Program-made: the position numbers and the translations under genes
Notes under the pieces: generated by a model
Databases searched by the model: none
Told to the model about the DNA's origin: nothing
Seen by the model: only the letters and a program-made list of their open reading frames with translations
DNA from: Blattabacterium cuenoti
GTDB lineage: Bacteria; Bacteroidota; Bacteroidia; Flavobacteriales; Blattabacteriaceae
Assembly (NCBI RefSeq): GCF_014252355.1
Contig: NZ_CP059217.1
Location: 1 to 64,000 of the forward strand
Length of the DNA stretch: 64,000 nucleotides
Direction of reading: 5' to 3'
Shown here: piece by piece, positions 1-64,000 of the stretch
Numbering within the stretch: the first letter of the stretch is position 1
How the letters are laid out: each line of letters starts with the position of its first letter

Positions 1-1245
1 ATGAATAATGAAGCTTTAATAGACTCTTTTTCAAATTTTAAGTACGAAAAAAAAATAGATCAAGTCAGTTTAATTGCAATTATAGAAGATTCTATAAGAA
101 GTGTTTTGAAAAAAAAATATGATTCATCTAAAAATTATGATATTATAGTGAATCCAGAACAAGGTGATTTAGAAATATGGAGAAATAGAAAAGTAGTGAA
201 AGATGGAGAATTAAAAAATATTAATCAAGAAATAGAGTTGTCTAAAGCTAGAAAAATAGAAATAGATTTTGAAATTGGAGAAGAAGTTTCAGAACAAGTT
301 GAACTACAATCTTTAGGAAGAAGATCTATTCTTGCATTAAAACAAAATTTATTATCAAAAATTAATGAATATGATAACACTAATACTTATAATAAATTCA
401 AAAAAAAAATAGGAGAAATTATAAATGCCGAAGTGTATCATGTTTTACCTAAACAAATTATCATGAAAGATGAAGAACAAAACGAATTAGTTCTTCCTAA
501 ACAGGAACAAATTCCAACAGATTTTTTTAGAAAAGGAGATCCTATTAGAGGTTTATTGAAAAAAGTAGAATGGAAAGATAGTAAACCTTTTGCTATTATT
601 ACTAGAACAGATGAAAAGTTTTTAGAAGAACTTTTCAAATTAGAAATTCCTGAAGTCTCTGATGGATTAATTACAATAAAAAAAGTAGCACGTATTCCAG
701 GAGAAAAAGCAAAAATAGCTGTAGAATCTTACGATAATCGTGTAGATCCCGTAGGTGCTTGTGTTGGAATGAAAGGTTCTAGAATTCATCCAATTGTTAG
801 AGAATTAAAAAATGAAAATATAGATGTTATTAATTATACATCTAATATTCAATTATATATAACAAGATCCTTAAATCCTGCTAAGGTTTCTATGATGGAA
901 ATTAATGAAGATAAAAAGTATGTTAATGTATATGTAAAATTAGACGAAATCTCTAAAGCTATTGGAAAAGGTGGGCAAAATATTAGATTAGCTAGTCAAT
1001 TAACTGGATATAAAATTAATATATTACGAGAATCATATTATGAAGATGATGTTGAATTAACAGAATTTTCTGATGAAATAGAACCACAAATTATCAATAA
1101 ATTTTATTTAGCAGGTTTAAATACAGCAAAATCAATTTTGAATTGTAATATACATGATCTTATGATACAAACTAAATTAGAAGAAAAAATTATTACTAAT
1201 GTAGTTAATATATTAAAAAAAGAATTTGAAGAAGAAAAGAATTAA
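1..1245 (+). CDS. nusA: Transcription termination/antitermination factor NusA
   Basis: NusA binds RNA polymerase and nascent RNA and modulates pausing, termination and antitermination. The 414-residue protein shows the N-terminal polymerase-binding domain (about 1-125), an S1 domain (about 130-205) and tandem KH domains. KH1 carries DPVGACVGMKGSRI and KH2 carries IGKGGQNIR from residue 321. It has no extended acidic C-terminal repeats, as I expect for Bacteroidetes NusA. The ATG is the first base of the window. The start MNNEALIDSF fits family N-termini, so the gene is probably complete. The usual upstream partner rimP would lie outside. infB follows after 69 bp, the conserved nusA-infB order. 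Confidence 0.96.
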   Translation: MNNEALIDSFSNFKYEKKIDQVSLIAIIEDSIRSVLKKKYDSSKNYDIIVNPEQGDLEIWRNRKVVKDGELKNINQEIELSKARKIEIDFEIGEEVSEQVELQSLGRRSILALKQNLLSKINEYDNTNTYNKFKKKIGEIINAEVYHVLPKQIIMKDEEQNELVLPKQEQIPTDFFRKGDPIRGLLKKVEWKDSKPFAIITRTDEKFLEELFKLEIPEVSDGLITIKKVARIPGEKAKIAVESYDNRVDPVGACVGMKGSRIHPIVRELKNENIDVINYTSNIQLYITRSLNPAKVSMMEINEDKKYVNVYVKLDEISKAIGKGGQNIRLASQLTGYKINILRESYYEDDVELTEFSDEIEPQIINKFYLAGLNTAKSILNCNIHDLMIQTKLEEKIITNVVNILKKEFEEEKN

Positions 1246-1314
1246 ATAATAAAAATATATAAAAAATAAATTTTAACTCACTTATTATTATAACATTAAA
1301 TTGGTTTTGTTATT

Positions 1315-3882
1315 ATGACTCATAAAATACGATTAAAAACAGTATTAACTAAATTAAATATCTCTTTACAAAGAGTGCTTGATTTTTTGAAAAAAAAAGG
1401 CATTAAAATAGAAAATAATCCTAATTCTAAAATTGAAGACAAAATTTATCAAATTTTAGTTAAAAAATTTCAATCTCAAAAAACAATTAGAGATAATTAT
1501 GAAAAAATTTTTTTAAAAAAAAAATTAGAAACTAAAAAAATTCAAAAAGAATTATCAAAATCTCAACCTAAAATTATTCGTGCTAAAATAAATCATTTTA
1601 TAAAATTTAAAAAATTAGGAAAAATAGATATTAATCAATATGATAAAGAAAAACAAGAAAGAACTAAAGATATTTCTAAATTAGAAATACATACTAATAA
1701 TTCTCGAATAATAGAAAAAAAACATAAAAAAAAACCAGAACATATAGACACAGTTTATCAAAAATTAGATGGTGTTATGTTAACTGGAGATAGAATTGAT
1801 TTATCTCAATTTGAAAAGAAAAAAACTAAAGTAAAAATTAAAACAAAACGAAAAAGAATTAAAAAAGAAATTTTAATTGATGATATCAAAAAAAGTAAAC
1901 AATTAAATAATAATAAAAAACATTATTCATACAAATTCGATAAACACAGAATAAAAAATAATAAAATAAAATTTGAAATTACTGATAAAGTAGTCAATAA
2001 ACAAATTAAAGAAACATTAGAAAAATTATCATCAAGAAATATTAAATCAAAATCATCAAAAATTAAAAAAGAAAAAAAATTACAAAAAAAAGAAAAAAAT
2101 AATTTATTAAAAGATAATAATAATACAGAAAAATCTATAAAATTAGCTGAATTTACTACTGTTAATGAATTATCATCTATGATGAAAGTTAATCCTGCAG
2201 ATATAATTGTTGCTTGTATGTCTTTAGGTATTATGGTTACAATGAATCAAAGATTAGATGCTGAAATTATTACTTTAGTTGCAGATGAATTTGGATATAA
2301 TGTAGAATTTGTAGGAATAGATTTAGAAGAATCTATACAACAACAAGAAGATATTATTGATAATACTACAGAACAAGATTTAATAACAAGACCTCCAATT
2401 ATTACCGTAATGGGGCATGTAGATCATGGAAAAACATCTTTATTAGATTATATACGACAAACTAATGTTATTGCAGGAGAATATGGAGGTATTACTCAAC
2501 ATATATCAGCTTATAATGTAAAATATAAAAATAATTATAGTATAACTTTTTTAGATACACCTGGTCATGAAGCATTTACAGCAATGAGAGCAAGAGGAGC
2601 TCAAATTACAGATATTGCAATTATTATGATTGCATCTGATGATCAAGTTATGTTACAAACAAAAGAAGCTATCAGTCATGCTCAAGCTGCAAATGTTCCT
2701 ATTATATTTGCATTCAATAAAATTGATAAATCAGAATCTAATACAAATAAAATACGAGAACAATTAGCTAATATTAATTTATTGGTAGAAGAATGGGGTG
2801 GAAAATATCCTTCACAAGAAATATCTGCAAAATTAGGGACTGGAATTGATCAATTATTAGAAAAAGTATTATTAATAGCTGAACTTTTAGAATTAAAAGC
2901 TAATCCAAAAAAAATGGCTACAGGTACAATTATCGAAGCTTCTTTAGATAAAGGAAGAGGTTATGTAACAACTATTTTAGTACAAAATGGAACTTTAAAA
3001 ATCGGAGATTATGTATTAGCAGGATTTCATCATGGAAAAGTAAAAAATATTTTAGACGAACGTGGAAAAAGTATTTCATCTGCTGTACCATCTCAACCAG
3101 TTACTATATTAGGATTAAACGGGACTCCTTCATCTGGAGATAAATTTAAAGTATTTTTAGATGAAAAATTTGCAAAACAATTAGCTACTAGAAGAGAACA
3201 ATTACAAAGAGAACAAAATATAAGATCTCAAAAACATTTAACATTAGACGATATAGGTAGAAGAATTGCATTAGGCAATTTTAAAGAGTTAAAAATTTTA
3301 CTTAAAGGAGATGTAGATGGATCTGTAGAAGCAATTTCTGATTCATTAGAAAAATTATCTACTAAAAATATTATGATCAATATCATTCATAAAGGTGTAG
3401 GTTCTATTACAGAATCTGATATTTTGTTAGCAAGTGCCTCAGATGCAATAATTATCGGATTTAACGTTCGTCCTACTCATGGGATCAATCATATAATAAA
3501 AAAAGAAAATATAGAAATACGAATTTATTCTATTATATATGATGTAATTAATGATTTTCAAGAAGCAATAAAAGGAATGTTATCCACTGAAATAAAAGAA
3601 AAAATTTTAGGAAATGCAGAAGTTAGAGATATGTTTAATATTCCTAAATTAGGAATTATCGCTGGATGTATCGTTACAGAAGGAAAATTAATTCGTACAT
3701 CAACAATTAGATTAATTAGAAATGGTATTGTAATTTATACTGGAGAATTAATTTCATTAAAACGATTTAAAAAAGATGTTAAAGAGGTATCAAAAGGATA
3801 TGAATGTGGTGTTATAATTAAAGATTATAATGATATACAAAATGGTGATATTATTGAAGTATATCAAAAATACTCTAAATAA
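1315..3882 (+). CDS. infB: Translation initiation factor IF-2
   Basis: IF-2 is the GTPase that places initiator tRNA on the 30S subunit and promotes subunit joining. The 855-residue protein begins with a small helical IF2N-like segment, then a very lysine-rich linker to about residue 280 and a second IF2N domain (about 280-345). The GTPase core follows, with G1 GHVDHGKT at 367-374, DTPGH at 414-418 and NKID at 468-471, then the beta-barrel and C-terminal domains. The lysine-rich linker encodes many A-runs but stays open. It sits downstream of nusA and 12 bp before aspS, probably in one transcription unit. Confidence 0.97.
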   Translation: MTHKIRLKTVLTKLNISLQRVLDFLKKKGIKIENNPNSKIEDKIYQILVKKFQSQKTIRDNYEKIFLKKKLETKKIQKELSKSQPKIIRAKINHFIKFKKLGKIDINQYDKEKQERTKDISKLEIHTNNSRIIEKKHKKKPEHIDTVYQKLDGVMLTGDRIDLSQFEKKKTKVKIKTKRKRIKKEILIDDIKKSKQLNNNKKHYSYKFDKHRIKNNKIKFEITDKVVNKQIKETLEKLSSRNIKSKSSKIKKEKKLQKKEKNNLLKDNNNTEKSIKLAEFTTVNELSSMMKVNPADIIVACMSLGIMVTMNQRLDAEIITLVADEFGYNVEFVGIDLEESIQQQEDIIDNTTEQDLITRPPIITVMGHVDHGKTSLLDYIRQTNVIAGEYGGITQHISAYNVKYKNNYSITFLDTPGHEAFTAMRARGAQITDIAIIMIASDDQVMLQTKEAISHAQAANVPIIFAFNKIDKSESNTNKIREQLANINLLVEEWGGKYPSQEISAKLGTGIDQLLEKVLLIAELLELKANPKKMATGTIIEASLDKGRGYVTTILVQNGTLKIGDYVLAGFHHGKVKNILDERGKSISSAVPSQPVTILGLNGTPSSGDKFKVFLDEKFAKQLATRREQLQREQNIRSQKHLTLDDIGRRIALGNFKELKILLKGDVDGSVEAISDSLEKLSTKNIMINIIHKGVGSITESDILLASASDAIIIGFNVRPTHGINHIIKKENIEIRIYSIIYDVINDFQEAIKGMLSTEIKEKILGNAEVRDMFNIPKLGIIAGCIVTEGKLIRTSTIRLIRNGIVIYTGELISLKRFKKDVKEVSKGYECGVIIKDYNDIQNGDIIEVYQKYSK

Positions 3883-3894
3883 AATTAATGATTT

Positions 3895-5625
3895 ATGATT
3901 TATAGAACACATAATTGCGAAGAACTTAGAATCGAAGATATAGGCAAAGTAGTAATTTTATCTGGATGGATCCAAAAATTACGAGATTTAGGATCATTAA
4001 TATTTATAGATTTGAGAGATTATTATGGTATTATACAATTAACTGTATTAAAAAACAAATTACAAAATACAATTGCTAATATAGAAAAAGAATTTTTAAT
4101 AAGAGTGCATGGAGAAGTAAAAAAAAGAAAGTCTATAAATTATAATTTATCAACTGGAAAAATAGAAATTTTAATATCTAAATTAGAAATATTAAATCAT
4201 TCTGCTCAACTTCCTTTTACAATAGAAAATAAAACGGATGGAAATGAAGAAAATAGAATGAAATATAGATATTTAGATATTAGAAGAGCTCCTATTAAGA
4301 ATAATTTAATTTTTAGACATAAAATTTCTTTAGAAATAAGAAATTTTATGTCTAAAAATAATTTTCTAGAAATAGAAACACCAATATTGATTAATTCAAC
4401 ATCTGAAGGAGCAAGAAATTTTGTAGTTCCTTCTAGAATACTACCTAAAAAATTTTATCATCTTCCTCAATCTCCTCAATTATTCAAACAATTATTAATG
4501 ATTGGTGGAATAGATAAATATTTTCAAATTGTAAAATGTTTTCGTGATGAAGATCCACGTTCAGATAGACAGATAGAATTTACTCAAATAGATTGTGAAA
4601 TGTCTTTTATAGAATTTGATGATATATTATTATTTTTTGAGCATTTTATTAAACATTTGTTTAAAAAAATGAAAAATATAGAATTAAATACATTTAAAAA
4701 AATGACATATTATGATGTTTTGCAAATATATGGAACAAATAACCCAGATCTTAGGATAATCACTAAACTATTACAAAATCATATTAAGTATTTAAAAAAA
4801 GACTTTATAATAGGAATTAATATTCCAAATTATTTTCATCTTAATAATAGTCAAATTGAGTATATTTTACAATATATTAAAAATTATAATAATGTGATTG
4901 ATAATGTTCTTTGGATAAAATATCTTAAAAATAAAACATTTTTCTTTCCAAAAGAAAAATGGAAAATTACATTGCATAATAAAATTTTAATACAACTTAT
5001 TAAATATTTTGAATTACAACCTGAAGATATCTTATTTATTATTTGTGGAAAACAAAATCACATAATGAAAATATTACCATTAATTCAAAAAAAAATATAT
5101 CATATTGTAAATATTAATAAATGTAATATTTTTAAACCATTATGGATTATAGATTATCCACTTTTTACATGGGATATAGAAAAACAGAAGTATACATCAT
5201 TTCATCATCCTTTTACAAGTCCAAAACAAAAAGATATTGTTTTATTATTAAATAATAATATTACCAATAATTTAAATAATATTCTCTCTCAATCTTATGA
5301 TTTAGTTATTAATGGAGTTGAAATTGGTAGTGGATCTATAAGAATTCATAATCAAAAATTACAAAAAAAAATTTTTCAATATTTAGGGTTATCAAATACA
5401 GATATTGAATCTGAATTTGGATTTTTTATTAAATCCTTTCAATATGGAACTCCACCTCATGGTGGAATTGCATTTGGATTAGATCGATTAATAGCTGTTA
5501 TGTTAGGTGAAATAGATAATATGAAAAATGTTATTCCATTTCCAAAAAACAATTATGGACAAGATATAATGACAAATTCTCCTTCTTTTTTAACAGCAGA
5601 AAAAATAAAAGAATTACACTTATGA
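3895..5625 (+). CDS. aspS: Aspartyl-tRNA synthetase
   Basis: A class II synthetase that charges tRNA-Asp. The 576-residue protein has the N-terminal OB-fold anticodon-binding domain (about 1-105). The catalytic core carries motif 2 FRDEDPRSDRQIEFTQ from about residue 215 and motif 3 GIAFGLDR near 524-531, and QSPQLFKQ binds substrate. The inserted bacterial GAD domain (about 270-410) is recognisable only by position and is highly diverged. An ATG 7 bp upstream is out of frame and stops at once, so the start is 3895. The 3' end overlaps the convergent ppa gene by 6 bp. Confidence 0.96.
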   Translation: MIYRTHNCEELRIEDIGKVVILSGWIQKLRDLGSLIFIDLRDYYGIIQLTVLKNKLQNTIANIEKEFLIRVHGEVKKRKSINYNLSTGKIEILISKLEILNHSAQLPFTIENKTDGNEENRMKYRYLDIRRAPIKNNLIFRHKISLEIRNFMSKNNFLEIETPILINSTSEGARNFVVPSRILPKKFYHLPQSPQLFKQLLMIGGIDKYFQIVKCFRDEDPRSDRQIEFTQIDCEMSFIEFDDILLFFEHFIKHLFKKMKNIELNTFKKMTYYDVLQIYGTNNPDLRIITKLLQNHIKYLKKDFIIGINIPNYFHLNNSQIEYILQYIKNYNNVIDNVLWIKYLKNKTFFFPKEKWKITLHNKILIQLIKYFELQPEDILFIICGKQNHIMKILPLIQKKIYHIVNINKCNIFKPLWIIDYPLFTWDIEKQKYTSFHHPFTSPKQKDIVLLLNNNITNNLNNILSQSYDLVINGVEIGSGSIRIHNQKLQKKIFQYLGLSNTDIESEFGFFIKSFQYGTPPHGGIAFGLDRLIAVMLGEIDNMKNVIPFPKNNYGQDIMTNSPSFLTAEKIKELHL

Positions 5626-6111
5626 TAATTGTTTTTTATTATATCTAATAACGGATTCTTTATAAATTAAAATAGCAATTTCTTTAGATTTCCAATCACC
5701 TATTATTACTTTTTTATATTCTAAATCCTTATAAACCGAAAAAAAATGTTCAATTTCCTTTTTATCATGATTAGATATATCATCAATATCTTGAATATGA
5801 TTATAATGTGGATCTGAAATAGGAACACAAATAATTTTTTCATCATCTCCTTTTTCATCTTTCATAAAAAAGATCCCTATTGGTTTAACTTTAATTAAAC
5901 ATCCTGGTATCGTAGGTTCTGTTAAAAATACTAATACATCTAATGGATCTCCATCTTTTGCCAGAGTTTTGGGAATAAACCCATAATCTCTAGGATAAAA
6001 CATAGCAGAATGTAAGACTCTATCTAATCTCATTTTATTATGAATTTTATCAAATTCATATTTATTTCTACTACCTTTAGGTATTTCTATTAAAACATCA
6101 AAATATATCAT
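5620..6111 (-). CDS. ppa: Inorganic pyrophosphatase
   Basis: A soluble family I pyrophosphatase that hydrolyses PPi released by tRNA charging and polymerisation. At 163 residues it has normal length. EIPKGSRNKYEFD, YPRDYGFIPKT and the metal-binding DGDPLDVLV signature are all present. The ATG overlaps the TGA of the upstream E2 gene (ATGA), so the two are translationally coupled on the minus strand. Its last 6 bp overlap aspS tail to tail. Nothing in the active site looks degraded. Confidence 0.96.
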   Translation of the reverse strand: MIYFDVLIEIPKGSRNKYEFDKIHNKMRLDRVLHSAMFYPRDYGFIPKTLAKDGDPLDVLVFLTEPTIPGCLIKVKPIGIFFMKDEKGDDEKIICVPISDPHYNHIQDIDDISNHDKKEIEHFFSVYKDLEYKKVIIGDWKSKEIAILIYKESVIRYNKKQLS

Positions 6112-7289
6112 ACTATTTTAGTATTGTAACAATTAAATTTTTCTAAATAAACAGCTACTGTTTTAGCAAATCCCCCCCCTAATACGCCATCTATCACACG
6201 ATGATCATAAGAATGAGATAAATAAATTTTATGTCTTATTCCAATAAAATCGCCATTAGGAGTTTCTATAATTGATAATTTTTTTTGGATCAATCCTATT
6301 GCCATAATAGCTACTTGAGGTTGATGAATAATAGGAGTTCCAAATAAATTGCCAAAACTTCCAATATTACTGATTGTATATGTGCCTCCTTGTATTTCTT
6401 CTGGATTCAAATGATTAGATCTTGCTCTTTTGATTAAATCATTAATAATTTTTATTAATCCTCCTAAACTGTAAGAATCTGCATATTTAATAACAGGAAC
6501 AATAATAGTTCCATTTGTTAATGCAGTAGCTAATCCTATATGGATATTTTTTTTTTTTATTATTTTATTTCCATTAACCGAAATATTAATCATTGGATGG
6601 TCTTTAATCGCTTTCACTACACATTCTACAAAAACTGACATTAAAGTTAATTTTTCTCCAGTCCTTTTTTGAAAAGAATCTTTTATTTTATTTCTCCATT
6701 TCACTATATTAGTTACATCTGCTTCTACAAAAGAAGTAACATGAGCAGATATTTTTTTACTTTCAATCATATTTATTGAAGTAATTTGTCGAATTCTATC
6801 CATTTCAATAATTTTTTCATATTTTTCTTTATTGTCTTCCATAATAATAGAAGTCAAATTTGATTTGGAATAAGAAATTAAATGATTTTGCTTTGATTTA
6901 ATATATTTTACTATATCTGTTTTAGTTAACCTATTATTTTGTCCTGTTCCAGGAATAGAATTTAATTCATACAAACTTAGTCCTGTTTTCTGAGCAATCA
7001 ATCGAACAAATGGAGAATAAAAACGATTCATATTTAATTCGTCTTTACTTTCAATTTCTAAAATTGCAATATAAGATCCAACTTGCACTACTTGATTAGT
7101 AGTAAATAATATTTTTTTTAATTTTCCATTAATAGGAGAATAAATTTCTGAATCTATTTTATCTGTAGCTATTTCTACTAACAAATCTTCTTTTTTAATA
7201 GTATCTCCTTCTTTTTTTAACCAACGAATGATAGTAGCCTCAGCTATACTTTCACCCATAGCTGGAAGGGTCAAATTATACTCGGCCAT
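6108..7289 (-). CDS. 2-oxo-acid dehydrogenase E2 (lipoyl acyltransferase)
   Basis: This is the acyltransferase core of a 2-oxo-acid dehydrogenase complex. The 393 residues comprise a lipoyl domain (1-80, lipoylation site K44 in ATDKID), an E3/E1-binding domain (about 108-145) and a catalytic domain ending in HSYDHRVIDG with the catalytic His/Asp. The N-terminus MAEYNLTLPAMGESIAEATI resembles the E2 annotated as branched-chain/2-oxoisovalerate type in flavobacteria. It differs from the sucB product at 45201. The substrate (branched-chain or pyruvate) cannot be settled here because no E1 is adjacent. A T12 run at 6547-6558 encodes Lys codons and remains in frame. Confidence 0.88.
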   Translation of the reverse strand: MAEYNLTLPAMGESIAEATIIRWLKKEGDTIKKEDLLVEIATDKIDSEIYSPINGKLKKILFTTNQVVQVGSYIAILEIESKDELNMNRFYSPFVRLIAQKTGLSLYELNSIPGTGQNNRLTKTDIVKYIKSKQNHLISYSKSNLTSIIMEDNKEKYEKIIEMDRIRQITSINMIESKKISAHVTSFVEADVTNIVKWRNKIKDSFQKRTGEKLTLMSVFVECVVKAIKDHPMINISVNGNKIIKKKNIHIGLATALTNGTIIVPVIKYADSYSLGGLIKIINDLIKRARSNHLNPEEIQGGTYTISNIGSFGNLFGTPIIHQPQVAIMAIGLIQKKLSIIETPNGDFIGIRHKIYLSHSYDHRVIDGVLGGGFAKTVAVYLEKFNCYNTKIV

Positions 7290-7349
7290 CTAAATTTGTT
7301 ATTTTATATTTTATTTTTTAAGATAAAAATAATAAATTCATTTTAAAAA

Positions 7350-8900
7350 ATGAAAATTCTTTCTTCATCTCAAATTAAAAAATTAGAACAAACTTGTATT
7401 GATAACGAACATATTTCTTCTATTGATTTAATAGAAAGAGCTGCTACATCATGTTTGAATTGGATTATCAATCATAAACAATTATTATTTAATACATTAA
7501 AAAATATTATAATATTAGCAGGTAAAGGAAAAAATGGTGGAGATGGTATAACTTTAGCTAAAAAATTATATTTATATGGATATTATAATATTACTATATA
7601 CATAGTGAATATTGCTAATAATGCATCTAATGAATTTTTAATTCAAAAAAAAAAAATTACTAAATATGGTATTAAAATAAAATATATCGATAAATATCAA
7701 AAATTTCCTATATTTAATCATACATATGATATTTTATTAATTGATGCAATCTTTGGTATTGGATTTAATAGACCAATAATAAGTACATATTGGATATCTT
7801 TTTTTAATTATATTAATAATCAACAATTTAGAATTGTAATATCTATTGATATTCCATCTGGATTATTAATGAAAAAAGAAGATAATAATGTAACTATTAT
7901 TAAAGCTACTTATACATTAACTTTTCATTTTCCAAAATTATCATTTTTTTTACCTGACTATTCAGATTATATTGGAACATGGTATTTATTAAATATTGGA
8001 TGGAAAGATAATTATGTTCATAATATAATTACAAATTATTTTTTTATTGATAAAAAAATAATTTGTAAAATATATAAGAAAAAACGGAAAAAATTTACAC
8101 ATAAAGGAACTTATGGACATGGACTACTAATTGGAGGATCATATGGAATGATAGGATCTATGGCTCTTGCATCAAAAGCAAGTTTCAAGACTGGAATTGG
8201 AAAATTAAGTGTATATATTCCACGTTGTGGATATCAAATTTTGCAACAATTTATTCCAGAAGCAATAGTACAAACAGATAATAATAATTTTTTTATACAA
8301 AAAATTCCATTATCTTTCAAAGTAAATTCAATAGGAATAGGTATGGGAATCGGTGATAAAAATGAACAAACATCTAATGCAGTTAAAAGTTTTTTATTAT
8401 ATCAAAAAAAATATGGAAAAATTCCTATAGTTATTGATGCTGATGCTCTTAATATATTATCTAATCAATTAAATTTTTTAAATTTTATTCCAAAAAATAC
8501 AATTATTACTCCACATCCAAAAGAATTTTATAAATTATGTGGATCATGGAAAAATGATTATCATAAATTAGAAATTTTAAAACATTTTTCTCAAAAAAAT
8601 AAAATTTTTTGTGTATTAAAAGGAGCACATTCTATAATATCTACTCCTGATGGAGATTTATATTTTAATAGTACTGGAAATCCAGGAATGGCAACAGCAG
8701 GTACTGGAGATGTTTTAAGTGGAATTATTACTTCATTATTATCTCAAGGATATTCTCAAAAAGAAGCATGTATATTTGGAGTATATCTTCATGGATTATC
8801 AGGTGATCTAGCTGCATTCAATCACAGTGAAGAATCTATAATAGCAGAGGATATTATTAATTATCTTGATCTTTCTTATAAAACAATAAATAATTATTAA
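7350..8900 (+). CDS. nnr: Bifunctional NAD(P)H-hydrate epimerase/dehydratase
   Basis: Repairs damaged NADHX/NADPHX. The N-terminal YjeF_N epimerase has GKGKNGGDG at residues 58-66. The C-terminal ribokinase-like dehydratase starts near residue 245 and has KGTYGHGLLIGGSYG and the NPGMATAGTGDVLSG motif near 444-458, including the catalytic Asp. At 516 residues both halves are complete. It carries an A12 run at 7645-7656 that stays in frame. It is transcribed divergently from the E2 gene and nearly abuts lnt tail to tail. Confidence 0.95.
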   Translation: MKILSSSQIKKLEQTCIDNEHISSIDLIERAATSCLNWIINHKQLLFNTLKNIIILAGKGKNGGDGITLAKKLYLYGYYNITIYIVNIANNASNEFLIQKKKITKYGIKIKYIDKYQKFPIFNHTYDILLIDAIFGIGFNRPIISTYWISFFNYINNQQFRIVISIDIPSGLLMKKEDNNVTIIKATYTLTFHFPKLSFFLPDYSDYIGTWYLLNIGWKDNYVHNIITNYFFIDKKIICKIYKKKRKKFTHKGTYGHGLLIGGSYGMIGSMALASKASFKTGIGKLSVYIPRCGYQILQQFIPEAIVQTDNNNFFIQKIPLSFKVNSIGIGMGIGDKNEQTSNAVKSFLLYQKKYGKIPIVIDADALNILSNQLNFLNFIPKNTIITPHPKEFYKLCGSWKNDYHKLEILKHFSQKNKIFCVLKGAHSIISTPDGDLYFNSTGNPGMATAGTGDVLSGIITSLLSQGYSQKEACIFGVYLHGLSGDLAAFNHSEESIIAEDIINYLDLSYKTINNY

Positions 8901-8903
8901 TTT

Positions 8904-10622
8904 TTAAATAAAGTTTATAATAAAAACTTGAAAAAGTATAGAATAAACAATAATTATAATTAACGTAAATAAACTTATTGTTGCAATAAAATCTCCATAT
9001 TTTATATAAAAAGTTTTTTTATTATTAATTTGAATTTTATTCAATAATGCACCTTCTTTTCCATATGGTAAAAAATCAATAATATCACCTGTTTCATTAA
9101 TAAAACAAGAAACTCCAGTATTTGCGGATCTTGCTATACATTTTCTATTTTCAATTGCTCTAAGTCTTGCATAAGATAAATGTTGTTTATACCCTTGTGA
9201 AATCCCCCACCATCCATCGTTAGTAATAATAACCATTAAATTGGAATTTGTTTTTTTAAAAAATTTAGATACATATTCACCAAAAACAGATTCATAACAA
9301 ATAATAGATGCTATTTTAATTCCAGATTGTTTATCAAAAAAACTAATTGGATTGGTTTCTATACTATGTTCTAAAACAGTTCCACCAAAATTAAGTAATA
9401 TTTTTCCTAAAATTGGAAATAAAAATTTTTTATATGGAAATGTTTCTACTGCAGGAACCAATTTAGATTTATGATGAATTTGAATTTTTTTTGAATTTGA
9501 AGTTATATAAATTGCAGAATTAAATATATCTATCCATTTTATTTGATTTCGTTTTTTATCCAAAAAAAATTTATTTGAGCTTTTCCTATATTTTTTGTCA
9601 GAAATTGAATATAATTCTATTCCTGTAATAAATGACGTATATGAATTTTGATGTAAATATTGTTTTAAATAATAAATAATGTGATTTTTTTCTAAATTTT
9701 CAATAGAAATTTTGGTGTCATTTCCAGGTAATGTTGTTTCAGGTGCAATAATATAAAGATTATTTGTATAAACATTATTATTATAATTAATTAATTTTTT
9801 ATTAATTAACTTTTGTAAGTGAGCAATTAATGTATTTGTTGATATATTATATTTTTTATAATATGGATCAATATTAGGCTGTAATATTAATACATTAATA
9901 AATTTATTTTCTTGTATTTTTTTATGTAATTTATCATAATTAAAATATATATAATTTGATATTATAATAACAAATATAATGATATATATATTATAAGATA
10001 TATTGTTATAAAAACATAATTTTTGTCTAGAATATTGAAATTTTATAATAGAATTTAATAATCCTATATTTACAATCCATATCCATACTGTTCCACCTAA
10101 AATTCCTGTATATTCATACCATTGAATATATTTTATATAATTAGCAAATCCATTGCCTAAATTTAACCATGGCCAAGATAAATCCCATTCTAAATGTATT
10201 TTTTCAAATAAAATCCATAAACATACTAAAAATAATTGACATATTCTTTCATCATTAAAATATTTTTTAATATATGAATACAATAAAAAAACAGAAGACA
10301 TACATATAGAATTTAAAAAAATTGGGATTAAATATGTAATTAACCATGCAGATTCTCCATTAGGTTTTTTTGCATTAGATAACCAACTAGTAGCAATAGC
10401 ATTCCAAATTAAAAAAGTAATAAAAGAAAAACAAAAAACTTTGCTAGAATAATTAGTAGCATAATTAAATAAATAGTTCTCTACATATAATAGAGGAATA
10501 AATCCTATAAATAAATAAAATGGATTTCCATAGGTTGGCCAACCTAATCCTAATAAAATTCCTGAAAAAAAACTGCAAAAAAAAATTTGATAATTATATA
10601 AAAAATATGGATTAATATTCAA
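8904..10622 (-). CDS. lnt: Apolipoprotein N-acyltransferase
   Basis: Lnt adds the third acyl chain to lipoproteins at the inner membrane. The 572-residue protein has an N-terminal membrane part with several hydrophobic helices (to about residue 245) and a C-terminal nitrilase-fold domain. The catalytic triad is visible as Glu in APETTLPGND, Lys in HKSKLVPAVE and Cys in IICYESVFGEYV. No ATG exists near the N-terminus. The frame opens just upstream of a TTG at 10622, so TTG is the likely start. The gene begins 25 bp after the 3' end of the tmRNA on the same strand. Confidence 0.93.
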   Translation of the reverse strand: MNINPYFLYNYQIFFCSFFSGILLGLGWPTYGNPFYLFIGFIPLLYVENYLFNYATNYSSKVFCFSFITFLIWNAIATSWLSNAKKPNGESAWLITYLIPIFLNSICMSSVFLLYSYIKKYFNDERICQLFLVCLWILFEKIHLEWDLSWPWLNLGNGFANYIKYIQWYEYTGILGGTVWIWIVNIGLLNSIIKFQYSRQKLCFYNNISYNIYIIIFVIIISNYIYFNYDKLHKKIQENKFINVLILQPNIDPYYKKYNISTNTLIAHLQKLINKKLINYNNNVYTNNLYIIAPETTLPGNDTKISIENLEKNHIIYYLKQYLHQNSYTSFITGIELYSISDKKYRKSSNKFFLDKKRNQIKWIDIFNSAIYITSNSKKIQIHHKSKLVPAVETFPYKKFLFPILGKILLNFGGTVLEHSIETNPISFFDKQSGIKIASIICYESVFGEYVSKFFKKTNSNLMVIITNDGWWGISQGYKQHLSYARLRAIENRKCIARSANTGVSCFINETGDIIDFLPYGKEGALLNKIQINNKKTFYIKYGDFIATISLFTLIIIIVYSILFQVFIINFI

Positions 10623-10647
10623 ATATTATTTTCAATCATTTAATTAG

Positions 10648-11051
10648 TGGAACTGGCGGGATTTGAACCCGCGTCCAAAAAGAATTAAAAAAAGGGTTCT
10701 ACATACTTATCCAAAAGGAATTTTTTCATATTAATATTGATTTTTGGATATCAAAATTAATATTAGATTCCATAATAATAAAGATAATATAAGAATCATT
10801 TATTATCTTTATCCTTATTATATTATTAAGTATCTTATTTATAGAAATATAAGGAAATTTCTATTAAAGATATTTTGCTTCTGTCAAACAGATAGTGCTA
10901 TAATATTATAATATTATTAAGCAGCAAAAGCGTATTGTGTTTCGCCATTTATATATTATTTGTAACGTTGTTTTTACGTGTAAAACCTTACGTAACACGA
11001 TATGCTTATCTTTTATTAATCATCTTTATGTCTAATCCAAAAATCAGTCCC
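10648..11051 (-). ncRNA. ssrA: Transfer-messenger RNA (tmRNA)
   Basis: tmRNA rescues stalled ribosomes and tags the unfinished protein. On the minus strand the 5' end GGGACTG pairs with CAGTTCC at the 3' end to form the acceptor stem. The T-arm sequence CGGGTTCAAATCCCG is intact, followed by discriminator A; CCA is not encoded. The tag frame is GGC GAA ACA CAA TAC GCT TTT GCT GCT TAA (10917-10946), giving GETQYAFAA, which fits the Bacteroidetes GExxYAxAA pattern. In the same frame a TAA lies three codons upstream of the proposed resume codon. Length is about 404 nt. It lies between rodA and lnt. Confidence 0.95.
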
Positions 11052-11062
11052 ATATCATTGTT

Positions 11063-11094
11063 TAAATTTACAACAATTACTAAAATAAATCAAA
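11063..11094 (-). promoter_or_regulatory. Candidate Bacteroidetes-type promoter for tmRNA
   Basis: On the minus strand TTTG (11091-11094) is followed after exactly 20 nt by TAAATTTA (11063-11070). This is the Bacteroidetes -33 TTTG and -7 TAnnTTTG pair with one mismatch. The second box ends 11 nt before the mature tmRNA 5' end, which is cut by RNase P, so a slightly upstream start is expected. In an AT-rich genome such matches also arise by chance. Confidence 0.4.
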
Positions 11095-11101
11095 TCAATA
11101 T

Positions 11102-12346
11102 TTAAATTAATTGTGTTTTATCAAAAGCATCTAAACGTATCAAAATAAAAAGTAAAATAGTAAATGACCAAAATGAAGATCCTCCATAACTAAAAAATGG
11201 AAGAACAATTCCTATTGTTGGAAATAACCCCATCACCATTCCAATATTAATTAAAAAATGTATAAGAAAAATATTTCCAACAGAAAATCCAAAAATTCTT
11301 ACAAATACATTTTTTTGTCGTTCTGATAAACAATATATCCTACTAATAAATAATAAATAAAATAATATTAATATTACACTTCCTACAAACCCCCATTCTT
11401 CTCCAACAGTACAAAAAATATAATCTGTATCTTGTTCTGGAACAAATTTTCCTTTTGTAATTATACCTTTTCTATATCCTTTTCCAAATAATTTTCCTGA
11501 ACCTATAGCAGTTTTTGAATATAGTAAATTATATCCAATATTTTCTCTATATTGTCTATCAAATTCATTTTTAAATAAAATGTTAATTCTATCTTTATGA
11601 TGTTGTTTTACAACATTTTTATAAAAAAATGGAAAAATTAATATACTCAAAAAACAAGTCAAAAAACAAAAAATATAAACTAATAAATTTTTTAATACAT
11701 GTCTTTTCATAATTAAAAATATAATACTAAATATTAATAATAAAAATGAAATGATTATATAGTAAGAAATATTTAATGATAATGTAAAAATTATCATTAA
11801 AATTAATAAATATATTATAAATAATATAGATAACCCTTCTCTATATAAAGTAAGAATAAAAGAAATAAAAACAATTGAAGTACCTGGATCAGGTTGAAAA
11901 AAAATTAATATAGTAGGAATTAATATTATTAATAATGTATATATCCATATTTTGTTATTATATATTTTAACATTGTATTTACACAATAAATAAGCTATTA
12001 TTAATGAAGTAGAAATTTTAGCAAATTCTGCAGGTTGAAAATTAATAGGACCTATCACATACCAAGATCTAGATCCGTTGATATTTTTTCCAAAAAATAA
12101 TACTCCAATCAATAAAATTAATGTAAATAAAAAAAAATATGGAGAAAGATTTTTATAATATATTGGTTTAATAATAAAAATAATAAATACACATGCTAAA
12201 CTAAAAATAATCCATATTAATTGTTTTTCTGATTTTTCACAAGAAACGGAATAAAGATTTAGATATCCAAAAGATATTATAATAATATAAATTAAAATAA
12301 TGTATTTATCTACATTACCAAAAAAATTATTATTTCTTTTTATCAA
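11102..12346 (-). CDS. rodA: Rod-shape SEDS glycosyltransferase RodA
   Basis: RodA polymerises lipid II glycan strands together with its class B PBP partner during elongation. The 414-residue, about ten-helix membrane protein has the SEDS signatures NGSRSWYVIGPINFQPAEFAK, the periplasmic EQDTDYIFCTVGEEWGF and the C-terminal LPFFSYGGSSF. It overlaps the 3' end of mrdA by 17 bp, the expected PBP2-RodA pairing. Residue content is strongly Ile/Phe/Tyr-biased, but the core motifs are intact. Confidence 0.94.
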   Translation of the reverse strand: MIKRNNNFFGNVDKYIILIYIIIISFGYLNLYSVSCEKSEKQLIWIIFSLACVFIIFIIKPIYYKNLSPYFFLFTLILLIGVLFFGKNINGSRSWYVIGPINFQPAEFAKISTSLIIAYLLCKYNVKIYNNKIWIYTLLIILIPTILIFFQPDPGTSIVFISFILTLYREGLSILFIIYLLILMIIFTLSLNISYYIIISFLLLIFSIIFLIMKRHVLKNLLVYIFCFLTCFLSILIFPFFYKNVVKQHHKDRINILFKNEFDRQYRENIGYNLLYSKTAIGSGKLFGKGYRKGIITKGKFVPEQDTDYIFCTVGEEWGFVGSVILILFYLLFISRIYCLSERQKNVFVRIFGFSVGNIFLIHFLINIGMVMGLFPTIGIVLPFFSYGGSSFWSFTILLFILIRLDAFDKTQLI

Positions 12347-14255
12347 TTTTATTATTAGTATAATTTTTAAGTTGTGCTATATGAGTATATATTTTTTGTA
12401 ATCCATTATTTAACATTTTATTTTCTAATGCTTGCCTTTTAACATAAGTATTAATATATTTTTCAGCGACTAAACTAGCTATTGGGCCAGCCCATTTAGC
12501 TCCATAACCTCCATTTTCTATAATTACAGAAATTGCTATTTTTGGATTATTTATTGGTGCAAATAAAATACATATTGAATGATCAGGAAGAGATATAATT
12601 TTTTTATTCACTTTAATAAAATTTTGAGTAGTTCCTGTTTTCCCGGCCATTCTAATATTCATAGATTTAAAATTTTTTCCAGTTCCAATAGAAAAAACTT
12701 TTTCCATTCCGTTGATTATTATATTAAAATATTTTTTATTAACTTTTGTATATTTTGCAGTCGTATAATTTGAATTAATTATTGGTTTATGATTAATATA
12801 TTTTATTATATGTGGTGTATAAAAAAATCCTTTATTTGCTATTGCACAAACCATATTTGCTAATTGAATAGGAGTTATATTAATTTCTCCTTGACCAATT
12901 CCATTAGAAATGATTGTAAGAGCATTCCACTTATATTTACCATATTTTTTATTATAATATTCTCCATTAGGTATAATTCCTTTTTCTCCAGTAGCTAAAT
13001 CATTATATAAATAATTTCCAAACCCAAAACTTTTAATAATATCTGACCATTCATTTACTCCTTTTGTTAGATTATTAGGATATTTTTCAATTATACGTTT
13101 ATAAACTTGTGCAAAATAATTATTACAAGAAATAGCTACAGCAGTTTCAATTCCAATTGGTATTCCATTAAATCCAGAATGACAATGAATAATTTTATTT
13201 TTAAATCTAAATCCTTTATAACATACAAAATTAGTTTTTTTATTTACTACCCCCATTTGAAGACCAACTAATTCTGTTAATAATTTAAAAGTAGATGCTG
13301 GAGAATAACAAGCTTGCGTAGTTCTATCAAATAATGGATAATCTATAGTATTTTGCATTAATTTTTTCAATTCTTTACTTCTATTAAAATCTAAAAATAC
13401 ATTTGGATCATTAATTGGACTAGAAACTATAGATAAAATTTCTCCATTTTTTGGATTAATAGCCACTATTGCGCCTTTTTTTTGAAACATTAATTTTTCA
13501 GCATAATTTTGTAATTTCCAATCAATAGTTAAAGAAATATCATTACCACTAATTGCTTTAATATTATTTTTTTTATGATTATAACTACCAATAATACATC
13601 CATTTTTATCTTTTACCCAATATCTAATTCCTTTTTTTCCTCTTAATATTTTTTCATAATATTTTTCTACCCCAGCCCATCCAATAAAATCACCTATTTG
13701 ATAATAGTTTTCTTTTTGATTAATAATAATGTTTGGACTAACTTCTCCTATATATCCTAAAACATTAGCAGAAGTAACTACGTTATAATCTCTAAGTGAA
13801 CGTTTTATCCAATCAAATCCTTTATATTTATATAATTTTTCTTGTATAGACGCAAATTTTTCTTTTGAAATATAAGGAATAAAAACAGAAGGTAAATATT
13901 TTGAATATTCTGTTGCTTTTTTTAAATTTTCATAAAAAGTATGTTCATTTATTCCTAGTAAATTACATAATTCAATAACATTTAAATTATCATCTACTAA
14001 CATAGGTATTACTAATAATTCATAAATTGATTTATTAAAAACTAGTAAATGATTATTTCTATCAAAAATATTGCCTCTTTCTGGTATAATAATTTCTTGT
14101 TTTATAGAAGTATTAAAGGCATTTAAAATATATTTTTCAGTATATATTTGTAAATAAAATAATCTAAAAATAAAAATAATACCTATAAAAATTAATAAAA
14201 AATAAAAGCTTTGTATTTTTTTCAAATATTTTTTTTGAAAAATAAAATCATACAT
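12330..14255 (-). CDS. mrdA: Penicillin-binding protein 2 (elongation transpeptidase)
   Basis: Class B PBP that crosslinks peptidoglycan with RodA. It has 641 residues: a membrane anchor (about 15-36), a dimerisation domain and a transpeptidase domain. The transpeptidase carries SxxK as STFK (S321-K324), SCN at 376-378 and KTG near 539-541, so it is predicted active. It overlaps mreD upstream by 34 bp and rodA downstream by 17 bp, which supports one polycistronic message. Confidence 0.95.
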   Translation of the reverse strand: MYDFIFQKKYLKKIQSFYFLLIFIGIIFIFRLFYLQIYTEKYILNAFNTSIKQEIIIPERGNIFDRNNHLLVFNKSIYELLVIPMLVDDNLNVIELCNLLGINEHTFYENLKKATEYSKYLPSVFIPYISKEKFASIQEKLYKYKGFDWIKRSLRDYNVVTSANVLGYIGEVSPNIIINQKENYYQIGDFIGWAGVEKYYEKILRGKKGIRYWVKDKNGCIIGSYNHKKNNIKAISGNDISLTIDWKLQNYAEKLMFQKKGAIVAINPKNGEILSIVSSPINDPNVFLDFNRSKELKKLMQNTIDYPLFDRTTQACYSPASTFKLLTELVGLQMGVVNKKTNFVCYKGFRFKNKIIHCHSGFNGIPIGIETAVAISCNNYFAQVYKRIIEKYPNNLTKGVNEWSDIIKSFGFGNYLYNDLATGEKGIIPNGEYYNKKYGKYKWNALTIISNGIGQGEINITPIQLANMVCAIANKGFFYTPHIIKYINHKPIINSNYTTAKYTKVNKKYFNIIINGMEKVFSIGTGKNFKSMNIRMAGKTGTTQNFIKVNKKIISLPDHSICILFAPINNPKIAISVIIENGGYGAKWAGPIASLVAEKYINTYVKRQALENKMLNNGLQKIYTHIAQLKNYTNNKIDKKK

Positions 14256-14725
14256 AATATTAATGTAAAAATACTGCTAAATATTATTTTGAATATAAAA
14301 ATTTTGTTTAAAAATATCCCATGAATAGTTTGCAATATAAATAAAATTCCATGGTGAACAATAATTAAAGTATATATAAATAATATTTTTTTTATAAAAA
14401 ATAATTTATAAATAGAAAAATTTTTGTTAAAAATAAAATTATTTCCATCAAAAAATTTTAAAATTTTTAATCTAAAAAAAGCAGTAAAAGTAGAAGAAAA
14501 AGCATGCATCCCCCCAGTATTCAAATACTGATCAATTATCCATCCAATTAAAAATGATAATAATAAAACTATTAATTTTTTTTCATAAACAGGAATTTGT
14601 ATAATAAATACAATATAAATATATGAATATAATCCTAAAAATATAGGATTTAACATTGATAATTGTAAAAAAACAATATATATAATATATACAAAATAAG
14701 ATAAAATTCTTTGAATATAATTCAT
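14222..14725 (-). CDS. mreD: Rod-shape membrane protein MreD
   Basis: A 167-residue integral membrane protein with about five predicted helices. It was identified mainly from its place between mreC and mrdA and from a Bacteroidetes-like MreD start (MNYIQRILSYFVYIIYIVF). MreD links MreC to the elongation complex in the inner membrane. Sequence conservation in this family is weak, so the call rests on topology and synteny. It overlaps mrdA by 34 bp. Confidence 0.85.
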   Translation of the reverse strand: MNYIQRILSYFVYIIYIVFLQLSMLNPIFLGLYSYIYIVFIIQIPVYEKKLIVLLLSFLIGWIIDQYLNTGGMHAFSSTFTAFFRLKILKFFDGNNFIFNKNFSIYKLFFIKKILFIYTLIIVHHGILFILQTIHGIFLNKIFIFKIIFSSIFTLILCMILFFKKNI

Positions 14726-14755
14726 TATATTATGTTCAATTTTTGAACTATAAAA

Positions 14756-15562
14756 TTACTTTTTTAGTTGAAGATTATATCGTTCTTGTTTAAATAAATT
14801 TTTTACAACATATGCATTTTCTAAAATTGAAAAATCTTCTATTAATTTTACTTTAATTATATAACTTGCATGTTCTTCATCAAAAGTATATGATGATACA
14901 TGTCCTATAGGAATCCCTTCGGGAAAGGTTGAAGATTTTCCATCTGATTCTACTAAATCACCTTTAGAAAAGGTGGAATATTTAGGAATATCGTATAATA
15001 TAACATATTTATAACTGTCACCATCCCAACTTATGGTTCCAAAATATTTATTTTTTTTTAATCTTGCGTTAATATGAATTTGAGTATTTAATAATGAAAT
15101 AGCTACACTAAAATGAGGGGATGTCTTAATAATAATTCCAGCAATTCCATTAGATAATATTAATCCCATATCTATTTTTATACCATCTATACTACCTTTA
15201 TTTATAGTAATAAAATTTTCTTGATTATTAATACTATTATTAATAATTTTTACAGGTGTATAATTATATTGTTGTAAATAATTAAAATTCGCTTTTTTAA
15301 AATCTTTAGATAATTTTTCTATTTTAGAATAAAAATTCTCTTGTTTTAATTTAGCATTTTCTTCTATTAATTTTTTATTTTCTATATCTAATAAAAAAAA
15401 ATTTCTAAATTTATTCATAGCCTCAGAAATATTGCCAATCATATAATTAGAAGATCCAATATTATAATATTTTGAAAAAGATAAAAATAAAGATATTGAT
15501 TCTAAAACAATAAATAAAATAATAAATCTCCATTTTATCAAAAAATGAAAAATATTACGCAT
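14756..15562 (-). CDS. mreC: Rod-shape determining protein MreC
   Basis: A 268-residue bitopic protein that scaffolds the elongasome in the periplasm. A single N-terminal membrane helix (about 12-30) is followed by a coiled-coil stretch (about 55-95) and a beta-rich domain with the family pattern ITINKGSIDGIKIDMGLI and DLVESDGKSSTFPEGIPIG. It lies 14 bp after mreB and 30 bp before mreD on the minus strand. Length and domain order are normal. Confidence 0.93.
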   Translation of the reverse strand: MRNIFHFLIKWRFIILFIVLESISLFLSFSKYYNIGSSNYMIGNISEAMNKFRNFFLLDIENKKLIEENAKLKQENFYSKIEKLSKDFKKANFNYLQQYNYTPVKIINNSINNQENFITINKGSIDGIKIDMGLILSNGIAGIIIKTSPHFSVAISLLNTQIHINARLKKNKYFGTISWDGDSYKYVILYDIPKYSTFSKGDLVESDGKSSTFPEGIPIGHVSSYTFDEEHASYIIKVKLIEDFSILENAYVVKNLFKQERYNLQLKK

Positions 15563-15576
15563 AATAAATATTAACT

Positions 15577-16614
15577 CTATTTCATTAAAAAAGTAAATTT
15601 ATCAATATTTTTTAAGGCTACTCCAGTTCCTTTTACTACTGCTCTTAGAGGATCTTCTACTAAAGAAACAGATAATCCAGTTTTTTTAGATAGTCTTATA
15701 TCTAATCCTCTTAAAAGAGAACCTCCTCCAGCCATATAAATTCCTGTTTTATAAATATCAGCAGCTAATTCTGGAGGTGTATTAGATAATGTTTCCATCA
15801 CTGCATCTTCAATTCTTACAATTGATTTATCTAATGCTGGAATTATTTCTTGATAAGATAAATTCATTTCCTTAGGTTTACCAGTTGGTAAATCTATTCC
15901 TTGTATATGAATATCATCTGGTGTATCATCAATATCTTCTATAGCGGCTCCAATATCAATTTTTATTTTTTCTGCAGTTCGTTCTCCAATATATAAATTA
16001 TATTTATTTTTTAAAAAATAAGCAATATCATTCGTAAAAACATCTCCAGCTATTTTAATAGATTTTTTACAAACAATACCTCCTAAAGCAATCACTCCAC
16101 ATTCTGTAGTTCCTCCTCCTATATCAATAATCATATTTCCTTCTGCTTTTGTAACAGATAGACCAGATCCTATAGCCGCAGCCATAGGCTCTTCAATTAA
16201 ATAAACTTCTTTTGCATTAAGATGTTGAGCAGAATCTTTAACTGCTCTTTTTTCTACTTCTGTAATTCCAGATGGAATGCATATAACCATAATTAAAGAT
16301 GGTGTAAAAATTTTTTTATTTATTCCTGGTATTTTATTAATAAATTCTTTAATCATTAATTCAGCTACTTGATAATCTGCAATTACTCCGTCTTTTAATG
16401 GTTTAAAAATTTTAATATTTTTATGTGTTTTACCTTGCATTTCTTTAGCTTCTTCACCTACTGCTAATACATTATTAGTTCTAACATCTATTGCTATTAT
16501 GGATGGTAAATCAACAATAATTTTATTACGATGCATTATAAGGGTATTAGCTGTCCCTAAATCAATGGCTATTTCCTGAGTAAAAATATTTTTAGTAATA
16601 TTAATTAAACCCAT
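15577..16614 (-). CDS. mreB: Actin-like cell-shape protein MreB
   Basis: The bacterial actin that organises lateral wall synthesis. The 345 residues show the nucleotide-binding blocks IDLGTANTLI (phosphate 1), MIIDIGGGTTE (phosphate 2) and YMAGGGSLLRG (adenosine), and the EEPMAAAIG region. It is the first gene of the mreB-mreC-mreD-mrdA-rodA order. The 112-bp spacer to the divergent folK-like gene should hold its promoter, but I see no convincing box. Confidence 0.97.
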   Translation of the reverse strand: MGLINITKNIFTQEIAIDLGTANTLIMHRNKIIVDLPSIIAIDVRTNNVLAVGEEAKEMQGKTHKNIKIFKPLKDGVIADYQVAELMIKEFINKIPGINKKIFTPSLIMVICIPSGITEVEKRAVKDSAQHLNAKEVYLIEEPMAAAIGSGLSVTKAEGNMIIDIGGGTTECGVIALGGIVCKKSIKIAGDVFTNDIAYFLKNKYNLYIGERTAEKIKIDIGAAIEDIDDTPDDIHIQGIDLPTGKPKEMNLSYQEIIPALDKSIVRIEDAVMETLSNTPPELAADIYKTGIYMAGGGSLLRGLDIRLSKKTGLSVSLVEDPLRAVVKGTGVALKNIDKFTFLMK

Positions 16615-16726
16615 TCCATATTAATTTATATAATCTTTAATTTAAATAGATTTTTCTAAATCTTAATAATTCAAAGGATTAAAAATCGATGTTATTTATT
16701 TTTAGTTTTAAAATAAATTTTTTATT

Positions 16727-17203
16727 ATGAATAATCATTCTCTTTTTTTATCATTAAGTAGTAATAAAAAAAAATATATAAAAAAATCATATTATTTAAT
16801 ATCTAAATTAATAGGAACAATTATTATAAAATCATCTCTTTTTGAAAGTCAATTATATATATATATTGTTATACAAATTAACACTGAATTATCGCCTATT
16901 CAAATTTTAAAAACAATTTTGTATATAGAATCAATTTTAGAAAAAAAACAAAAAATTTCTATACAACAACCAGTTTTACAATTATATAATAATAAAGTTA
17001 TTGATATTAAGATTTTATTATATGACAATATGATTTTAAATAGTGAAACTATTCAAATACCTCATCCTTTATTACATATTAAAAAATTTATTTTGATACC
17101 TATGTGTGAAATACAACCACTTAAATATCATCCAATATTTCATAGATCTGTATTAGAATTATTAGGAATATGTACAGATACAATCATAGTAAAAAAAATA
17201 TAA
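16727..17203 (+). CDS. folK: Degenerate HPPK (FolK)-like protein
   Basis: FolK is the folate-pathway kinase that pyrophosphorylates hydroxymethyl-dihydropterin. The 158-residue length and the C-terminal block IPHPLLHIKKFILIPMCEI match HPPK, as do TELSPIQILKTIL and SSLFES. However, the metal-binding IDID motif reads D93-I-K95-I, so the second Asp is Lys. The preceding WGPRT segment is not recognisable and the LGSN start reads LSSN. The frame is open and the length is kept, so it may be expressed but catalytically impaired. Divergent from mreB. Confidence 0.75.
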   Translation: MNNHSLFLSLSSNKKKYIKKSYYLISKLIGTIIIKSSLFESQLYIYIVIQINTELSPIQILKTILYIESILEKKQKISIQQPVLQLYNNKVIDIKILLYDNMILNSETIQIPHPLLHIKKFILIPMCEIQPLKYHPIFHRSVLELLGICTDTIIVKKI

Positions 17204-17234
17204 TTATTATATAAAAAATATATAATTTTAGTAT

Positions 17235-17423
17235 ATGAAAAATATAATATATTATTTATTTATTATTATTACTTTTATAAATATTCAATTATATGCACAA
17301 TATAGTTGTAAAACTTATTTAAATAATTTGAAAGATAATTCTATTTATAAGTCTATAGAAAAAGAAATAGAACAAGATGCTCAAAAAAAAATTAGTAAAA
17401 TTGTAAAAAAAATCATTCGTTAA
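17235..17423 (+). CDS. Small predicted secreted protein, unknown
   Basis: I do not recognise this 62-residue protein. Residues 1-22 form a clean signal peptide (MKN, a hydrophobic run, then YAQ, a common Bacteroidetes cleavage context). The roughly 40-residue mature part has one Cys and a Lys/Glu-rich, helix-prone end (EKEIEQDAQKKISKIVKKI). It sits 31 bp after the folK-like gene and 6 bp before ridA on the same strand. It could be a real small periplasmic protein or the stub of a longer eroded gene. Confidence 0.5.
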   Translation: MKNIIYYLFIIITFINIQLYAQYSCKTYLNNLKDNSIYKSIEKEIEQDAQKKISKIVKKIIR

Positions 17424-17429
17424 AATATT

Positions 17430-17798
17430 ATGTTAATCAACAAAAATTTAGTTTTTGGTCCATATAACACTTATATATTAATTAATAATTTTTTATTTGT
17501 ATCTGGACAAATTGCTATCAATTTATATACCAAAGAATTTATATTTGATAATATAGAAAAAGAAACAGATCAAATTATGAAAAATTTGAAAATGATTCTT
17601 GCTACAGAATCTATGAATTTTGATAATGTTGTAAAAACTTCTTTATTTATAAAAAATATGAATAATTTAGAAAAAATTAATTTAATATATTCTAAATATT
17701 TTAATAACAATTATCCAGTTAGAGAAACTATAGGAGTATCTCAATTACCTAAAAATGCTAATATAGAAATATCATTAATTGCTTCTAAAAAAAAATAA
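17430..17798 (+). CDS. ridA: RidA-family enamine/imine deaminase
   Basis: RidA proteins hydrolyse reactive enamine/imine intermediates formed by PLP enzymes such as threonine dehydratase. The 122-residue protein matches the family along its length: FGPYNTYI near the N-terminus, FLFVSGQI, VVKTSLFIKNMNN, and YPVRETIGVSQLP with the substrate-binding Arg, then ANIEISLIA. The usual leading residues before GPY are shortened. It lies in a tight plus-strand run with truA downstream. Confidence 0.92.
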   Translation: MLINKNLVFGPYNTYILINNFLFVSGQIAINLYTKEFIFDNIEKETDQIMKNLKMILATESMNFDNVVKTSLFIKNMNNLEKINLIYSKYFNNNYPVRETIGVSQLPKNANIEISLIASKKK

Positions 17799-17830
17799 TT
17801 TATTAGTTATATAAAATATTACATGATATA

Positions 17831-18592
17831 TTGAGATTTTTTATAGAAGTATCTTATAATGGAAAAAATTTTCATGGATGGCAAATCCAAAAAAATACAA
17901 ATAAATCCATAGAAGGGGTATTAGAATTTTGTTTATCTAAATTATTAAAAGCTCCTATTAATATAATAGGAGCAGGTAGAACTGATACTGGAGTTCATGC
18001 TAAACAAATGTTTGCTCATTTTGATTATGAAAATCAAATTAAAAAATATTATTTGATTCATAGATTAAATATTTTTTTACCCAAATCTATTTACGTAAAA
18101 AATATTTTTCCAGTAAAAAATAATATACATGCAAGATTTTCTGCTATTAGTAGAACTTATCAATATTATTTAACATATAAAAATAATCCTTTTTTTAATG
18201 ATATTTTATGGCATTGTTTTTATAAACTTGATTTCAGAATAATAAATCAAGCATCACACATTTTAATGCATTATAATGATTTTAGTTCTTTTTGTAAAAA
18301 AGAATTATATAAAACTAATAATAAATGTAAAATATATCGTGCTTTTTGGACAAAAAAAAAACAATATTTATGTTTTACTATTGAAGCAAATAGATTTCTT
18401 AGATCTATGGTTAGATCAATTATTGGAACAATAATTGACGTTGGAAGGCAAGAAATAAGTATAACAAAATTTATTAAAATTATTGAATTTAAAAATAATC
18501 GCTTATGTAGTCCAAAAGTCCCTGCACATGGATTATTTCTTTCTAAAATACTTTATCCAAAAGATATTTATATTAATCCATTTCATGGATAA
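17831..18592 (+). CDS. truA: tRNA pseudouridine synthase A
   Basis: TruA modifies positions 38-40 of tRNA anticodon stems. The catalytic Asp lies in GAGRTDTGVHA, the N-terminus RFFIEVSYNGKNFHGWQ is typical, and RFLRSMVRSIIG and the C-terminal AHGLFL are present. At 253 residues it has normal length. No ATG is available: the ATG 7 bp upstream is in frame with an immediate TGA, so the start is the TTG at 17831. Its last 8 bp overlap the start of the ABC exporter gene. Confidence 0.95.
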   Translation: MRFFIEVSYNGKNFHGWQIQKNTNKSIEGVLEFCLSKLLKAPINIIGAGRTDTGVHAKQMFAHFDYENQIKKYYLIHRLNIFLPKSIYVKNIFPVKNNIHARFSAISRTYQYYLTYKNNPFFNDILWHCFYKLDFRIINQASHILMHYNDFSSFCKKELYKTNNKCKIYRAFWTKKKQYLCFTIEANRFLRSMVRSIIGTIIDVGRQEISITKFIKIIEFKNNRLCSPKVPAHGLFLSKILYPKDIYINPFHG

Positions 18593-20312
18593 AAAAATAT
18601 ATACATCTTATTTAATTCAATTTATAAAACTTAGTTTAGATCATAAACTTATTTTAAGTTTAACTATTTCTTTATCTATTTTAACATCATTTCTTTCTGC
18701 TTATCGTCCTAAATTAATACAAAAAGTCATAGATATACATATTATAGATAAAAATATTTTAGGATTACAAAATTTATTAATATGGATTTTAATATTTATT
18801 TTTTTAGAAAGTGTATTTAATTTTTTATTATTATATATTTCAAATATTCTTGCACAAAAAATTATTCAAACAATTAGAATTTTACTTTTTAATAAATTAT
18901 TATCTTTAGAAGATACTTTTTTTATTACAAATTCAATAGGTAAATTAAGATCTTATTTTATTTCTGATATAGAAACTATTACAGTTATATTTAATGATGG
19001 ACTACTTTTAATTTTGGGAGATATATTAAAAATTATTATAATTGCTATTATGATGTATACAGTACATCAAAAATTATCTTATATCATTCTTATTACTATT
19101 ATAATGATGTATTCTATTACAATAATTTTTCAAAAATTATTAAAAATATTGTTTCATAAAGAAAGAAAAGCAATTTCACATTTTAATAGTTTTTTACACG
19201 AAAATATACTAGGAATGTCAATTATTCAACTTTTTAATAAAGAACAAGACAATTTTTTAAAATTTAAATATATAAATACAAATTTAAAATATATATATAA
19301 TCAAACTATTTTTTATTTTTCTATTTATTTTCCAATAGTTGAAATAATTCCATCATTTTCAATTAGTTTAGTGATTTTATATGTTGGATATTATGCGATA
19401 GAATCTAAACATATTCAACCAGGACAAATTATTGCTTTTATATTTTTTATATATCTTTTATTTCGTCCTCTTCGTCAAATAGCAGATAGATTTAATATTA
19501 TACAAAAAGGAATAACTGGTATGGAAAGAATTTTCTCTATACTAAATTATAATATAATAAAAAATAAAAAATTTATTAAAATTAAAAATTTTATAGGACA
19601 TATTATTTTTGATAAAGTATATTTTTATTCTTTTAATGGAAAAATAATTTTAAATAAAATTTCTTTTGAAATTAAACATGGAGAAAAAATAGCTATAGTA
19701 GGAAATACAGCTTCTGGAAAATCTACTATTATAAATCTAATTTCTAGATATTATGAACTTAATAAGGGGAATATTATCATTGATGGATATTATATTCAAG
19801 ATATTGAATTAGATAGTTTAAGATTTCATATTAAAACAGTAACACAATATCCATTTTTATTTAATGATTCTATTGCTAATAATATTTCTTTAGGTGATTC
19901 ATTAATTACTATTAAAAAAATAGAAAACATGGCAAAATATATAGGTATACATCATATTATATCGTCTTTACCTAATGGATATAATTATATAGTTAAAGAA
20001 CAAGGCAACATGTTATCTATGGGAGAAAAACAATTAATTTCTTTATTAAGAGTAAAAATGCATCCACATTCTATGTTAATATTAGATAATTCAACTACAT
20101 TTTTAGATTTAAAATTAGAAAATATTATCTTTAATGCTATCAATATATTATCTGTTAATAAAACTTTTATTATAATTACTAATAGTATATCAATATTAAA
20201 AAAAATTGATAAAATATTAGTCCTTAATAAAGGTAATATTGTTGAAATAGGATCTCATAATTATTTAATTTCTTTAAATGGTTATTATAGTCAACTATAT
20301 AATAAAATATAA
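18585..20312 (+). CDS. ABC exporter (fused membrane and ATPase) with altered catalytic residues
   Basis: A 575-residue half-transporter of the MsbA/MdlB type: about six membrane helices (1-330), then an ATPase domain. Walker A GNTASGKST (373-381) and the LSMGEKQ signature (477-483) are intact. The Walker B region reads LILDNST, so the catalytic Glu after D501 is Asn (N502). The switch His is also Asn (N533 in IIITNSIS). The longer in-frame start at 18483 would overlap truA by 110 bp; the ATG at 18585 gives the usual MDKKIYTSY start and an 8-bp overlap. The substrate is unknown and no partner half-transporter is adjacent. Confidence 0.88.
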   Translation: MDKKIYTSYLIQFIKLSLDHKLILSLTISLSILTSFLSAYRPKLIQKVIDIHIIDKNILGLQNLLIWILIFIFLESVFNFLLLYISNILAQKIIQTIRILLFNKLLSLEDTFFITNSIGKLRSYFISDIETITVIFNDGLLLILGDILKIIIIAIMMYTVHQKLSYIILITIIMMYSITIIFQKLLKILFHKERKAISHFNSFLHENILGMSIIQLFNKEQDNFLKFKYINTNLKYIYNQTIFYFSIYFPIVEIIPSFSISLVILYVGYYAIESKHIQPGQIIAFIFFIYLLFRPLRQIADRFNIIQKGITGMERIFSILNYNIIKNKKFIKIKNFIGHIIFDKVYFYSFNGKIILNKISFEIKHGEKIAIVGNTASGKSTIINLISRYYELNKGNIIIDGYYIQDIELDSLRFHIKTVTQYPFLFNDSIANNISLGDSLITIKKIENMAKYIGIHHIISSLPNGYNYIVKEQGNMLSMGEKQLISLLRVKMHPHSMLILDNSTTFLDLKLENIIFNAINILSVNKTFIIITNSISILKKIDKILVLNKGNIVEIGSHNYLISLNGYYSQLYNKI

Positions 20313-20315
20313 ATA

Positions 20316-21446
20316 TTATTCATTAATTTTAATATAAGTTTTTTGATAATGATTTAATATCCAATTATACATTTTAATTTTTTGTTTTAAATATATTGTA
20401 AATGCTTTTAATTGTTCATAATCTTTATCAAAAGAATAAGATAATCCAGGAAATATATCTATTTTTTTAACAAAGAAAAATGTTTTTTTTCCATTTATTG
20501 TATAATCATCTAAATGAGATATTTTTCCAATTTTTAAAAAATCTAATTTATTCTTTATTTTTTCTATCAGATCACTTTCATTAACCCAAATATTAGTTTC
20601 AATATGAATATTATCTATGAATTGTTTTAAATATTGTTTTTGTTGATTGAATTCTTTTTTATCAAAATTAGATATATTTGTAATTTTAAATAATAAATAC
20701 TTATTAACTAATATAGAAAATATTTTAATTTTTCTTTTTTCTTTTTTTAGAAAATAAAAATTGGAATTATATGTAAATATATTAGATATTTTATGTTTAT
20801 CTAAATGATGAATAACATTTATAAATTTTTTAGGTAAAGAATGTTCTTGATTTATATTAATTACTTTTAAATTTAAAAATGAATAATTATGAAATTTATG
20901 TTTTTTAATGATATTTTTTTTAATTGTTTTTAAAATCATTAAAATATTATTATTTACAATATTTTTTATATTAAAATTTATATAAGAAATACATATTTTT
21001 TTTGGTAAAAAATGTAAAAATTTTTCTATATTATTAGAAACATATTTTACTTCTTTTGGAGTAACACTAATATTATGTATTTTTTTTTCAAAAAAAACAT
21101 TCACTATATAATCAGATTTAATTTTATTCTCATAAAATTGTAATATATCTGGATTTAATTTGTTTTTATTATTTTTTTTTACTTTTAAAAAAAGTGTATT
21201 ATAATATTTTTTTAATATTTTATCTTGTTTAGCATAATATAAAATTAATTTATTATTTAATAAATCATTTAATTTTGAATTAAAAAATGTTTTTGTATTA
21301 GAATGATTATCATTTAAATATGATTCTTTTTCAGAATTTAATAAAATTTCATTACCTATAATTGCATATATTCCGTCTATTTTTTCTAATGAAAAAGAAT
21401 AAATAAATGAACAAAAAATAATTATTAAAAAAATTTTTTTAATCAT
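20316..21446 (-). CDS. surA: SurA-like periplasmic chaperone, diverged PPIase part
   Basis: SurA-type proteins chaperone outer-membrane proteins through the periplasm. The ATG at 21446 gives a standard signal peptide (MIKKIFLIIIFCSFIYS); an in-frame start 27 bp upstream would only add residues before it. After cleavage comes IDGIYAIIGNEILL, the SurA N-domain signature, and later ISVTPKEVKYVSNNI and the C-terminal KTYIKINE. The central parvulin region is hardly recognisable. The 376 residues are somewhat short for the family. Identification rests on the two ends, so isomerase activity is doubtful. Convergent with the ABC exporter. Confidence 0.75.
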   Translation of the reverse strand: MIKKIFLIIIFCSFIYSFSLEKIDGIYAIIGNEILLNSEKESYLNDNHSNTKTFFNSKLNDLLNNKLILYYAKQDKILKKYYNTLFLKVKKNNKNKLNPDILQFYENKIKSDYIVNVFFEKKIHNISVTPKEVKYVSNNIEKFLHFLPKKICISYINFNIKNIVNNNILMILKTIKKNIIKKHKFHNYSFLNLKVININQEHSLPKKFINVIHHLDKHKISNIFTYNSNFYFLKKEKRKIKIFSILVNKYLLFKITNISNFDKKEFNQQKQYLKQFIDNIHIETNIWVNESDLIEKIKNKLDFLKIGKISHLDDYTINGKKTFFFVKKIDIFPGLSYSFDKDYEQLKAFTIYLKQKIKMYNWILNHYQKTYIKINE

Positions 21447-21489
21447 ATAATTTTTTATATTTAAAATAAACATTTTTTATACTTAATTT

Positions 21490-22126
21490 ATGATACATAA
21501 ATATATAGGTCCTGAAATAAATATATTTTTGAATGGTATCCCTCCACATTTTAATAAACAAATTAATAATTTTTTTAATAAAACAATAAATTTTGTTGTT
21601 GATGGAGCATATTCTTATTTAAAAAAGAAAAAAATAAAAATTGATTTTATCATTGGTGATTTTGATTCCATCAAACAAAACGATATAATAAAAATATATA
21701 AAAATAAATTAATTAAAACATTAGATCAAAATTATACGGATTTTGATAAAGCATTAAAAATTATTTATCAAAAAGGATTTTTAAATATTAATGTTTGGGG
21801 AGCAAGTGGAAAAGAACAAGATCATTTTTTAGGTAATTTATCAACAGCATTAAAATATAAAAATAAATTATCTATTATATTTCATGATAATCATCATTTA
21901 TATTTTTTTACTAAAAAACAAGAAACTTTTTTCATTCCAAAATATAAACAAGTATCTTTATTTCCATTTACAAAAGTAAAAAATTTATTTGCAGAAGGCT
22001 TAAAATATCCTATAAAAAAAAACTTTTCAAGTTGGAAAACAAATAGGTATTAGAAATCAATCTATTACAAATAAAATACAAATTCAATATACCACAGGAG
22101 AATTATTAATATTTATAGAAAAATAA
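21490..22126 (+). pseudogene. thiN: Thiamine pyrophosphokinase with frameshift in an A9 tract
   Basis: Thiamine pyrophosphokinase makes TPP from thiamine. The upstream frame (21490-22053, 187 residues) has DGAYSYL, DFIIGDFDS, NYTDFDKAL and WGASGKEQDHFLGN and then ends abnormally. The expected C-terminus GKQIGIRNQSITNKIQIQY...ELLIFIEK is encoded in another frame down to TAA at 22124-22126. The switch falls at nine A residues (22014-22022); removing one A restores a protein of about 211 residues. It may be a true frameshift, a sequencing error in a homopolymer, or a gene rescued by polymerase slippage at poly(A), known from insect endosymbionts. Confidence 0.85.
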
Positions 22127-22131
22127 AATAT

Positions 22132-22677
22132 TTATTTTTCTAACACGATTTTTTTAATTTTATTAATAATATTATCAGAATGTTGGTTTAAAATTATAAA
22201 TTTATTATATGATGATATTGATTGCATAGAAATATGCATATATCCATGATAAATCATTTGAAATATATAAGCAGTTTGTTGTATTGGACGAAGAAATTCA
22301 TCAAGAGTAAAATTATTTTTTTCTCCAGCATGAAATGATGTTTCATCTGCCCCAGTAGTAATAGATATTAATAAATGTTTTCCAGATAAAAAATTTTTTG
22401 TGGTGTATAATTCAGTAAATACTTTATCCTTCCACTCTTTAAAAAGAGATGGATAACTGTACCAATAAAAAGGAAATTGAAAAACAATACACTGAACAGA
22501 AAGAATTATTTTAATTTCTTCTATTACATTAATTTTAAAATCTGGATATAATTCATATAATTGTCGTATTAAAACATTTTTATTATATTTTATTATTATG
22601 TAATCTATAATATGTCTATTTAAAATAGATTGTTTTATATTAGGATGAGCTACTATAAATAGAATTTTATAATTCAT
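22132..22677 (-). CDS. NAD(P)H-dependent oxidoreductase, flavodoxin fold (KefF/YwrO-like)
   Basis: A 181-residue protein of the NAD(P)H quinone reductase family with FMN-type flavodoxin fold. LFIVAHPN binds flavin phosphate, and IVFQFPFYWYSYPSLFKEW and LISITTGADETSF are strongly family-like. In other bacteria relatives reduce quinones or serve as KefC/KefB ancillary subunits; no Kef channel is seen here. Its start overlaps the end of mdh by 11 bp, so it is likely co-transcribed with mdh and may have a redox role. Confidence 0.87.
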   Translation of the reverse strand: MNYKILFIVAHPNIKQSILNRHIIDYIIIKYNKNVLIRQLYELYPDFKINVIEEIKIILSVQCIVFQFPFYWYSYPSLFKEWKDKVFTELYTTKNFLSGKHLLISITTGADETSFHAGEKNNFTLDEFLRPIQQTAYIFQMIYHGYMHISMQSISSYNKFIILNQHSDNIINKIKKIVLEK

Positions 22678-23605
22678 TTAATAATTCTAATTTACAAATC
22701 ATATTTTGAACTTGATTAGCCGATTGTATTAATAATAATTTTTCTTCTTTATTAAGATGTAATTCCAATATTTTTTCTATTCCATTTTTTCCTACTACAA
22801 TAGGAACTCCTAAACATATATTACTTAAATTATATTCTCCATTTAAAAATACTGAACATGATAAAATTCTTTTAGAATCTTTAATAATAGATTCAACTAT
22901 TTGTAAAATAGATGCGCCAGGGGCTAACCAAGAAGATGTTCCTAAAAAATTTACTATCTCTTCTCCTCCTTTTTTTGTTTTTTCAATTAAAACATTATTC
23001 TTTTCTTTTGAAATTAATTCATGAATAGGAATTCCTGATACTGATGTATATCTATATAAAGGTATCATATAATCTCCATGAGTTCCTAATAATACAGTGT
23101 GTATATCTCTTGGCGAACAATGTAATTCTTTAGATAAAAAATAACGATATCTTATTGAATCTAATATTCCACCCATACCAATAATTCTAGATGCATCTAT
23201 TTTAGAAACGATATAACTAACATATGTCATAACATCTAATGGATTAGATACAATAATAAATTTTGTTTTTGGTGAAAAAATAATAGATTGTTTTGTAACA
23301 GATAAAATAATTTGTGCATTAATGTTGATTAATTCATCTCTACTCATTCCTGGAGTTCTAGGATATCCACTAGTAATAATAGTTATATCAGAATTTTTAG
23401 TTTTATCAAACTCATTATTAGATATACCTAATACTTTAGTATCAGAATGTAATAAAGGTAACATTTGAGCAAGATCTAAACTTTTGCCTTTAGATATATT
23501 TTCTTTTATATCTAATAATATAATTTGTGTAGCTAATTTTTGTTGAGCTAATAAAGTCGCGCATGATAATCCAACATTTCCAGATCCAATAATAGTAATT
23601 TTCAT
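22667..23605 (-). CDS. mdh: Malate dehydrogenase
   Basis: NAD-dependent malate/oxaloacetate interconversion in the TCA cycle. The 312-residue protein is of the LDH-like MDH type: GSGNVGLSCA nucleotide-binding loop, Asp in LLDIKEN favouring NAD, SGYPRTPGMSRDEL active-site loop with the substrate Arg residues, and the catalytic His in LLGTHGDYMIPLY. It complements sucA, sucB and sucC in this window. Transcribed divergently from gcvP. Confidence 0.95.
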   Translation of the reverse strand: MKITIIGSGNVGLSCATLLAQQKLATQIILLDIKENISKGKSLDLAQMLPLLHSDTKVLGISNNEFDKTKNSDITIITSGYPRTPGMSRDELININAQIILSVTKQSIIFSPKTKFIIVSNPLDVMTYVSYIVSKIDASRIIGMGGILDSIRYRYFLSKELHCSPRDIHTVLLGTHGDYMIPLYRYTSVSGIPIHELISKEKNNVLIEKTKKGGEEIVNFLGTSSWLAPGASILQIVESIIKDSKRILSCSVFLNGEYNLSNICLGVPIVVGKNGIEKILELHLNKEEKLLLIQSANQVQNMICKLELLNEL

Positions 23606-23694
23606 TTTTACATAACATTTTTCATATATAAATGTATATTTTTTTTATACGATGATAATATTTGTATAACTTAAAAAATGGAAAATCATTGTTT

Positions 23695-26610
23695 ATGCAC
23701 ACAAAATTTATTAATCAATTTTCTTTCAGACATATTGGTCCATATTGTAATGAAGTTAAACAGATGTTACAAACATTAAAATGTGAATCTATTCAAGATT
23801 TAATCAATAAAATCATACCAAAACAAATTCTGTTAAAAAATAAATTAATGATTCCAAATTCAATTTCTGAATATGAATATCTAAATCATATTGATAATAT
23901 TGGAAAAAAAAATCAAATATATAGATCTTATATAGGAATGGGATATAAACATACTATAATGCCATCAGTAATTAAACAAAATATTTTAGAAAATCCCAAT
24001 TGGTATACGCCTTATACACCTTATCAATCTGAAATATCTCAAGGCCGTTTAGAAGCATTAATGAATTTTCAAACTATGATTTCAGATATTACTGGAATGG
24101 CAATTAGTAATGCATCTATGTTAGATGAAGCCACCGCATCAGCAGATGCGATGTTTATGCTTTATCAATATAAATTAAAAAAAGAAGTAATTCAATCATC
24201 TTATTATTTTTTTATATCAAAAGATATTTTTCCTCAAACTTTTTCTGTTTTAAAAACAAGATGTCATGGATTAGGAATTAAAATTATTCATGATTCTCAT
24301 ACAGTTTTAACAAAATATAAACATAAAAATATATTTGGAATACTATTATCATATCCATCTGCTTCAGGAAAAATTAATGATTATACTGAAATTATGAAAT
24401 ATGCACATATACATAATATTTCAACTATTATTACTGCTGATTTATTAGCATTATCTCTACTTTTACCACCAGGTGAATGGCAATATAAACCAGATGTAGT
24501 AGTTGGAACAACACAATCATTTGGATTACCTATGGGATATGGGGGACCACATGCAGCATTTTTTTCAACTGATATAAAATATCAACGTTTTATTCCAGGA
24601 AGAATTATTGGAGAATCTATAGATAATCGAAATAAAAAAGCATTTAGAATGGCTTTACAGATGAGAGAACAGCATATTAAAAGAGAAAAAGCAACATCAA
24701 ATATTTGTACATCACAAGTACTTACTGCTATAATTGCATCTATGTATGCTATATATCATGGATATCATGGTCTTAAAATGATTGCAACAAAAATTCATGA
24801 TTATGCTAAAAAATTAGAAATTTTACTATTAAATAATATTAAGAATATTAGTCAAAAAAATTTATTTTATTTTGATACAATTAGAATTAAAATACATGAT
24901 AATACTCAATTTTCTTTAAAAGATATTAAAAAAATAGCAGAACAAAAAAAAACTAATTTTAGATATATTACTAATAAAAAACAATTAACAATTACTTTAG
25001 ATGAAACAACATCACAAAAAGATATATATAGAATTTTATCTATTTTTTATCAAGCAACTACACATAAAAAAATTAATTTAAAACAATTTAAAATTACAAA
25101 TAATATAACACAACATAAAATTCCTTTCTTTTTAAAAAGAAATTCTACTTTTTTAAATCATATAGTTTTTAAAAAATATCATAAAGAAAATGAACTTATT
25201 CGTTATATTAAAAGATTAGAAAAAAAAGATTTATCTTTAACTCATTCAATGATTCCATTAGGATCATGCACAATGAAATTAAATTCTGCAGTAGAATTAT
25301 ATTCAATTACTAAAAATGAATGGCAGAATATACATCCTTTTTCTCCATTTAATCAAACTAAAGGATATAATATAATAATTAATAATTTTAAAAAATATTT
25401 AACACAAATTACTGGATTTGATGGTATATCTTTACAACCTAATTCAGGAGCACAAGGAGAATATGCTGGATTAATGGTTATTAAATATTTTCATAATTCG
25501 ATCGATGAATCTCATAGAAATGTTGCATTAATTCCATCTTCTTCACATGGAACTAATCCAGCATCAGCTAAAATGGCTGGAATGAAAATAGTTATAATAA
25601 ATACGAATAAGAATGGATCTATTGATCAACATGATTTATTTGATAAAATAAAAAAATATAAAGATGTTTTATCTGTATTAATGATTACTTATCCATCTAC
25701 TCATGGGGTATACGAAAATAATATAATAGAAATATTATATGCTATTCATACAAATGGAGGTCAAGTTTATATGGATGGAGCAAATTTAAATGCACAAGTA
25801 GGATTAATTAAACCATCAAATATAGGAGTAGATGTATGTCATATTAATTTACATAAAACTTTTGCTATTCCTCATGGTGGTGGCGGTCCTGGAATGGGTC
25901 CTATTTGTGTAGCTTCACATTTAATACCTTTTCTTCCTAATCATCCTTTAAATCCCAATAAACATAAAGAACAACAAAATAATCATAATACAACATTAAC
26001 TATTTCTTCTGCTCCATATGGATCTCCTTTAATTTTAACTATATCTTATGCTTATATTAGATTATTAGGACCAGATGGTTTAAAAAAATCTACAGAAATA
26101 GCTATTTTAAATGCTAATTATATTAAAGAAAAAATTAAAAAATTTTATAATATATTATATGTAGGAGATAATAATACAGTAGCTCATGAATTAATATTAG
26201 ATTGTAGACCTTTTAAAGGTATAGGAATAGAAGTAATAGATATAGCAAAAAGAATGATGGATTATGGATATCATGCTCCTACAATTTCTTTTCCAGTAAA
26301 TGGATGTATGATGATTGAACCTACTGAAAGTGAATCTAAAGAAGAATTAGATCGTTTTATAGATACTTTAATTTCTATACGCAAAGAAATTGATGAAATT
26401 AAATGTGGAATGTTTTCTCATACAAATAATGTTTTAACCAATGCACCTCATCCTATAGATATTTTTATAGATGAAAAATGGGAATATCCTTATTCTAAAG
26501 AAAAAGCGGCTTATCCTTTAAATTGGATAAAAGAAAGAAAATTTTGGCCATCATTATCTAGAATTAATGATGGATATGGAGATAGAAATTTAATTTGTAA
26601 TTGTACTTAA
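23695..26610 (+). CDS. gcvP: Glycine dehydrogenase (P protein of glycine cleavage system)
   Basis: The PLP enzyme that decarboxylates glycine and passes aminomethyl to lipoyl-GcvH, feeding one-carbon units to folate. It is a single long polypeptide of 971 residues, not split into P1/P2. The PLP Lys lies in NLHKTFAIPHGGGGPGMG; SHGTNPASAKMAGM and SMIPLGSCTMKLN are conserved. The frame extends upstream to a TTG at 23662, but ATG 23695 places RHIGP near residue 11 as in homologues. Its stop overlaps the convergent tsaD stop by 4 bp. gcvT and gcvH are not in this window. Confidence 0.96.
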   Translation: MHTKFINQFSFRHIGPYCNEVKQMLQTLKCESIQDLINKIIPKQILLKNKLMIPNSISEYEYLNHIDNIGKKNQIYRSYIGMGYKHTIMPSVIKQNILENPNWYTPYTPYQSEISQGRLEALMNFQTMISDITGMAISNASMLDEATASADAMFMLYQYKLKKEVIQSSYYFFISKDIFPQTFSVLKTRCHGLGIKIIHDSHTVLTKYKHKNIFGILLSYPSASGKINDYTEIMKYAHIHNISTIITADLLALSLLLPPGEWQYKPDVVVGTTQSFGLPMGYGGPHAAFFSTDIKYQRFIPGRIIGESIDNRNKKAFRMALQMREQHIKREKATSNICTSQVLTAIIASMYAIYHGYHGLKMIATKIHDYAKKLEILLLNNIKNISQKNLFYFDTIRIKIHDNTQFSLKDIKKIAEQKKTNFRYITNKKQLTITLDETTSQKDIYRILSIFYQATTHKKINLKQFKITNNITQHKIPFFLKRNSTFLNHIVFKKYHKENELIRYIKRLEKKDLSLTHSMIPLGSCTMKLNSAVELYSITKNEWQNIHPFSPFNQTKGYNIIINNFKKYLTQITGFDGISLQPNSGAQGEYAGLMVIKYFHNSIDESHRNVALIPSSSHGTNPASAKMAGMKIVIINTNKNGSIDQHDLFDKIKKYKDVLSVLMITYPSTHGVYENNIIEILYAIHTNGGQVYMDGANLNAQVGLIKPSNIGVDVCHINLHKTFAIPHGGGGPGMGPICVASHLIPFLPNHPLNPNKHKEQQNNHNTTLTISSAPYGSPLILTISYAYIRLLGPDGLKKSTEIAILNANYIKEKIKKFYNILYVGDNNTVAHELILDCRPFKGIGIEVIDIAKRMMDYGYHAPTISFPVNGCMMIEPTESESKEELDRFIDTLISIRKEIDEIKCGMFSHTNNVLTNAPHPIDIFIDEKWEYPYSKEKAAYPLNWIKERKFWPSLSRINDGYGDRNLICNCT

Positions 26611-27635
26611 AAAAAAGTAGTAAATTTTGAATACGGTTTAATTGTAACAAAATTTTTTTTCTTAAATTTTAAAAATCCAACAAGAGCTATCATTGCTCCA
26701 TTATCAGTAGTATATTTTTTTTTCGGAATAAATACTTCTATATTTTTTTTTTTTAAAGAAAAAAATTGTTTTCTAATTTCATTATTAGCAGATACTCCAC
26801 CTGCTAATACAATTCTAAAAATTTTTGTTTGTTTCATTGCTAATATTATTTTTTCTATTAAAATTTCTGAAATTGTTTTTTGTATTGATGCACATAAACT
26901 GTGAATATTATTTTTAATAAAATTGGAATTATCTTTTAATTGATATTGAATAAATCTATAAACTTGACTTTTTAAGCCACTAAAACTAAAATTTAATCCT
27001 TTTACATTAGGTTTAGAAAAAGAAAATTTTTTATTATTTCCTAATTTAGAATATTTATCTAAAAAAATAGCTCCAGGATAAGTAAATCCAAATAATCTTG
27101 CTATCTTATCTAAAGATTCACCAACAGCATCATCTAAAGTAGATCCTAATATTTTCATATCAAAAAAATCATTTACTTGAATAATTTGAGTATGGGCTCC
27201 ACTAATCATTAAACATAAAAATGGAAATTTTGGGAATGAATTATTTAAATTTGCATTTTGTATAAAATGTGATAATATATGTGCTTGTATATGATTAACC
27301 TCAATAAGAGGAATATTTAATCCAATTGAAAATGATTTTGCAAAAGAATAACCTACTAATAAAGATCCTATTAATCCTGGTCCTATAGTGACAGACACAG
27401 CATTAAGTTGAGATCGTTTAATATTAGCGATTTTAATAGCTTTATTTACAGTAGAAAATAAATATTTATCATGTTCTCTAGATGCTAATTCTGGAACAAT
27501 ACCTCCATATTTTTTATGAATTGTTTGATGAATAATAATATTAGATATTACTTCTCTATTTCTAATAATAGATACAGCTGTATCATCACATGATGATTCT
27601 ATTCCTAGAATAATAATTGGTTGTTTTAATGTCAT
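26607..27635 (-). CDS. tsaD: tRNA threonylcarbamoyladenosine transferase TsaD
   Basis: TsaD transfers threonylcarbamoyl to A37 of ANN-decoding tRNAs. The 342-residue protein has GIESSCDDTAVSI, the metal-binding NHIQAH (HxxxH), CLMISGAHTQI, GESLDKIARLFG and the C-terminal VLAGGVSANNEIR, followed by TDNGAMIALVG. All expected blocks are present. It carries a T12 run (26743-26754) encoding Lys codons that remains in frame. It overlaps the end of gcvP by 4 bp. Confidence 0.96.
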   Translation of the reverse strand: MTLKQPIIILGIESSCDDTAVSIIRNREVISNIIIHQTIHKKYGGIVPELASREHDKYLFSTVNKAIKIANIKRSQLNAVSVTIGPGLIGSLLVGYSFAKSFSIGLNIPLIEVNHIQAHILSHFIQNANLNNSFPKFPFLCLMISGAHTQIIQVNDFFDMKILGSTLDDAVGESLDKIARLFGFTYPGAIFLDKYSKLGNNKKFSFSKPNVKGLNFSFSGLKSQVYRFIQYQLKDNSNFIKNNIHSLCASIQKTISEILIEKIILAMKQTKIFRIVLAGGVSANNEIRKQFFSLKKKNIEVFIPKKKYTTDNGAMIALVGFLKFKKKNFVTIKPYSKFTTFF

Positions 27636-27784
27636 TAATAAAAATATTATTAAATTTTTTATTATTATTAATAAGATTTAATTAAAACTAAATATTACTT
27701 ATATTTATAATAATAAAAAATTAATATAAACAAATTTTTTACTACAGTTTTAATAAAAAATTTATTTATTCAAAATATAAAACA

Positions 27785-28261
27785 ATGATTCTAAGAACTG
27801 ATAAAATTGATAATACTATTGTAAAAAAATTAAATTTAAATGCTAGAATGCCATATACTGAAATCAGTAAACAAATCAGTAAAGAAATTAAACCATTATC
27901 TGTTGGGACTATTCACGTAAGAGTTAAAAAATTAGAAAATGCTGGAATTATTAGAGGAAGTAGATTAATTATAGGTTACGAATCATTAGGATTTAAACTG
28001 AAAATTTTAGTTGGTATATTATCAGATTCTAAAAAATCACAATTTGTGCAAAAATATCTCAAAAAAATTCCTAATATTGTTCAATTATATATTACTTCTG
28101 GTATATACAATTTTTTCTGTAGAATTATTGTTAGAGATATTTTAGATGCTAAAACAATTATTGATCAAATAGGACAAATTCAAGGTGTCATTAGAACTGA
28201 ATCTACTATTTGTTTAGAAGAAAGTATTAATGATGAAAATAGATTATTATCTAATATATAA
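27785..28261 (+). CDS. Lrp/AsnC-family transcriptional regulator
   Basis: A 158-residue regulator: an N-terminal winged helix-turn-helix (about 1-65, DNTIVKKLNLNARMPYTEIS and IHVRVKKLENAGIIRGSR) and a C-terminal RAM/effector domain (about 75-150, LVGILSDSKKSQ, IYNFFCRIIVRD). The family senses amino acids. Local regulators are rare in reduced genomes, so its retention is notable. The 149-bp upstream gap is almost pure A/T. Three tRNA genes follow on the same strand. The regulon cannot be inferred. Confidence 0.9.
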   Translation: MILRTDKIDNTIVKKLNLNARMPYTEISKQISKEIKPLSVGTIHVRVKKLENAGIIRGSRLIIGYESLGFKLKILVGILSDSKKSQFVQKYLKKIPNIVQLYITSGIYNFFCRIIVRDILDAKTIIDQIGQIQGVIRTESTICLEESINDENRLLSNI

Positions 28262-28282
28262 TTTGAAGTGTTGGTAGTGGTG

Positions 28283-28370
28283 GGAGAATTGCCGGAGTGG
28301 TTAACGGAACAGTTTGCTAAACTGTCAGTATATCAAAAATACTGCGTGGGTTCGAATCCCACATTCTCCG
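28283..28370 (+). tRNA. tRNA-Ser(GCU)
   Basis: The acceptor stem GGAGAAT/ATTCTCC closes the gene. The anticodon GCT is at 28316-28318 in the loop between ACAGT and ACTGT. A long variable arm (type II tRNA) precedes the T-arm GTGGGTTCGAATCCCAC, which agrees with serine. Length is 88 nt, discriminator G, CCA not encoded. Confidence 0.96.
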
Positions 28371-28383
28371 CATAAAGCATAAA

Positions 28384-28458
28384 CGGGGTATAGCGTAGTC
28401 TGGTTATCGCGCCTGGTTTGGGACCAGGAAATCGTAGGTTCAAATCCTGCTACCCCGA
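28384..28458 (+). tRNA. tRNA-Pro(UGG)
   Basis: The acceptor stem CGGGGTA/TACCCCG, anticodon stem CCTGG/CCAGG with anticodon TGG at 28419-28421, and T-arm GTAGGTTCAAATCCTGC are all present. Length is 75 nt, discriminator A, CCA not encoded. It lies 13 nt after tRNA-Ser. Confidence 0.96.
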
Positions 28459-28485
28459 CACAAAATAATAATAAATCTCATCAAT

Positions 28486-28559
28486 GGTCACGTAGCTCAA
28501 ATGGATAGAGCAACTGCCTTCTAAGCAGTAGGTAACAGGTTCGAATCCTGTCGTGATCA
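28486..28559 (+). tRNA. tRNA-Arg(UCU)
   Basis: The acceptor GGTCACG/CGTGATC includes one G-U pair. The anticodon stem ACTGC/GCAGT holds anticodon TCT at 28520-28522. The T-arm is ACAGGTTCGAATCCTGT. Length is 74 nt, discriminator A, CCA not encoded. It is the last of the Ser-Pro-Arg cluster and ends 4 bp before the convergent clpP stop. Confidence 0.96.
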
Positions 28560-28563
28560 CTAA

Positions 28564-29244
28564 CTATTTATGTTTTTTTTTAATTAAAATTTCATCAATC
28601 ATACCATATTCTTTAGCTTCTTGAGAAGTCATCCAATAATCTCTATCAGAATCTTTTTCTATTTTACTTATATCTCTTCCAGAATGTGTAGAAATAATTT
28701 TATATAATTCTTTTTTTAATTTTAATATTTCACGTACCGTAATTTCTATATCTGACGCTTGCCCATGTGTTCCTCCAATTGGTTGATGAATCATAATTCT
28801 AGAATGTTTTAAGCCAGATCTTTTCTTTTTTACTCCAGCACAAAGTAAAATAGCGGCCATAGATGCTGCAACTCCAGTACAAATAGTTGCAACATCTGGT
28901 TCAATAATTTGCATAGTATCATAAATACCTAATCCAGCATGGACTTCTCCTCCAGGTGAATTAATATAAATTTGTATGTCTTTAGAAGAATCTAAAGACT
29001 GTAAAAATAATAATTGAGCCTGAATAATATTAGCTATTTGATCACTAATATGAGTTCCTAGAAATATCACACGATCCATCATTAATCTAGAAAATACATC
29101 CATTTGTGCTATATTCAATTTTCTTTCTTCAACAATATAAGGAGTCATTAATTTTATATATTGTTCTAACAAAAGACTATTTATTTTATGATGTTTAATA
29201 GCGTATTTAAGAAATTCTTCTGAATTTAGTTGATAATCATTCAT
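28564..29244 (-). CDS. clpP: ATP-dependent Clp protease proteolytic subunit
   Basis: The tetradecameric serine peptidase that works with Clp ATPases. In the 226 residues the catalytic Ser is S128 in GVAASMAAILL and His is H153 in SRIMIHQPIG, with a downstream Asp expected in the SGRDISKIEKDSDRDYWM region. INSPGGEVHAG is also present. The N-terminus is about 25-30 residues longer than in E. coli ClpP and may be a propeptide. A candidate ATPase partner, an N-domain-less ClpC, is at 50807. Confidence 0.95.
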   Translation of the reverse strand: MNDYQLNSEEFLKYAIKHHKINSLLLEQYIKLMTPYIVEERKLNIAQMDVFSRLMMDRVIFLGTHISDQIANIIQAQLLFLQSLDSSKDIQIYINSPGGEVHAGLGIYDTMQIIEPDVATICTGVAASMAAILLCAGVKKKRSGLKHSRIMIHQPIGGTHGQASDIEITVREILKLKKELYKIISTHSGRDISKIEKDSDRDYWMTSQEAKEYGMIDEILIKKKHK

Positions 29245-29321
29245 TATAATTACTCAATTTGTTATAAAAAATTTTATATAAAATATAAAAATTATATAAT
29301 TAATTCATATAAATTATTATA

Positions 29322-30788
29322 GTGTATAAAAAATTAGCAATTCAAACTATGATTTATTCATTGGGATGTATTTTCCCAAGAATTGTAAATTATATTTTTA
29401 TAAAATTTTTTACTCAAAATTTACAAATTTCAGAATTTTCTATTTATACAGATATGTATTCTCTATCTTTTATTGCTATTTCATTTTTATCTTTTGGATT
29501 AGAAAATACCTATTTTAGATTTAAATCTAAAACAAACTATACATCTAAAGTAGTATTTTCAACAGCCGTAATAATGCAATTTATAATATCTTCATTTTAT
29601 TTAATATTATCAATAATATTATTAAAATACTTAATTCATATTATTGGATATAAAAATCATTTAGAATATGTAATCATGTTTATTTTAATAATATTTTTTG
29701 ATACTATTTGTATTTTACCTATGGCCTGGTTAAGATCTAAAGAAATGGCTTTAAAATATACAATAATTAATATGATTAATATTTTAATACAATCTTTTTT
29801 AATCATATATATGTTTTTTTGTTATAATAATATTAATAATAATCATATAAATAATATGTATTTTTTATTATTTAATATTATCAATGCCTTTACAGATAAA
29901 ACAGGATATATATTTTTTTCAAATTTAATTGCTTCTATCAGTAATTTTTTATTCACATTTTCAATTATTATAAAACAAGTTAAAATAAAAAATTTTAATT
30001 TCAAATTATCTAAAGAAATGTTAATTTATGGAATTCCAATTATGTTAAGCAGCATTGCTTTTTCTATTAATGAAAATTTAGATAAAATATTAATTAAAAG
30101 ATGGGGCTCTGATACAATAAATGGAGCATATTCAGCATGTTATAAAATAGCATCTTTTATGACTTTATATTTAAAATCTTTTAGATTAGGAGTTGAACCA
30201 TTTTTTTTTAAAAAATCAAAAGATTATAATGCAGAATATTATTATGAAAAATTAATATATACATTTATTTTATTTGGATTAATTTTTTATATTTTAATAT
30301 GTGGAAATATTTCTGATATTATCAAATTATTAATTAATAAAAGATATCATTTAGCTATTTCAATTATTCCAATCGTAATGATGGGCAATTTATTATTAGG
30401 AATTTATACAAATTTATCTATTTTTTATAAAGTTATAGATAAACCTATTATTGGAACATACATATCTATAATTGGTGTAATTATTACATTTATATTCAAT
30501 ATAATTTTTATTCGTTTTCCTAATTATAAAAATAGTTTTATGATTCCTGCTTGGGGTACATTATTATCTTATGGTTCTATGCTTATAATTTTATATTTTT
30601 TATTTTTTCAACATTTTAGAAAAACTTGGAATATAATTATTCATTTATTTTGTGCTATTATTATAGTATATATTGAATTTTGTAGTAAAAATTTAAAATA
30701 TCGATTATTTTTTCAATTTTTATATTTAATTTTATTTTTATTTTTAGAACAAAATCATTTTTTTAATAAAAAAAAGCATTTTAAATAA
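29322..30788 (+). CDS. MOP-superfamily polysaccharide/lipid flippase
   Basis: A 488-residue polytopic protein with about 12-14 hydrophobic helices and the polysaccharide-biosynthesis family pattern (MYKKLAIQTMIYSLGCIFPRIVNY at the start, YGIPIMLSSIAFSINENLDKILIKRWGS in the middle). Members flip undecaprenyl-linked sugars. Because wall synthesis genes are retained here, it may flip lipid II as a MurJ-type protein, which is inference. It starts with GTG at 29322; the first ATG is 27 bp later and would cut the conserved first helix. The next gene starts right after its stop. Confidence 0.82.
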   Translation: MYKKLAIQTMIYSLGCIFPRIVNYIFIKFFTQNLQISEFSIYTDMYSLSFIAISFLSFGLENTYFRFKSKTNYTSKVVFSTAVIMQFIISSFYLILSIILLKYLIHIIGYKNHLEYVIMFILIIFFDTICILPMAWLRSKEMALKYTIINMINILIQSFLIIYMFFCYNNINNNHINNMYFLLFNIINAFTDKTGYIFFSNLIASISNFLFTFSIIIKQVKIKNFNFKLSKEMLIYGIPIMLSSIAFSINENLDKILIKRWGSDTINGAYSACYKIASFMTLYLKSFRLGVEPFFFKKSKDYNAEYYYEKLIYTFILFGLIFYILICGNISDIIKLLINKRYHLAISIIPIVMMGNLLLGIYTNLSIFYKVIDKPIIGTYISIIGVIITFIFNIIFIRFPNYKNSFMIPAWGTLLSYGSMLIILYFLFFQHFRKTWNIIIHLFCAIIIVYIEFCSKNLKYRLFFQFLYLILFLFLEQNHFFNKKKHFK

Positions 30789-31181
30789 ATGCAAAAAAAA
30801 ATTATAAATTATAGTTTATTATATGCATATATTAATAAACCTATTATTATTAATTATTTAGCAAGAAAATTAATACCTACAAATTTATACTTAAAATGGT
30901 CTATAACAAATAAAATTATATTCTTAATAAGAAAACAATTAATTAATTTTGGAATTATTTGTGTTATTCATTTTGCAAAAAAAATTTATAGAAAACCACA
31001 TTTTTATAAACAAGTACAAATTATTATGATTAATATGATTTCAAAAAATATTATTATTTATCCTAATGAAAAACTTGCTATAATAGATTTATATAAAGAA
31101 CCAAAAATTAAATGGATTTTCTGTTATACACTTAGTAAAAGTAAAAGAAAAAATAAAGGATTTGGCAGTACAGGAATATGA
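30789..31181 (+). CDS. dut: dUTPase-derived protein lacking catalytic motifs
   Basis: A 130-residue open frame that lines up with flavobacterial dUTPase at both ends: MQKKIINYS at the start, KLIPTNLYLK, INMISKNIIIYPNEKLAIIDLYKEPKIKW in the second half (two blocks), and the terminal GFGSTGI (motif 5). The AGxDL, RSG and DxxYRG motifs that bind dUTP, metal and water are absent; only an IYRKPHFYKQ stretch marks the motif 3 position. It lies directly after the flippase and overlaps the nucleotidyltransferase by 4 bp. The frame is kept without the active site, so it is either decaying or has a structural role. Confidence 0.65.
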   Translation: MQKKIINYSLLYAYINKPIIINYLARKLIPTNLYLKWSITNKIIFLIRKQLINFGIICVIHFAKKIYRKPHFYKQVQIIMINMISKNIIIYPNEKLAIIDLYKEPKIKWIFCYTLSKSKRKNKGFGSTGI

Positions 31182-32203
31182 AAATTATAATTCCAATGGC
31201 AGGAAAAGGGACAAGATTGCGCCCACAAACTATTACAACGCCTAAACCATTATTTAATATAGTAGGACAACCATTATTAAATAGATTAATAAAATCTTTA
31301 TTAGAAATAGTTGATCCATATTTTATAGATGAAATTATTTTTATTATTAATCATTCAGAAAAAAATAAAATAGAACATCACATAATAAATGTTACTAAAC
31401 ATTTTGGTATATCCATAAAATTTTATTATCAAGATCAACCATTAGGTACTGCTGATGCTATATTTAAAGCACATAAATCATTAACCGGACCTATTATTAT
31501 AGCATTTTCTGACACTCTATTTTATAATAAAGAAAAATATTTAATTCAAAATATTCATGCAGATAATATTATATGGACAAAAAAAGTTACAAATCCTTAT
31601 TATTTTGGAATTGTAAAATGCAATTCATCAGGATATATTACTAATTTTTTAGAAAAACCAACAAAAATAACTTCTAATATAGCTATTATTGGAATTTATT
31701 ATTTTAAAAATAGTTCTATTTTAAAAAATGAATTAAAATATTTGTTAGATAATAAATTATCTAATAATCAAGAATATCAATTTACTGATGTATTAGAAAA
31801 TATGCGAAAAAAAGGAATATCATTTCTTAGTAAAGAAGTATATCAATGGATGGATTTTGGAGATCCAGAAAAAACAATTATTTCTAATTCTGCCATTCTT
31901 TATATTGAATCTAAAAAACAAAAATTGATTCATAAAAAATCAATGATAACGAATAGTATAATTATATCTCCATCTTATATTGAAAAAGATGTTTTTATTG
32001 AAAATAGTGTTATTGGTCCCTATACATCAATAGGAAAATTTACAAATATAAAAAATAGTTTTATACAACAATCTATAATACAAGACTATACAATATTAAA
32101 ATATATTAATATTAAAAAATCTATAATTGGAAATTATGTAAAATTTACAGAAAAAACTAAACAAATAAATTTAGGAGATTATTCCACTGTACAAAATATA
32201 TAA
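31178..32203 (+). CDS. Sugar-1-phosphate nucleotidyltransferase
   Basis: Makes NDP-sugars from NTP and sugar-1-phosphate. The signature [13 protein letters not shown] with PKP (residues about 5-24) and [11 protein letters not shown] are intact. The C-terminal part (about 250-335) shows hexapeptide-like beta-helix repeats ([24 protein letters not shown]). The 341 residues fit flavobacterial sugar nucleotidyltransferases. The sugar cannot be named. It overlaps the dUTPase-like gene by 4 bp; with the flippase this suggests a glycan-precursor function. Confidence 0.86.
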
Positions 32204-32246
32204 TTTTATTTATTTATATTTGTTTTTTTATATTATTCATAATAAT

Positions 32247-32651
32247 ATGAATTTGACTTTATTTGGAACATTTGGAACAGCAGAAATTGTTGTTATTGTT
32301 ATTCTTGCCTTATTACTATTTGGTGGAAAAAAAATACCAGAATTAATGAGAGGATTAGGAATAGGATTGAAAGAATTCAAAAAAGCTTCTAATGATGAAA
32401 ATAATAATAATAAATTAAAATCTGAATCAGAAACAATATCTAATAATAATGATGATACATTCAAATCTGAATCAGAAACAATATCTAATAATAATGATGA
32501 TAAATTAAAATCTGAATCAGAAACAATATCTAATAATAATAATGATAAATTAAAATCTGAATCAGAAACAATATCTAATAATAATAATGATAAATTAAAA
32601 TCTGAATCAGAAACAATATCTAATAATAATGATGATAAATTCAAATTTTAA
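32247..32651 (+). CDS. tatA: Twin-arginine translocase subunit TatA with repeat tail
   Basis: TatA forms the pore part of the Tat export system. A single helix ([16 protein letters not shown]), the hinge [22 protein letters not shown] and an amphipathic segment are typical. The tail is unusual: five near-identical 15-residue units ([18 protein letters not shown]). The ATG at 32247 gives [10 protein letters not shown]; a TTG 27 bp upstream is less likely. The 134 residues are longer than needed because of the tail. A probable substrate, ActB, is encoded at 58672. Confidence 0.9.
32412..32636 (+). repeat. Five tandem 45-bp repeats inside tatA
   Basis: Five consecutive 45-bp units (starting 32412, 32457, 32502, 32547, 32592) are almost identical at the DNA level. 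Each encodes (K/T)(L/F)[11 protein letters not shown](N/D)D. A partial unit (AAATTCAAA) follows before the stop. Copy number is likely to vary between strains because units of this type expand and contract by replication slippage without changing frame. Confidence 0.95.
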
Positions 32652-32946
32652 TCAAAAATCATAATTATAATACTAAAATTGAAATTTTCATTTTGAAGAA
32701 TAAAAAATTAGAATTTTTGCTATAATTAATTTAATGATAAAAATAAAAATTCAATCAACAATAGTAAAAGTAAATATGTTAAAATAATAGTATTATAATA
32801 TTTTAATTATCATATAACATAATAACATTTACAAAGATTAGATTATTATATATAAATAATATATTAAAAATTATCATATAATTTTTTCTTTGATTTTTCT
32901 GTTAGCTGTTAGTTTATTAGAAGAGTATTATTATATCTAACTAATA
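32652..32946. other. AT-rich intergenic spacer, no gene seen
   Basis: This 295-bp spacer between tatA and the lytic transglycosylase gene is nearly all A/T, with short runs only. I see no tRNA-like fold, no conserved ORF and no clear relic. Near 32889-32940 the sequence is slightly more mixed (TTTGATTTTTCTGTTAGCTG) and may include the promoter of the downstream gene, but no second promoter box is convincing. Confidence 0.5.
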
Positions 32947-33789
32947 ATGAAAACAAAATTAAGAAATATTATATTATTTATACTTTTATTATTAAAAACT
33001 ATTACTTTATATTCAGCATCATTATCATTAAAAATATCTTCTTCTAAAAGATATAAACATGTAACTGCTTCTATAAAACAATATCCAAATTCTTATCAAC
33101 ATAAAAATATAGATAAATTATGGGGAGGCATGTTTGAAAAAATTTGTAAAAATAAAAAAAAATCAATTATTACTAATATAGAAGAAAAAAATTTAAAATT
33201 TAGAATTAATCATTTAAATAAACAATCTAAAATAAAAATATTGAAATATAATACAATGGTACATGCATCAATAGAAAGTTATTTAAGAATGAGTAAATAT
33301 ATAGGAAAAATGCTTTATTTAGCAACTTTTTATTTTCCTATGATAGAAAAAAAATTAGAATATCATCATCTACCAAAAGAATTAAAATATATAGCAATTC
33401 TAGAATCTAGTTTAAATCCATATGCAACTTCTATCATGGGAGCTAAAGGCCTGTGGCAATTTATGTATGAAACTGGAAAAATATATGGACTAAAAATGAA
33501 TCAAATTCATGATGATAGAATAGATCCTATTAAATCAACAGAAGCAGCTTGTAGATATTTTAGATATTTATATGATAAAATTAAAAATTGGGAATTAGTT
33601 TTATATGCATATAACATAGGACCTAAAAAAATTAATAAAATATTAAAAAATAGAGCATATAATAAACAAGAAAATTGGAAAATTTTAAATTCTTTACTAC
33701 CAAAAATAACAAAAAATTATATTACTAGATTTATAGCAATTCATTATTTAATGAATTATTATAAAGAACACAATATTCCATATGGATAA
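32947..33789 (+). CDS. mltD: Lytic transglycosylase (MltD/Slt type)
   Basis: Cleaves peptidoglycan glycan strands in the periplasm. It has 280 residues: an N-terminal hydrophobic signal or anchor (about 7-27), a linker, and an SLT domain (about 140-260) with the catalytic Glu E153 in AILESSLNP, GAKGLWQFM, and ACRYFRYLYDKI with LYAYNIGP. LysM repeats, common at the C-terminus of MltD, are absent. With MreB, PBP2 and RodA it completes a wall growth set in this window. Confidence 0.92.
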   Translation: MKTKLRNIILFILLLLKTITLYSASLSLKISSSKRYKHVTASIKQYPNSYQHKNIDKLWGGMFEKICKNKKKSIITNIEEKNLKFRINHLNKQSKIKILKYNTMVHASIESYLRMSKYIGKMLYLATFYFPMIEKKLEYHHLPKELKYIAILESSLNPYATSIMGAKGLWQFMYETGKIYGLKMNQIHDDRIDPIKSTEAACRYFRYLYDKIKNWELVLYAYNIGPKKINKILKNRAYNKQENWKILNSLLPKITKNYITRFIAIHYLMNYYKEHNIPYG

Positions 33790-33890
33790 TTAAAAAATAA
33801 TTATGTTTTTATAAAAAATAAAGTTGAATTTTTAAAGTAAAATTATCATTTTCTACATATTGATTTATATATTTTTTGCTATAACAAATT

Positions 33891-34886
33891 ATGAATAAAA
33901 ATTTTGAACAAAAAAAACAATCCTTAAAATTAGTATTAGAAAAATTTGATCAAACTTATGGAAAAGGAACAGTTATGAAACTGGGTGATTTTCATATGGA
34001 AAATTTGGAAATTGTATCTTCTGGATCTTTAAGTTTAGATATTGCTTTAGGAATTAAAGGATTTCCAAAAGGTAGAATTATAGAGATATTTGGTCCAGAA
34101 TCTTCTGGAAAAACTACATTAGCTTTACATGCTATTACTCAATCTCAAAAAATGGGTGGATTTGCAGGATTTATTGATGTTGAACATGCTTTTGATTGTA
34201 TTTATGCAAAAAAAATAGGTGTTAATATTAAAGAATTAATTATTTCTCAACCAGATAATGGTGAACAAGCTTTAGAAATTGTTGATAATTTAATTAGATC
34301 TGGAATAATTGATATAATTGTAGTAGATTCTGTTGCCGCTTTAACTCCTAAAAGTGAAATAGAAGGAGAAATGGGTGAATCTAAAATTGGATTACAAGCT
34401 AGATTAATGTCACAAGCTTTAAGAAAATTAATATCTAGTATAGGAAAATCAAAAAGTATTCTTATTTTTATTAATCAATTAAGAGAAAAAATTGGAGTTT
34501 ATGGAAATCCAGAAGTTACAACTGGTGGTAATGCATTAAAATTTTATTCATCGATAAGATTAGATATTAGAAAAGGAGTTCATATTAAAAATGGAGAAAA
34601 TATTTTAGGCAATAGAACTAAAGTAAAAGTAGTAAAAAATAAATTATCTCCACCATTTAAAACTGCGGAATTTGATATAATATATGGAGAAGGAATTTCT
34701 AAAATTGGTGAAATTTTGGATATTGGTGTAAATGCAGGAATTATAACAAAAAATGGATCTTGGTTTAGTTATGGATCTATTAATTTAGGACAAGGAAGAG
34801 ATTCTGTAAAAGAATTTTTAAAATGTGAAAAAAATATTAGAAATAAAATAAAAACAAATATTATACAACAATATTTTATAAACTAA
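33891..34886 (+). CDS. recA: Recombinase RecA
   Basis: Homologous recombination and repair ATPase. The 331-residue protein has Walker [10 protein letters not shown] (68-76), [22 protein letters not shown] (Walker B), LGESK-type loop [19 protein letters not shown] and loop 2 [19 protein letters not shown]. The C-terminus is shorter and more basic than usual (ends IQQYFIN), without the acidic tail that tunes RecA filament loading. The MBL gene follows 1 bp after its stop. Confidence 0.97.
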
Positions 34887-34887
34887 T

Positions 34888-35676
34888 ATGAAAATTACTT
34901 TTTTAGGAACTGGTAATTCACAAGGAGTCCCAATTATAGGGTCAACACATCCTGTATGTTTATCAAAATGTGCAAAAGATAAAAGACTTAGAAGTTCTAT
35001 TATTATAGAAATAAAAAATAAAATATTTTTAATAGATTGTAGTCCAGATTTTCGTTATCAAATGTTAAGAACAAATTATAAAAAATTAGATGCTATTTTT
35101 ATAACACATGAACATCAAGATCATATAGGTGGATTAGATGATATTCGTCCTTTAAATTGTAATAATAAATCAATACCAATTTATGGATTACGTCGTGTGA
35201 TAACACATATTAAAAATAGATTTGATTATATTTTTAAAAAACAAAATAAAAATATCATCACATCAAATAGATCTAATCTTTCTATTTATGAACTAAATGA
35301 AACGCCTGTATTTATAGATAATATTGAAATTATTCCTTTATATATATGGCATGGTAAATTACTAATTTTAGGATTTCGTATAGATAATTTTGCATATATA
35401 ACAGATGCAAGTAGTATTCCTATTACTACAAAAAGTAAATTAAAAGGATTAGATATTTTAGTTTTAAATATCTTAAGAAGATCTTCGTATAATATTAATA
35501 TTATTCCCACTAATAGTAATTTATTATATAATTCATTAAAAATGATAAAATGTATTAATCCAAAAAAAGCTTATATTACACATATAAGTCATTTTTTAGG
35601 ATTTCATGAAAAAGTTCAAGCAAAATTACCTAAAAATATATATTTAGCTTATGATGGATTAGAAATAGAAATATAA
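34888..35676 (+). CDS. MBL-fold metal-dependent hydrolase
   Basis: A 262-residue metallo-beta-lactamase-fold protein similar to the Bacteroidetes PhnP-like/tRNase Z-like group. It has FLGTGNSQGVPIIG at the N-terminus, the metal site H74-E-H76-Q-D78-H79, the second metal Asp in AYITDASSIP and a C-terminal ITHISHFLGFHE. The substrate is unknown; relatives act on phosphodiesters or cyclic phosphates. It is tightly packed after recA, probably in the same transcript. Confidence 0.85.
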   Translation: MKITFLGTGNSQGVPIIGSTHPVCLSKCAKDKRLRSSIIIEIKNKIFLIDCSPDFRYQMLRTNYKKLDAIFITHEHQDHIGGLDDIRPLNCNNKSIPIYGLRRVITHIKNRFDYIFKKQNKNIITSNRSNLSIYELNETPVFIDNIEIIPLYIWHGKLLILGFRIDNFAYITDASSIPITTKSKLKGLDILVLNILRRSSYNINIIPTNSNLLYNSLKMIKCINPKKAYITHISHFLGFHEKVQAKLPKNIYLAYDGLEIEI

Positions 35677-35709
35677 TATTGTTTCTATATTTTTTAGTAT
35701 ATGATTTAA

Positions 35710-37128
35710 ATGATAAAAAAGGTTTTTAAACAAATTTTTTTTTCTAATAAAATAACTTCTTTATTATTTATTATAATAGCAATAATAATGGCTATTGGAA
35801 CATTGTTAGAAAAAAAATATTCTACAGATATAGCTAAAATATATATCTATAATTCACATTGGTTTGAAATAATTATATGTTTATTTATAATTCATTTAAT
35901 AATAAATATATATAAATATAAATTATGGAAATATAACAAAATACCAATCTTTCTTTTTCATTTATCATTTATTTTTATATTTATTGGAGGTGTGTTTTCT
36001 AGATATTTTAGTTTTGAAGGAATCATGTTCCTTAGAGAAGGAAATATAAATAGAAATGTAATTTCAGAGAAAAGTTTTTTAAAATTAAAAATTAAAAGTC
36101 AATTTAATAATTCTATAAAAGAATATAAAGTTCCTTATATATTATCTCCTTTTCACCATAAAACATCTAATGTAAATTTTTGTTATAAAAAAAATCTTAT
36201 CAAGATTAAAATTCTAAATTATATTCCTTATGCTAAGGAAACTTTTATTGAAAATGATAGAGGAGAAAAAATCATTAAAATTATTTCATCTAAACAAGGA
36301 AAAAGAAAAGAATTTTTTTTAAAAAATGGAACATCAATTAATATTAATGGAATTTTATTTTCTTTAAATAAAAAAATTCCTTATGGAATACAAATTCTTG
36401 AAAAAAAAAATAAATTATTTATTAAATCATCTTTTTTAGCCATTAATATTAATATAATTAATAATAAATTAAATTTTTTATTAAAAAAACAAATAACCCC
36501 TTTAAAATTAAAAACATTATATCAAATTTATGATAAAAATAATAATAAAAATATTCAATGGGTAATTCCTGATAAAATTAAAATTGGAAAAATTATTTAT
36601 ATAACTTCTTCTAGTGAAAATAAAACGGATTATTTAGACGCAATTACTGCTAAAATTACTTTTCAAAATACATCTCAATTAATTACATTTTTAGGTGGTA
36701 AAAATACTCATAAAATGAGTTCAGCTATACAATTAAATGGAAAATATATTTCTGTAGGATATGGATCTATTGTTATTAAACTTCCTTTTATAATTAAATT
36801 AAATAAATTTAACATAGAAAATTATCCTGGATCTGATTTTCCTTCTTCTTTTATTAGTAATGTTACTTTAATAGATAATCAACATCAATATAACTATGAT
36901 ATTTATATGAATCATATTTTAAATTATAAAGGATATAAATTTTTTCAGTCTGGATATAATTCCGATAAAAAAGGAACACATCTTTATGTAAATAATGATT
37001 ATTTAGGAACTTTATTTTCATATATAGGATATGGAATAATGAGTATTGGAATGATAATAACATTATTTTGGAAAAAATCTAGATTTAATTTTTTAATACA
37101 ACAATTAAAAATATTATCTAAAATTTAA
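35710..37128 (+). CDS. ccsB: Cytochrome c biogenesis protein CcsB (ResB-like half)
   Basis: System II cytochrome c maturation moves heme across the membrane and attaches it to CxxCH. This 472-residue protein is the ResB-like half: helices near residues 14-33, 50-65 and 80-98 (GTLLEKKYSTDIAKIYIYN, FEGIMFLREGN), a large periplasmic part, and a last helix (about 437-457) after YKFFQSGYNSDKKGTHLYVN. In many Bacteroidetes it is fused to CcsA in one protein of about 1000 residues; here it stops after FNFLIQQLKIL. It has an in-frame A10 run at 36401-36410. Confidence 0.88.
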   Translation: MIKKVFKQIFFSNKITSLLFIIIAIIMAIGTLLEKKYSTDIAKIYIYNSHWFEIIICLFIIHLIINIYKYKLWKYNKIPIFLFHLSFIFIFIGGVFSRYFSFEGIMFLREGNINRNVISEKSFLKLKIKSQFNNSIKEYKVPYILSPFHHKTSNVNFCYKKNLIKIKILNYIPYAKETFIENDRGEKIIKIISSKQGKRKEFFLKNGTSININGILFSLNKKIPYGIQILEKKNKLFIKSSFLAININIINNKLNFLLKKQITPLKLKTLYQIYDKNNNKNIQWVIPDKIKIGKIIYITSSSENKTDYLDAITAKITFQNTSQLITFLGGKNTHKMSSAIQLNGKYISVGYGSIVIKLPFIIKLNKFNIENYPGSDFPSSFISNVTLIDNQHQYNYDIYMNHILNYKGYKFFQSGYNSDKKGTHLYVNNDYLGTLFSYIGYGIMSIGMIITLFWKKSRFNFLIQQLKILSKI

Positions 37129-37169
37129 TTAATTATTTTTTAACTCATAAAATAATAATTATCATAAAT

Positions 37170-38969
37170 ATGATCAACTTTATGTTAAAAAATGTATATA
37201 AAATTATACTATTTTTTTTATTTATCACTAATAATGTTTTATATTCAAATAATCACAATAATAATCAAATTTATTTAAATACTATATCACAAAATATTAA
37301 TATTTCTAAAAAACATGGAGAAAATTTTAGTAAATTATTAGTACAAGATGAACAAGGTAGAATAAAACCAATACATAGTTTAGCATTAGATTTACTAAGA
37401 AAAATACATAAAAAAAGTTATATTGGAAATATTAACGCTAATCAATGGATAATATCAATTCATCAAAATAGTCTATTTTGGACTAAAGTTCCATTTATTA
37501 AAGTCGATAAAACAGGTGGAAAACATTTTTTATATAAAGCAAAATCAAATAAAGATGGATATGTATCAATGATTGATTTATATTCTTTTAATGCAAATCA
37601 ATCAAAATTAATGTTTATTTTTCAAAACGATTATGAATTAGCTTTTTCTAAAAATCCTGCCACAAGAAATAAGTATGATAAAGCAGTTATCAACTTAAGT
37701 GAAAAAATTGGAATTTTACATGAAATTTTTCAAGGAAAATATCTTCGTATTTTTCCAATAAAAAATGATAATAATAATACATGGTCAAGTTGGATTATAA
37801 ATAATAATTTTTATGATAATAAAATTAATACGATTGGATTTATAATGTTTAATAATTATTTAAGATCTTTATTCAAATCACAATATAAAAATAATTGGAA
37901 TTTTGCCGATAATGAAGTAAAAAAAATAAAATTATATCAAATACAATATACAAAAAAATCTATTTTACCATCGAATACAAAAATTTATATGGAAATATTA
38001 TATAATAAATTAAATATATTTTATTTATTACCATTTATTTACTTATTAATTGGAATATTATTAATTATTTGTTCTTTTTATAATATTTTTTATGATAATA
38101 AATACATAAATTATTTTTATAATATTTTATCATCCATTATATTTTTATCATTTTTTTTAGAATTATTTGGATTAATTTTAAGATGGTATATTGCTGGACA
38201 TCCTCCTTGGAGTAATGGATATGAATCTTCTATTTTTATTAGTTGGTGTTTGATAGCCATTGGATTATTATTTATTAAAAATAAATTTGTTATAGGAATT
38301 ACTTCTTTATGTTCTTTTATTTTATTATTTATAGCAAGTGGAGATATTATGGATCCAGAGATAACACATTTAGTTCCAGTATTAAAATCACATTGGTTAA
38401 TTATACATGTTGCTATAATTACATCTAGTTATGGATTTTTTTTTACAGGATCTGTGATAGGATTTTTTGTATTAATTTTAAATATAATCAAGAATTATAA
38501 TAAAAATTATAAAAAAATAATAAATATTAAAATTCGTCAATTGACAATAATTAATGAAATTAGTATAACTATAGGATTATTTTTATTAACTATAGGTACA
38601 TTTTTAGGTTCTATTTGGGCAAATGTCAGTTGGGGGAGGTATTGGAGTTGGGATCCAAAAGAAACTTGGGCGTTAATTAGTATTATGGTATATGCTTGTA
38701 TTTTGCATTTAAGACTAATTCCATCTATAAGTAAAAATTTTATAATTTTTAATTTTTCTAGTATGTTTGCAATATTATCTATTATAATGACTTATTTTGG
38801 AGTAAATTATTATTTATCTGGATTACATTCTTATGCTAAAGGAGATTCAATATATATTCCATATTGGATATATGTATATTTATGTCTTTTATGTTGTATT
38901 TCAATATTTTCATTTTATTCCAATAAGTATAGTATTAATAATTATATTGTTAGTAAAAAAGTTAAATGA
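37170..38969 (+). CDS. ccsA: Cytochrome c biogenesis protein CcsA
   Basis: The heme-handling half of System II. The 599 residues start with a hydrophobic segment (about 8-24), then a periplasmic domain with HGENFSKLLVQDEQGRIKPI. From about residue 290 there are several helices with PPWSNGYESSIFISW, the conserved His in LKSHWLIIHV, and the heme-binding WWD-type motif WGRYWSWDPKETWALIS. The N-terminal part corresponds to the middle of fused CcsBA proteins, so this looks like the second piece of a split gene, in a different frame and 41 bp downstream. Confidence 0.9.
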   Translation: MINFMLKNVYKIILFFLFITNNVLYSNNHNNNQIYLNTISQNINISKKHGENFSKLLVQDEQGRIKPIHSLALDLLRKIHKKSYIGNINANQWIISIHQNSLFWTKVPFIKVDKTGGKHFLYKAKSNKDGYVSMIDLYSFNANQSKLMFIFQNDYELAFSKNPATRNKYDKAVINLSEKIGILHEIFQGKYLRIFPIKNDNNNTWSSWIINNNFYDNKINTIGFIMFNNYLRSLFKSQYKNNWNFADNEVKKIKLYQIQYTKKSILPSNTKIYMEILYNKLNIFYLLPFIYLLIGILLIICSFYNIFYDNKYINYFYNILSSIIFLSFFLELFGLILRWYIAGHPPWSNGYESSIFISWCLIAIGLLFIKNKFVIGITSLCSFILLFIASGDIMDPEITHLVPVLKSHWLIIHVAIITSSYGFFFTGSVIGFFVLILNIIKNYNKNYKKIINIKIRQLTIINEISITIGLFLLTIGTFLGSIWANVSWGRYWSWDPKETWALISIMVYACILHLRLIPSISKNFIIFNFSSMFAILSIIMTYFGVNYYLSGLHSYAKGDSIYIPYWIYVYLCLLCCISIFSFYSNKYSINNYIVSKKVK

Positions 38970-38987
38970 TTATCGATATTATTTAAA

Positions 38988-39754
38988 TTGAAATATAAAT
39001 ATAAAAAAAGTACTTTATTTAGAGACGCATTTGTCCATTTTAATTTTATTAAACGTTTTTTAATATTTACTTTTGGTTGTCTCTCTTATAAGAGATATAA
39101 TGGATTCAATCAATTATCTTTAAAAGGAACAGAATACATACAAAATCTTCCAAAGAACCAAGTTCTTTTTGTTTCTAATCATCAAACATATTTTGCAGAT
39201 GTTTTTGCGATGTTTCATGTTTTTTGTAGTGTAAAAAATGGATTTTTGAATACTATCAAAAATCCAATTTATCTATTAAATCCAATAATGAATTTATATT
39301 TTGTTGCAGCAAAAAAAACTATGAATCATGGAATTTTAACTAAATTATTTAATTATTCAGGAGGAATTACAGTTAATAGATCATGGATTACTGAAAATAA
39401 TAAAAAACAATATATTGATTTATCAGAAATTTATCGTATGGGAATAGCATTAAATGATGGATGGTTAATTACTTTTCCACAAGGAACGACTAAAGCATGT
39501 GCTCCTGTTAGAAGAGGAATAGTTCATGTAATAAAAAAATATAATCCTATAGTAGTTCCTATTGTAATAGATGGATTTTATATAAAGCTTATGATAAAAA
39601 AGGAATTAAAATTAAACAAAAAGGAATTGTACAAAAAATGATTTTTAACCAACCTATTCAATTAGATTTAAAAAATGATACAACAAAAAATATTATGGAA
39701 AAAATTATGGATGCAATTGAACAATCTCCTAAATATAATAATAAAAATTATTAA
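38988..39754 (+). pseudogene. Lysophospholipid acyltransferase (PlsC-like) with frameshift
   Basis: Such enzymes acylate lysophosphatidate. The upstream frame (38988-39641, TTG start) has the acyltransferase motifs NHQTYFAD and FPQGTTKACAPVRRG, then leaves the family at GFYIKLMIKK. The expected end KAYDKKGIKIKQKG...MDAIEQSPK is encoded in another frame to the TAA at 39752-39754. The shift lies at 39579-39584, where TTTATATAAAG has two extra bases, consistent with a TA duplication. Joined, the protein would be about 254 residues. The catalytic motifs lie before the break, so partial function is possible. Confidence 0.82.
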
Positions 39755-39756
39755 TA

Positions 39757-42417
39757 ATGCAATATCAAAAAGTAAAAAATACTTTTTTAAATTTCTTTAA
39801 AAAAAAAGATCATAAAATATTACCATCTTTTCCTATTTATTTAGATGATGATCCAAGTTTACTGTTTATTAATTCTGGCATGAATCCATTTAAAGATATT
39901 TTTTTAGGGAAAAAGAATCCTACGTATCATAGAATCGCAAATATTCAAAAATGTCTTAGAATTACTGGAAAACATAATGATTTAAAAAATGTAGGATATG
40001 ATAATTATCATCATACTATGTTTGAAATGTTAGGTAATTGGTCTTTTGGAGATTATTCGAGAAAAGAAACTATAGAATGGGCAATAGAATTATTAACAAA
40101 AGAATATAAAATATCTCAAGACAATATTTATGTTACTATTTTTATTGGAAATGATCAAGATAAATTATCCAAAGATACAGAATCTTTAGATCTTTGGAAA
40201 GATTGGATTAATAATGATCATATTTTATTTTTTGGAAAAAATGAAAATTTTTGGGAAATGGGCGATATAGGCCCTTGTGGCCCTTCATCTGAAATACATA
40301 TAGATCTTAGAAGTAAAAATGAAAAAACTAAATTATCTGGCAAATATTTAATTAATAAAGGTCATCCTAAAGTAATAGAAATTTGGAATCTTGTGTTTAT
40401 AGAATTTTTTAGACAAGCAAATGGACAATTAAAATATTTATCGAAAAAACATGTAGATACTGGAATGGGATTAGAAAGATTATGTATGGTATTACAAGGA
40501 GTAAATTCTAGTTATGAAACTGATATTTTTCTTCCAATCATTAATAAAATTAAAAATTTTTTAGGTAACAAATATGAAAATAAATATCAACAAAATATTT
40601 CAATAAATATTATAGCAGATCATTTAAGATCTATAATATTTGCTATATCAGATGGACAACGTCCATCTAATAATCATGCTGGATATATACTTAGAAAAAT
40701 ATTAAGAAGATCTATAATTTATGCTTTTCGTTTTTTTAATAAAAAACATCCATTTCTTTATAAAATTATAGATTTTTTTATAGAAGAAATGCATAAATTC
40801 TTTCCTGAATTAAAAAACAAAAAAGAATATATTCAATCTATTGTAGAAGAAGAAGAAATTTCTTTTTTTAAAGTAATTAACAAAGGATATGATAGAATTC
40901 AACATATTATATCACTAACTAAAAAACAAAATCAACAAATTATTGATGGTAATAGAATATTTAAATTATATGATACTTATGGATTTCCAATTGAATTATC
41001 AAAAACAATTGCAAAACAAAATAATCTGTTAATAGATGAATTTGTTTTTAACAAAGAATTATCAAAACAAAAACAACAATCCAATATAAATAGAATATCA
41101 ATAATAAAATCTGAATGGATTTATAATAACAAATTTATAGAACAAAACAATAATGTCAATTTTATAGGATATGATATTTTATCATGTAAAATTGTTATTA
41201 TTAAATATAGAAAAGTATATCAAAAATTAGAAAATAAATTTTCTTATGAACTAGTATTTTCTCAAACTCCTTTTTATCCTGAAAGTGGTGGTCAAATTGG
41301 AGATACTGGATATATTAAAAATAATAAAGAACAAATTAAAATTGAAGATACTAAAAAAGAAGGTGTTGATATTATACATATTATAAAACAATTACCTAAC
41401 AATATATATGATGATTTTGTAGTAGAAGTAGATAAAATAAAAAGAAAACAAATTGAAATAAATCATACTGCTACACATTTATTATATTTTTCGTTGAAAA
41501 CAATTTTAGGAAAAAATATTATACAAAAAGGTTCTTATATAGGAAATGATTATTTACGTTTTGATTTTTCTTATCATAAACAAATTTCTTTACAACAATT
41601 AAATGAAATAGAAAATTTAGTTCAAGAATATATTTTCAATAATTTATCTTTATTAGAACAAAGATTTTCTTCTTATGAAGAAGCCAAAAAATTTGGATAT
41701 ATTGGAAATTTTAATATAAAATATAAACATCAAATTAGAGTAATTACATTTGGAGATTCATCGGAATTATGTATTGGAACACATATAAAATATACAAAAG
41801 ATATTAAGCTATTTCAAATTATATCTGAATCTTCTATTGCTTATGGAATAAGAAGAATCACAGCTATTACGTCAAATAACGCTATTAAATATCTTAAAAA
41901 AATTAATTTTCAATATAAATGTTTAAAAGAATTAATGAATGGAATAGAACCATCCGTAAAGACTTTTAGTGATTTAATGAACAAAAATAAACAATTAATA
42001 AAAAAAATATATACTATAAATATTCATAGAATTGAATATTTAAAAAAAGAATATCTTATTAAAGCTAAAATTAGATCTAATATAACTTATATAGATGATA
42101 TATATTGTAATAATAGAAATCATTTAGATTTAGAATTACTTAAAAAAATAGGGTTAAGTTTACGATTACAAATTAATAATTTATTTATGATTGTAGGTTT
42201 TATAAAAGATAATAAACCAATTCTATTTATTTCTATATCAGATTTACTTATTAAAAATCAAAATATGAATGCATATAAAATTATGAAACATTTTTCTAAT
42301 TATATTGTTGGAACATATTGGGGTAAATCTTTTTTCTCTATATCAATTGGAAAAAACAAAAATGGATTAACTATAATTTCAAAAGAAATCAATGATTATA
42401 TTAATAGACGATTTTAA
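39757..42417 (+). CDS. alaS: Alanyl-tRNA synthetase
   Basis: Charges tRNA-Ala and edits mischarged Ser/Gly. The 886 residues include the class II core (FINSGMNPFKDIFLG, EMLGNWSFGDY, GDIGPCGPSSEIH, HVDTGMGLERL), the editing domain with HTATH and CIGTH metal ligands, SGGQIGDTG, and a diverged C-terminal oligomerisation region. It starts 2 bp after the stop of the acyltransferase tail. Length is normal for Bacteroidetes. Confidence 0.97.
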   Translation: MQYQKVKNTFLNFFKKKDHKILPSFPIYLDDDPSLLFINSGMNPFKDIFLGKKNPTYHRIANIQKCLRITGKHNDLKNVGYDNYHHTMFEMLGNWSFGDYSRKETIEWAIELLTKEYKISQDNIYVTIFIGNDQDKLSKDTESLDLWKDWINNDHILFFGKNENFWEMGDIGPCGPSSEIHIDLRSKNEKTKLSGKYLINKGHPKVIEIWNLVFIEFFRQANGQLKYLSKKHVDTGMGLERLCMVLQGVNSSYETDIFLPIINKIKNFLGNKYENKYQQNISINIIADHLRSIIFAISDGQRPSNNHAGYILRKILRRSIIYAFRFFNKKHPFLYKIIDFFIEEMHKFFPELKNKKEYIQSIVEEEEISFFKVINKGYDRIQHIISLTKKQNQQIIDGNRIFKLYDTYGFPIELSKTIAKQNNLLIDEFVFNKELSKQKQQSNINRISIIKSEWIYNNKFIEQNNNVNFIGYDILSCKIVIIKYRKVYQKLENKFSYELVFSQTPFYPESGGQIGDTGYIKNNKEQIKIEDTKKEGVDIIHIIKQLPNNIYDDFVVEVDKIKRKQIEINHTATHLLYFSLKTILGKNIIQKGSYIGNDYLRFDFSYHKQISLQQLNEIENLVQEYIFNNLSLLEQRFSSYEEAKKFGYIGNFNIKYKHQIRVITFGDSSELCIGTHIKYTKDIKLFQIISESSIAYGIRRITAITSNNAIKYLKKINFQYKCLKELMNGIEPSVKTFSDLMNKNKQLIKKIYTINIHRIEYLKKEYLIKAKIRSNITYIDDIYCNNRNHLDLELLKKIGLSLRLQINNLFMIVGFIKDNKPILFISISDLLIKNQNMNAYKIMKHFSNYIVGTYWGKSFFSISIGKNKNGLTIISKEINDYINRRF

Positions 42418-42434
42418 TAGATTTTTAATTTGTT

Positions 42435-42442
42435 TAAATTTG
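42435..42442 (+). promoter_or_regulatory. Possible Bacteroidetes -7 box upstream of sucA
   Basis: TAAATTTG matches TAnnTTTG exactly, 28 bp before the sucA ATG. The TTTT found 19 nt upstream is only a 3/4 match to the -33 TTTG. The box lies in the short alaS-sucA gap, where a promoter is expected, but chance matches are likely in this base composition. Confidence 0.3.
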
Positions 42443-42470
42443 ATAAAGATTTTTAAAATAAAATATTTTT

Positions 42471-45188
42471 ATGAATGATAGATATTCTTTCTTAAATTCA
42501 ATTCATATTAAAGATTTGGAATTACTCTATCAAAAATACAAAGTTAATCCTGATTCAATAGAACCTAGTTGGTCTGCTTTTTTTTATGGATTTGATTTAG
42601 GAAATGAAAAACATTTTGTAAAAAAATTTTTTAATTATAAAGAATTTTTAGTTTATAATTTAATTCAAGCTTATAAAATACAAGGTCATTTATTTAGTAA
42701 AATAAATCCTATTAAAAAAAGAAATTGTTCATATAATACATCTAATACATCTTTAAATTTAAAAAATTTTGGATTATCAGATAAAGAATTAGATTTAAAT
42801 TTTGAATCTGGAATATTTATAGGACTTGGAAAAACATCATTAAGAAATATAATTAATTTTTTAAAAAAAAAATATTGTAATTCTATTGGAATTGAATATA
42901 TGTATATTAATGATATAAAAAAAAGAGAATGGATAGAAAAATGGTTATATAATAATATTGAATTTTCATCACATAAAAAAATTTTTTTTTTAAAAAAATT
43001 AAACGAAGCTATTGCATTTGAACATTTTATACACAATAAATTTATTGGACAAAAAAGATTTTCTATAGAAGGAAATGAATCTACATTACCTGCATTAGAA
43101 GAAATGATTGAATATGCTTCAACACAATATAATACAGAAGAATTTATTGTTGGAATGTCTCACAGAGGTAGATTAAATTTTCTTGCTAATTGTTTAAAAA
43201 AAAATTATTCATATATATTTAATGAATTTTATGGAAAAGAGTATAAAGATGTATTATTATCTGGAGATGTCAAATATCATTTAGGATTTACTAAAATAAA
43301 AAAAAATTCTATTGGAAATAAAATTAAAATTAGTTTATTACCCAATTCATCTCATTTAGAATCTGTTGATGCTATTGTAGAAGGTTTAACAAGATCAAAA
43401 TTAGATCATATTTATAAAAAAAATAAAAATCAAATTATACCAATCTTAATTCATGGAGATGCTGCTATATCAGGTCAAGGAATAGTTTACGAAGTGATTC
43501 AATTTTCAAAATTAAACGGATATCATACTGGAGGAACTATTCATATAATTATTAATAATCAAATTGGATTTACAACGAATGAAATGGAAGGAAGATCTAG
43601 TATTTATTGTACAGATATTGCAAAAATTGTTATGTCTCCAGTTTTACATATTAATGCAGATGATATTGAATCTGTTATAAAATCTATTTATTTTGCTATA
43701 GATTTTAGAATGCGTTATAATGAAGATGTTTTTATAGATTTAATAGGGTATAGAAAATATGGGCATAATGAAGGAGATGATCCACGGTATACTCAACCTA
43801 TGTTGTATAAATTAATTGATAAACATAAAAATGTTTATGAATCATATAAAGAAGAATTAGAAAAAGACAAAATTATTAATAATAATGATATTAAAATGAT
43901 AGAAACAAAATATCAAACAATTCTTCATAATGAATATGCAAAATCTCAACATATTAAATGGAATATTTTAAATTCTTTTTTAGAAGAAGAATGGCAACAC
44001 TTTCCATTAATTGTTGATACAAAAGAAATGTTTAAAAATATCAATACTAAATATTCTTTACAGAAATTAATTAATATTGCTAAATGTATTTTTACTCTTC
44101 CAAAGGATAAACATTTTTTTAAAAAAACAATTTCTATTTTTAATAATAGATTAAGTTTAATTTTAACTAAAAAATTAGTTGATTGGAGTAGTGCAGAATT
44201 ACTTGCATATGGTACTTTATTAGATGAAGGCATTTCTATTCGATTATCAGGGGAAGATGTAGCTAGAGGAACATTCTCTCAACGACATATTATCGTTAAA
44301 ACAGAAAATGAAGAACAAATTATTCTTTTAAATAAAATTCATAGAGGACAAAAACTAATTGAAGTTTATAATTCACCACTTTCAGAATATGGTGTTTTAG
44401 GATTTGATTATGGATATTCTTTATTATCTCCTTATATTTTAACGATATGGGAAGCTCAATTTGGGGATTTTGGAAATGGAGCCCAAATCATAATAGATCA
44501 ATATATTGCTTCTGGAGAAAGTAAATGGAAAATTTGTAATGGTATAGTTTTATTATTACCTCATGGATATGAAGGCCAAGGTCCAGAACATTCTTCTGCT
44601 CGTATTGAAAGATATTTACAATTATGTGCAAATAATAATTTATTTCTAGCCAATTGTACTACTCCAGCAAATTATTATCATTTATTAAGAAGACAAATGA
44701 AATTAAATTTTAGAAAACCACTATTAATTTTTACACCAAAAAGTTTATTACGGCATCCAAAATGTTTTTCCAGATTAGAAGATTTATCTAATGGAAAATT
44801 TAAGGAAATTATCGAAGATTCTTCATGTATCAATGAGAAAAAAATAAAAAAATTAATATTTTGTTCTGGTAAAATATATTATGATTTATTAAAAATAAAA
44901 GAATCTATTAAAGACATAGAAACTATTTTAATACGTATAGAACAAATTTATCCATTAAAAGAAAAAACTATTCATAATTTGCTTAATAAATATAAAAATA
45001 GAAAACATACTATATGGGTTCAAGAAGAACCGGAAAACATGGGAGTATGGAATTTTTTTCTTAGACAATTTGGAAAAGATATCCCATTTAGATTAATTGC
45101 TCCATCGGAAAGTTCTAGTCCATCTACTGGTTCTTTAAAAAATTTTTTAAAAATTTACAATCATATATTAAAAAAGGCTTTTTTATAA
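42471..45188 (+). CDS. sucA: 2-oxoglutarate dehydrogenase E1 component
   Basis: The ThDP-dependent E1 that decarboxylates 2-oxoglutarate in the TCA cycle. The 905-residue protein shows the N-terminal segment with VNPDSIEPSWSAFF, active-site GMSHRGRLNFLAN, the ThDP-binding GDAAISGQGIVYE with NNQIGFTT, RKYGHNEGDDP, and C-terminal FSQRHIIV and GYEGQGPEHSSARIERYLQ. All key blocks are present. The sucB gene follows after 12 bp. Confidence 0.97.
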   Translation: MNDRYSFLNSIHIKDLELLYQKYKVNPDSIEPSWSAFFYGFDLGNEKHFVKKFFNYKEFLVYNLIQAYKIQGHLFSKINPIKKRNCSYNTSNTSLNLKNFGLSDKELDLNFESGIFIGLGKTSLRNIINFLKKKYCNSIGIEYMYINDIKKREWIEKWLYNNIEFSSHKKIFFLKKLNEAIAFEHFIHNKFIGQKRFSIEGNESTLPALEEMIEYASTQYNTEEFIVGMSHRGRLNFLANCLKKNYSYIFNEFYGKEYKDVLLSGDVKYHLGFTKIKKNSIGNKIKISLLPNSSHLESVDAIVEGLTRSKLDHIYKKNKNQIIPILIHGDAAISGQGIVYEVIQFSKLNGYHTGGTIHIIINNQIGFTTNEMEGRSSIYCTDIAKIVMSPVLHINADDIESVIKSIYFAIDFRMRYNEDVFIDLIGYRKYGHNEGDDPRYTQPMLYKLIDKHKNVYESYKEELEKDKIINNNDIKMIETKYQTILHNEYAKSQHIKWNILNSFLEEEWQHFPLIVDTKEMFKNINTKYSLQKLINIAKCIFTLPKDKHFFKKTISIFNNRLSLILTKKLVDWSSAELLAYGTLLDEGISIRLSGEDVARGTFSQRHIIVKTENEEQIILLNKIHRGQKLIEVYNSPLSEYGVLGFDYGYSLLSPYILTIWEAQFGDFGNGAQIIIDQYIASGESKWKICNGIVLLLPHGYEGQGPEHSSARIERYLQLCANNNLFLANCTTPANYYHLLRRQMKLNFRKPLLIFTPKSLLRHPKCFSRLEDLSNGKFKEIIEDSSCINEKKIKKLIFCSGKIYYDLLKIKESIKDIETILIRIEQIYPLKEKTIHNLLNKYKNRKHTIWVQEEPENMGVWNFFLRQFGKDIPFRLIAPSESSSPSTGSLKNFLKIYNHILKKAFL

Positions 45189-45200
45189 ACTAATCATAAT

Positions 45201-46379
45201 ATGATACTAAAAGTCAAAGTTCCTTCTCCTGGAGAATCCATCAATGAAGTAGAAATTTCTTCATGGACTGTAAAAAATGGAGAATTTGTATCTCAAAATC
45301 AAATAATAGCAGAATTAGATTCTGATAAAGCTACTTTAGAAATTACTGCCGAACAAAGTGGAATAATTACTATTTTAGTTGAACAAGGAAAAACAATACC
45401 AGTTGGTACAATTATTTGTAACATAGATACTTCAAAAACAATAAAATCCGATAATAAAATATTAAATAAACATCAAATAGTACAAAAAAATGTAGTACAA
45501 AAAAATATTGCAAACTGGCCTTCTCCATCTGCTCAAAAAATAATTAACGAACATAATCTAATTATTAATAATATTAAAGGAACTGGAAAAAATGGAAGAA
45601 TTACAAAAACAGATTGTATTAATTCTATAAAAAATCAATCATTAAATAGATCATCAACAATAACACCTCTTTCTTCACTGAGAAAAAAAGTATCTGAGCG
45701 TTTAGTATCTGTTAAAAATCAAACTGCAATGTTAACGACTTTTAATGAAGTAGATATGACTGAAATTATATTAATAAGAAATCAATATAATTCTATTTTT
45801 CAAGAAAAACATGGAATTAAATTAGGATTTATGTCATTTTTTACACTTGCCTCTATTAGAGGATTACGTCTATTTCCTGACGTTAATGCAATGATTAGTA
45901 TAGAAGAAAAAATCAATTTTAATTATTTTGATATTAGTATTGCTATATCTGGACCTAAAGGACTTATGGTCCCAGTTATTCGAAATGCAGAAAATTTATC
46001 ATTTGTAGGAATAGAAAAAGAAATTATTAATTTAGCTACACGTGTCAAAAATGGTAAAATATCAATAAATGAAATGAAAGGAGGCAATTTTACTATTACT
46101 AATGGAGGGATTTTTGGATCAATGTTATCCACTCCAATTATTAATCCACCACAAAGTGCTATTTTAGGAATGCATAAAATTATGAATAGACCTATTGTAA
46201 TTCAAAAATCTATAAAAATACGTCCTATGATGTATTTAGCATTATCCTATGATCATAGAATTATTGATGGAAAAGAATCAGTAGGGTTTCTTTGTACTAT
46301 TAAAGAAACTTTAGAAAATCCTATACAATTTTTAATGGGAGGAAATTCATTAAATATTCCAAAAATATTGGAATTATAA
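45201..46379 (+). CDS. sucB: 2-oxoglutarate dehydrogenase E2 (succinyltransferase)
   Basis: Transfers the succinyl group to CoA. It has 392 residues: a lipoyl domain with K43 in DSDKATLEI, an E3-binding domain (about 110-148, [23 protein letters not shown]) and a catalytic domain with GGTF-like [14 protein letters not shown] and the active-site [11 protein letters not shown]. The link to sucA upstream supports the substrate assignment. The shared E3 (lpd) is not in the window. Confidence 0.96.
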
Positions 46380-46389
46380 ATAATAAATT

Positions 46390-46938
46390 TTATTTTCTAA
46401 AATAAGGGTTAGTTTTATTAATATTATGTGATTGTTTCAATTTAGTTTTTATAAATTTAATTTGATTATGTAATATTCCATATATATCTATTTTTTCTGC
46501 TTCTAATAATAATAATTTGGCTTTTTGATTATTTCCCTTTGAAATAGATGCTATAGCTAAATTTAATTTTGCAATAGCTATATTATGTTTGAATCTCAGT
46601 CCCATATCTAATGATTTTTGCATATATTTTTCAGATTTATAAATATCTGATTCAGAATATAATATACCATAAAGAAAATAATAATAAGGGATTTGATATT
46701 TAATTAATTGTTTTTCTGGATTTGTTATATATTTTAAATATTTTTTCATTCCTAGTATATTTTTTTTTTGAATTTTAAAAAAAGCCATTAATAAAAATTC
46801 ATTTTTAAAAATAAAAAACATAATTATTAAACTTATTAATAATAAAATGATTCCATACCATTTTTTTTGTATATAAAAACAATAAATAGATATTAAAAAA
46901 AATATTAACAAATAAATTATTTTTGTAGATATTTTCAT
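46390..46938 (-). CDS. Membrane-anchored TPR-like protein of unknown function
   Basis: A 182-residue protein with two N-terminal helices (about 8-22 and 28-50) followed by TPR-like helical pairs (about 75-160; YYYFLYGILYSESDIYKSEKYMQKSLDMGL, AKLNLAIASISKGNNQKAKLLL). It resembles small conserved Bacteroidetes membrane TPR proteins without assigned function. The start codon overlaps the stop of the esterase by 4 bp, so both are translated together. Confidence 0.75.
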   Translation of the reverse strand: MKISTKIIYLLIFFLISIYCFYIQKKWYGIILLLISLIIMFFIFKNEFLLMAFFKIQKKNILGMKKYLKYITNPEKQLIKYQIPYYYFLYGILYSESDIYKSEKYMQKSLDMGLRFKHNIAIAKLNLAIASISKGNNQKAKLLLLEAEKIDIYGILHNQIKFIKTKLKQSHNINKTNPYFRK

Positions 46939-47636
46939 TTATATATATTATTTTGTTTTATCCAAGAAATAAGATCTTTATGATTAGAATCACTTAGCCA
47001 ATGTCCAGATTCATATTCTTTATACAAAAATGAATCTATTAAATATTCTTTTTTAAGAATATCCAATCCTTTTTTTACCCATTTAATAGGAATAATATCA
47101 TCATATTTTCCATGAGAAATAAACATAGATAATTCGCTATAAAGTTGTTTATTTGTTGGGTTTTTTAATGAAAAAATATTATTTTCAAAATATCCACTAA
47201 GTGCCATTACCCTTTTCACTTTATAAGGATTTTTAATAGCAATGGCATAACTAATAATAGCTCCTTGACTAAAACCACATATCCATACTTTATTATTATT
47301 TAATTTATATTTTTTAATGGCTTCATCTATAAAAATATTTATTTTATTAATAGTTTCTGACGCTTGAAGTAATGAATAATTTTTGATTTGAAGTTTTTGT
47401 GTTGTAAAATTTTTTTTAAAATCAATATTATACCAAGAATATTGATTAGGTCCTATAGTATAAATGCCTTGTATACTAACAATAAAAAAATGATTTGGTA
47501 ATTGTTTAATAATAGAATTAAAAATATCATTTTCATTACTACCATATCCATGTATCATTAAAAATAACGGAGGCTCAATATTATTATTAATTGGTTTTCT
47601 AATAATATGTTTGATCGAAAGTTCATGTAAAAGCAT
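46935..47636 (-). CDS. Alpha/beta-hydrolase (phospholipase/carboxylesterase family)
   Basis: A 233-residue esterase related to E. coli YpfH and eukaryotic acyl-protein thioesterases. The oxyanion segment is LFLMIHGYGSNENDIF. The nucleophile is Ser in CGFSQGAIISYA, the acid is Asp in SHGKYDDIIP and the base is His in YESGHWLS. All catalytic residues are present. The natural substrate is unknown. It is the first gene of a two-gene minus-strand unit, directly next to the lolD relic. Confidence 0.87.
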   Translation of the reverse strand: MLLHELSIKHIIRKPINNNIEPPLFLMIHGYGSNENDIFNSIIKQLPNHFFIVSIQGIYTIGPNQYSWYNIDFKKNFTTQKLQIKNYSLLQASETINKINIFIDEAIKKYKLNNNKVWICGFSQGAIISYAIAIKNPYKVKRVMALSGYFENNIFSLKNPTNKQLYSELSMFISHGKYDDIIPIKWVKKGLDILKKEYLIDSFLYKEYESGHWLSDSNHKDLISWIKQNNIYK

Positions 47637-47672
47637 ATTTATATTAATTTAATAAATAAATAATCCATTTTT

Positions 47673-47770
47673 TTATAATATTTTATCAGCTACTTCGGAT
47701 AAATGTAAATTATGTGTTACAATCAAAAAAAATTTTGAAATTTATCTCGTAAAGAACAAAATAAATTATG
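47673..47770 (-). pseudogene. lolD: Relic of lolD (lipoprotein-export ABC ATPase)
   Basis: On the minus strand 47770-47727 reads HNLFCSLRDKFQNFF and then TGA. The adjoining frame, ending TAA at 47673, reads FLIVTHNLHLSEVADKIL. Joined at the T8 run (47723-47730 as A8 on the plus strand), this is the C-terminal end of a LolD-type ATPase, including the H-loop VTHN. One missing base explains the break. No Walker A or B can be found upstream. Only about 32 codons remain, so this is a dead fragment. Confidence 0.75.
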
Positions 47771-48034
47771 TTATTTTGTACATATTATGAATATAAATAT
47801 TCATAAATACCATAAATACAATGAATGTTTTTTTCATTAATATTTAAATTAGATTATATCTAATATACATACTATATTTTCTTTTTTTACATTATATGAC
47901 AAGTAATTTATTTTAAAAAAAATTATTCTGTTACAAAAGTGTTATATAGTTTTATATATTTTTTTTACTAAAATCATTTATAAAAAAAAACTAGTAAATT
48001 TAACTTGAAATTACTTTAAAACAATTTATTTTTA
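47771..48034. other. AT-rich spacer, probably eroded coding sequence
   Basis: This 264-bp spacer lies between the lolD relic and sucC. I find no open frame of note, RNA gene or clear repeat. Given the relic next to it, it is most likely the eroded 5' part of lolD plus the sucC promoter. No recognisable ATPase motif remains, so this is inference from position. Confidence 0.45.
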
Positions 48035-49213
48035 ATGAATTTATATGAATTCCAAGGACGAGATATTTTAACATCATTTTCAATTTCTGTTCCTTATGGG
48101 CTCATTGTCGATACAACAGAACAAGCAGTAAATGCTGCAAAGATTATTTTCAAAAAAACCAACACAAAATCCATTGTAATAAAAGCTCAAATATTAGCTG
48201 GAGGTAGAGGTAAAAGTGGAGGAATATTAATAGCAAAATCATTGGAAGATGTATATAATAAATCTAATTCTTTATTAGGTAAATATCTTATAACATCTCA
48301 AACTTCACAAAAAGGTGAATTAGTAAAAAAACTTCTTATTACTGAAAATATATACAACAATAATGATATATTAAATATTCATAATACTACACTTAAAGAA
48401 TATTACATAGCAATATCTTTTAATAGAGATATTGAAAAAAATATAATTTTATATTCTAAAAAAGGTGGAATAAATATTGAAACAAATTATAAAAATCAAA
48501 TACTTCAAGAAGTAATAGATCCAGGATTAGGATTATTAGAATTTCAATATAGAACAATAGAATTTCACTTAGGCATAACAAATTTGAAATATTTTGTATA
48601 TAATCTTTATAAAGCATATTTATTATATAATGCTATTTTATTAGAAATTAATCCATTAATTTATAATAATCATAAAATTATTGCATTAGATTCTAAAATA
48701 ACATTAGATAATAATGCTTTATTTCGTATAAACAAATTTTTTATAACATATAAAAAAGAAGAAAAATTGGAAAAAAATAATAATATTAATTTTATTAAAC
48801 TTGAAGGAAATGTAGGATGTATGGTAAATGGAGCTGGGTTAGCAATGGCTACAATGGATATGATCAAATCTTGTGGAGGAAGTCCATCAAATTTTTTAGA
48901 TATAGGTGGAGATGCAAATCAAAAAAAAGTTGAACAAGCATTTAATTTAATTTTAAAAGATACTTCAGTAAAAGTAATTTTAATAAATATTTTTGGAGGA
49001 ATTGTTAGATGTGATGATGTTGTACACGGAATTATAAATGCATATAATAAATATATTCAAAAAAATAACAAATATCTAAAAATAGTATTTCGTTTACAAG
49101 GAACAAATGCAAAAATAGCAAAACAAATACTATATAATAATCAATTGCCTATTTTTTATACTTCTACTTTAAAAGAAGCATCTAATAAAATTCAAGAAAT
49201 ATTATCAAGTTAA
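48035..49213 (+). CDS. sucC: Succinyl-CoA synthetase beta subunit
   Basis: The ATP-grasp subunit that makes succinate plus ATP/GTP from succinyl-CoA. In the 392 residues, MNLYEFQGRDIL, VIKAQILAGGRGKSGG, LLEINPL, ALDSKITLDNNAL, and FLDIGGDANQ with INIFGGIVRCDDVVHG are conserved. The alpha subunit sucD is not adjacent and lies outside the window. The middle region (about 110-190) is more diverged. dnaX follows after 12 bp. Confidence 0.95.
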   Translation: MNLYEFQGRDILTSFSISVPYGLIVDTTEQAVNAAKIIFKKTNTKSIVIKAQILAGGRGKSGGILIAKSLEDVYNKSNSLLGKYLITSQTSQKGELVKKLLITENIYNNNDILNIHNTTLKEYYIAISFNRDIEKNIILYSKKGGINIETNYKNQILQEVIDPGLGLLEFQYRTIEFHLGITNLKYFVYNLYKAYLLYNAILLEINPLIYNNHKIIALDSKITLDNNALFRINKFFITYKKEEKLEKNNNINFIKLEGNVGCMVNGAGLAMATMDMIKSCGGSPSNFLDIGGDANQKKVEQAFNLILKDTSVKVILINIFGGIVRCDDVVHGIINAYNKYIQKNNKYLKIVFRLQGTNAKIAKQILYNNQLPIFYTSTLKEASNKIQEILSS

Positions 49214-49225
49214 CTTATTTATTAT

Positions 49226-50779
49226 ATGATGATTAAAAAAGTTTGTTCTTATATTGGATTAACTACAAAATATGAACCAAACACATGGGAAGAAGTTATT
49301 GGACAAAAAGAAATTATATATATTTTAAAAAATGCTATAAAAAAATGTTTTTTATCAAAAATGTTATTATTTGTTGGGATAAAAGGAATTGGAAAAAGTA
49401 CATGTGCAAGAATTTTAGTGCAAGAATTATCCTCATCAAATATTGTTCATAAATTTGAATTAAATGGTACATTAACATACTCTATTAATTATTTAAATTC
49501 AATAATTCATAAAATATATCATAATGTAAAAGAAGAAAAATTTTTGATAATACAAAATATTAATGATGTTTCTACCAATTTTATTGATATTATATTTCCA
49601 ATGTTTCATAAAATTCCATTAAACATGTTATTAATTATTTGCGCAAATAAAATAAATAAAATTGTAGAATATATTATGTCATCATTATCTTGTCAAATAT
49701 ATGAATTTAGTCCAATTTCTTTAAAAGAAAATTTTAACCATTTAAAAAATATTTCTAATAAAGAATCTATTAATATAGATAATGAAACTTTATTATATAT
49801 TTCTAAATATGGAAATGGATCTTTAATGAATTCTATGAATAAACTAGATCAATTATTATATTTTAATACTTTTTTAAATAAAACAATAACTAAAAAATTA
49901 GTGTTAAAAAAATTAGGAATATTAGATCCCATTTGTTATTTTAAAATAGTTGATTATTTATTAAATAATAATATTTATGATGTATTAATATTATTAGATA
50001 ATATTGTCAAAATGAATATTAGCAGTCTATTATTTATACAAGGGTTCATTAAACATTTGAGAATGTTATTGATATCTAAATTTTATTATTTAAATTTGAG
50101 TGTTCAAGAAAAAAATAATATTAAATCTTATATTCAACAATCAAAAAAAATATCTTCATTATGTATAATAGATAGTTTAAAAATTTTTTGTAAAATAGAA
50201 CATAAATTGTATTGTTTAATGAGCCAAAATATATTATATGATAATAAAAATTATTATAAATTAATTGAAACCTATATTTTATCATTATTTATGAAATATT
50301 TTATAAAAAATAAATCTTATTGTAATAATCAATATAAAATTCAAAATACAAATTTACACGATACTAAATTTTTTAGATATTTTTTAGAACAAAATTGGAA
50401 ATATTTTATAGAAAAAAATTCAAAAAAAATTAATCCTTATTATTTTAATATATTAAAAAATGAAATACAATTTTATATATTAAATAATAAAATTTTTTTA
50501 ATAAAACCTTCTATTATAAAAGATAAAGATTTATTAGTAATACATAAATCTTTTTTAGAAAAATTACAAAAACAATGTAATAATCAAAATTTTGAATTTG
50601 AAATTTTAACTAAACAATTAGACAATTTTTCAGTTGAAGAATATAATCTTTTATCTAAAAAAAATGAAAATATGAATCAATTAATAGATAGGTTTAAGTT
50701 AAAACTTAAATCTCCTTCTTCTATCCCTCCACCAATTACTTCTAATTCTATAGAAACTAAAATTAAAGATAATTATTAA
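49226..50779 (+). CDS. dnaX: DNA polymerase III gamma/tau subunit, degenerate ATPase
   Basis: DnaX is the ATPase of the clamp loader. The 517-residue protein keeps LTTKYEPNTWEEVIGQKEI and a P-loop GIKGIGKST (51-59). The four-Cys zinc module that should follow is deleted. Walker B DEVHMLS reads QNINDVS (110-116) and the arginine-finger motif LSRCQ reads LSCQ, with the Arg removed. The lid and collar domains (to about 330) are recognisable, and the tail is long and diverged. Position and flanking motifs leave little doubt about the family; ATPase function is doubtful. In the same frame as clpC, one stop apart. Confidence 0.85.
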   Translation: MMIKKVCSYIGLTTKYEPNTWEEVIGQKEIIYILKNAIKKCFLSKMLLFVGIKGIGKSTCARILVQELSSSNIVHKFELNGTLTYSINYLNSIIHKIYHNVKEEKFLIIQNINDVSTNFIDIIFPMFHKIPLNMLLIICANKINKIVEYIMSSLSCQIYEFSPISLKENFNHLKNISNKESINIDNETLLYISKYGNGSLMNSMNKLDQLLYFNTFLNKTITKKLVLKKLGILDPICYFKIVDYLLNNNIYDVLILLDNIVKMNISSLLFIQGFIKHLRMLLISKFYYLNLSVQEKNNIKSYIQQSKKISSLCIIDSLKIFCKIEHKLYCLMSQNILYDNKNYYKLIETYILSLFMKYFIKNKSYCNNQYKIQNTNLHDTKFFRYFLEQNWKYFIEKNSKKINPYYFNILKNEIQFYILNNKIFLIKPSIIKDKDLLVIHKSFLEKLQKQCNNQNFEFEILTKQLDNFSVEEYNLLSKKNENMNQLIDRFKLKLKSPSSIPPPITSNSIETKIKDNY

Positions 50780-50806
50780 CATTTTAATTATTTACTATAT
50801 CATATT

Positions 50807-52879
50807 TTGAAAAATAAAAATATATTTTGTTATTATAATGATGAAGATATAAATGATGAAAATACAACATTCGGGATAACAGAATCTAAACAAGGAATAT
50901 CAGAATTGAATTATTATGTAAATATCAATGCAATGACAAATAACACTCCAGTATTAGATAATTTTGGAAAAGATCTAAATGTTATTGCATTGGAAGGAAA
51001 ATTAGATCCTATAATTGGTAGAGAACATGAATTAGAAAGAATTGCGCAAATATTAAGTAGAAGAAAAAAAAATAATCCATTATTAATAGGAGAACCTGGA
51101 GTTGGAAAAACAGCAATAGCTGAAGGATTAGCTTTAAAAATTGTTCAAAAAAAAATATCTAGAGTTTTATATAATAAACGAATTGTGCTACTTGATATAG
51201 CTAGTATAGTTGCTGGAACAAAATATAGAGGACAATTTGAAGAAAGAATGAAAGCAATCATTTCTGAATCAGAACAAAATAAAAATTTAATTTTGTTTAT
51301 AGATGAAATACATACTATAATAGGAGCAGGAGGAACTACTGGATCTTTAGATGCGTCTAATATATTAAAACCAGCTTTAACTACAGGAAATATACAATGT
51401 ATAGGTACTACAACTTTAAATGAATATAGACAATATATAGAAAAAGATGGTGCATTAGAAAGACGATTTCAAAAAATTATAGTTCAACCATCAACAGAAC
51501 AAGAAACTATTGAAATATTAAAAAAAATTAAAGACAAATATGAAGGATATCATAATGTAATTTATACAGAATCAGCTATTAATGCTTGTGTCAAGTTAAC
51601 ATCTAGGTATATTATTGATCGTTATTTCCCAGATAAAGCAATTGATGCATTAGATGAAGCAGGTGCTAATGTCCATATGAAAAATATAAAAGTTCCAAAA
51701 AAAATCATTGATTTAGAAAAAATACTTTATAATATACAAAAAGAAAAACATCAAGCAGTTAAAAATCAAAAATATGAAGAAGCAGCTAATATAAGAGATA
51801 AAGAAAAAGAACTTAAAGAACAATTAATTAAAGATCAAATATTATGGAGACAAATTATTAAAAAAAATAAAGATATAGTATCTGAAATAGATGTAAAACA
51901 AGTAGTATCTATGATGAGTGGGGTTCCTATTAATAAAATAAATAAATATGAAATGAAAAAATTAAATATTTTAATATCTTTATTAAAAACTAAAGTAATA
52001 GGACAAGATCATGCAATAGAAAAAATAGTTAATTCTATACGAATCAATAAATCTGGATTAAAAGATCCTAATTCTCCAATAGGATCTTTTATTTTTTTAG
52101 GACAAACTGGAGTAGGAAAAACCTATTTAGCCAAAGAATTTACTAAAGAAATATTTGGATCAGAAGAATTTTTGATACGTATTGATATGAGTGAATATAT
52201 GGAAAAATTTTCTATGTCTAAATTAATAGGATCACCACCAGGATATATTGGTTATGAAGAAGGAGGCCAATTAACAGAAATACTACGTCGTAGGCCGTAT
52301 AGTGTAATTTTATTCGATGAAATTGAAAAAGCTCATCATGATATTTTTAATATTTTATTACAAATTTTAGATTATGGATATCTCACAGATAGTTTAGGTA
52401 AAAAAATCAATTTTAGAAATACTGTGATTATTTTGACTTCTAATCAAAATACAAATCAATTTAATAGAACAGAAATTGGATTTTCTAATAAAACAAAAAA
52501 ATTGAATGAATCCAAATATGCATTACAAAATATGTTTTCTGCAGAATTTTTAAATAGAATAGATGATATTATTATTTTTAATCCTTTAACATATAAACAT
52601 ATTGCTCAAATTACATTATTAGAATTAGAAAAAATAAAATATCATTTACTTGAATTAGGATATAATTTAACGATTTCTTTAGAAACACAAAAATTTATTC
52701 AAAAAAAAGGATTTGATAAAAAATATGGTGCAAGGCCACTTAAAAGAGCTATAAATACATTTATAAAAAATCCAATTTCGGAATATATTATAAAAGGTTT
52801 AATCCAAAATGGAAATATCATTAAATTAGTAATGAATAAAAATAATAATAATATTAAAATTAATATTATTAATAAATAA
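50807..52879 (+). CDS. clpC: ClpC-type AAA+ unfoldase lacking the N-domain
   Basis: A Clp ATPase that feeds unfolded proteins to ClpP. The 690-residue protein has both AAA+ domains: Walker A GEPGVGKTA (95-103) and GQTGVGKTY (432-440), Walker B FIDEIH and LFDEIEKAH, and a short UVR/M-domain (about 310-350, QKYEEAANIRDKEKEL). The usual N-terminal substrate/adaptor domain of about 140 residues is missing: the frame opens after the dnaX stop and starts in the linker. The start is TTG 50807, or ATG 50933 (residue 43). A VGF/IGF-type ClpP-binding loop is plausible at EIGFSNK. Confidence 0.92.
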   Translation: MKNKNIFCYYNDEDINDENTTFGITESKQGISELNYYVNINAMTNNTPVLDNFGKDLNVIALEGKLDPIIGREHELERIAQILSRRKKNNPLLIGEPGVGKTAIAEGLALKIVQKKISRVLYNKRIVLLDIASIVAGTKYRGQFEERMKAIISESEQNKNLILFIDEIHTIIGAGGTTGSLDASNILKPALTTGNIQCIGTTTLNEYRQYIEKDGALERRFQKIIVQPSTEQETIEILKKIKDKYEGYHNVIYTESAINACVKLTSRYIIDRYFPDKAIDALDEAGANVHMKNIKVPKKIIDLEKILYNIQKEKHQAVKNQKYEEAANIRDKEKELKEQLIKDQILWRQIIKKNKDIVSEIDVKQVVSMMSGVPINKINKYEMKKLNILISLLKTKVIGQDHAIEKIVNSIRINKSGLKDPNSPIGSFIFLGQTGVGKTYLAKEFTKEIFGSEEFLIRIDMSEYMEKFSMSKLIGSPPGYIGYEEGGQLTEILRRRPYSVILFDEIEKAHHDIFNILLQILDYGYLTDSLGKKINFRNTVIILTSNQNTNQFNRTEIGFSNKTKKLNESKYALQNMFSAEFLNRIDDIIIFNPLTYKHIAQITLLELEKIKYHLLELGYNLTISLETQKFIQKKGFDKKYGARPLKRAINTFIKNPISEYIIKGLIQNGNIIKLVMNKNNNNIKINIINK

Positions 52880-52890
52880 TTTCATTATAA

Positions 52891-53250
52891 TTAAAAAGGT
52901 AAATCATCAAAATCATCAGATGATAACGATGGGGATATCATTTTTTTAGAATTTACTATATTATTAGAAGTAGAAGAATGAATATTTTCAATTTTCCATC
53001 CTTGAATAGAATTAAAATATTTAATTATTCCCTCTGGATTTTTCCATTCTCGTCCTCTAATATTAATAAAAACTTTAATTTTATCTTTCAATTTTATAGA
53101 TTCTAACAAATCTACTTTATCTTGAATAAATTCTATTAATATATTTTGAGGATATGGTTCTTCTGTTGTAATAACAATTTCTCTTTTTCTAAATCCACTG
53201 CCAAATTTTTGTATTTCAAATAATTTTTTTATTCTGCCTATGATTTCCAT
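52891..53250 (-). CDS. DUF3127 (OB-fold, SSB-like) protein
   Basis: A 119-residue protein of the Bacteroidetes DUF3127 family: RKREIVITTEEPYPQNILIE, LKDKIKVFINIRGREW and YFNSIQGWKIE. The fold is likely an OB-fold related to SSB. The last residues DDFDDLPF resemble the acidic SSB tip that recruits DNA-repair and replication partners, so a nucleic-acid role is plausible but unproven. It lies convergent to clpC and downstream of the SPFH gene. Confidence 0.85.
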   Translation of the reverse strand: MEIIGRIKKLFEIQKFGSGFRKREIVITTEEPYPQNILIEFIQDKVDLLESIKLKDKIKVFINIRGREWKNPEGIIKYFNSIQGWKIENIHSSTSNNIVNSKKMISPSLSSDDFDDLPF

Positions 53251-53270
53251 GAAAAATGAATAATTTTTTA

Positions 53271-54245
53271 TTAATGATTATTTTGATTCTCTTTGTTACG
53301 AGATTCTGATATTATATTTTTATGTTCAACTTTTTGAGTTGTGTTATATTTAATTTGATTAGATATATTAAAAGCCGTAATCATATTAGTTAACATTTCA
53401 CTAGCATATCCAGGAGAATTTGGAAATAAAATTAAATTTGATTTAGAATATTCTCCTATAGATTGAAGTGTATCATAATGTTGCGTAACTACAATCAAAG
53501 CAGATGCTTCTTGAGAATTAATTCCTACATTATTTAAAACTTCCACTGATTCTAATATCCCTTTTGCTATTTCTCTTCTTTGATCAGCTGTTCCCTTTCC
53601 TTGTAATTTTTTACTTTCTGCTTCTGCTTTAGCCTTAGCTACAATTTTAATTCTTTCTGCTTCTGCCTTATATTCTGCTGCTACTTTTTCTCTTTCTGCA
53701 GTATTAATTCTATTCATAGCTTGTTTAACATGTTCATCAGGTTCTAAATCTGTTACTAATGCTTTAATAATAGCATATCCATAACCTGACATAGATTCTT
53801 TTAATTCTCTTTTTAATGCATCAGCTATATGATTTTTTCTTTCAAAAACATCATCTAAACGCATTTTAGGAACTTCAGCTCTAACTACATCAAAAATATA
53901 AGAAGTGATTTGAGCATTAGAATTATCTAATTTATAAAAAGCTTCATATACTTTACTTTTAATAACTTGAAATTGCACAGATATCTTTACTTTTATAAAA
54001 ACATTATCTTTAGTTTTTGTATCCACTAAAATATCTAATTGTTGAATTTTTAATGTTAATTTTCCAGCTAAATTATCTATAACAGGCATTTTAAAATGAA
54101 AACCTGCATGTCGTATTGCATAAAATTTCCCTAATCTTTCAATAATAAATGCTGTTTCTTGATGAACAATAAAAATAAAATTAGAAAATAAAGATAATAT
54201 TAAAATAATTAATAATCCATAAAATAATATTCCGTAAATACTCAT
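53271..54245 (-). CDS. SPFH/Band 7 (stomatin/paraslipin-like) membrane protein
   Basis: A 324-residue protein with one N-terminal helix (about 5-28) and the SPFH domain (HQETAFIIERLGKFYAIRHAGFHFKMPVID in two blocks; DNVFIKVKISVQFQV). A long charged helix follows (AEREKVAAEYKAEAERIKI, AKAEAESKKLQGKG). Paraslipins oligomerise on membranes and often partner with NfeD proteases or organise membrane domains. No nfeD is adjacent. The sequence is well conserved compared with its neighbours. Confidence 0.93.
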   Translation of the reverse strand: MSIYGILFYGLLIILILSLFSNFIFIVHQETAFIIERLGKFYAIRHAGFHFKMPVIDNLAGKLTLKIQQLDILVDTKTKDNVFIKVKISVQFQVIKSKVYEAFYKLDNSNAQITSYIFDVVRAEVPKMRLDDVFERKNHIADALKRELKESMSGYGYAIIKALVTDLEPDEHVKQAMNRINTAEREKVAAEYKAEAERIKIVAKAKAEAESKKLQGKGTADQRREIAKGILESVEVLNNVGINSQEASALIVVTQHYDTLQSIGEYSKSNLILFPNSPGYASEMLTNMITAFNISNQIKYNTTQKVEHKNIISESRNKENQNNH

Positions 54246-54257
54246 AATTTATAATAA

Positions 54258-54581
54258 TTATAACATTCCTAATTCTAAACGTGCTTCTTCACTCATAAAT
54301 TCTCTACACCAAGGTGGATCAAACGTTAACATTACATTTACTTTTTTAATAGGATTTATTAATTCTATTTGATTTTTTACTTTAATCGGTAAACTATCTG
54401 CAACTGGACAATTTGTTGTAGTAAGGGTCATAATAATTTTCACTTCTTTACAATCATTAGAAATTTGAATATCATAAATAAGACCTAATTCATAAATATC
54501 AACAGAAATTTCTGGATCATAAATTTTCTTCAATGAAGAAATAATTTGTTCCTCCATCAAACTCTTATCTATATTATTCAT
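54258..54581 (-). CDS. sufT: SufT-like/MIP18-family iron-sulfur assembly protein (DUF59)
   Basis: A 107-residue DUF59 protein: YDPEISVDIYELGLIYDI, the Cys-containing LTTTNCPVADSLP, and LTFDPPWCREFMSEEARLEL at the end. Relatives help mature Fe-S proteins. Fe-S clients in this window include ActB. The gene starts inside the stop of the upstream M16 peptidase gene (4-bp overlap), so the two are coupled. No suf operon is visible here. Confidence 0.9.
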   Translation of the reverse strand: MNNIDKSLMEEQIISSLKKIYDPEISVDIYELGLIYDIQISNDCKEVKIIMTLTTTNCPVADSLPIKVKNQIELINPIKKVNVMLTFDPPWCREFMSEEARLELGML

Positions 54582-55942
54582 TTTAATTTATTTCCAAATT
54601 TATCAAAAAAATAAATAGAATAACCTATTTTTTGTATTTTATTAAAAATTTTTTTAGAATTTCCAACAATTATCATTTGACCTGTTGTTGTAGAAAAAAA
54701 ATTTTTACATATTTGATAAACATCATATATATTAACATTTTTGATATGATTTAAATATTTTTCATAAAATCCAACTTGTAAATTATCTTTTAATTCACTA
54801 ATAAATAAATCATTTATTTTTGATGGATCTTCTAAATTTAGAATAAATTGACCACATATTTCTTCTTTTTTAATATCTAATTCTTCATTAGATATGTTAT
54901 CTTTCATTTCCTTGATTGTTTTTAAAATATCTTTAATTGCTTTATCCGTCACATCATTTCTTACTTGTGTATAAATAGAAAAATATCCTATATATTTATC
55001 TGGTTTTAAAATTGAATAAATACCATAAGTATAAGCACTTTTTTCTCTAATTTTTAAAAATAACCTACTTTGTGCTCCCACACCTAAAATGCCATTTGCT
55101 AATAAAGCAGAAAAATATATAGAATCACTTTTTTTAAAAAACACAGGATGTCCAAAACAAATAAATGATTGAGTAAGTGTTGGTAAATCTACAATAGATA
55201 TTTCTAATTTTTTTTGAATAAATTTTTGATTAATTTTATTTTCAATAATATGAATATGTTTTTTATTCCATTTTAATAAATATTTATGACATAATGACAT
55301 AACTTGTTTCATAGAAATAGATCCAATAAAAGATATATAAGATATACTAGGACAATAATATTGATTATATAATTGTTTTAAATCTAGTAATGTAATATTT
55401 TGTATAGTTTTATATGTTTCATATTCTCCATATGGATGATTTATACCAAAATATAAAACATTTTTTACACGTTCTAAAATAGCATTAGGATCTTTTTCTG
55501 AGATATCAATATCTATTATTTTTTGTTTAATAATTTTATTAAATTCTATGATATTATCAAATTGACTATTAATAAGTATATCACTAAAAATAAAAAAAGA
55601 CTCTTCAAAATATTTTTGCAGGGAAAATAAAGAAATATTTGAAAATGAAGTAAATAATTTACTTCCCATATAATCAATTTTTTGATCAATTTCTTCTTTA
55701 GAAAAATTTTTTGTTCCAGAACGAAGCATATTTCCAAATACTTTTTTAATTCCAGCTTTTTCTTTTTCTAAAAAAATAGGATAATTTAAAACAAAATGAA
55801 CCCTAATAATAGGAAATTTATAATTTTCTGTTAATAAAACAGTTAATCCATTATTCATCTTAAATAATAATGGTTTTTTAATATTAGGAACAACTTGGTT
55901 AGTTAAAGGTTTAGGAGGTATTTTACGATTGATCTTGGTCAT
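54578..55942 (-). CDS. M16-family peptidase-like subunit without zinc motif
   Basis: A 454-residue insulinase/MPP-fold protein (FKMNNGLTVLLTENYKFPIIRV; later GANGILGVGAQSRLFLKIREK and AYTYGIYS). The HxxEH zinc motif is absent where it should occur, after KEKAGIKKVFGNML. This matches the inactive partner of two-subunit M16B peptidases; the active partner is encoded just upstream. A TTG start 24 bp upstream is possible, but the ATG at 55942 fits better. It leads into sufT with a 4-bp overlap. Confidence 0.9.
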   Translation of the reverse strand: MTKINRKIPPKPLTNQVVPNIKKPLLFKMNNGLTVLLTENYKFPIIRVHFVLNYPIFLEKEKAGIKKVFGNMLRSGTKNFSKEEIDQKIDYMGSKLFTSFSNISLFSLQKYFEESFFIFSDILINSQFDNIIEFNKIIKQKIIDIDISEKDPNAILERVKNVLYFGINHPYGEYETYKTIQNITLLDLKQLYNQYYCPSISYISFIGSISMKQVMSLCHKYLLKWNKKHIHIIENKINQKFIQKKLEISIVDLPTLTQSFICFGHPVFFKKSDSIYFSALLANGILGVGAQSRLFLKIREKSAYTYGIYSILKPDKYIGYFSIYTQVRNDVTDKAIKDILKTIKEMKDNISNEELDIKKEEICGQFILNLEDPSKINDLFISELKDNLQVGFYEKYLNHIKNVNIYDVYQICKNFFSTTTGQMIIVGNSKKIFNKIQKIGYSIYFFDKFGNKLK

Positions 55943-55971
55943 AAATAATAATGAAAAATAAATCAATTAAA

Positions 55972-57237
55972 TTAATTAGATGTAATATTATATAAACGAA
56001 CTCTATTATTTTTATTTAAATATTTATTAGATACTCTTTTAATATCTTCAAATGATATATTTTTATATTTTTCAATATAAGTATTAATTAAATTAATATT
56101 TTTATAATATAAAGAATAATGAGATAAATTTGAACCTATTCCTTCTAAAAAAGAATTATCAGAAAAAAATTTACTTTCAAAATAATTTTTTTGTTTATTT
56201 AATTCTTCTTCTGTAATTAATTGATCTTGAAATATTTCTATTTCATTATCTATTGTATTTGATAATTCATCTAATATTATCCCTCTATTTATTAATCCAT
56301 ATATAGTAAATATTCCATAATGTTCCATTGTTTCTATATATGAACCTGCATATGATGCAGTTTGTTTTTTATTAACAATATTTTTAACAATTCTTGAACT
56401 TTCTCCTGAACAAAGGATATTTTCTATTACTTTTAAAATGAAAATATCTTCATTATTAATTTCTGGTAATCTATATGAAAAAAACACTCCTGGTACTTGT
56501 ATATTATTATCGATACATGTAAAAAAAATTTCTTTATTAATAGATTTTTCTTGAATTTGTACTTTATAAATTTTAGATTTTCCACTAGGAATAATAGAAA
56601 AATACTTATTAATTAAATCTTTTGTTTCTTCGATATTAAAATCTCCAGCTATTAATAAAATAGCATTATTAGGAACATAATACGTATTATAAAACTTTTT
56701 AAAATCGTAAAGAGTAGCTGAATTTAAATCTTTCTCAAATCCAATTATTGGATTTTTATAAGGATGTTTTTTAAATAATAATGATGGAATAATTTCTGAT
56801 ATAGCTTTGGCATATGGCATATTATCTATATGCATTTTTCTTTCTTCTTTTACTACTTCTCTTTGAATATTAATACTTGGTTCATCGATTTTAAGATGTA
56901 ACATTCGTTCTGATTCTAACCACAAAGCTAAAGGCAATTTATTTGATGGTAGTATATCATAATAATAAGTTTCATCTTGACTAGTATATGCATTATTATA
57001 TCCTCCATTAGAAGCTATATATTTAAAATATTCTCCTTTATTAATATATTTAGTTTCTTCAAACATTAAATGTTCAAAAAAATGAGCAAATCCATATTTT
57101 CCAGGCCTTTCATCTTTACTTCCAACATGATATAAAACAGAAATATATACTATAGGATTTGTTTTATCTTGATGTAAAATAATATGTAATCCATTTGATA
57201 ATTTATATTCACTAAAATTAATTATATAATTATGCAT
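55972..57237 (-). CDS. M16-family zinc peptidase, active subunit
   Basis: A 421-residue M16B peptidase with HFFEH at H52-H56 and the distal Glu ligand expected about 75 residues later (REVVKEERKMHIDN region). FKKFYNTYYVPNNAILLIAGDF is typical. It lacks an evident signal peptide (MHNYIINFSEYKLSNGL), so it may be cytoplasmic. Together with the downstream inactive paralogue it probably forms a heterodimer. The natural substrates of such pairs are not established. Confidence 0.92.
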   Translation of the reverse strand: MHNYIINFSEYKLSNGLHIILHQDKTNPIVYISVLYHVGSKDERPGKYGFAHFFEHLMFEETKYINKGEYFKYIASNGGYNNAYTSQDETYYYDILPSNKLPLALWLESERMLHLKIDEPSINIQREVVKEERKMHIDNMPYAKAISEIIPSLLFKKHPYKNPIIGFEKDLNSATLYDFKKFYNTYYVPNNAILLIAGDFNIEETKDLINKYFSIIPSGKSKIYKVQIQEKSINKEIFFTCIDNNIQVPGVFFSYRLPEINNEDIFILKVIENILCSGESSRIVKNIVNKKQTASYAGSYIETMEHYGIFTIYGLINRGIILDELSNTIDNEIEIFQDQLITEEELNKQKNYFESKFFSDNSFLEGIGSNLSHYSLYYKNINLINTYIEKYKNISFEDIKRVSNKYLNKNNRVRLYNITSN

Positions 57238-57319
57238 TTTGAATTAAATTTCAATCCATTAAATTCAAATTTAGTTATAAATATTGAAAACTAAATACAA
57301 TGATATTTTACCTTTATTT

Positions 57320-57327
57320 TATTTTTG
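57320..57327 (+). promoter_or_regulatory. Possible Bacteroidetes -7 box for the act operon
   Basis: TATTTTTG matches TAnnTTTG exactly and ends 21 bp before the actA ATG, a sensible distance. No TTTG is found 19-21 nt upstream, so support is partial. The 111-bp gap between the divergent M16 gene and actA must hold the operon promoter. Confidence 0.3.
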
Positions 57328-57348
57328 TAATTAATATACAATGATGCA

Positions 57349-58644
57349 ATGATGAAAAAAATCATATTTTTTATATTTTTTATATTTTTTATTTCAAATG
57401 CTGAAGACAAAATATTAGGTAATGCGGAAAATGGATATACTCTTTTTAACAAAAATTGTGCTTCTTGTCATGCATTAAATAAAACTATTATAGGTCCACC
57501 ATTATCTGGAATTACTCATAAAAGAAGTAAAGAATGGTTACATAAATGGATTTTAGATAATAAATCTTTTAGAAAAAGTGGAAATAAAGAAGCTATAGCT
57601 ATATATAAAAAATATGGCAATATAGAAATGAATTCTTTCCCTAATTTGTCAGAAGAACAAATAGATGACATTTTATTTTTTATTGAACATCCAATTCAAA
57701 ATCAAAAAAAACTAACCAAAAAAGACAATAATACAAGTTCTATTGCTATGGAATTAGAACAAACTAATAAGTTTTTTAAAAAAATTATAATTTTTGGACT
57801 TAGTCTTTTATCTATTATCATTATTATAATTTTATATAGAATTAAAATATTATTTAATTTATTATATAATGATATTTTTTTTGACAAAAAAAATATTTTG
57901 TCATCTTTAAATATTTTTTTAATAAAAATATTAGGAAAAAGTATAAAAACTTGGTATTTTATTTCATCTACGCTTATATTATTATTATTATCTAGTATAT
58001 ATGGAATATGGTATTTTCTAATGCATATAGATATAAATAAAGGATATAAACCAGTACAACCAATTTATTTTTCTCATAAAATCCATTCTGGAATTAATAA
58101 AATTGATTGTCAATATTGTCATTCTTCAGCAAAATATGGAAAAGTTGCTGGTATTCCTTCAACAAATATATGTATGAATTGTCATAATGTTATTCAAGAA
58201 TATGCAGGTGATTATATTGAAAAAGGAAAAAGTAAACAAGAATATAATCAAGAAATAAAAAAAATTTATTCTTCAATAGGATGGGATCCTAGTATAAGAA
58301 AATTTTATAAAAAATATCAACCAATTAAATGGATTAGAATTCATAATATGCCTGATTTTGTAAATTTCGATCATTCTCAACATATTATTAATGGAGAAAA
58401 AATGATTAAACAATTTAAAAAAGTAAATATAACTTGTACTGCTTGTCATGGAGAAGTAAACAATATGGATCAAATAGAAATGGCTAATGATTTTAGCATG
58501 GAATGGTGTATTTCTTGTCATAGACATATAGAAATTAATAAAAAAAATAAATATTATAATCAATATTTTAAAAATTTTATAATAAATAAAAAAATAACAG
58601 TTGACATGACTGGTGGAATAGAATGTGCTAAATGTCATTATTAA
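57349..58644 (+). CDS. actA: Alternative complex III multiheme cytochrome c (ActA)
   Basis: ActA is the multiheme c-type subunit of quinol:electron acceptor oxidoreductase. The 431 residues have a signal peptide (about 1-18) and a monoheme cytochrome domain (CASCH at 37-41). Two membrane helices (about 145-165 and 205-225) separate this from a C-terminal domain with five CxxCH sites at 254-258, 275-279, 363-367, 387-391 and 426-430. Six hemes are therefore expected. Heme attachment would need CcsB/CcsA (35710-38969). It is the first gene of the act operon. Confidence 0.93.
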   Translation: MMKKIIFFIFFIFFISNAEDKILGNAENGYTLFNKNCASCHALNKTIIGPPLSGITHKRSKEWLHKWILDNKSFRKSGNKEAIAIYKKYGNIEMNSFPNLSEEQIDDILFFIEHPIQNQKKLTKKDNNTSSIAMELEQTNKFFKKIIIFGLSLLSIIIIIILYRIKILFNLLYNDIFFDKKNILSSLNIFLIKILGKSIKTWYFISSTLILLLLSSIYGIWYFLMHIDINKGYKPVQPIYFSHKIHSGINKIDCQYCHSSAKYGKVAGIPSTNICMNCHNVIQEYAGDYIEKGKSKQEYNQEIKKIYSSIGWDPSIRKFYKKYQPIKWIRIHNMPDFVNFDHSQHIINGEKMIKQFKKVNITCTACHGEVNNMDQIEMANDFSMEWCISCHRHIEINKKNKYYNQYFKNFIINKKITVDMTGGIECAKCHY

Positions 58645-58671
58645 TTAAAATTTAAAAATATAATTCTTGTA

Positions 58672-61557
58672 ATGATAAATAATAAAAAGAATAAAAATAC
58701 TTCTTTAGATAAAGAAGAAACTATAATAAAAAATATTCTTAATAAAAAAACTTCTAGACGTGATTTTTTAAAATGGATAGGATTTAGTACAGCATCCGCA
58801 ACATTAGCTGCATGTAAAGGTCCAGTTATACAATCAATACCATATGTTGTAAAACCTGATATTATTACTCCTGGCATTCCTACATATTATGCATCTACTA
58901 TGATGGATTCTTTTGATATTGGTAGTGTATTGGTAAAAACACGAGAAGGTCGTCCTATCAAAATAGAACCAAATTTTACTTCTAAATATTTTAATACAAC
59001 CTCTGTTAGAATTCAATCTTCTATATTATCTTTATATGATGAAACAAGATTAAAAAATCCATTTTTAATGGGTAAACAATCTTCATGGAAAGAAATAGAT
59101 GATTTTATAAAAAATAATCTGAATAAAATTTCTAAACTTAATAAAGATATAGTCATATTGTCTTCATCTTATCCTAGTTATTCTACAAAAAAATTATTTC
59201 AATCTTTTAAAAAAGTTTATCCAACTACAAAATGGATTACATATGACGCTATTTCATATTCTATAGCTTTAGATGCCTCAGAACAAATATTTGGTATTAG
59301 AGCATTTCCATTCTTTGATTTATCAGAAATAGAATTAATTATTTCTTTTGATGCAGATTTTTTATCTAATTGGAGTCCTATTAGCCTTAGTAAATTTTAT
59401 GCTATTAATAGAAAACCAGGTAAACAAATGTCACAACATATTCAAATAGAAAGTAATATGACATTATCTGGAGCAAATGCAGATATTAGAATTCCAAAAA
59501 AACCATCTGATATAAAACAAATATTATTTGAAATTTATCAAAATATATTTTTTAATAAAAAAAGTACAAACAATATATCAAAAAAAATAATAGATTTAAT
59601 TCAACAAAAAAAATCTAAAAGTGTTATTTTAGCAGATGGAGATAAAGAATCTTATCTACTGTCATTTTTAATTAATTATAAAATTAATAGTAAAGCTTTA
59701 CAAAAAAAAAAATTTATTTTATCAAAAGAAAGTAATGATAAAAAATTTAAACAATTTATCAATGATGTAAACGAAAAAAAAGTAGGTCTTTTATTAATTC
59801 ATAATACTAATCCATTTTATAGTTTTCCATTTTTTAATACAATTAAAAAAAACATTCCAATATCTATTTATTTTACAATGACAAATAATGATACTAGTCA
59901 AAATATGGATATTTTACTTCCTATTCCACATTGGTTAGAAAGTTGGGGAGATTCACATCCAATAACAGATTATTACACATTAATGCAACCTACTATACAT
60001 CCTATATTTAATACTAGACAATTTCAAGATTCATTATTAATATGGAGTAACAATAAAAAATATAATAATTATTATGATTTTTTAAAAACAATTTGGAAAC
60101 AATATATTATTCCAAATTCTAATGTTTCATCATTTAATGAAGCATTATTTCATGGAGTTGTTAAAAAAAAAGATAATTTTAAAATCAAAGATCCATATTA
60201 TTATACATTTTATCCAAAAAATCCAACTAGAATAATTCCATCTAATTTATTCGAATTGAGATTATATATTAAAATTGGAATTGGTGATGGAACTCAATAT
60301 GATAATCCATGGTTACAAGAATTTCCTGATCCTATTACTCGTACAACTTGGGAAAATTATTTAACAATTTCACCTTTTGATGCAAATCAATTAGGTATTA
60401 AAAATTGGATTACTACATCAGGAGCTATGAATGGCCATTGTGTTAATTTAATTAAAAATGGAAAAATACTTATTCATAATATACCAGCTTATATACAACC
60501 TGGACAAAGCATAGGAACTATAGGATTATCTTTTGGATATGGACAACAAATAGGTAAATTATCAACAATGTGTCAAGGAACAAATGCATATATAATCTAT
60601 AAAAATTTTCATATTATTCAATTATATATACAAGTACTGAAATCAAATAAAATACATAAATTTTCTTGTGTACAAGTTCAAAATTATACAGAAGAAAGAA
60701 ATATTTTAAGAAATATTGATTTAAATACATTTTTAAATCAATCAAAATATATATGGAATGAAAAAGAAAATAATATCATAAATTCTGTAGAAACAAATAA
60801 TCATAAAAAAAATGGACATCATTTTCAACTTGCTATAGATTTAAATTCTTGTATTGGATGTGGATCTTGTATAATTGCATGTCATTCAGAAAATAATGTT
60901 CCTATTGTAGGAAAAGAAGAAATTAGAAAATCCAGAGATATGCATTGGATAAGAATAGATAGATATTATTCTACTTATGATAAAAAGGAAAAACAAAATT
61001 ATTTATTTAATCCACATGTTTCTTTTGTACCTTTAATGTGTCAACATTGTGAAAATGCTCCTTGTGAAACAGTTTGTCCAGTTGGGGCCACTACTCATGG
61101 AAAACAAGGCCAAAATATGATGACTTATAATCGGTGTGTCGGTACTCGTTATTGTGCTAATAACTGTCCTTATAAAGTTAGAAGATTTAATTGGTTTAAT
61201 TACGTAAATAATCACAATTTTAATTTTAATATGAATAATAGTTTAGGTAAAATGGTGATTAATCCTGATGTTGTAGTAAGAAGTAGAGGTGTGATGGAAA
61301 AATGTTCAATGTGTATACAAAGAACACAATATGTGATTGGAATTGCTAAAAAAGAAAATAGAAAAATAAAAGATGAAGAATTTGAAACTGCATGTAGTAT
61401 TTCTTGTCCCACAAATGCTATTATTTTTGGTGATATTAATGATCCCAATAGTAAAATTTCTCAAACCATAAAAGATAATAGAAATTATAAAATTTTAGAA
61501 TTTTTAGGAATTAATCCAAATGTGTCTTATAATCTGAAAGTAAGAAATTTAAAATAG
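58672..61557 (+). CDS. actB: Alternative complex III iron-sulfur/molybdopterin-like subunit (ActB)
   Basis: A 961-residue subunit. It starts with a twin-arginine signal (S28-R-R-D-F-L-K34, then a hydrophobic stretch ending TLAAC), so it is a Tat substrate. The large middle region resembles a molybdopterin oxidoreductase that lacks a cofactor in known complexes. The C-terminal part has four ferredoxin-like Cys clusters: CIGCGSCIIACH, CQHCENAPCETVCP, CVGTRYCANNCP, and CSMCIQRT with CSISCP. An in-frame A11 run lies at 59702-59712. actC follows after 8 bp. Confidence 0.95.
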   Translation: MINNKKNKNTSLDKEETIIKNILNKKTSRRDFLKWIGFSTASATLAACKGPVIQSIPYVVKPDIITPGIPTYYASTMMDSFDIGSVLVKTREGRPIKIEPNFTSKYFNTTSVRIQSSILSLYDETRLKNPFLMGKQSSWKEIDDFIKNNLNKISKLNKDIVILSSSYPSYSTKKLFQSFKKVYPTTKWITYDAISYSIALDASEQIFGIRAFPFFDLSEIELIISFDADFLSNWSPISLSKFYAINRKPGKQMSQHIQIESNMTLSGANADIRIPKKPSDIKQILFEIYQNIFFNKKSTNNISKKIIDLIQQKKSKSVILADGDKESYLLSFLINYKINSKALQKKKFILSKESNDKKFKQFINDVNEKKVGLLLIHNTNPFYSFPFFNTIKKNIPISIYFTMTNNDTSQNMDILLPIPHWLESWGDSHPITDYYTLMQPTIHPIFNTRQFQDSLLIWSNNKKYNNYYDFLKTIWKQYIIPNSNVSSFNEALFHGVVKKKDNFKIKDPYYYTFYPKNPTRIIPSNLFELRLYIKIGIGDGTQYDNPWLQEFPDPITRTTWENYLTISPFDANQLGIKNWITTSGAMNGHCVNLIKNGKILIHNIPAYIQPGQSIGTIGLSFGYGQQIGKLSTMCQGTNAYIIYKNFHIIQLYIQVLKSNKIHKFSCVQVQNYTEERNILRNIDLNTFLNQSKYIWNEKENNIINSVETNNHKKNGHHFQLAIDLNSCIGCGSCIIACHSENNVPIVGKEEIRKSRDMHWIRIDRYYSTYDKKEKQNYLFNPHVSFVPLMCQHCENAPCETVCPVGATTHGKQGQNMMTYNRCVGTRYCANNCPYKVRRFNWFNYVNNHNFNFNMNNSLGKMVINPDVVVRSRGVMEKCSMCIQRTQYVIGIAKKENRKIKDEEFETACSISCPTNAIIFGDINDPNSKISQTIKDNRNYKILEFLGINPNVSYNLKVRNLK

Positions 61558-61565
61558 ATATTAGT

Positions 61566-62939
61566 ATGTTTGATAATTATGAAAATTATAAAAAAAGGAA
61601 ATCAGTATTAATTACAGGAAAAAAATCATATCAAAATATTACAAATGATACTTTGAATCCTATTATACATAAAGCTGGTAATTTATGGTGGATTTCTTTT
61701 ATAATATCTTTATTATCTTTTTTATGGGGTGTAATTTGTATTTTATATACTATTGTAACAGGAATTGGAGTATGGGGTATTAATAAAACTATTAATTGGG
61801 CTTGGGATATTACAAATTTTGTTTGGTGGGTTGGGATTGGACATGCTGGTACATTAATTTCAGCAGTTTTATTATTATTTCGTCAAAAATGGAGATTATC
61901 CATTAATAGATCAGCTGAAGCAATGACGATTTTTGCGGTTATACAAGCAGGATTATTTCCAATAATTCATATGGGAAGGCCATGGAATGCATACTGGGTT
62001 ATACCAATACCTAATCAATTTGGTAGTTTATGGCCTAATTTTAATTCTCCTCTTTTATGGGATGTGTTTGCAATTAGTACGTATTTTTCTGTTTCTACTG
62101 TTTTTTGGTTTATTGGATTAATTCCAGATTTTGCAATGATAAGAGATAGAATCTCTAATCCAATTCAAAAAAAAATTTATAGTATTCTTAGTTTTGGTTG
62201 GGGTGGATCATCTAGAGATTGGCAAAGATTTGAAGAAATATCTCTTGTTTTAGCTGGGTTATGCACTCCATTAGTTTTTTCAGTTCATACTATTGTTTCT
62301 TTTGATTTTTCTACATCTATTATTAAAGGATGGCATAGTACAATTTTTCCTCCTTATTTTGTTTCAGGAGCAATATTTTCTGGTTTTGCTATGGTGCAAA
62401 CCTTATTAGGTGTAACTAGAAAAGTTCTTTCTTTAGAAAATTATATTACTAGAGATCATATTGAATATATGAATAAAATTATTCTTTTAACTGGTGGAAT
62501 TGTATCTTTAGCTTATATATCAGAATTTATTCTTTCTTGGTATTCAAAAGATCCTTTTGAAAAATTTATTTATTTTTCTGCAAAAGCTGCTACAGGTCCT
62601 TATTGGTGGGCTTTTTGGATATTAATTTTATGTAATGTTATTATTCCACAATTATTATGGATTAAATTTATAAGAAGAAGTTTTTTTTGGTCATATATAA
62701 TAGCTATTATTATTAATATTGGAATGTGGTTTGAAAGATTTGATATTATTGTTTTAAATTTAAGTCGTGATTATATTCCATCATCATGGACAGGATTTGT
62801 TCCATCTTTTATAGATGTTGGAATATTTATTGGAACAATTGGATGTTTTTTCTCTATTTATTTATTATATATACGATTTTTTCCAGTAATTTCTCAATCT
62901 GAACTAAAAACTTTAGTTTCTTGCAAAAAAAAATTATGA
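61566..62939 (+). CDS. actC: Alternative complex III membrane subunit ActC (NrfD-like)
   Basis: A 457-residue NrfD/PsrC-family quinol-binding membrane protein with about ten helices. HAGTLISAVLLLFRQKWR and NRSAEAMTIFA are conserved, as are HMGRPW, SVHTIVSFDFSTSI, and GWHSTIFPPYFVSGAIFSG. Key His and acidic residues for quinol chemistry appear present. It abuts actD by 1 bp. The gene is well conserved compared with non-respiratory genes of the window. Confidence 0.95.
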   Translation: MFDNYENYKKRKSVLITGKKSYQNITNDTLNPIIHKAGNLWWISFIISLLSFLWGVICILYTIVTGIGVWGINKTINWAWDITNFVWWVGIGHAGTLISAVLLLFRQKWRLSINRSAEAMTIFAVIQAGLFPIIHMGRPWNAYWVIPIPNQFGSLWPNFNSPLLWDVFAISTYFSVSTVFWFIGLIPDFAMIRDRISNPIQKKIYSILSFGWGGSSRDWQRFEEISLVLAGLCTPLVFSVHTIVSFDFSTSIIKGWHSTIFPPYFVSGAIFSGFAMVQTLLGVTRKVLSLENYITRDHIEYMNKIILLTGGIVSLAYISEFILSWYSKDPFEKFIYFSAKAATGPYWWAFWILILCNVIIPQLLWIKFIRRSFFWSYIIAIIINIGMWFERFDIIVLNLSRDYIPSSWTGFVPSFIDVGIFIGTIGCFFSIYLLYIRFFPVISQSELKTLVSCKKKL

Positions 62940-62940
62940 A

Positions 62941-63495
62941 ATGTTAAATAGTAATAATCAAAGTATCAAATATAATGTAATTCATGCATTATATAATGAT
63001 AAAAATTTAATGATTGATAGTATCAAATTACTTATTAAAAATAAAAATATAAAAATCAAAGAAGTATATTCACCTTTTCCAATACATAATTTAGATAAAT
63101 TATTAAAACTTAAACCAACTAATTTATCTATATATGCCTTTATATATGGGTTATTTGGTTTTTTTTTTTCAAATTTAATCATTTGGTATACGATGATTTA
63201 TGATTGGCCTCAAAATATTGGAGGAAAACCATCTTTTTCATGGATTCAAAATTTCCCTTCTTTTATTCCTGTTATATTTGAATTATCAATTTATTTTTCT
63301 GCACATTTGATGTGTATTACATATCTCTTTCAATGTAAATTATTTCCATGGACAAAATCAAAAAATCCAGATCCTAGAACAACAGATAATTTGTTTATGA
63401 TAGAAATTGAATATGACAAAAATCAAACAAATTCTATATTTTATTTTTCATCTTTTTTACAAAAACAAGGTGCAATAGAAGTCCATTGTAAATAA
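62941..63495 (+). CDS. actD: Alternative complex III membrane subunit ActD (DUF3341)
   Basis: A 184-residue DUF3341 protein with an N-terminal soluble part (ALYNDKNLMIDSIKLL, EVYSPFPIHNLDKLL) and two membrane helices (about 65-85 and 110-135), with NIGGKPSFSWIQNFPSFIPV between. The end DNLFMIEIEYD is typical. A T11 run (63159-63169) encodes part of the first helix in frame. It lies between actC and actE as in other Bacteroidetes. Confidence 0.93.
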   Translation: MLNSNNQSIKYNVIHALYNDKNLMIDSIKLLIKNKNIKIKEVYSPFPIHNLDKLLKLKPTNLSIYAFIYGLFGFFFSNLIIWYTMIYDWPQNIGGKPSFSWIQNFPSFIPVIFELSIYFSAHLMCITYLFQCKLFPWTKSKNPDPRTTDNLFMIEIEYDKNQTNSIFYFSSFLQKQGAIEVHCK

Positions 63496-63506
63496 AAAGT
63501 AAAGTA

Positions 63507-64000
63507 ATGATAAAATATTATTCTAGAATAGTAATTGTTTTATTGTTTTCAATTTGTTGTAATTCTTGTTGGTTCAATAAACAATATCCTAACATAGTAT
63601 ATATGCCAGATATGTATTATTCAGATGCATATGAACCGTATTCTGATCCATATCCATATTACAAATCTTCTATCAACAAAATTAAAATTAATCCTTTTGT
63701 AATAGAACAAACATCATCAATTACTTCAGTAGAAGGAACTATTCCAAGAAATTATTATGAATCATTTTCAAAATATACACAAGATAATACAAATCATGGA
63801 TATTTTCAATCAAAAAAAATTATTGAATCTCCTTTACAAAATAAAGAAAATAAAGTCATGAATAATATATTTCAAGATGGAAAAAAAATATATACAGTTA
63901 ATTGTGCTATTTGTCATGGAAATTTAGGAGATGGAGAAGGGTACTTAGTAAAGTCTGGAAAAATTTTAGGTATTCCTAATTATAAAGATCGATCTATTAC
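63507..64000 (+). CDS. actE: Alternative complex III monoheme cytochrome lipoprotein ActE (partial)
   Basis: The frame opens with ATG 63507 and runs off the right edge, 164 codons so far. The N-terminus is a lipoprotein-type signal (MIKYYSRIVIVLLFSICCNSC), then YMPDMYYSDAYEPY, typical of ActE. A heme site CAICHG sits in IYTVNCAICHGNLGDGEG near residues 130-146. As a lipoprotein it is a candidate Lnt substrate and needs heme attachment by CcsB/CcsA. The 3' end is outside the window. Confidence 0.9.
   Translation, partial: MIKYYSRIVIVLLFSICCNSCWFNKQYPNIVYMPDMYYSDAYEPYSDPYPYYKSSINKIKINPFVIEQTSSITSVEGTIPRNYYESFSKYTQDNTNHGYFQSKKIIESPLQNKENKVMNNIFQDGKKIYTVNCAICHGNLGDGEGYLVKSGKILGIPNYKDRSI

Follow-up and report, generated by a model that had tools for sequence, protein, structure and literature searches.

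A DnaX clamp-loader protein without its ATPase residues is kept under purifying selection in most Blattabacterium

What can a clamp-loader subunit do once the residues that make it an ATPase are gone? DnaX normally uses ATP to load the ring that keeps the DNA-copying enzyme in place, and such ATP-driven clamp loading is regarded as nearly universal in cellular DNA replication. The window, the first 64,000 nucleotides of the single-contig Blattabacterium cuenoti genome G000 (567,420 bases), raises this question at 49226-50779 on the plus strand, where an ATG-started frame of 517 amino acids lies with sucC on one side and a ClpC-type gene on the other. The original prediction had read this intact frame as a DnaX that lost Walker B, zinc module and arginine finger. 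Its top profile matches were DnaX equivalogs (NF011531, 1.7e-40; TIGR02397, 3.7e-35; both under the curated cut-offs), and the best Foldseek rows for its structure model were all E. coli clamp-loader chains, with 3glf_D at 6.5e-14. The folds of the AAA+ base, the lid and the helical collar were retained in the model (pLDDT 72). A better fit to another AAA+ family or a second, normal dnaX had been named as grounds for dropping the prediction. No such fit was found by profile or by fold, RuvB, RFC and generic AAA matches being weaker than those to DnaX, and a profile search of the window genome returned no second dnaX (its weaker matches were RuvB- and Clp-sized frames). The frame is a DnaX orthologue, by profile and by fold, and the sole copy in its genome.

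To place the motif losses, DnaX was aligned across 46 readable sequences from a set of 49 Blattabacterium genomes, each of its own species (contigs of about 511-642 kb), and 10 free-living Flavobacteriales, in which GKT, DE, SRC and the sensor-2 Arg were present in 10/10. The following positions are all on the plus strand of the window. The P-loop (GIKGIGKST, residues 51-59; 49376-49402) had been described as surviving, which holds for its Lys (Lys57), kept in 46/46 genus sequences, and not for the metal-binding Thr position that follows it in Walker A, which is Asn in 41, Ser in four and His in one. Judged from the alignment, Ser58 of the window is probably secondary, since the sister genome (G036) has Asn. 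Walker B is lost as predicted: the strand (LIIQNI, residues 107-112; 49544-49561) reads on as LIIQNINDVS, with DE changed to QN at residues 110-111, and across the genus the Asp is found in 1/46 and the Glu in 7/46, never both together. At the sensor-2 Arg position (residue 201; 49826-49828) the window has Met, and the Arg is found in none of the 46. The Arg of the SRC, or arginine finger, segment is missing (LSC at residues 154-156; 49685-49693), as had been claimed, but it was replaced and not simply deleted, within a segment carrying a two-residue insertion (SSLSCQ in the window, SSLYCQ in the sister); it is kept in 27/46 and lost in 19/46, with at least seven changes in the genus. The combined motif states are thus GKS, QN and LSC in the window and GKN, QN and LYC in the sister. 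The four-Cys zinc module is likewise absent from the window protein, but its loss had to be discarded as a symbiont trait, because 9/10 free-living members also have no Cys there and the module is therefore not diagnostic in Flavobacteriales.

The wider alignment gave the same picture. The free-living sequences share 116 invariant columns as far as residue 345. Of these, 23 were conserved in 90% or more of the Blattabacterium sequences (among them K15, Y16, P18, G26, Q27, G51, G54, G56, K57, C60 and A61), and 31 were essentially lost, including the Walker A Thr, the Walker B Asp and the sensor-2 Arg. On this alignment the motif losses are genus-wide and date to the genus ancestor, and are not the decay of one copy. 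We place the window lineage late on the path of loss, because its SRC Arg is also gone and its DnaN is very divergent (TIGR00663 E-value 6.8e-10, Pfam domains under cut-off). The sensor-2 loss, the genus-wide pattern, and the losses of holA, holB and a DnaE motif described below all go beyond the original prediction.

A search for holA and holB had been suggested, and all 49 genomes came out negative for both genes with profiles built from flavobacterial HolA and HolB, as did 37 genus genomes with TIGR01128 and TIGR00678; the delta and delta' profile matches were limited to dnaX, to Clp- or RuvB-sized AAA+ frames and to weak scattered spots. DnaE (above the family cut-off) and DnaB were present in 49/49. 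The free-living DnaE carries a Q-x-S-[LIM]-F stretch in 9/10 and E-x-SLF in 1/10, which we take, from knowledge of bacterial DnaE, to be the clamp-binding motif. QxSLFG is missing from DnaE in all 49 Blattabacterium; at this place in the alignment they have a Lys-rich linker. The window genome and its sister (L213, L214) have lost a second DnaE segment as well, [SA]HPLD, which directly follows the position of that motif and is kept in nearly all other Blattabacterium and in the free-living set; in G012 (L280) it is altered. The clamp gene dnaN was found with a genus profile in 41/49 genomes, four of these matches being broken or split (G018, G064, G002, G004). It is absent in eight; in seven of them pdxH adjoins pheT with no intervening dnaN, and in the eighth, G026, pdxH is missing too. 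A DnaN homologue above the family cut-off is present in G069 (L061). In earlier reports, dnaN was not found in Blattabacterium strain Bge (PMC2768785) and one Blattabacterium had a dnaN pseudogene (PMC6039017).

Despite these losses, dnaX has remained a coding sequence. Between the window genome and its sister, YN00 omega was 0.234 for dnaX and 0.15 for its AAA+ base, compared to 0.144 for sucC, 0.077 for clpC, 0.17 for dnaE and 0.60 for dnaN; the 182 dnaX differences included no stop, while 13 were expected if the same changes were placed at random sites. Across a 12-genome clade, dnaX omega was 0.279 (base 0.250, lid 0.271, domain III 0.287, C-domain 0.304), a weaker constraint than on sucC (0.138) and clpC (0.056, 11 genomes), with dnaN at 0.292 (10 genomes); omega fixed at 1 was far worse for each gene, with topology and kappa held fixed. 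The dnaX genes of four genomes that lack dnaN (G009, G010, G017, G029) fitted best near omega 0.25 in a likelihood profile at kappa 4 (lnL -4202.9, versus -4259.0 at omega 1); automatic F3X4 fits for this clade stopped at omega 1.000, which we take as failed optimisation, and F1X4 models gave 0.04-0.37. For G009 versus G010, YN00 omega was 0.216, with no stops against 18 expected. A chance open frame or recent pseudogene is ruled out by these pairwise comparisons (0 stops vs 13-18 expected). Overall, dnaX is under purifying selection, with omega about 0.2-0.3 (NG86 values run higher, 0.35-0.8), also in the clade without a clamp gene. The test proposed with the original prediction, whether relatives share the motif losses while selection stays purifying, has therefore come out in its favour.

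We slightly favour the reading that the module for clamp loading came uncoupled in the ancestor of the genus and that DnaX persists as a hydrolysis-free scaffold, because the catalytic residues, both partner subunits (delta, delta') and the clamp motif of DnaE have disappeared, yet selection is purifying and the fold is kept. DnaX would have become a pseudo-ATPase by the common ancestor of Blattabacterium, no longer serving as the clamp-loader motor. The collar (domain III, residues 223-345; 49892-50260), helical in the model, would hold DnaX copies together as an oligomer, the AAA+ base would serve as an immobile platform, perhaps still able to bind nucleotide by way of the invariant P-loop Lys, and the C-terminal domain would keep DnaE and/or DnaB attached at the fork; clamps still present would be loaded passively or be on their way out. 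Of what was first proposed, an altered loading or a structural-only role is still the best fit, with the losses being older than was thought and extending to the partner proteins.

The main rival to a structural role, which we infer to be the best reading, is slow decay: DnaX function, holA, holB and the clamp motif of DnaE would have been lost together, leaving a weakly constrained relic frame that vanishes lineage by lineage. The losses and breaks of dnaX in G020, G021, G022 and G063, its weaker constraint than that on sucC and clpC, and the relaxed dnaN of the window pair are as expected from such a course. We nevertheless consider it unlikely, as omega is well below 1 in every DnaX domain, stops are absent across deep divergence, the P-loop Lys is kept throughout, and the motif losses are older than the genus radiation, and a neutral frame would not have stayed open for so long.

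The distribution of the two genes also bears on what DnaX does. At least 36 genus genomes have both dnaX and dnaN, and five have an open dnaX without dnaN (the four above and G026). In G022, dnaX is cleanly absent, with about 205 bases between the sucC and clpC frames, and dnaN is intact; G020 lacks dnaX as well, and the dnaX of G021 is ruined. The minimum numbers of changes, on a quick SucC+ClpC tree with several open forks, were three for dnaN loss, three for dnaX loss and seven for the SRC Arg. Since dnaX was lost or ruined in three lineages, any scaffold role is dispensable there, which counts against the scaffold reading, as do the weaker constraint on dnaX than on sucC and clpC, the weak resemblance of its C-terminal domain to tau domain V, and the dnaN omega of 0.29 in one clade; given that purifying selection on dnaN, some clamp function may remain.

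An alternative explanation is that a DnaX homo-oligomer, possibly nucleotide-bound, acts as a minimal loader that passively puts DnaN together on DNA or keeps it there, with no delta and no ATP turnover. The invariant P-loop Lys, the many genomes with both genes and the constrained dnaN of one clade are consistent with this. However, yeast RFC needs the Walker B Glu for clamp and DNA binding, and mutants in it lose ATP-dependent binding of both (PMC3740443). It is also difficult to reconcile with the five genomes that have dnaX and no dnaN (in four of which DnaX is jointly constrained), with dnaN lacking dnaX in G022, and with the loss of the DnaE clamp motif in all 49, and we rate it as improbable. 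Normal loading by a delta and delta' that have diverged beyond detection or come from the host is very improbable: holA and holB evolve fast and a few symbionts and organelles do import host proteins, but two independent profile sets gave no candidate frame, and the losses of the DnaX ATPase and the DnaE motif would be left unexplained.

Two further features were seen near dnaX. A DUF3127 protein (52891-53250, minus strand) ends in SSDDFDDLPF, a tail that we presume resembles the acidic SSB tip recruiting replication proteins. In G020, G021 and G022, a candidate endonuclease III-like frame of 213-232 amino acids lies between the ClpC-type and DUF3127 genes; it is missing from the window at 52879-52891.

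The C-terminal domain that would provide the tether (residues 380-500; 50363-50725) has homologues in the C-termini of DnaX from free-living flavobacteria (best i-E 3e-6 for its profile). Its model was alpha/beta (pLDDT 78), and the top structural rows included 4tps (SirA-DnaA domain I) and 8a3v (DnaB-DciA complex), both at Z < 8 and maybe reflecting a mere common arrangement; no structural row reached Z >= 8, and E. coli tau domain V (2aya) was a weak match (Foldseek E 0.34). DnaX would perhaps bind DnaE or DnaB through this conserved domain.

In four Blattabacterium, dnaX is broken into two frames precisely at the gamma/tau boundary, both halves still coding (L028:2569-2586 in G023; L029, minus strand, near 2572-2586 in G003; L207 near 3068 in G061; L205 near 3027-3074 in G063). 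The break falls at an A11 tract in three and a T10 tract in one, and in-frame A10-A16 tracts lie at the same boundary in several relatives. Slippage may join the halves, and has been proposed for Blochmannia dnaX (PMC3017870). In 5/10 free-living Flavobacteriales, a short gamma-like frame stops at an A10-A12 tract, with the C-domain in another frame (L037:1255-1283, L040:1222-1295, L041:1224-1303, L042:1211-1242, L043:1084-1277), an arrangement suggesting that slippage or frameshifting produces tau there. A reversed gamma/tau layout has been mentioned for a few other bacteria (PMC5009743).

Compared to other bacterial DnaX (free-living Flavobacteriales; E. coli 3glf and 8gj0), the window protein is alike in AAA+ base, lid and domain III, and shares its C-terminal domain with the free-living flavobacterial proteins; Blattabacterium differs in the missing Walker B DE, Walker A Thr, sensor-2 Arg and, in 19/46, SRC Arg, and in having no delta or delta'. 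A non-catalytic subunit is known from the eukaryotic loader RFC, namely Rfc5, in which the Walker B Asp is Asn and the trans Arg finger is missing (PMC3740443), but Rfc5 acts beside four active ATPase subunits, whereas in Blattabacterium every copy of the sole loader ATPase is affected. Loss of the module itself is known from smaller symbionts: Carsonella has lost dnaN, holA, holB and dnaX (PMC2175510), Evansia holA, holB and dnaX (PMC4122945), Portiera of Bemisia tabaci dnaQ, dnaX, dnaN, holA and holB (PMC5322561), and Uzinura dnaN, dnaX and dnaQ; Sulcia has dnaN without dnaX, the same state as G022, and Walczuchella still has both delta and delta' (PMC3971599). Carsonella, Evansia, Portiera, Uzinura and Sulcia resemble Blattabacterium in missing clamp-module genes while keeping dnaE, but they lack dnaX outright, whereas in most Blattabacterium, whose genomes are about double the size, a catalytically dead DnaX is still maintained by selection. 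In the open-licence literature we found no description of such a conserved, ATPase-dead DnaX, or of the DnaE motif loss, in Blattabacterium.

We tentatively propose, although the evidence falls somewhat short of making it probable, that the whole genus copies its chromosome with a motif-less DnaE and no loader ATPase, and in eight species with no clamp, DnaX being a conserved, hydrolysis-free replisome scaffold whose task is separable from clamp loading. The genus forms a graded series, from a dead loader with a clamp, to a dead loader without a clamp, a clamp without a loader, and neither, which makes functions of DnaX independent of clamp loading directly testable, and makes accessible the question of how DnaE without a clamp tether copies a chromosome of some 0.6 Mb.
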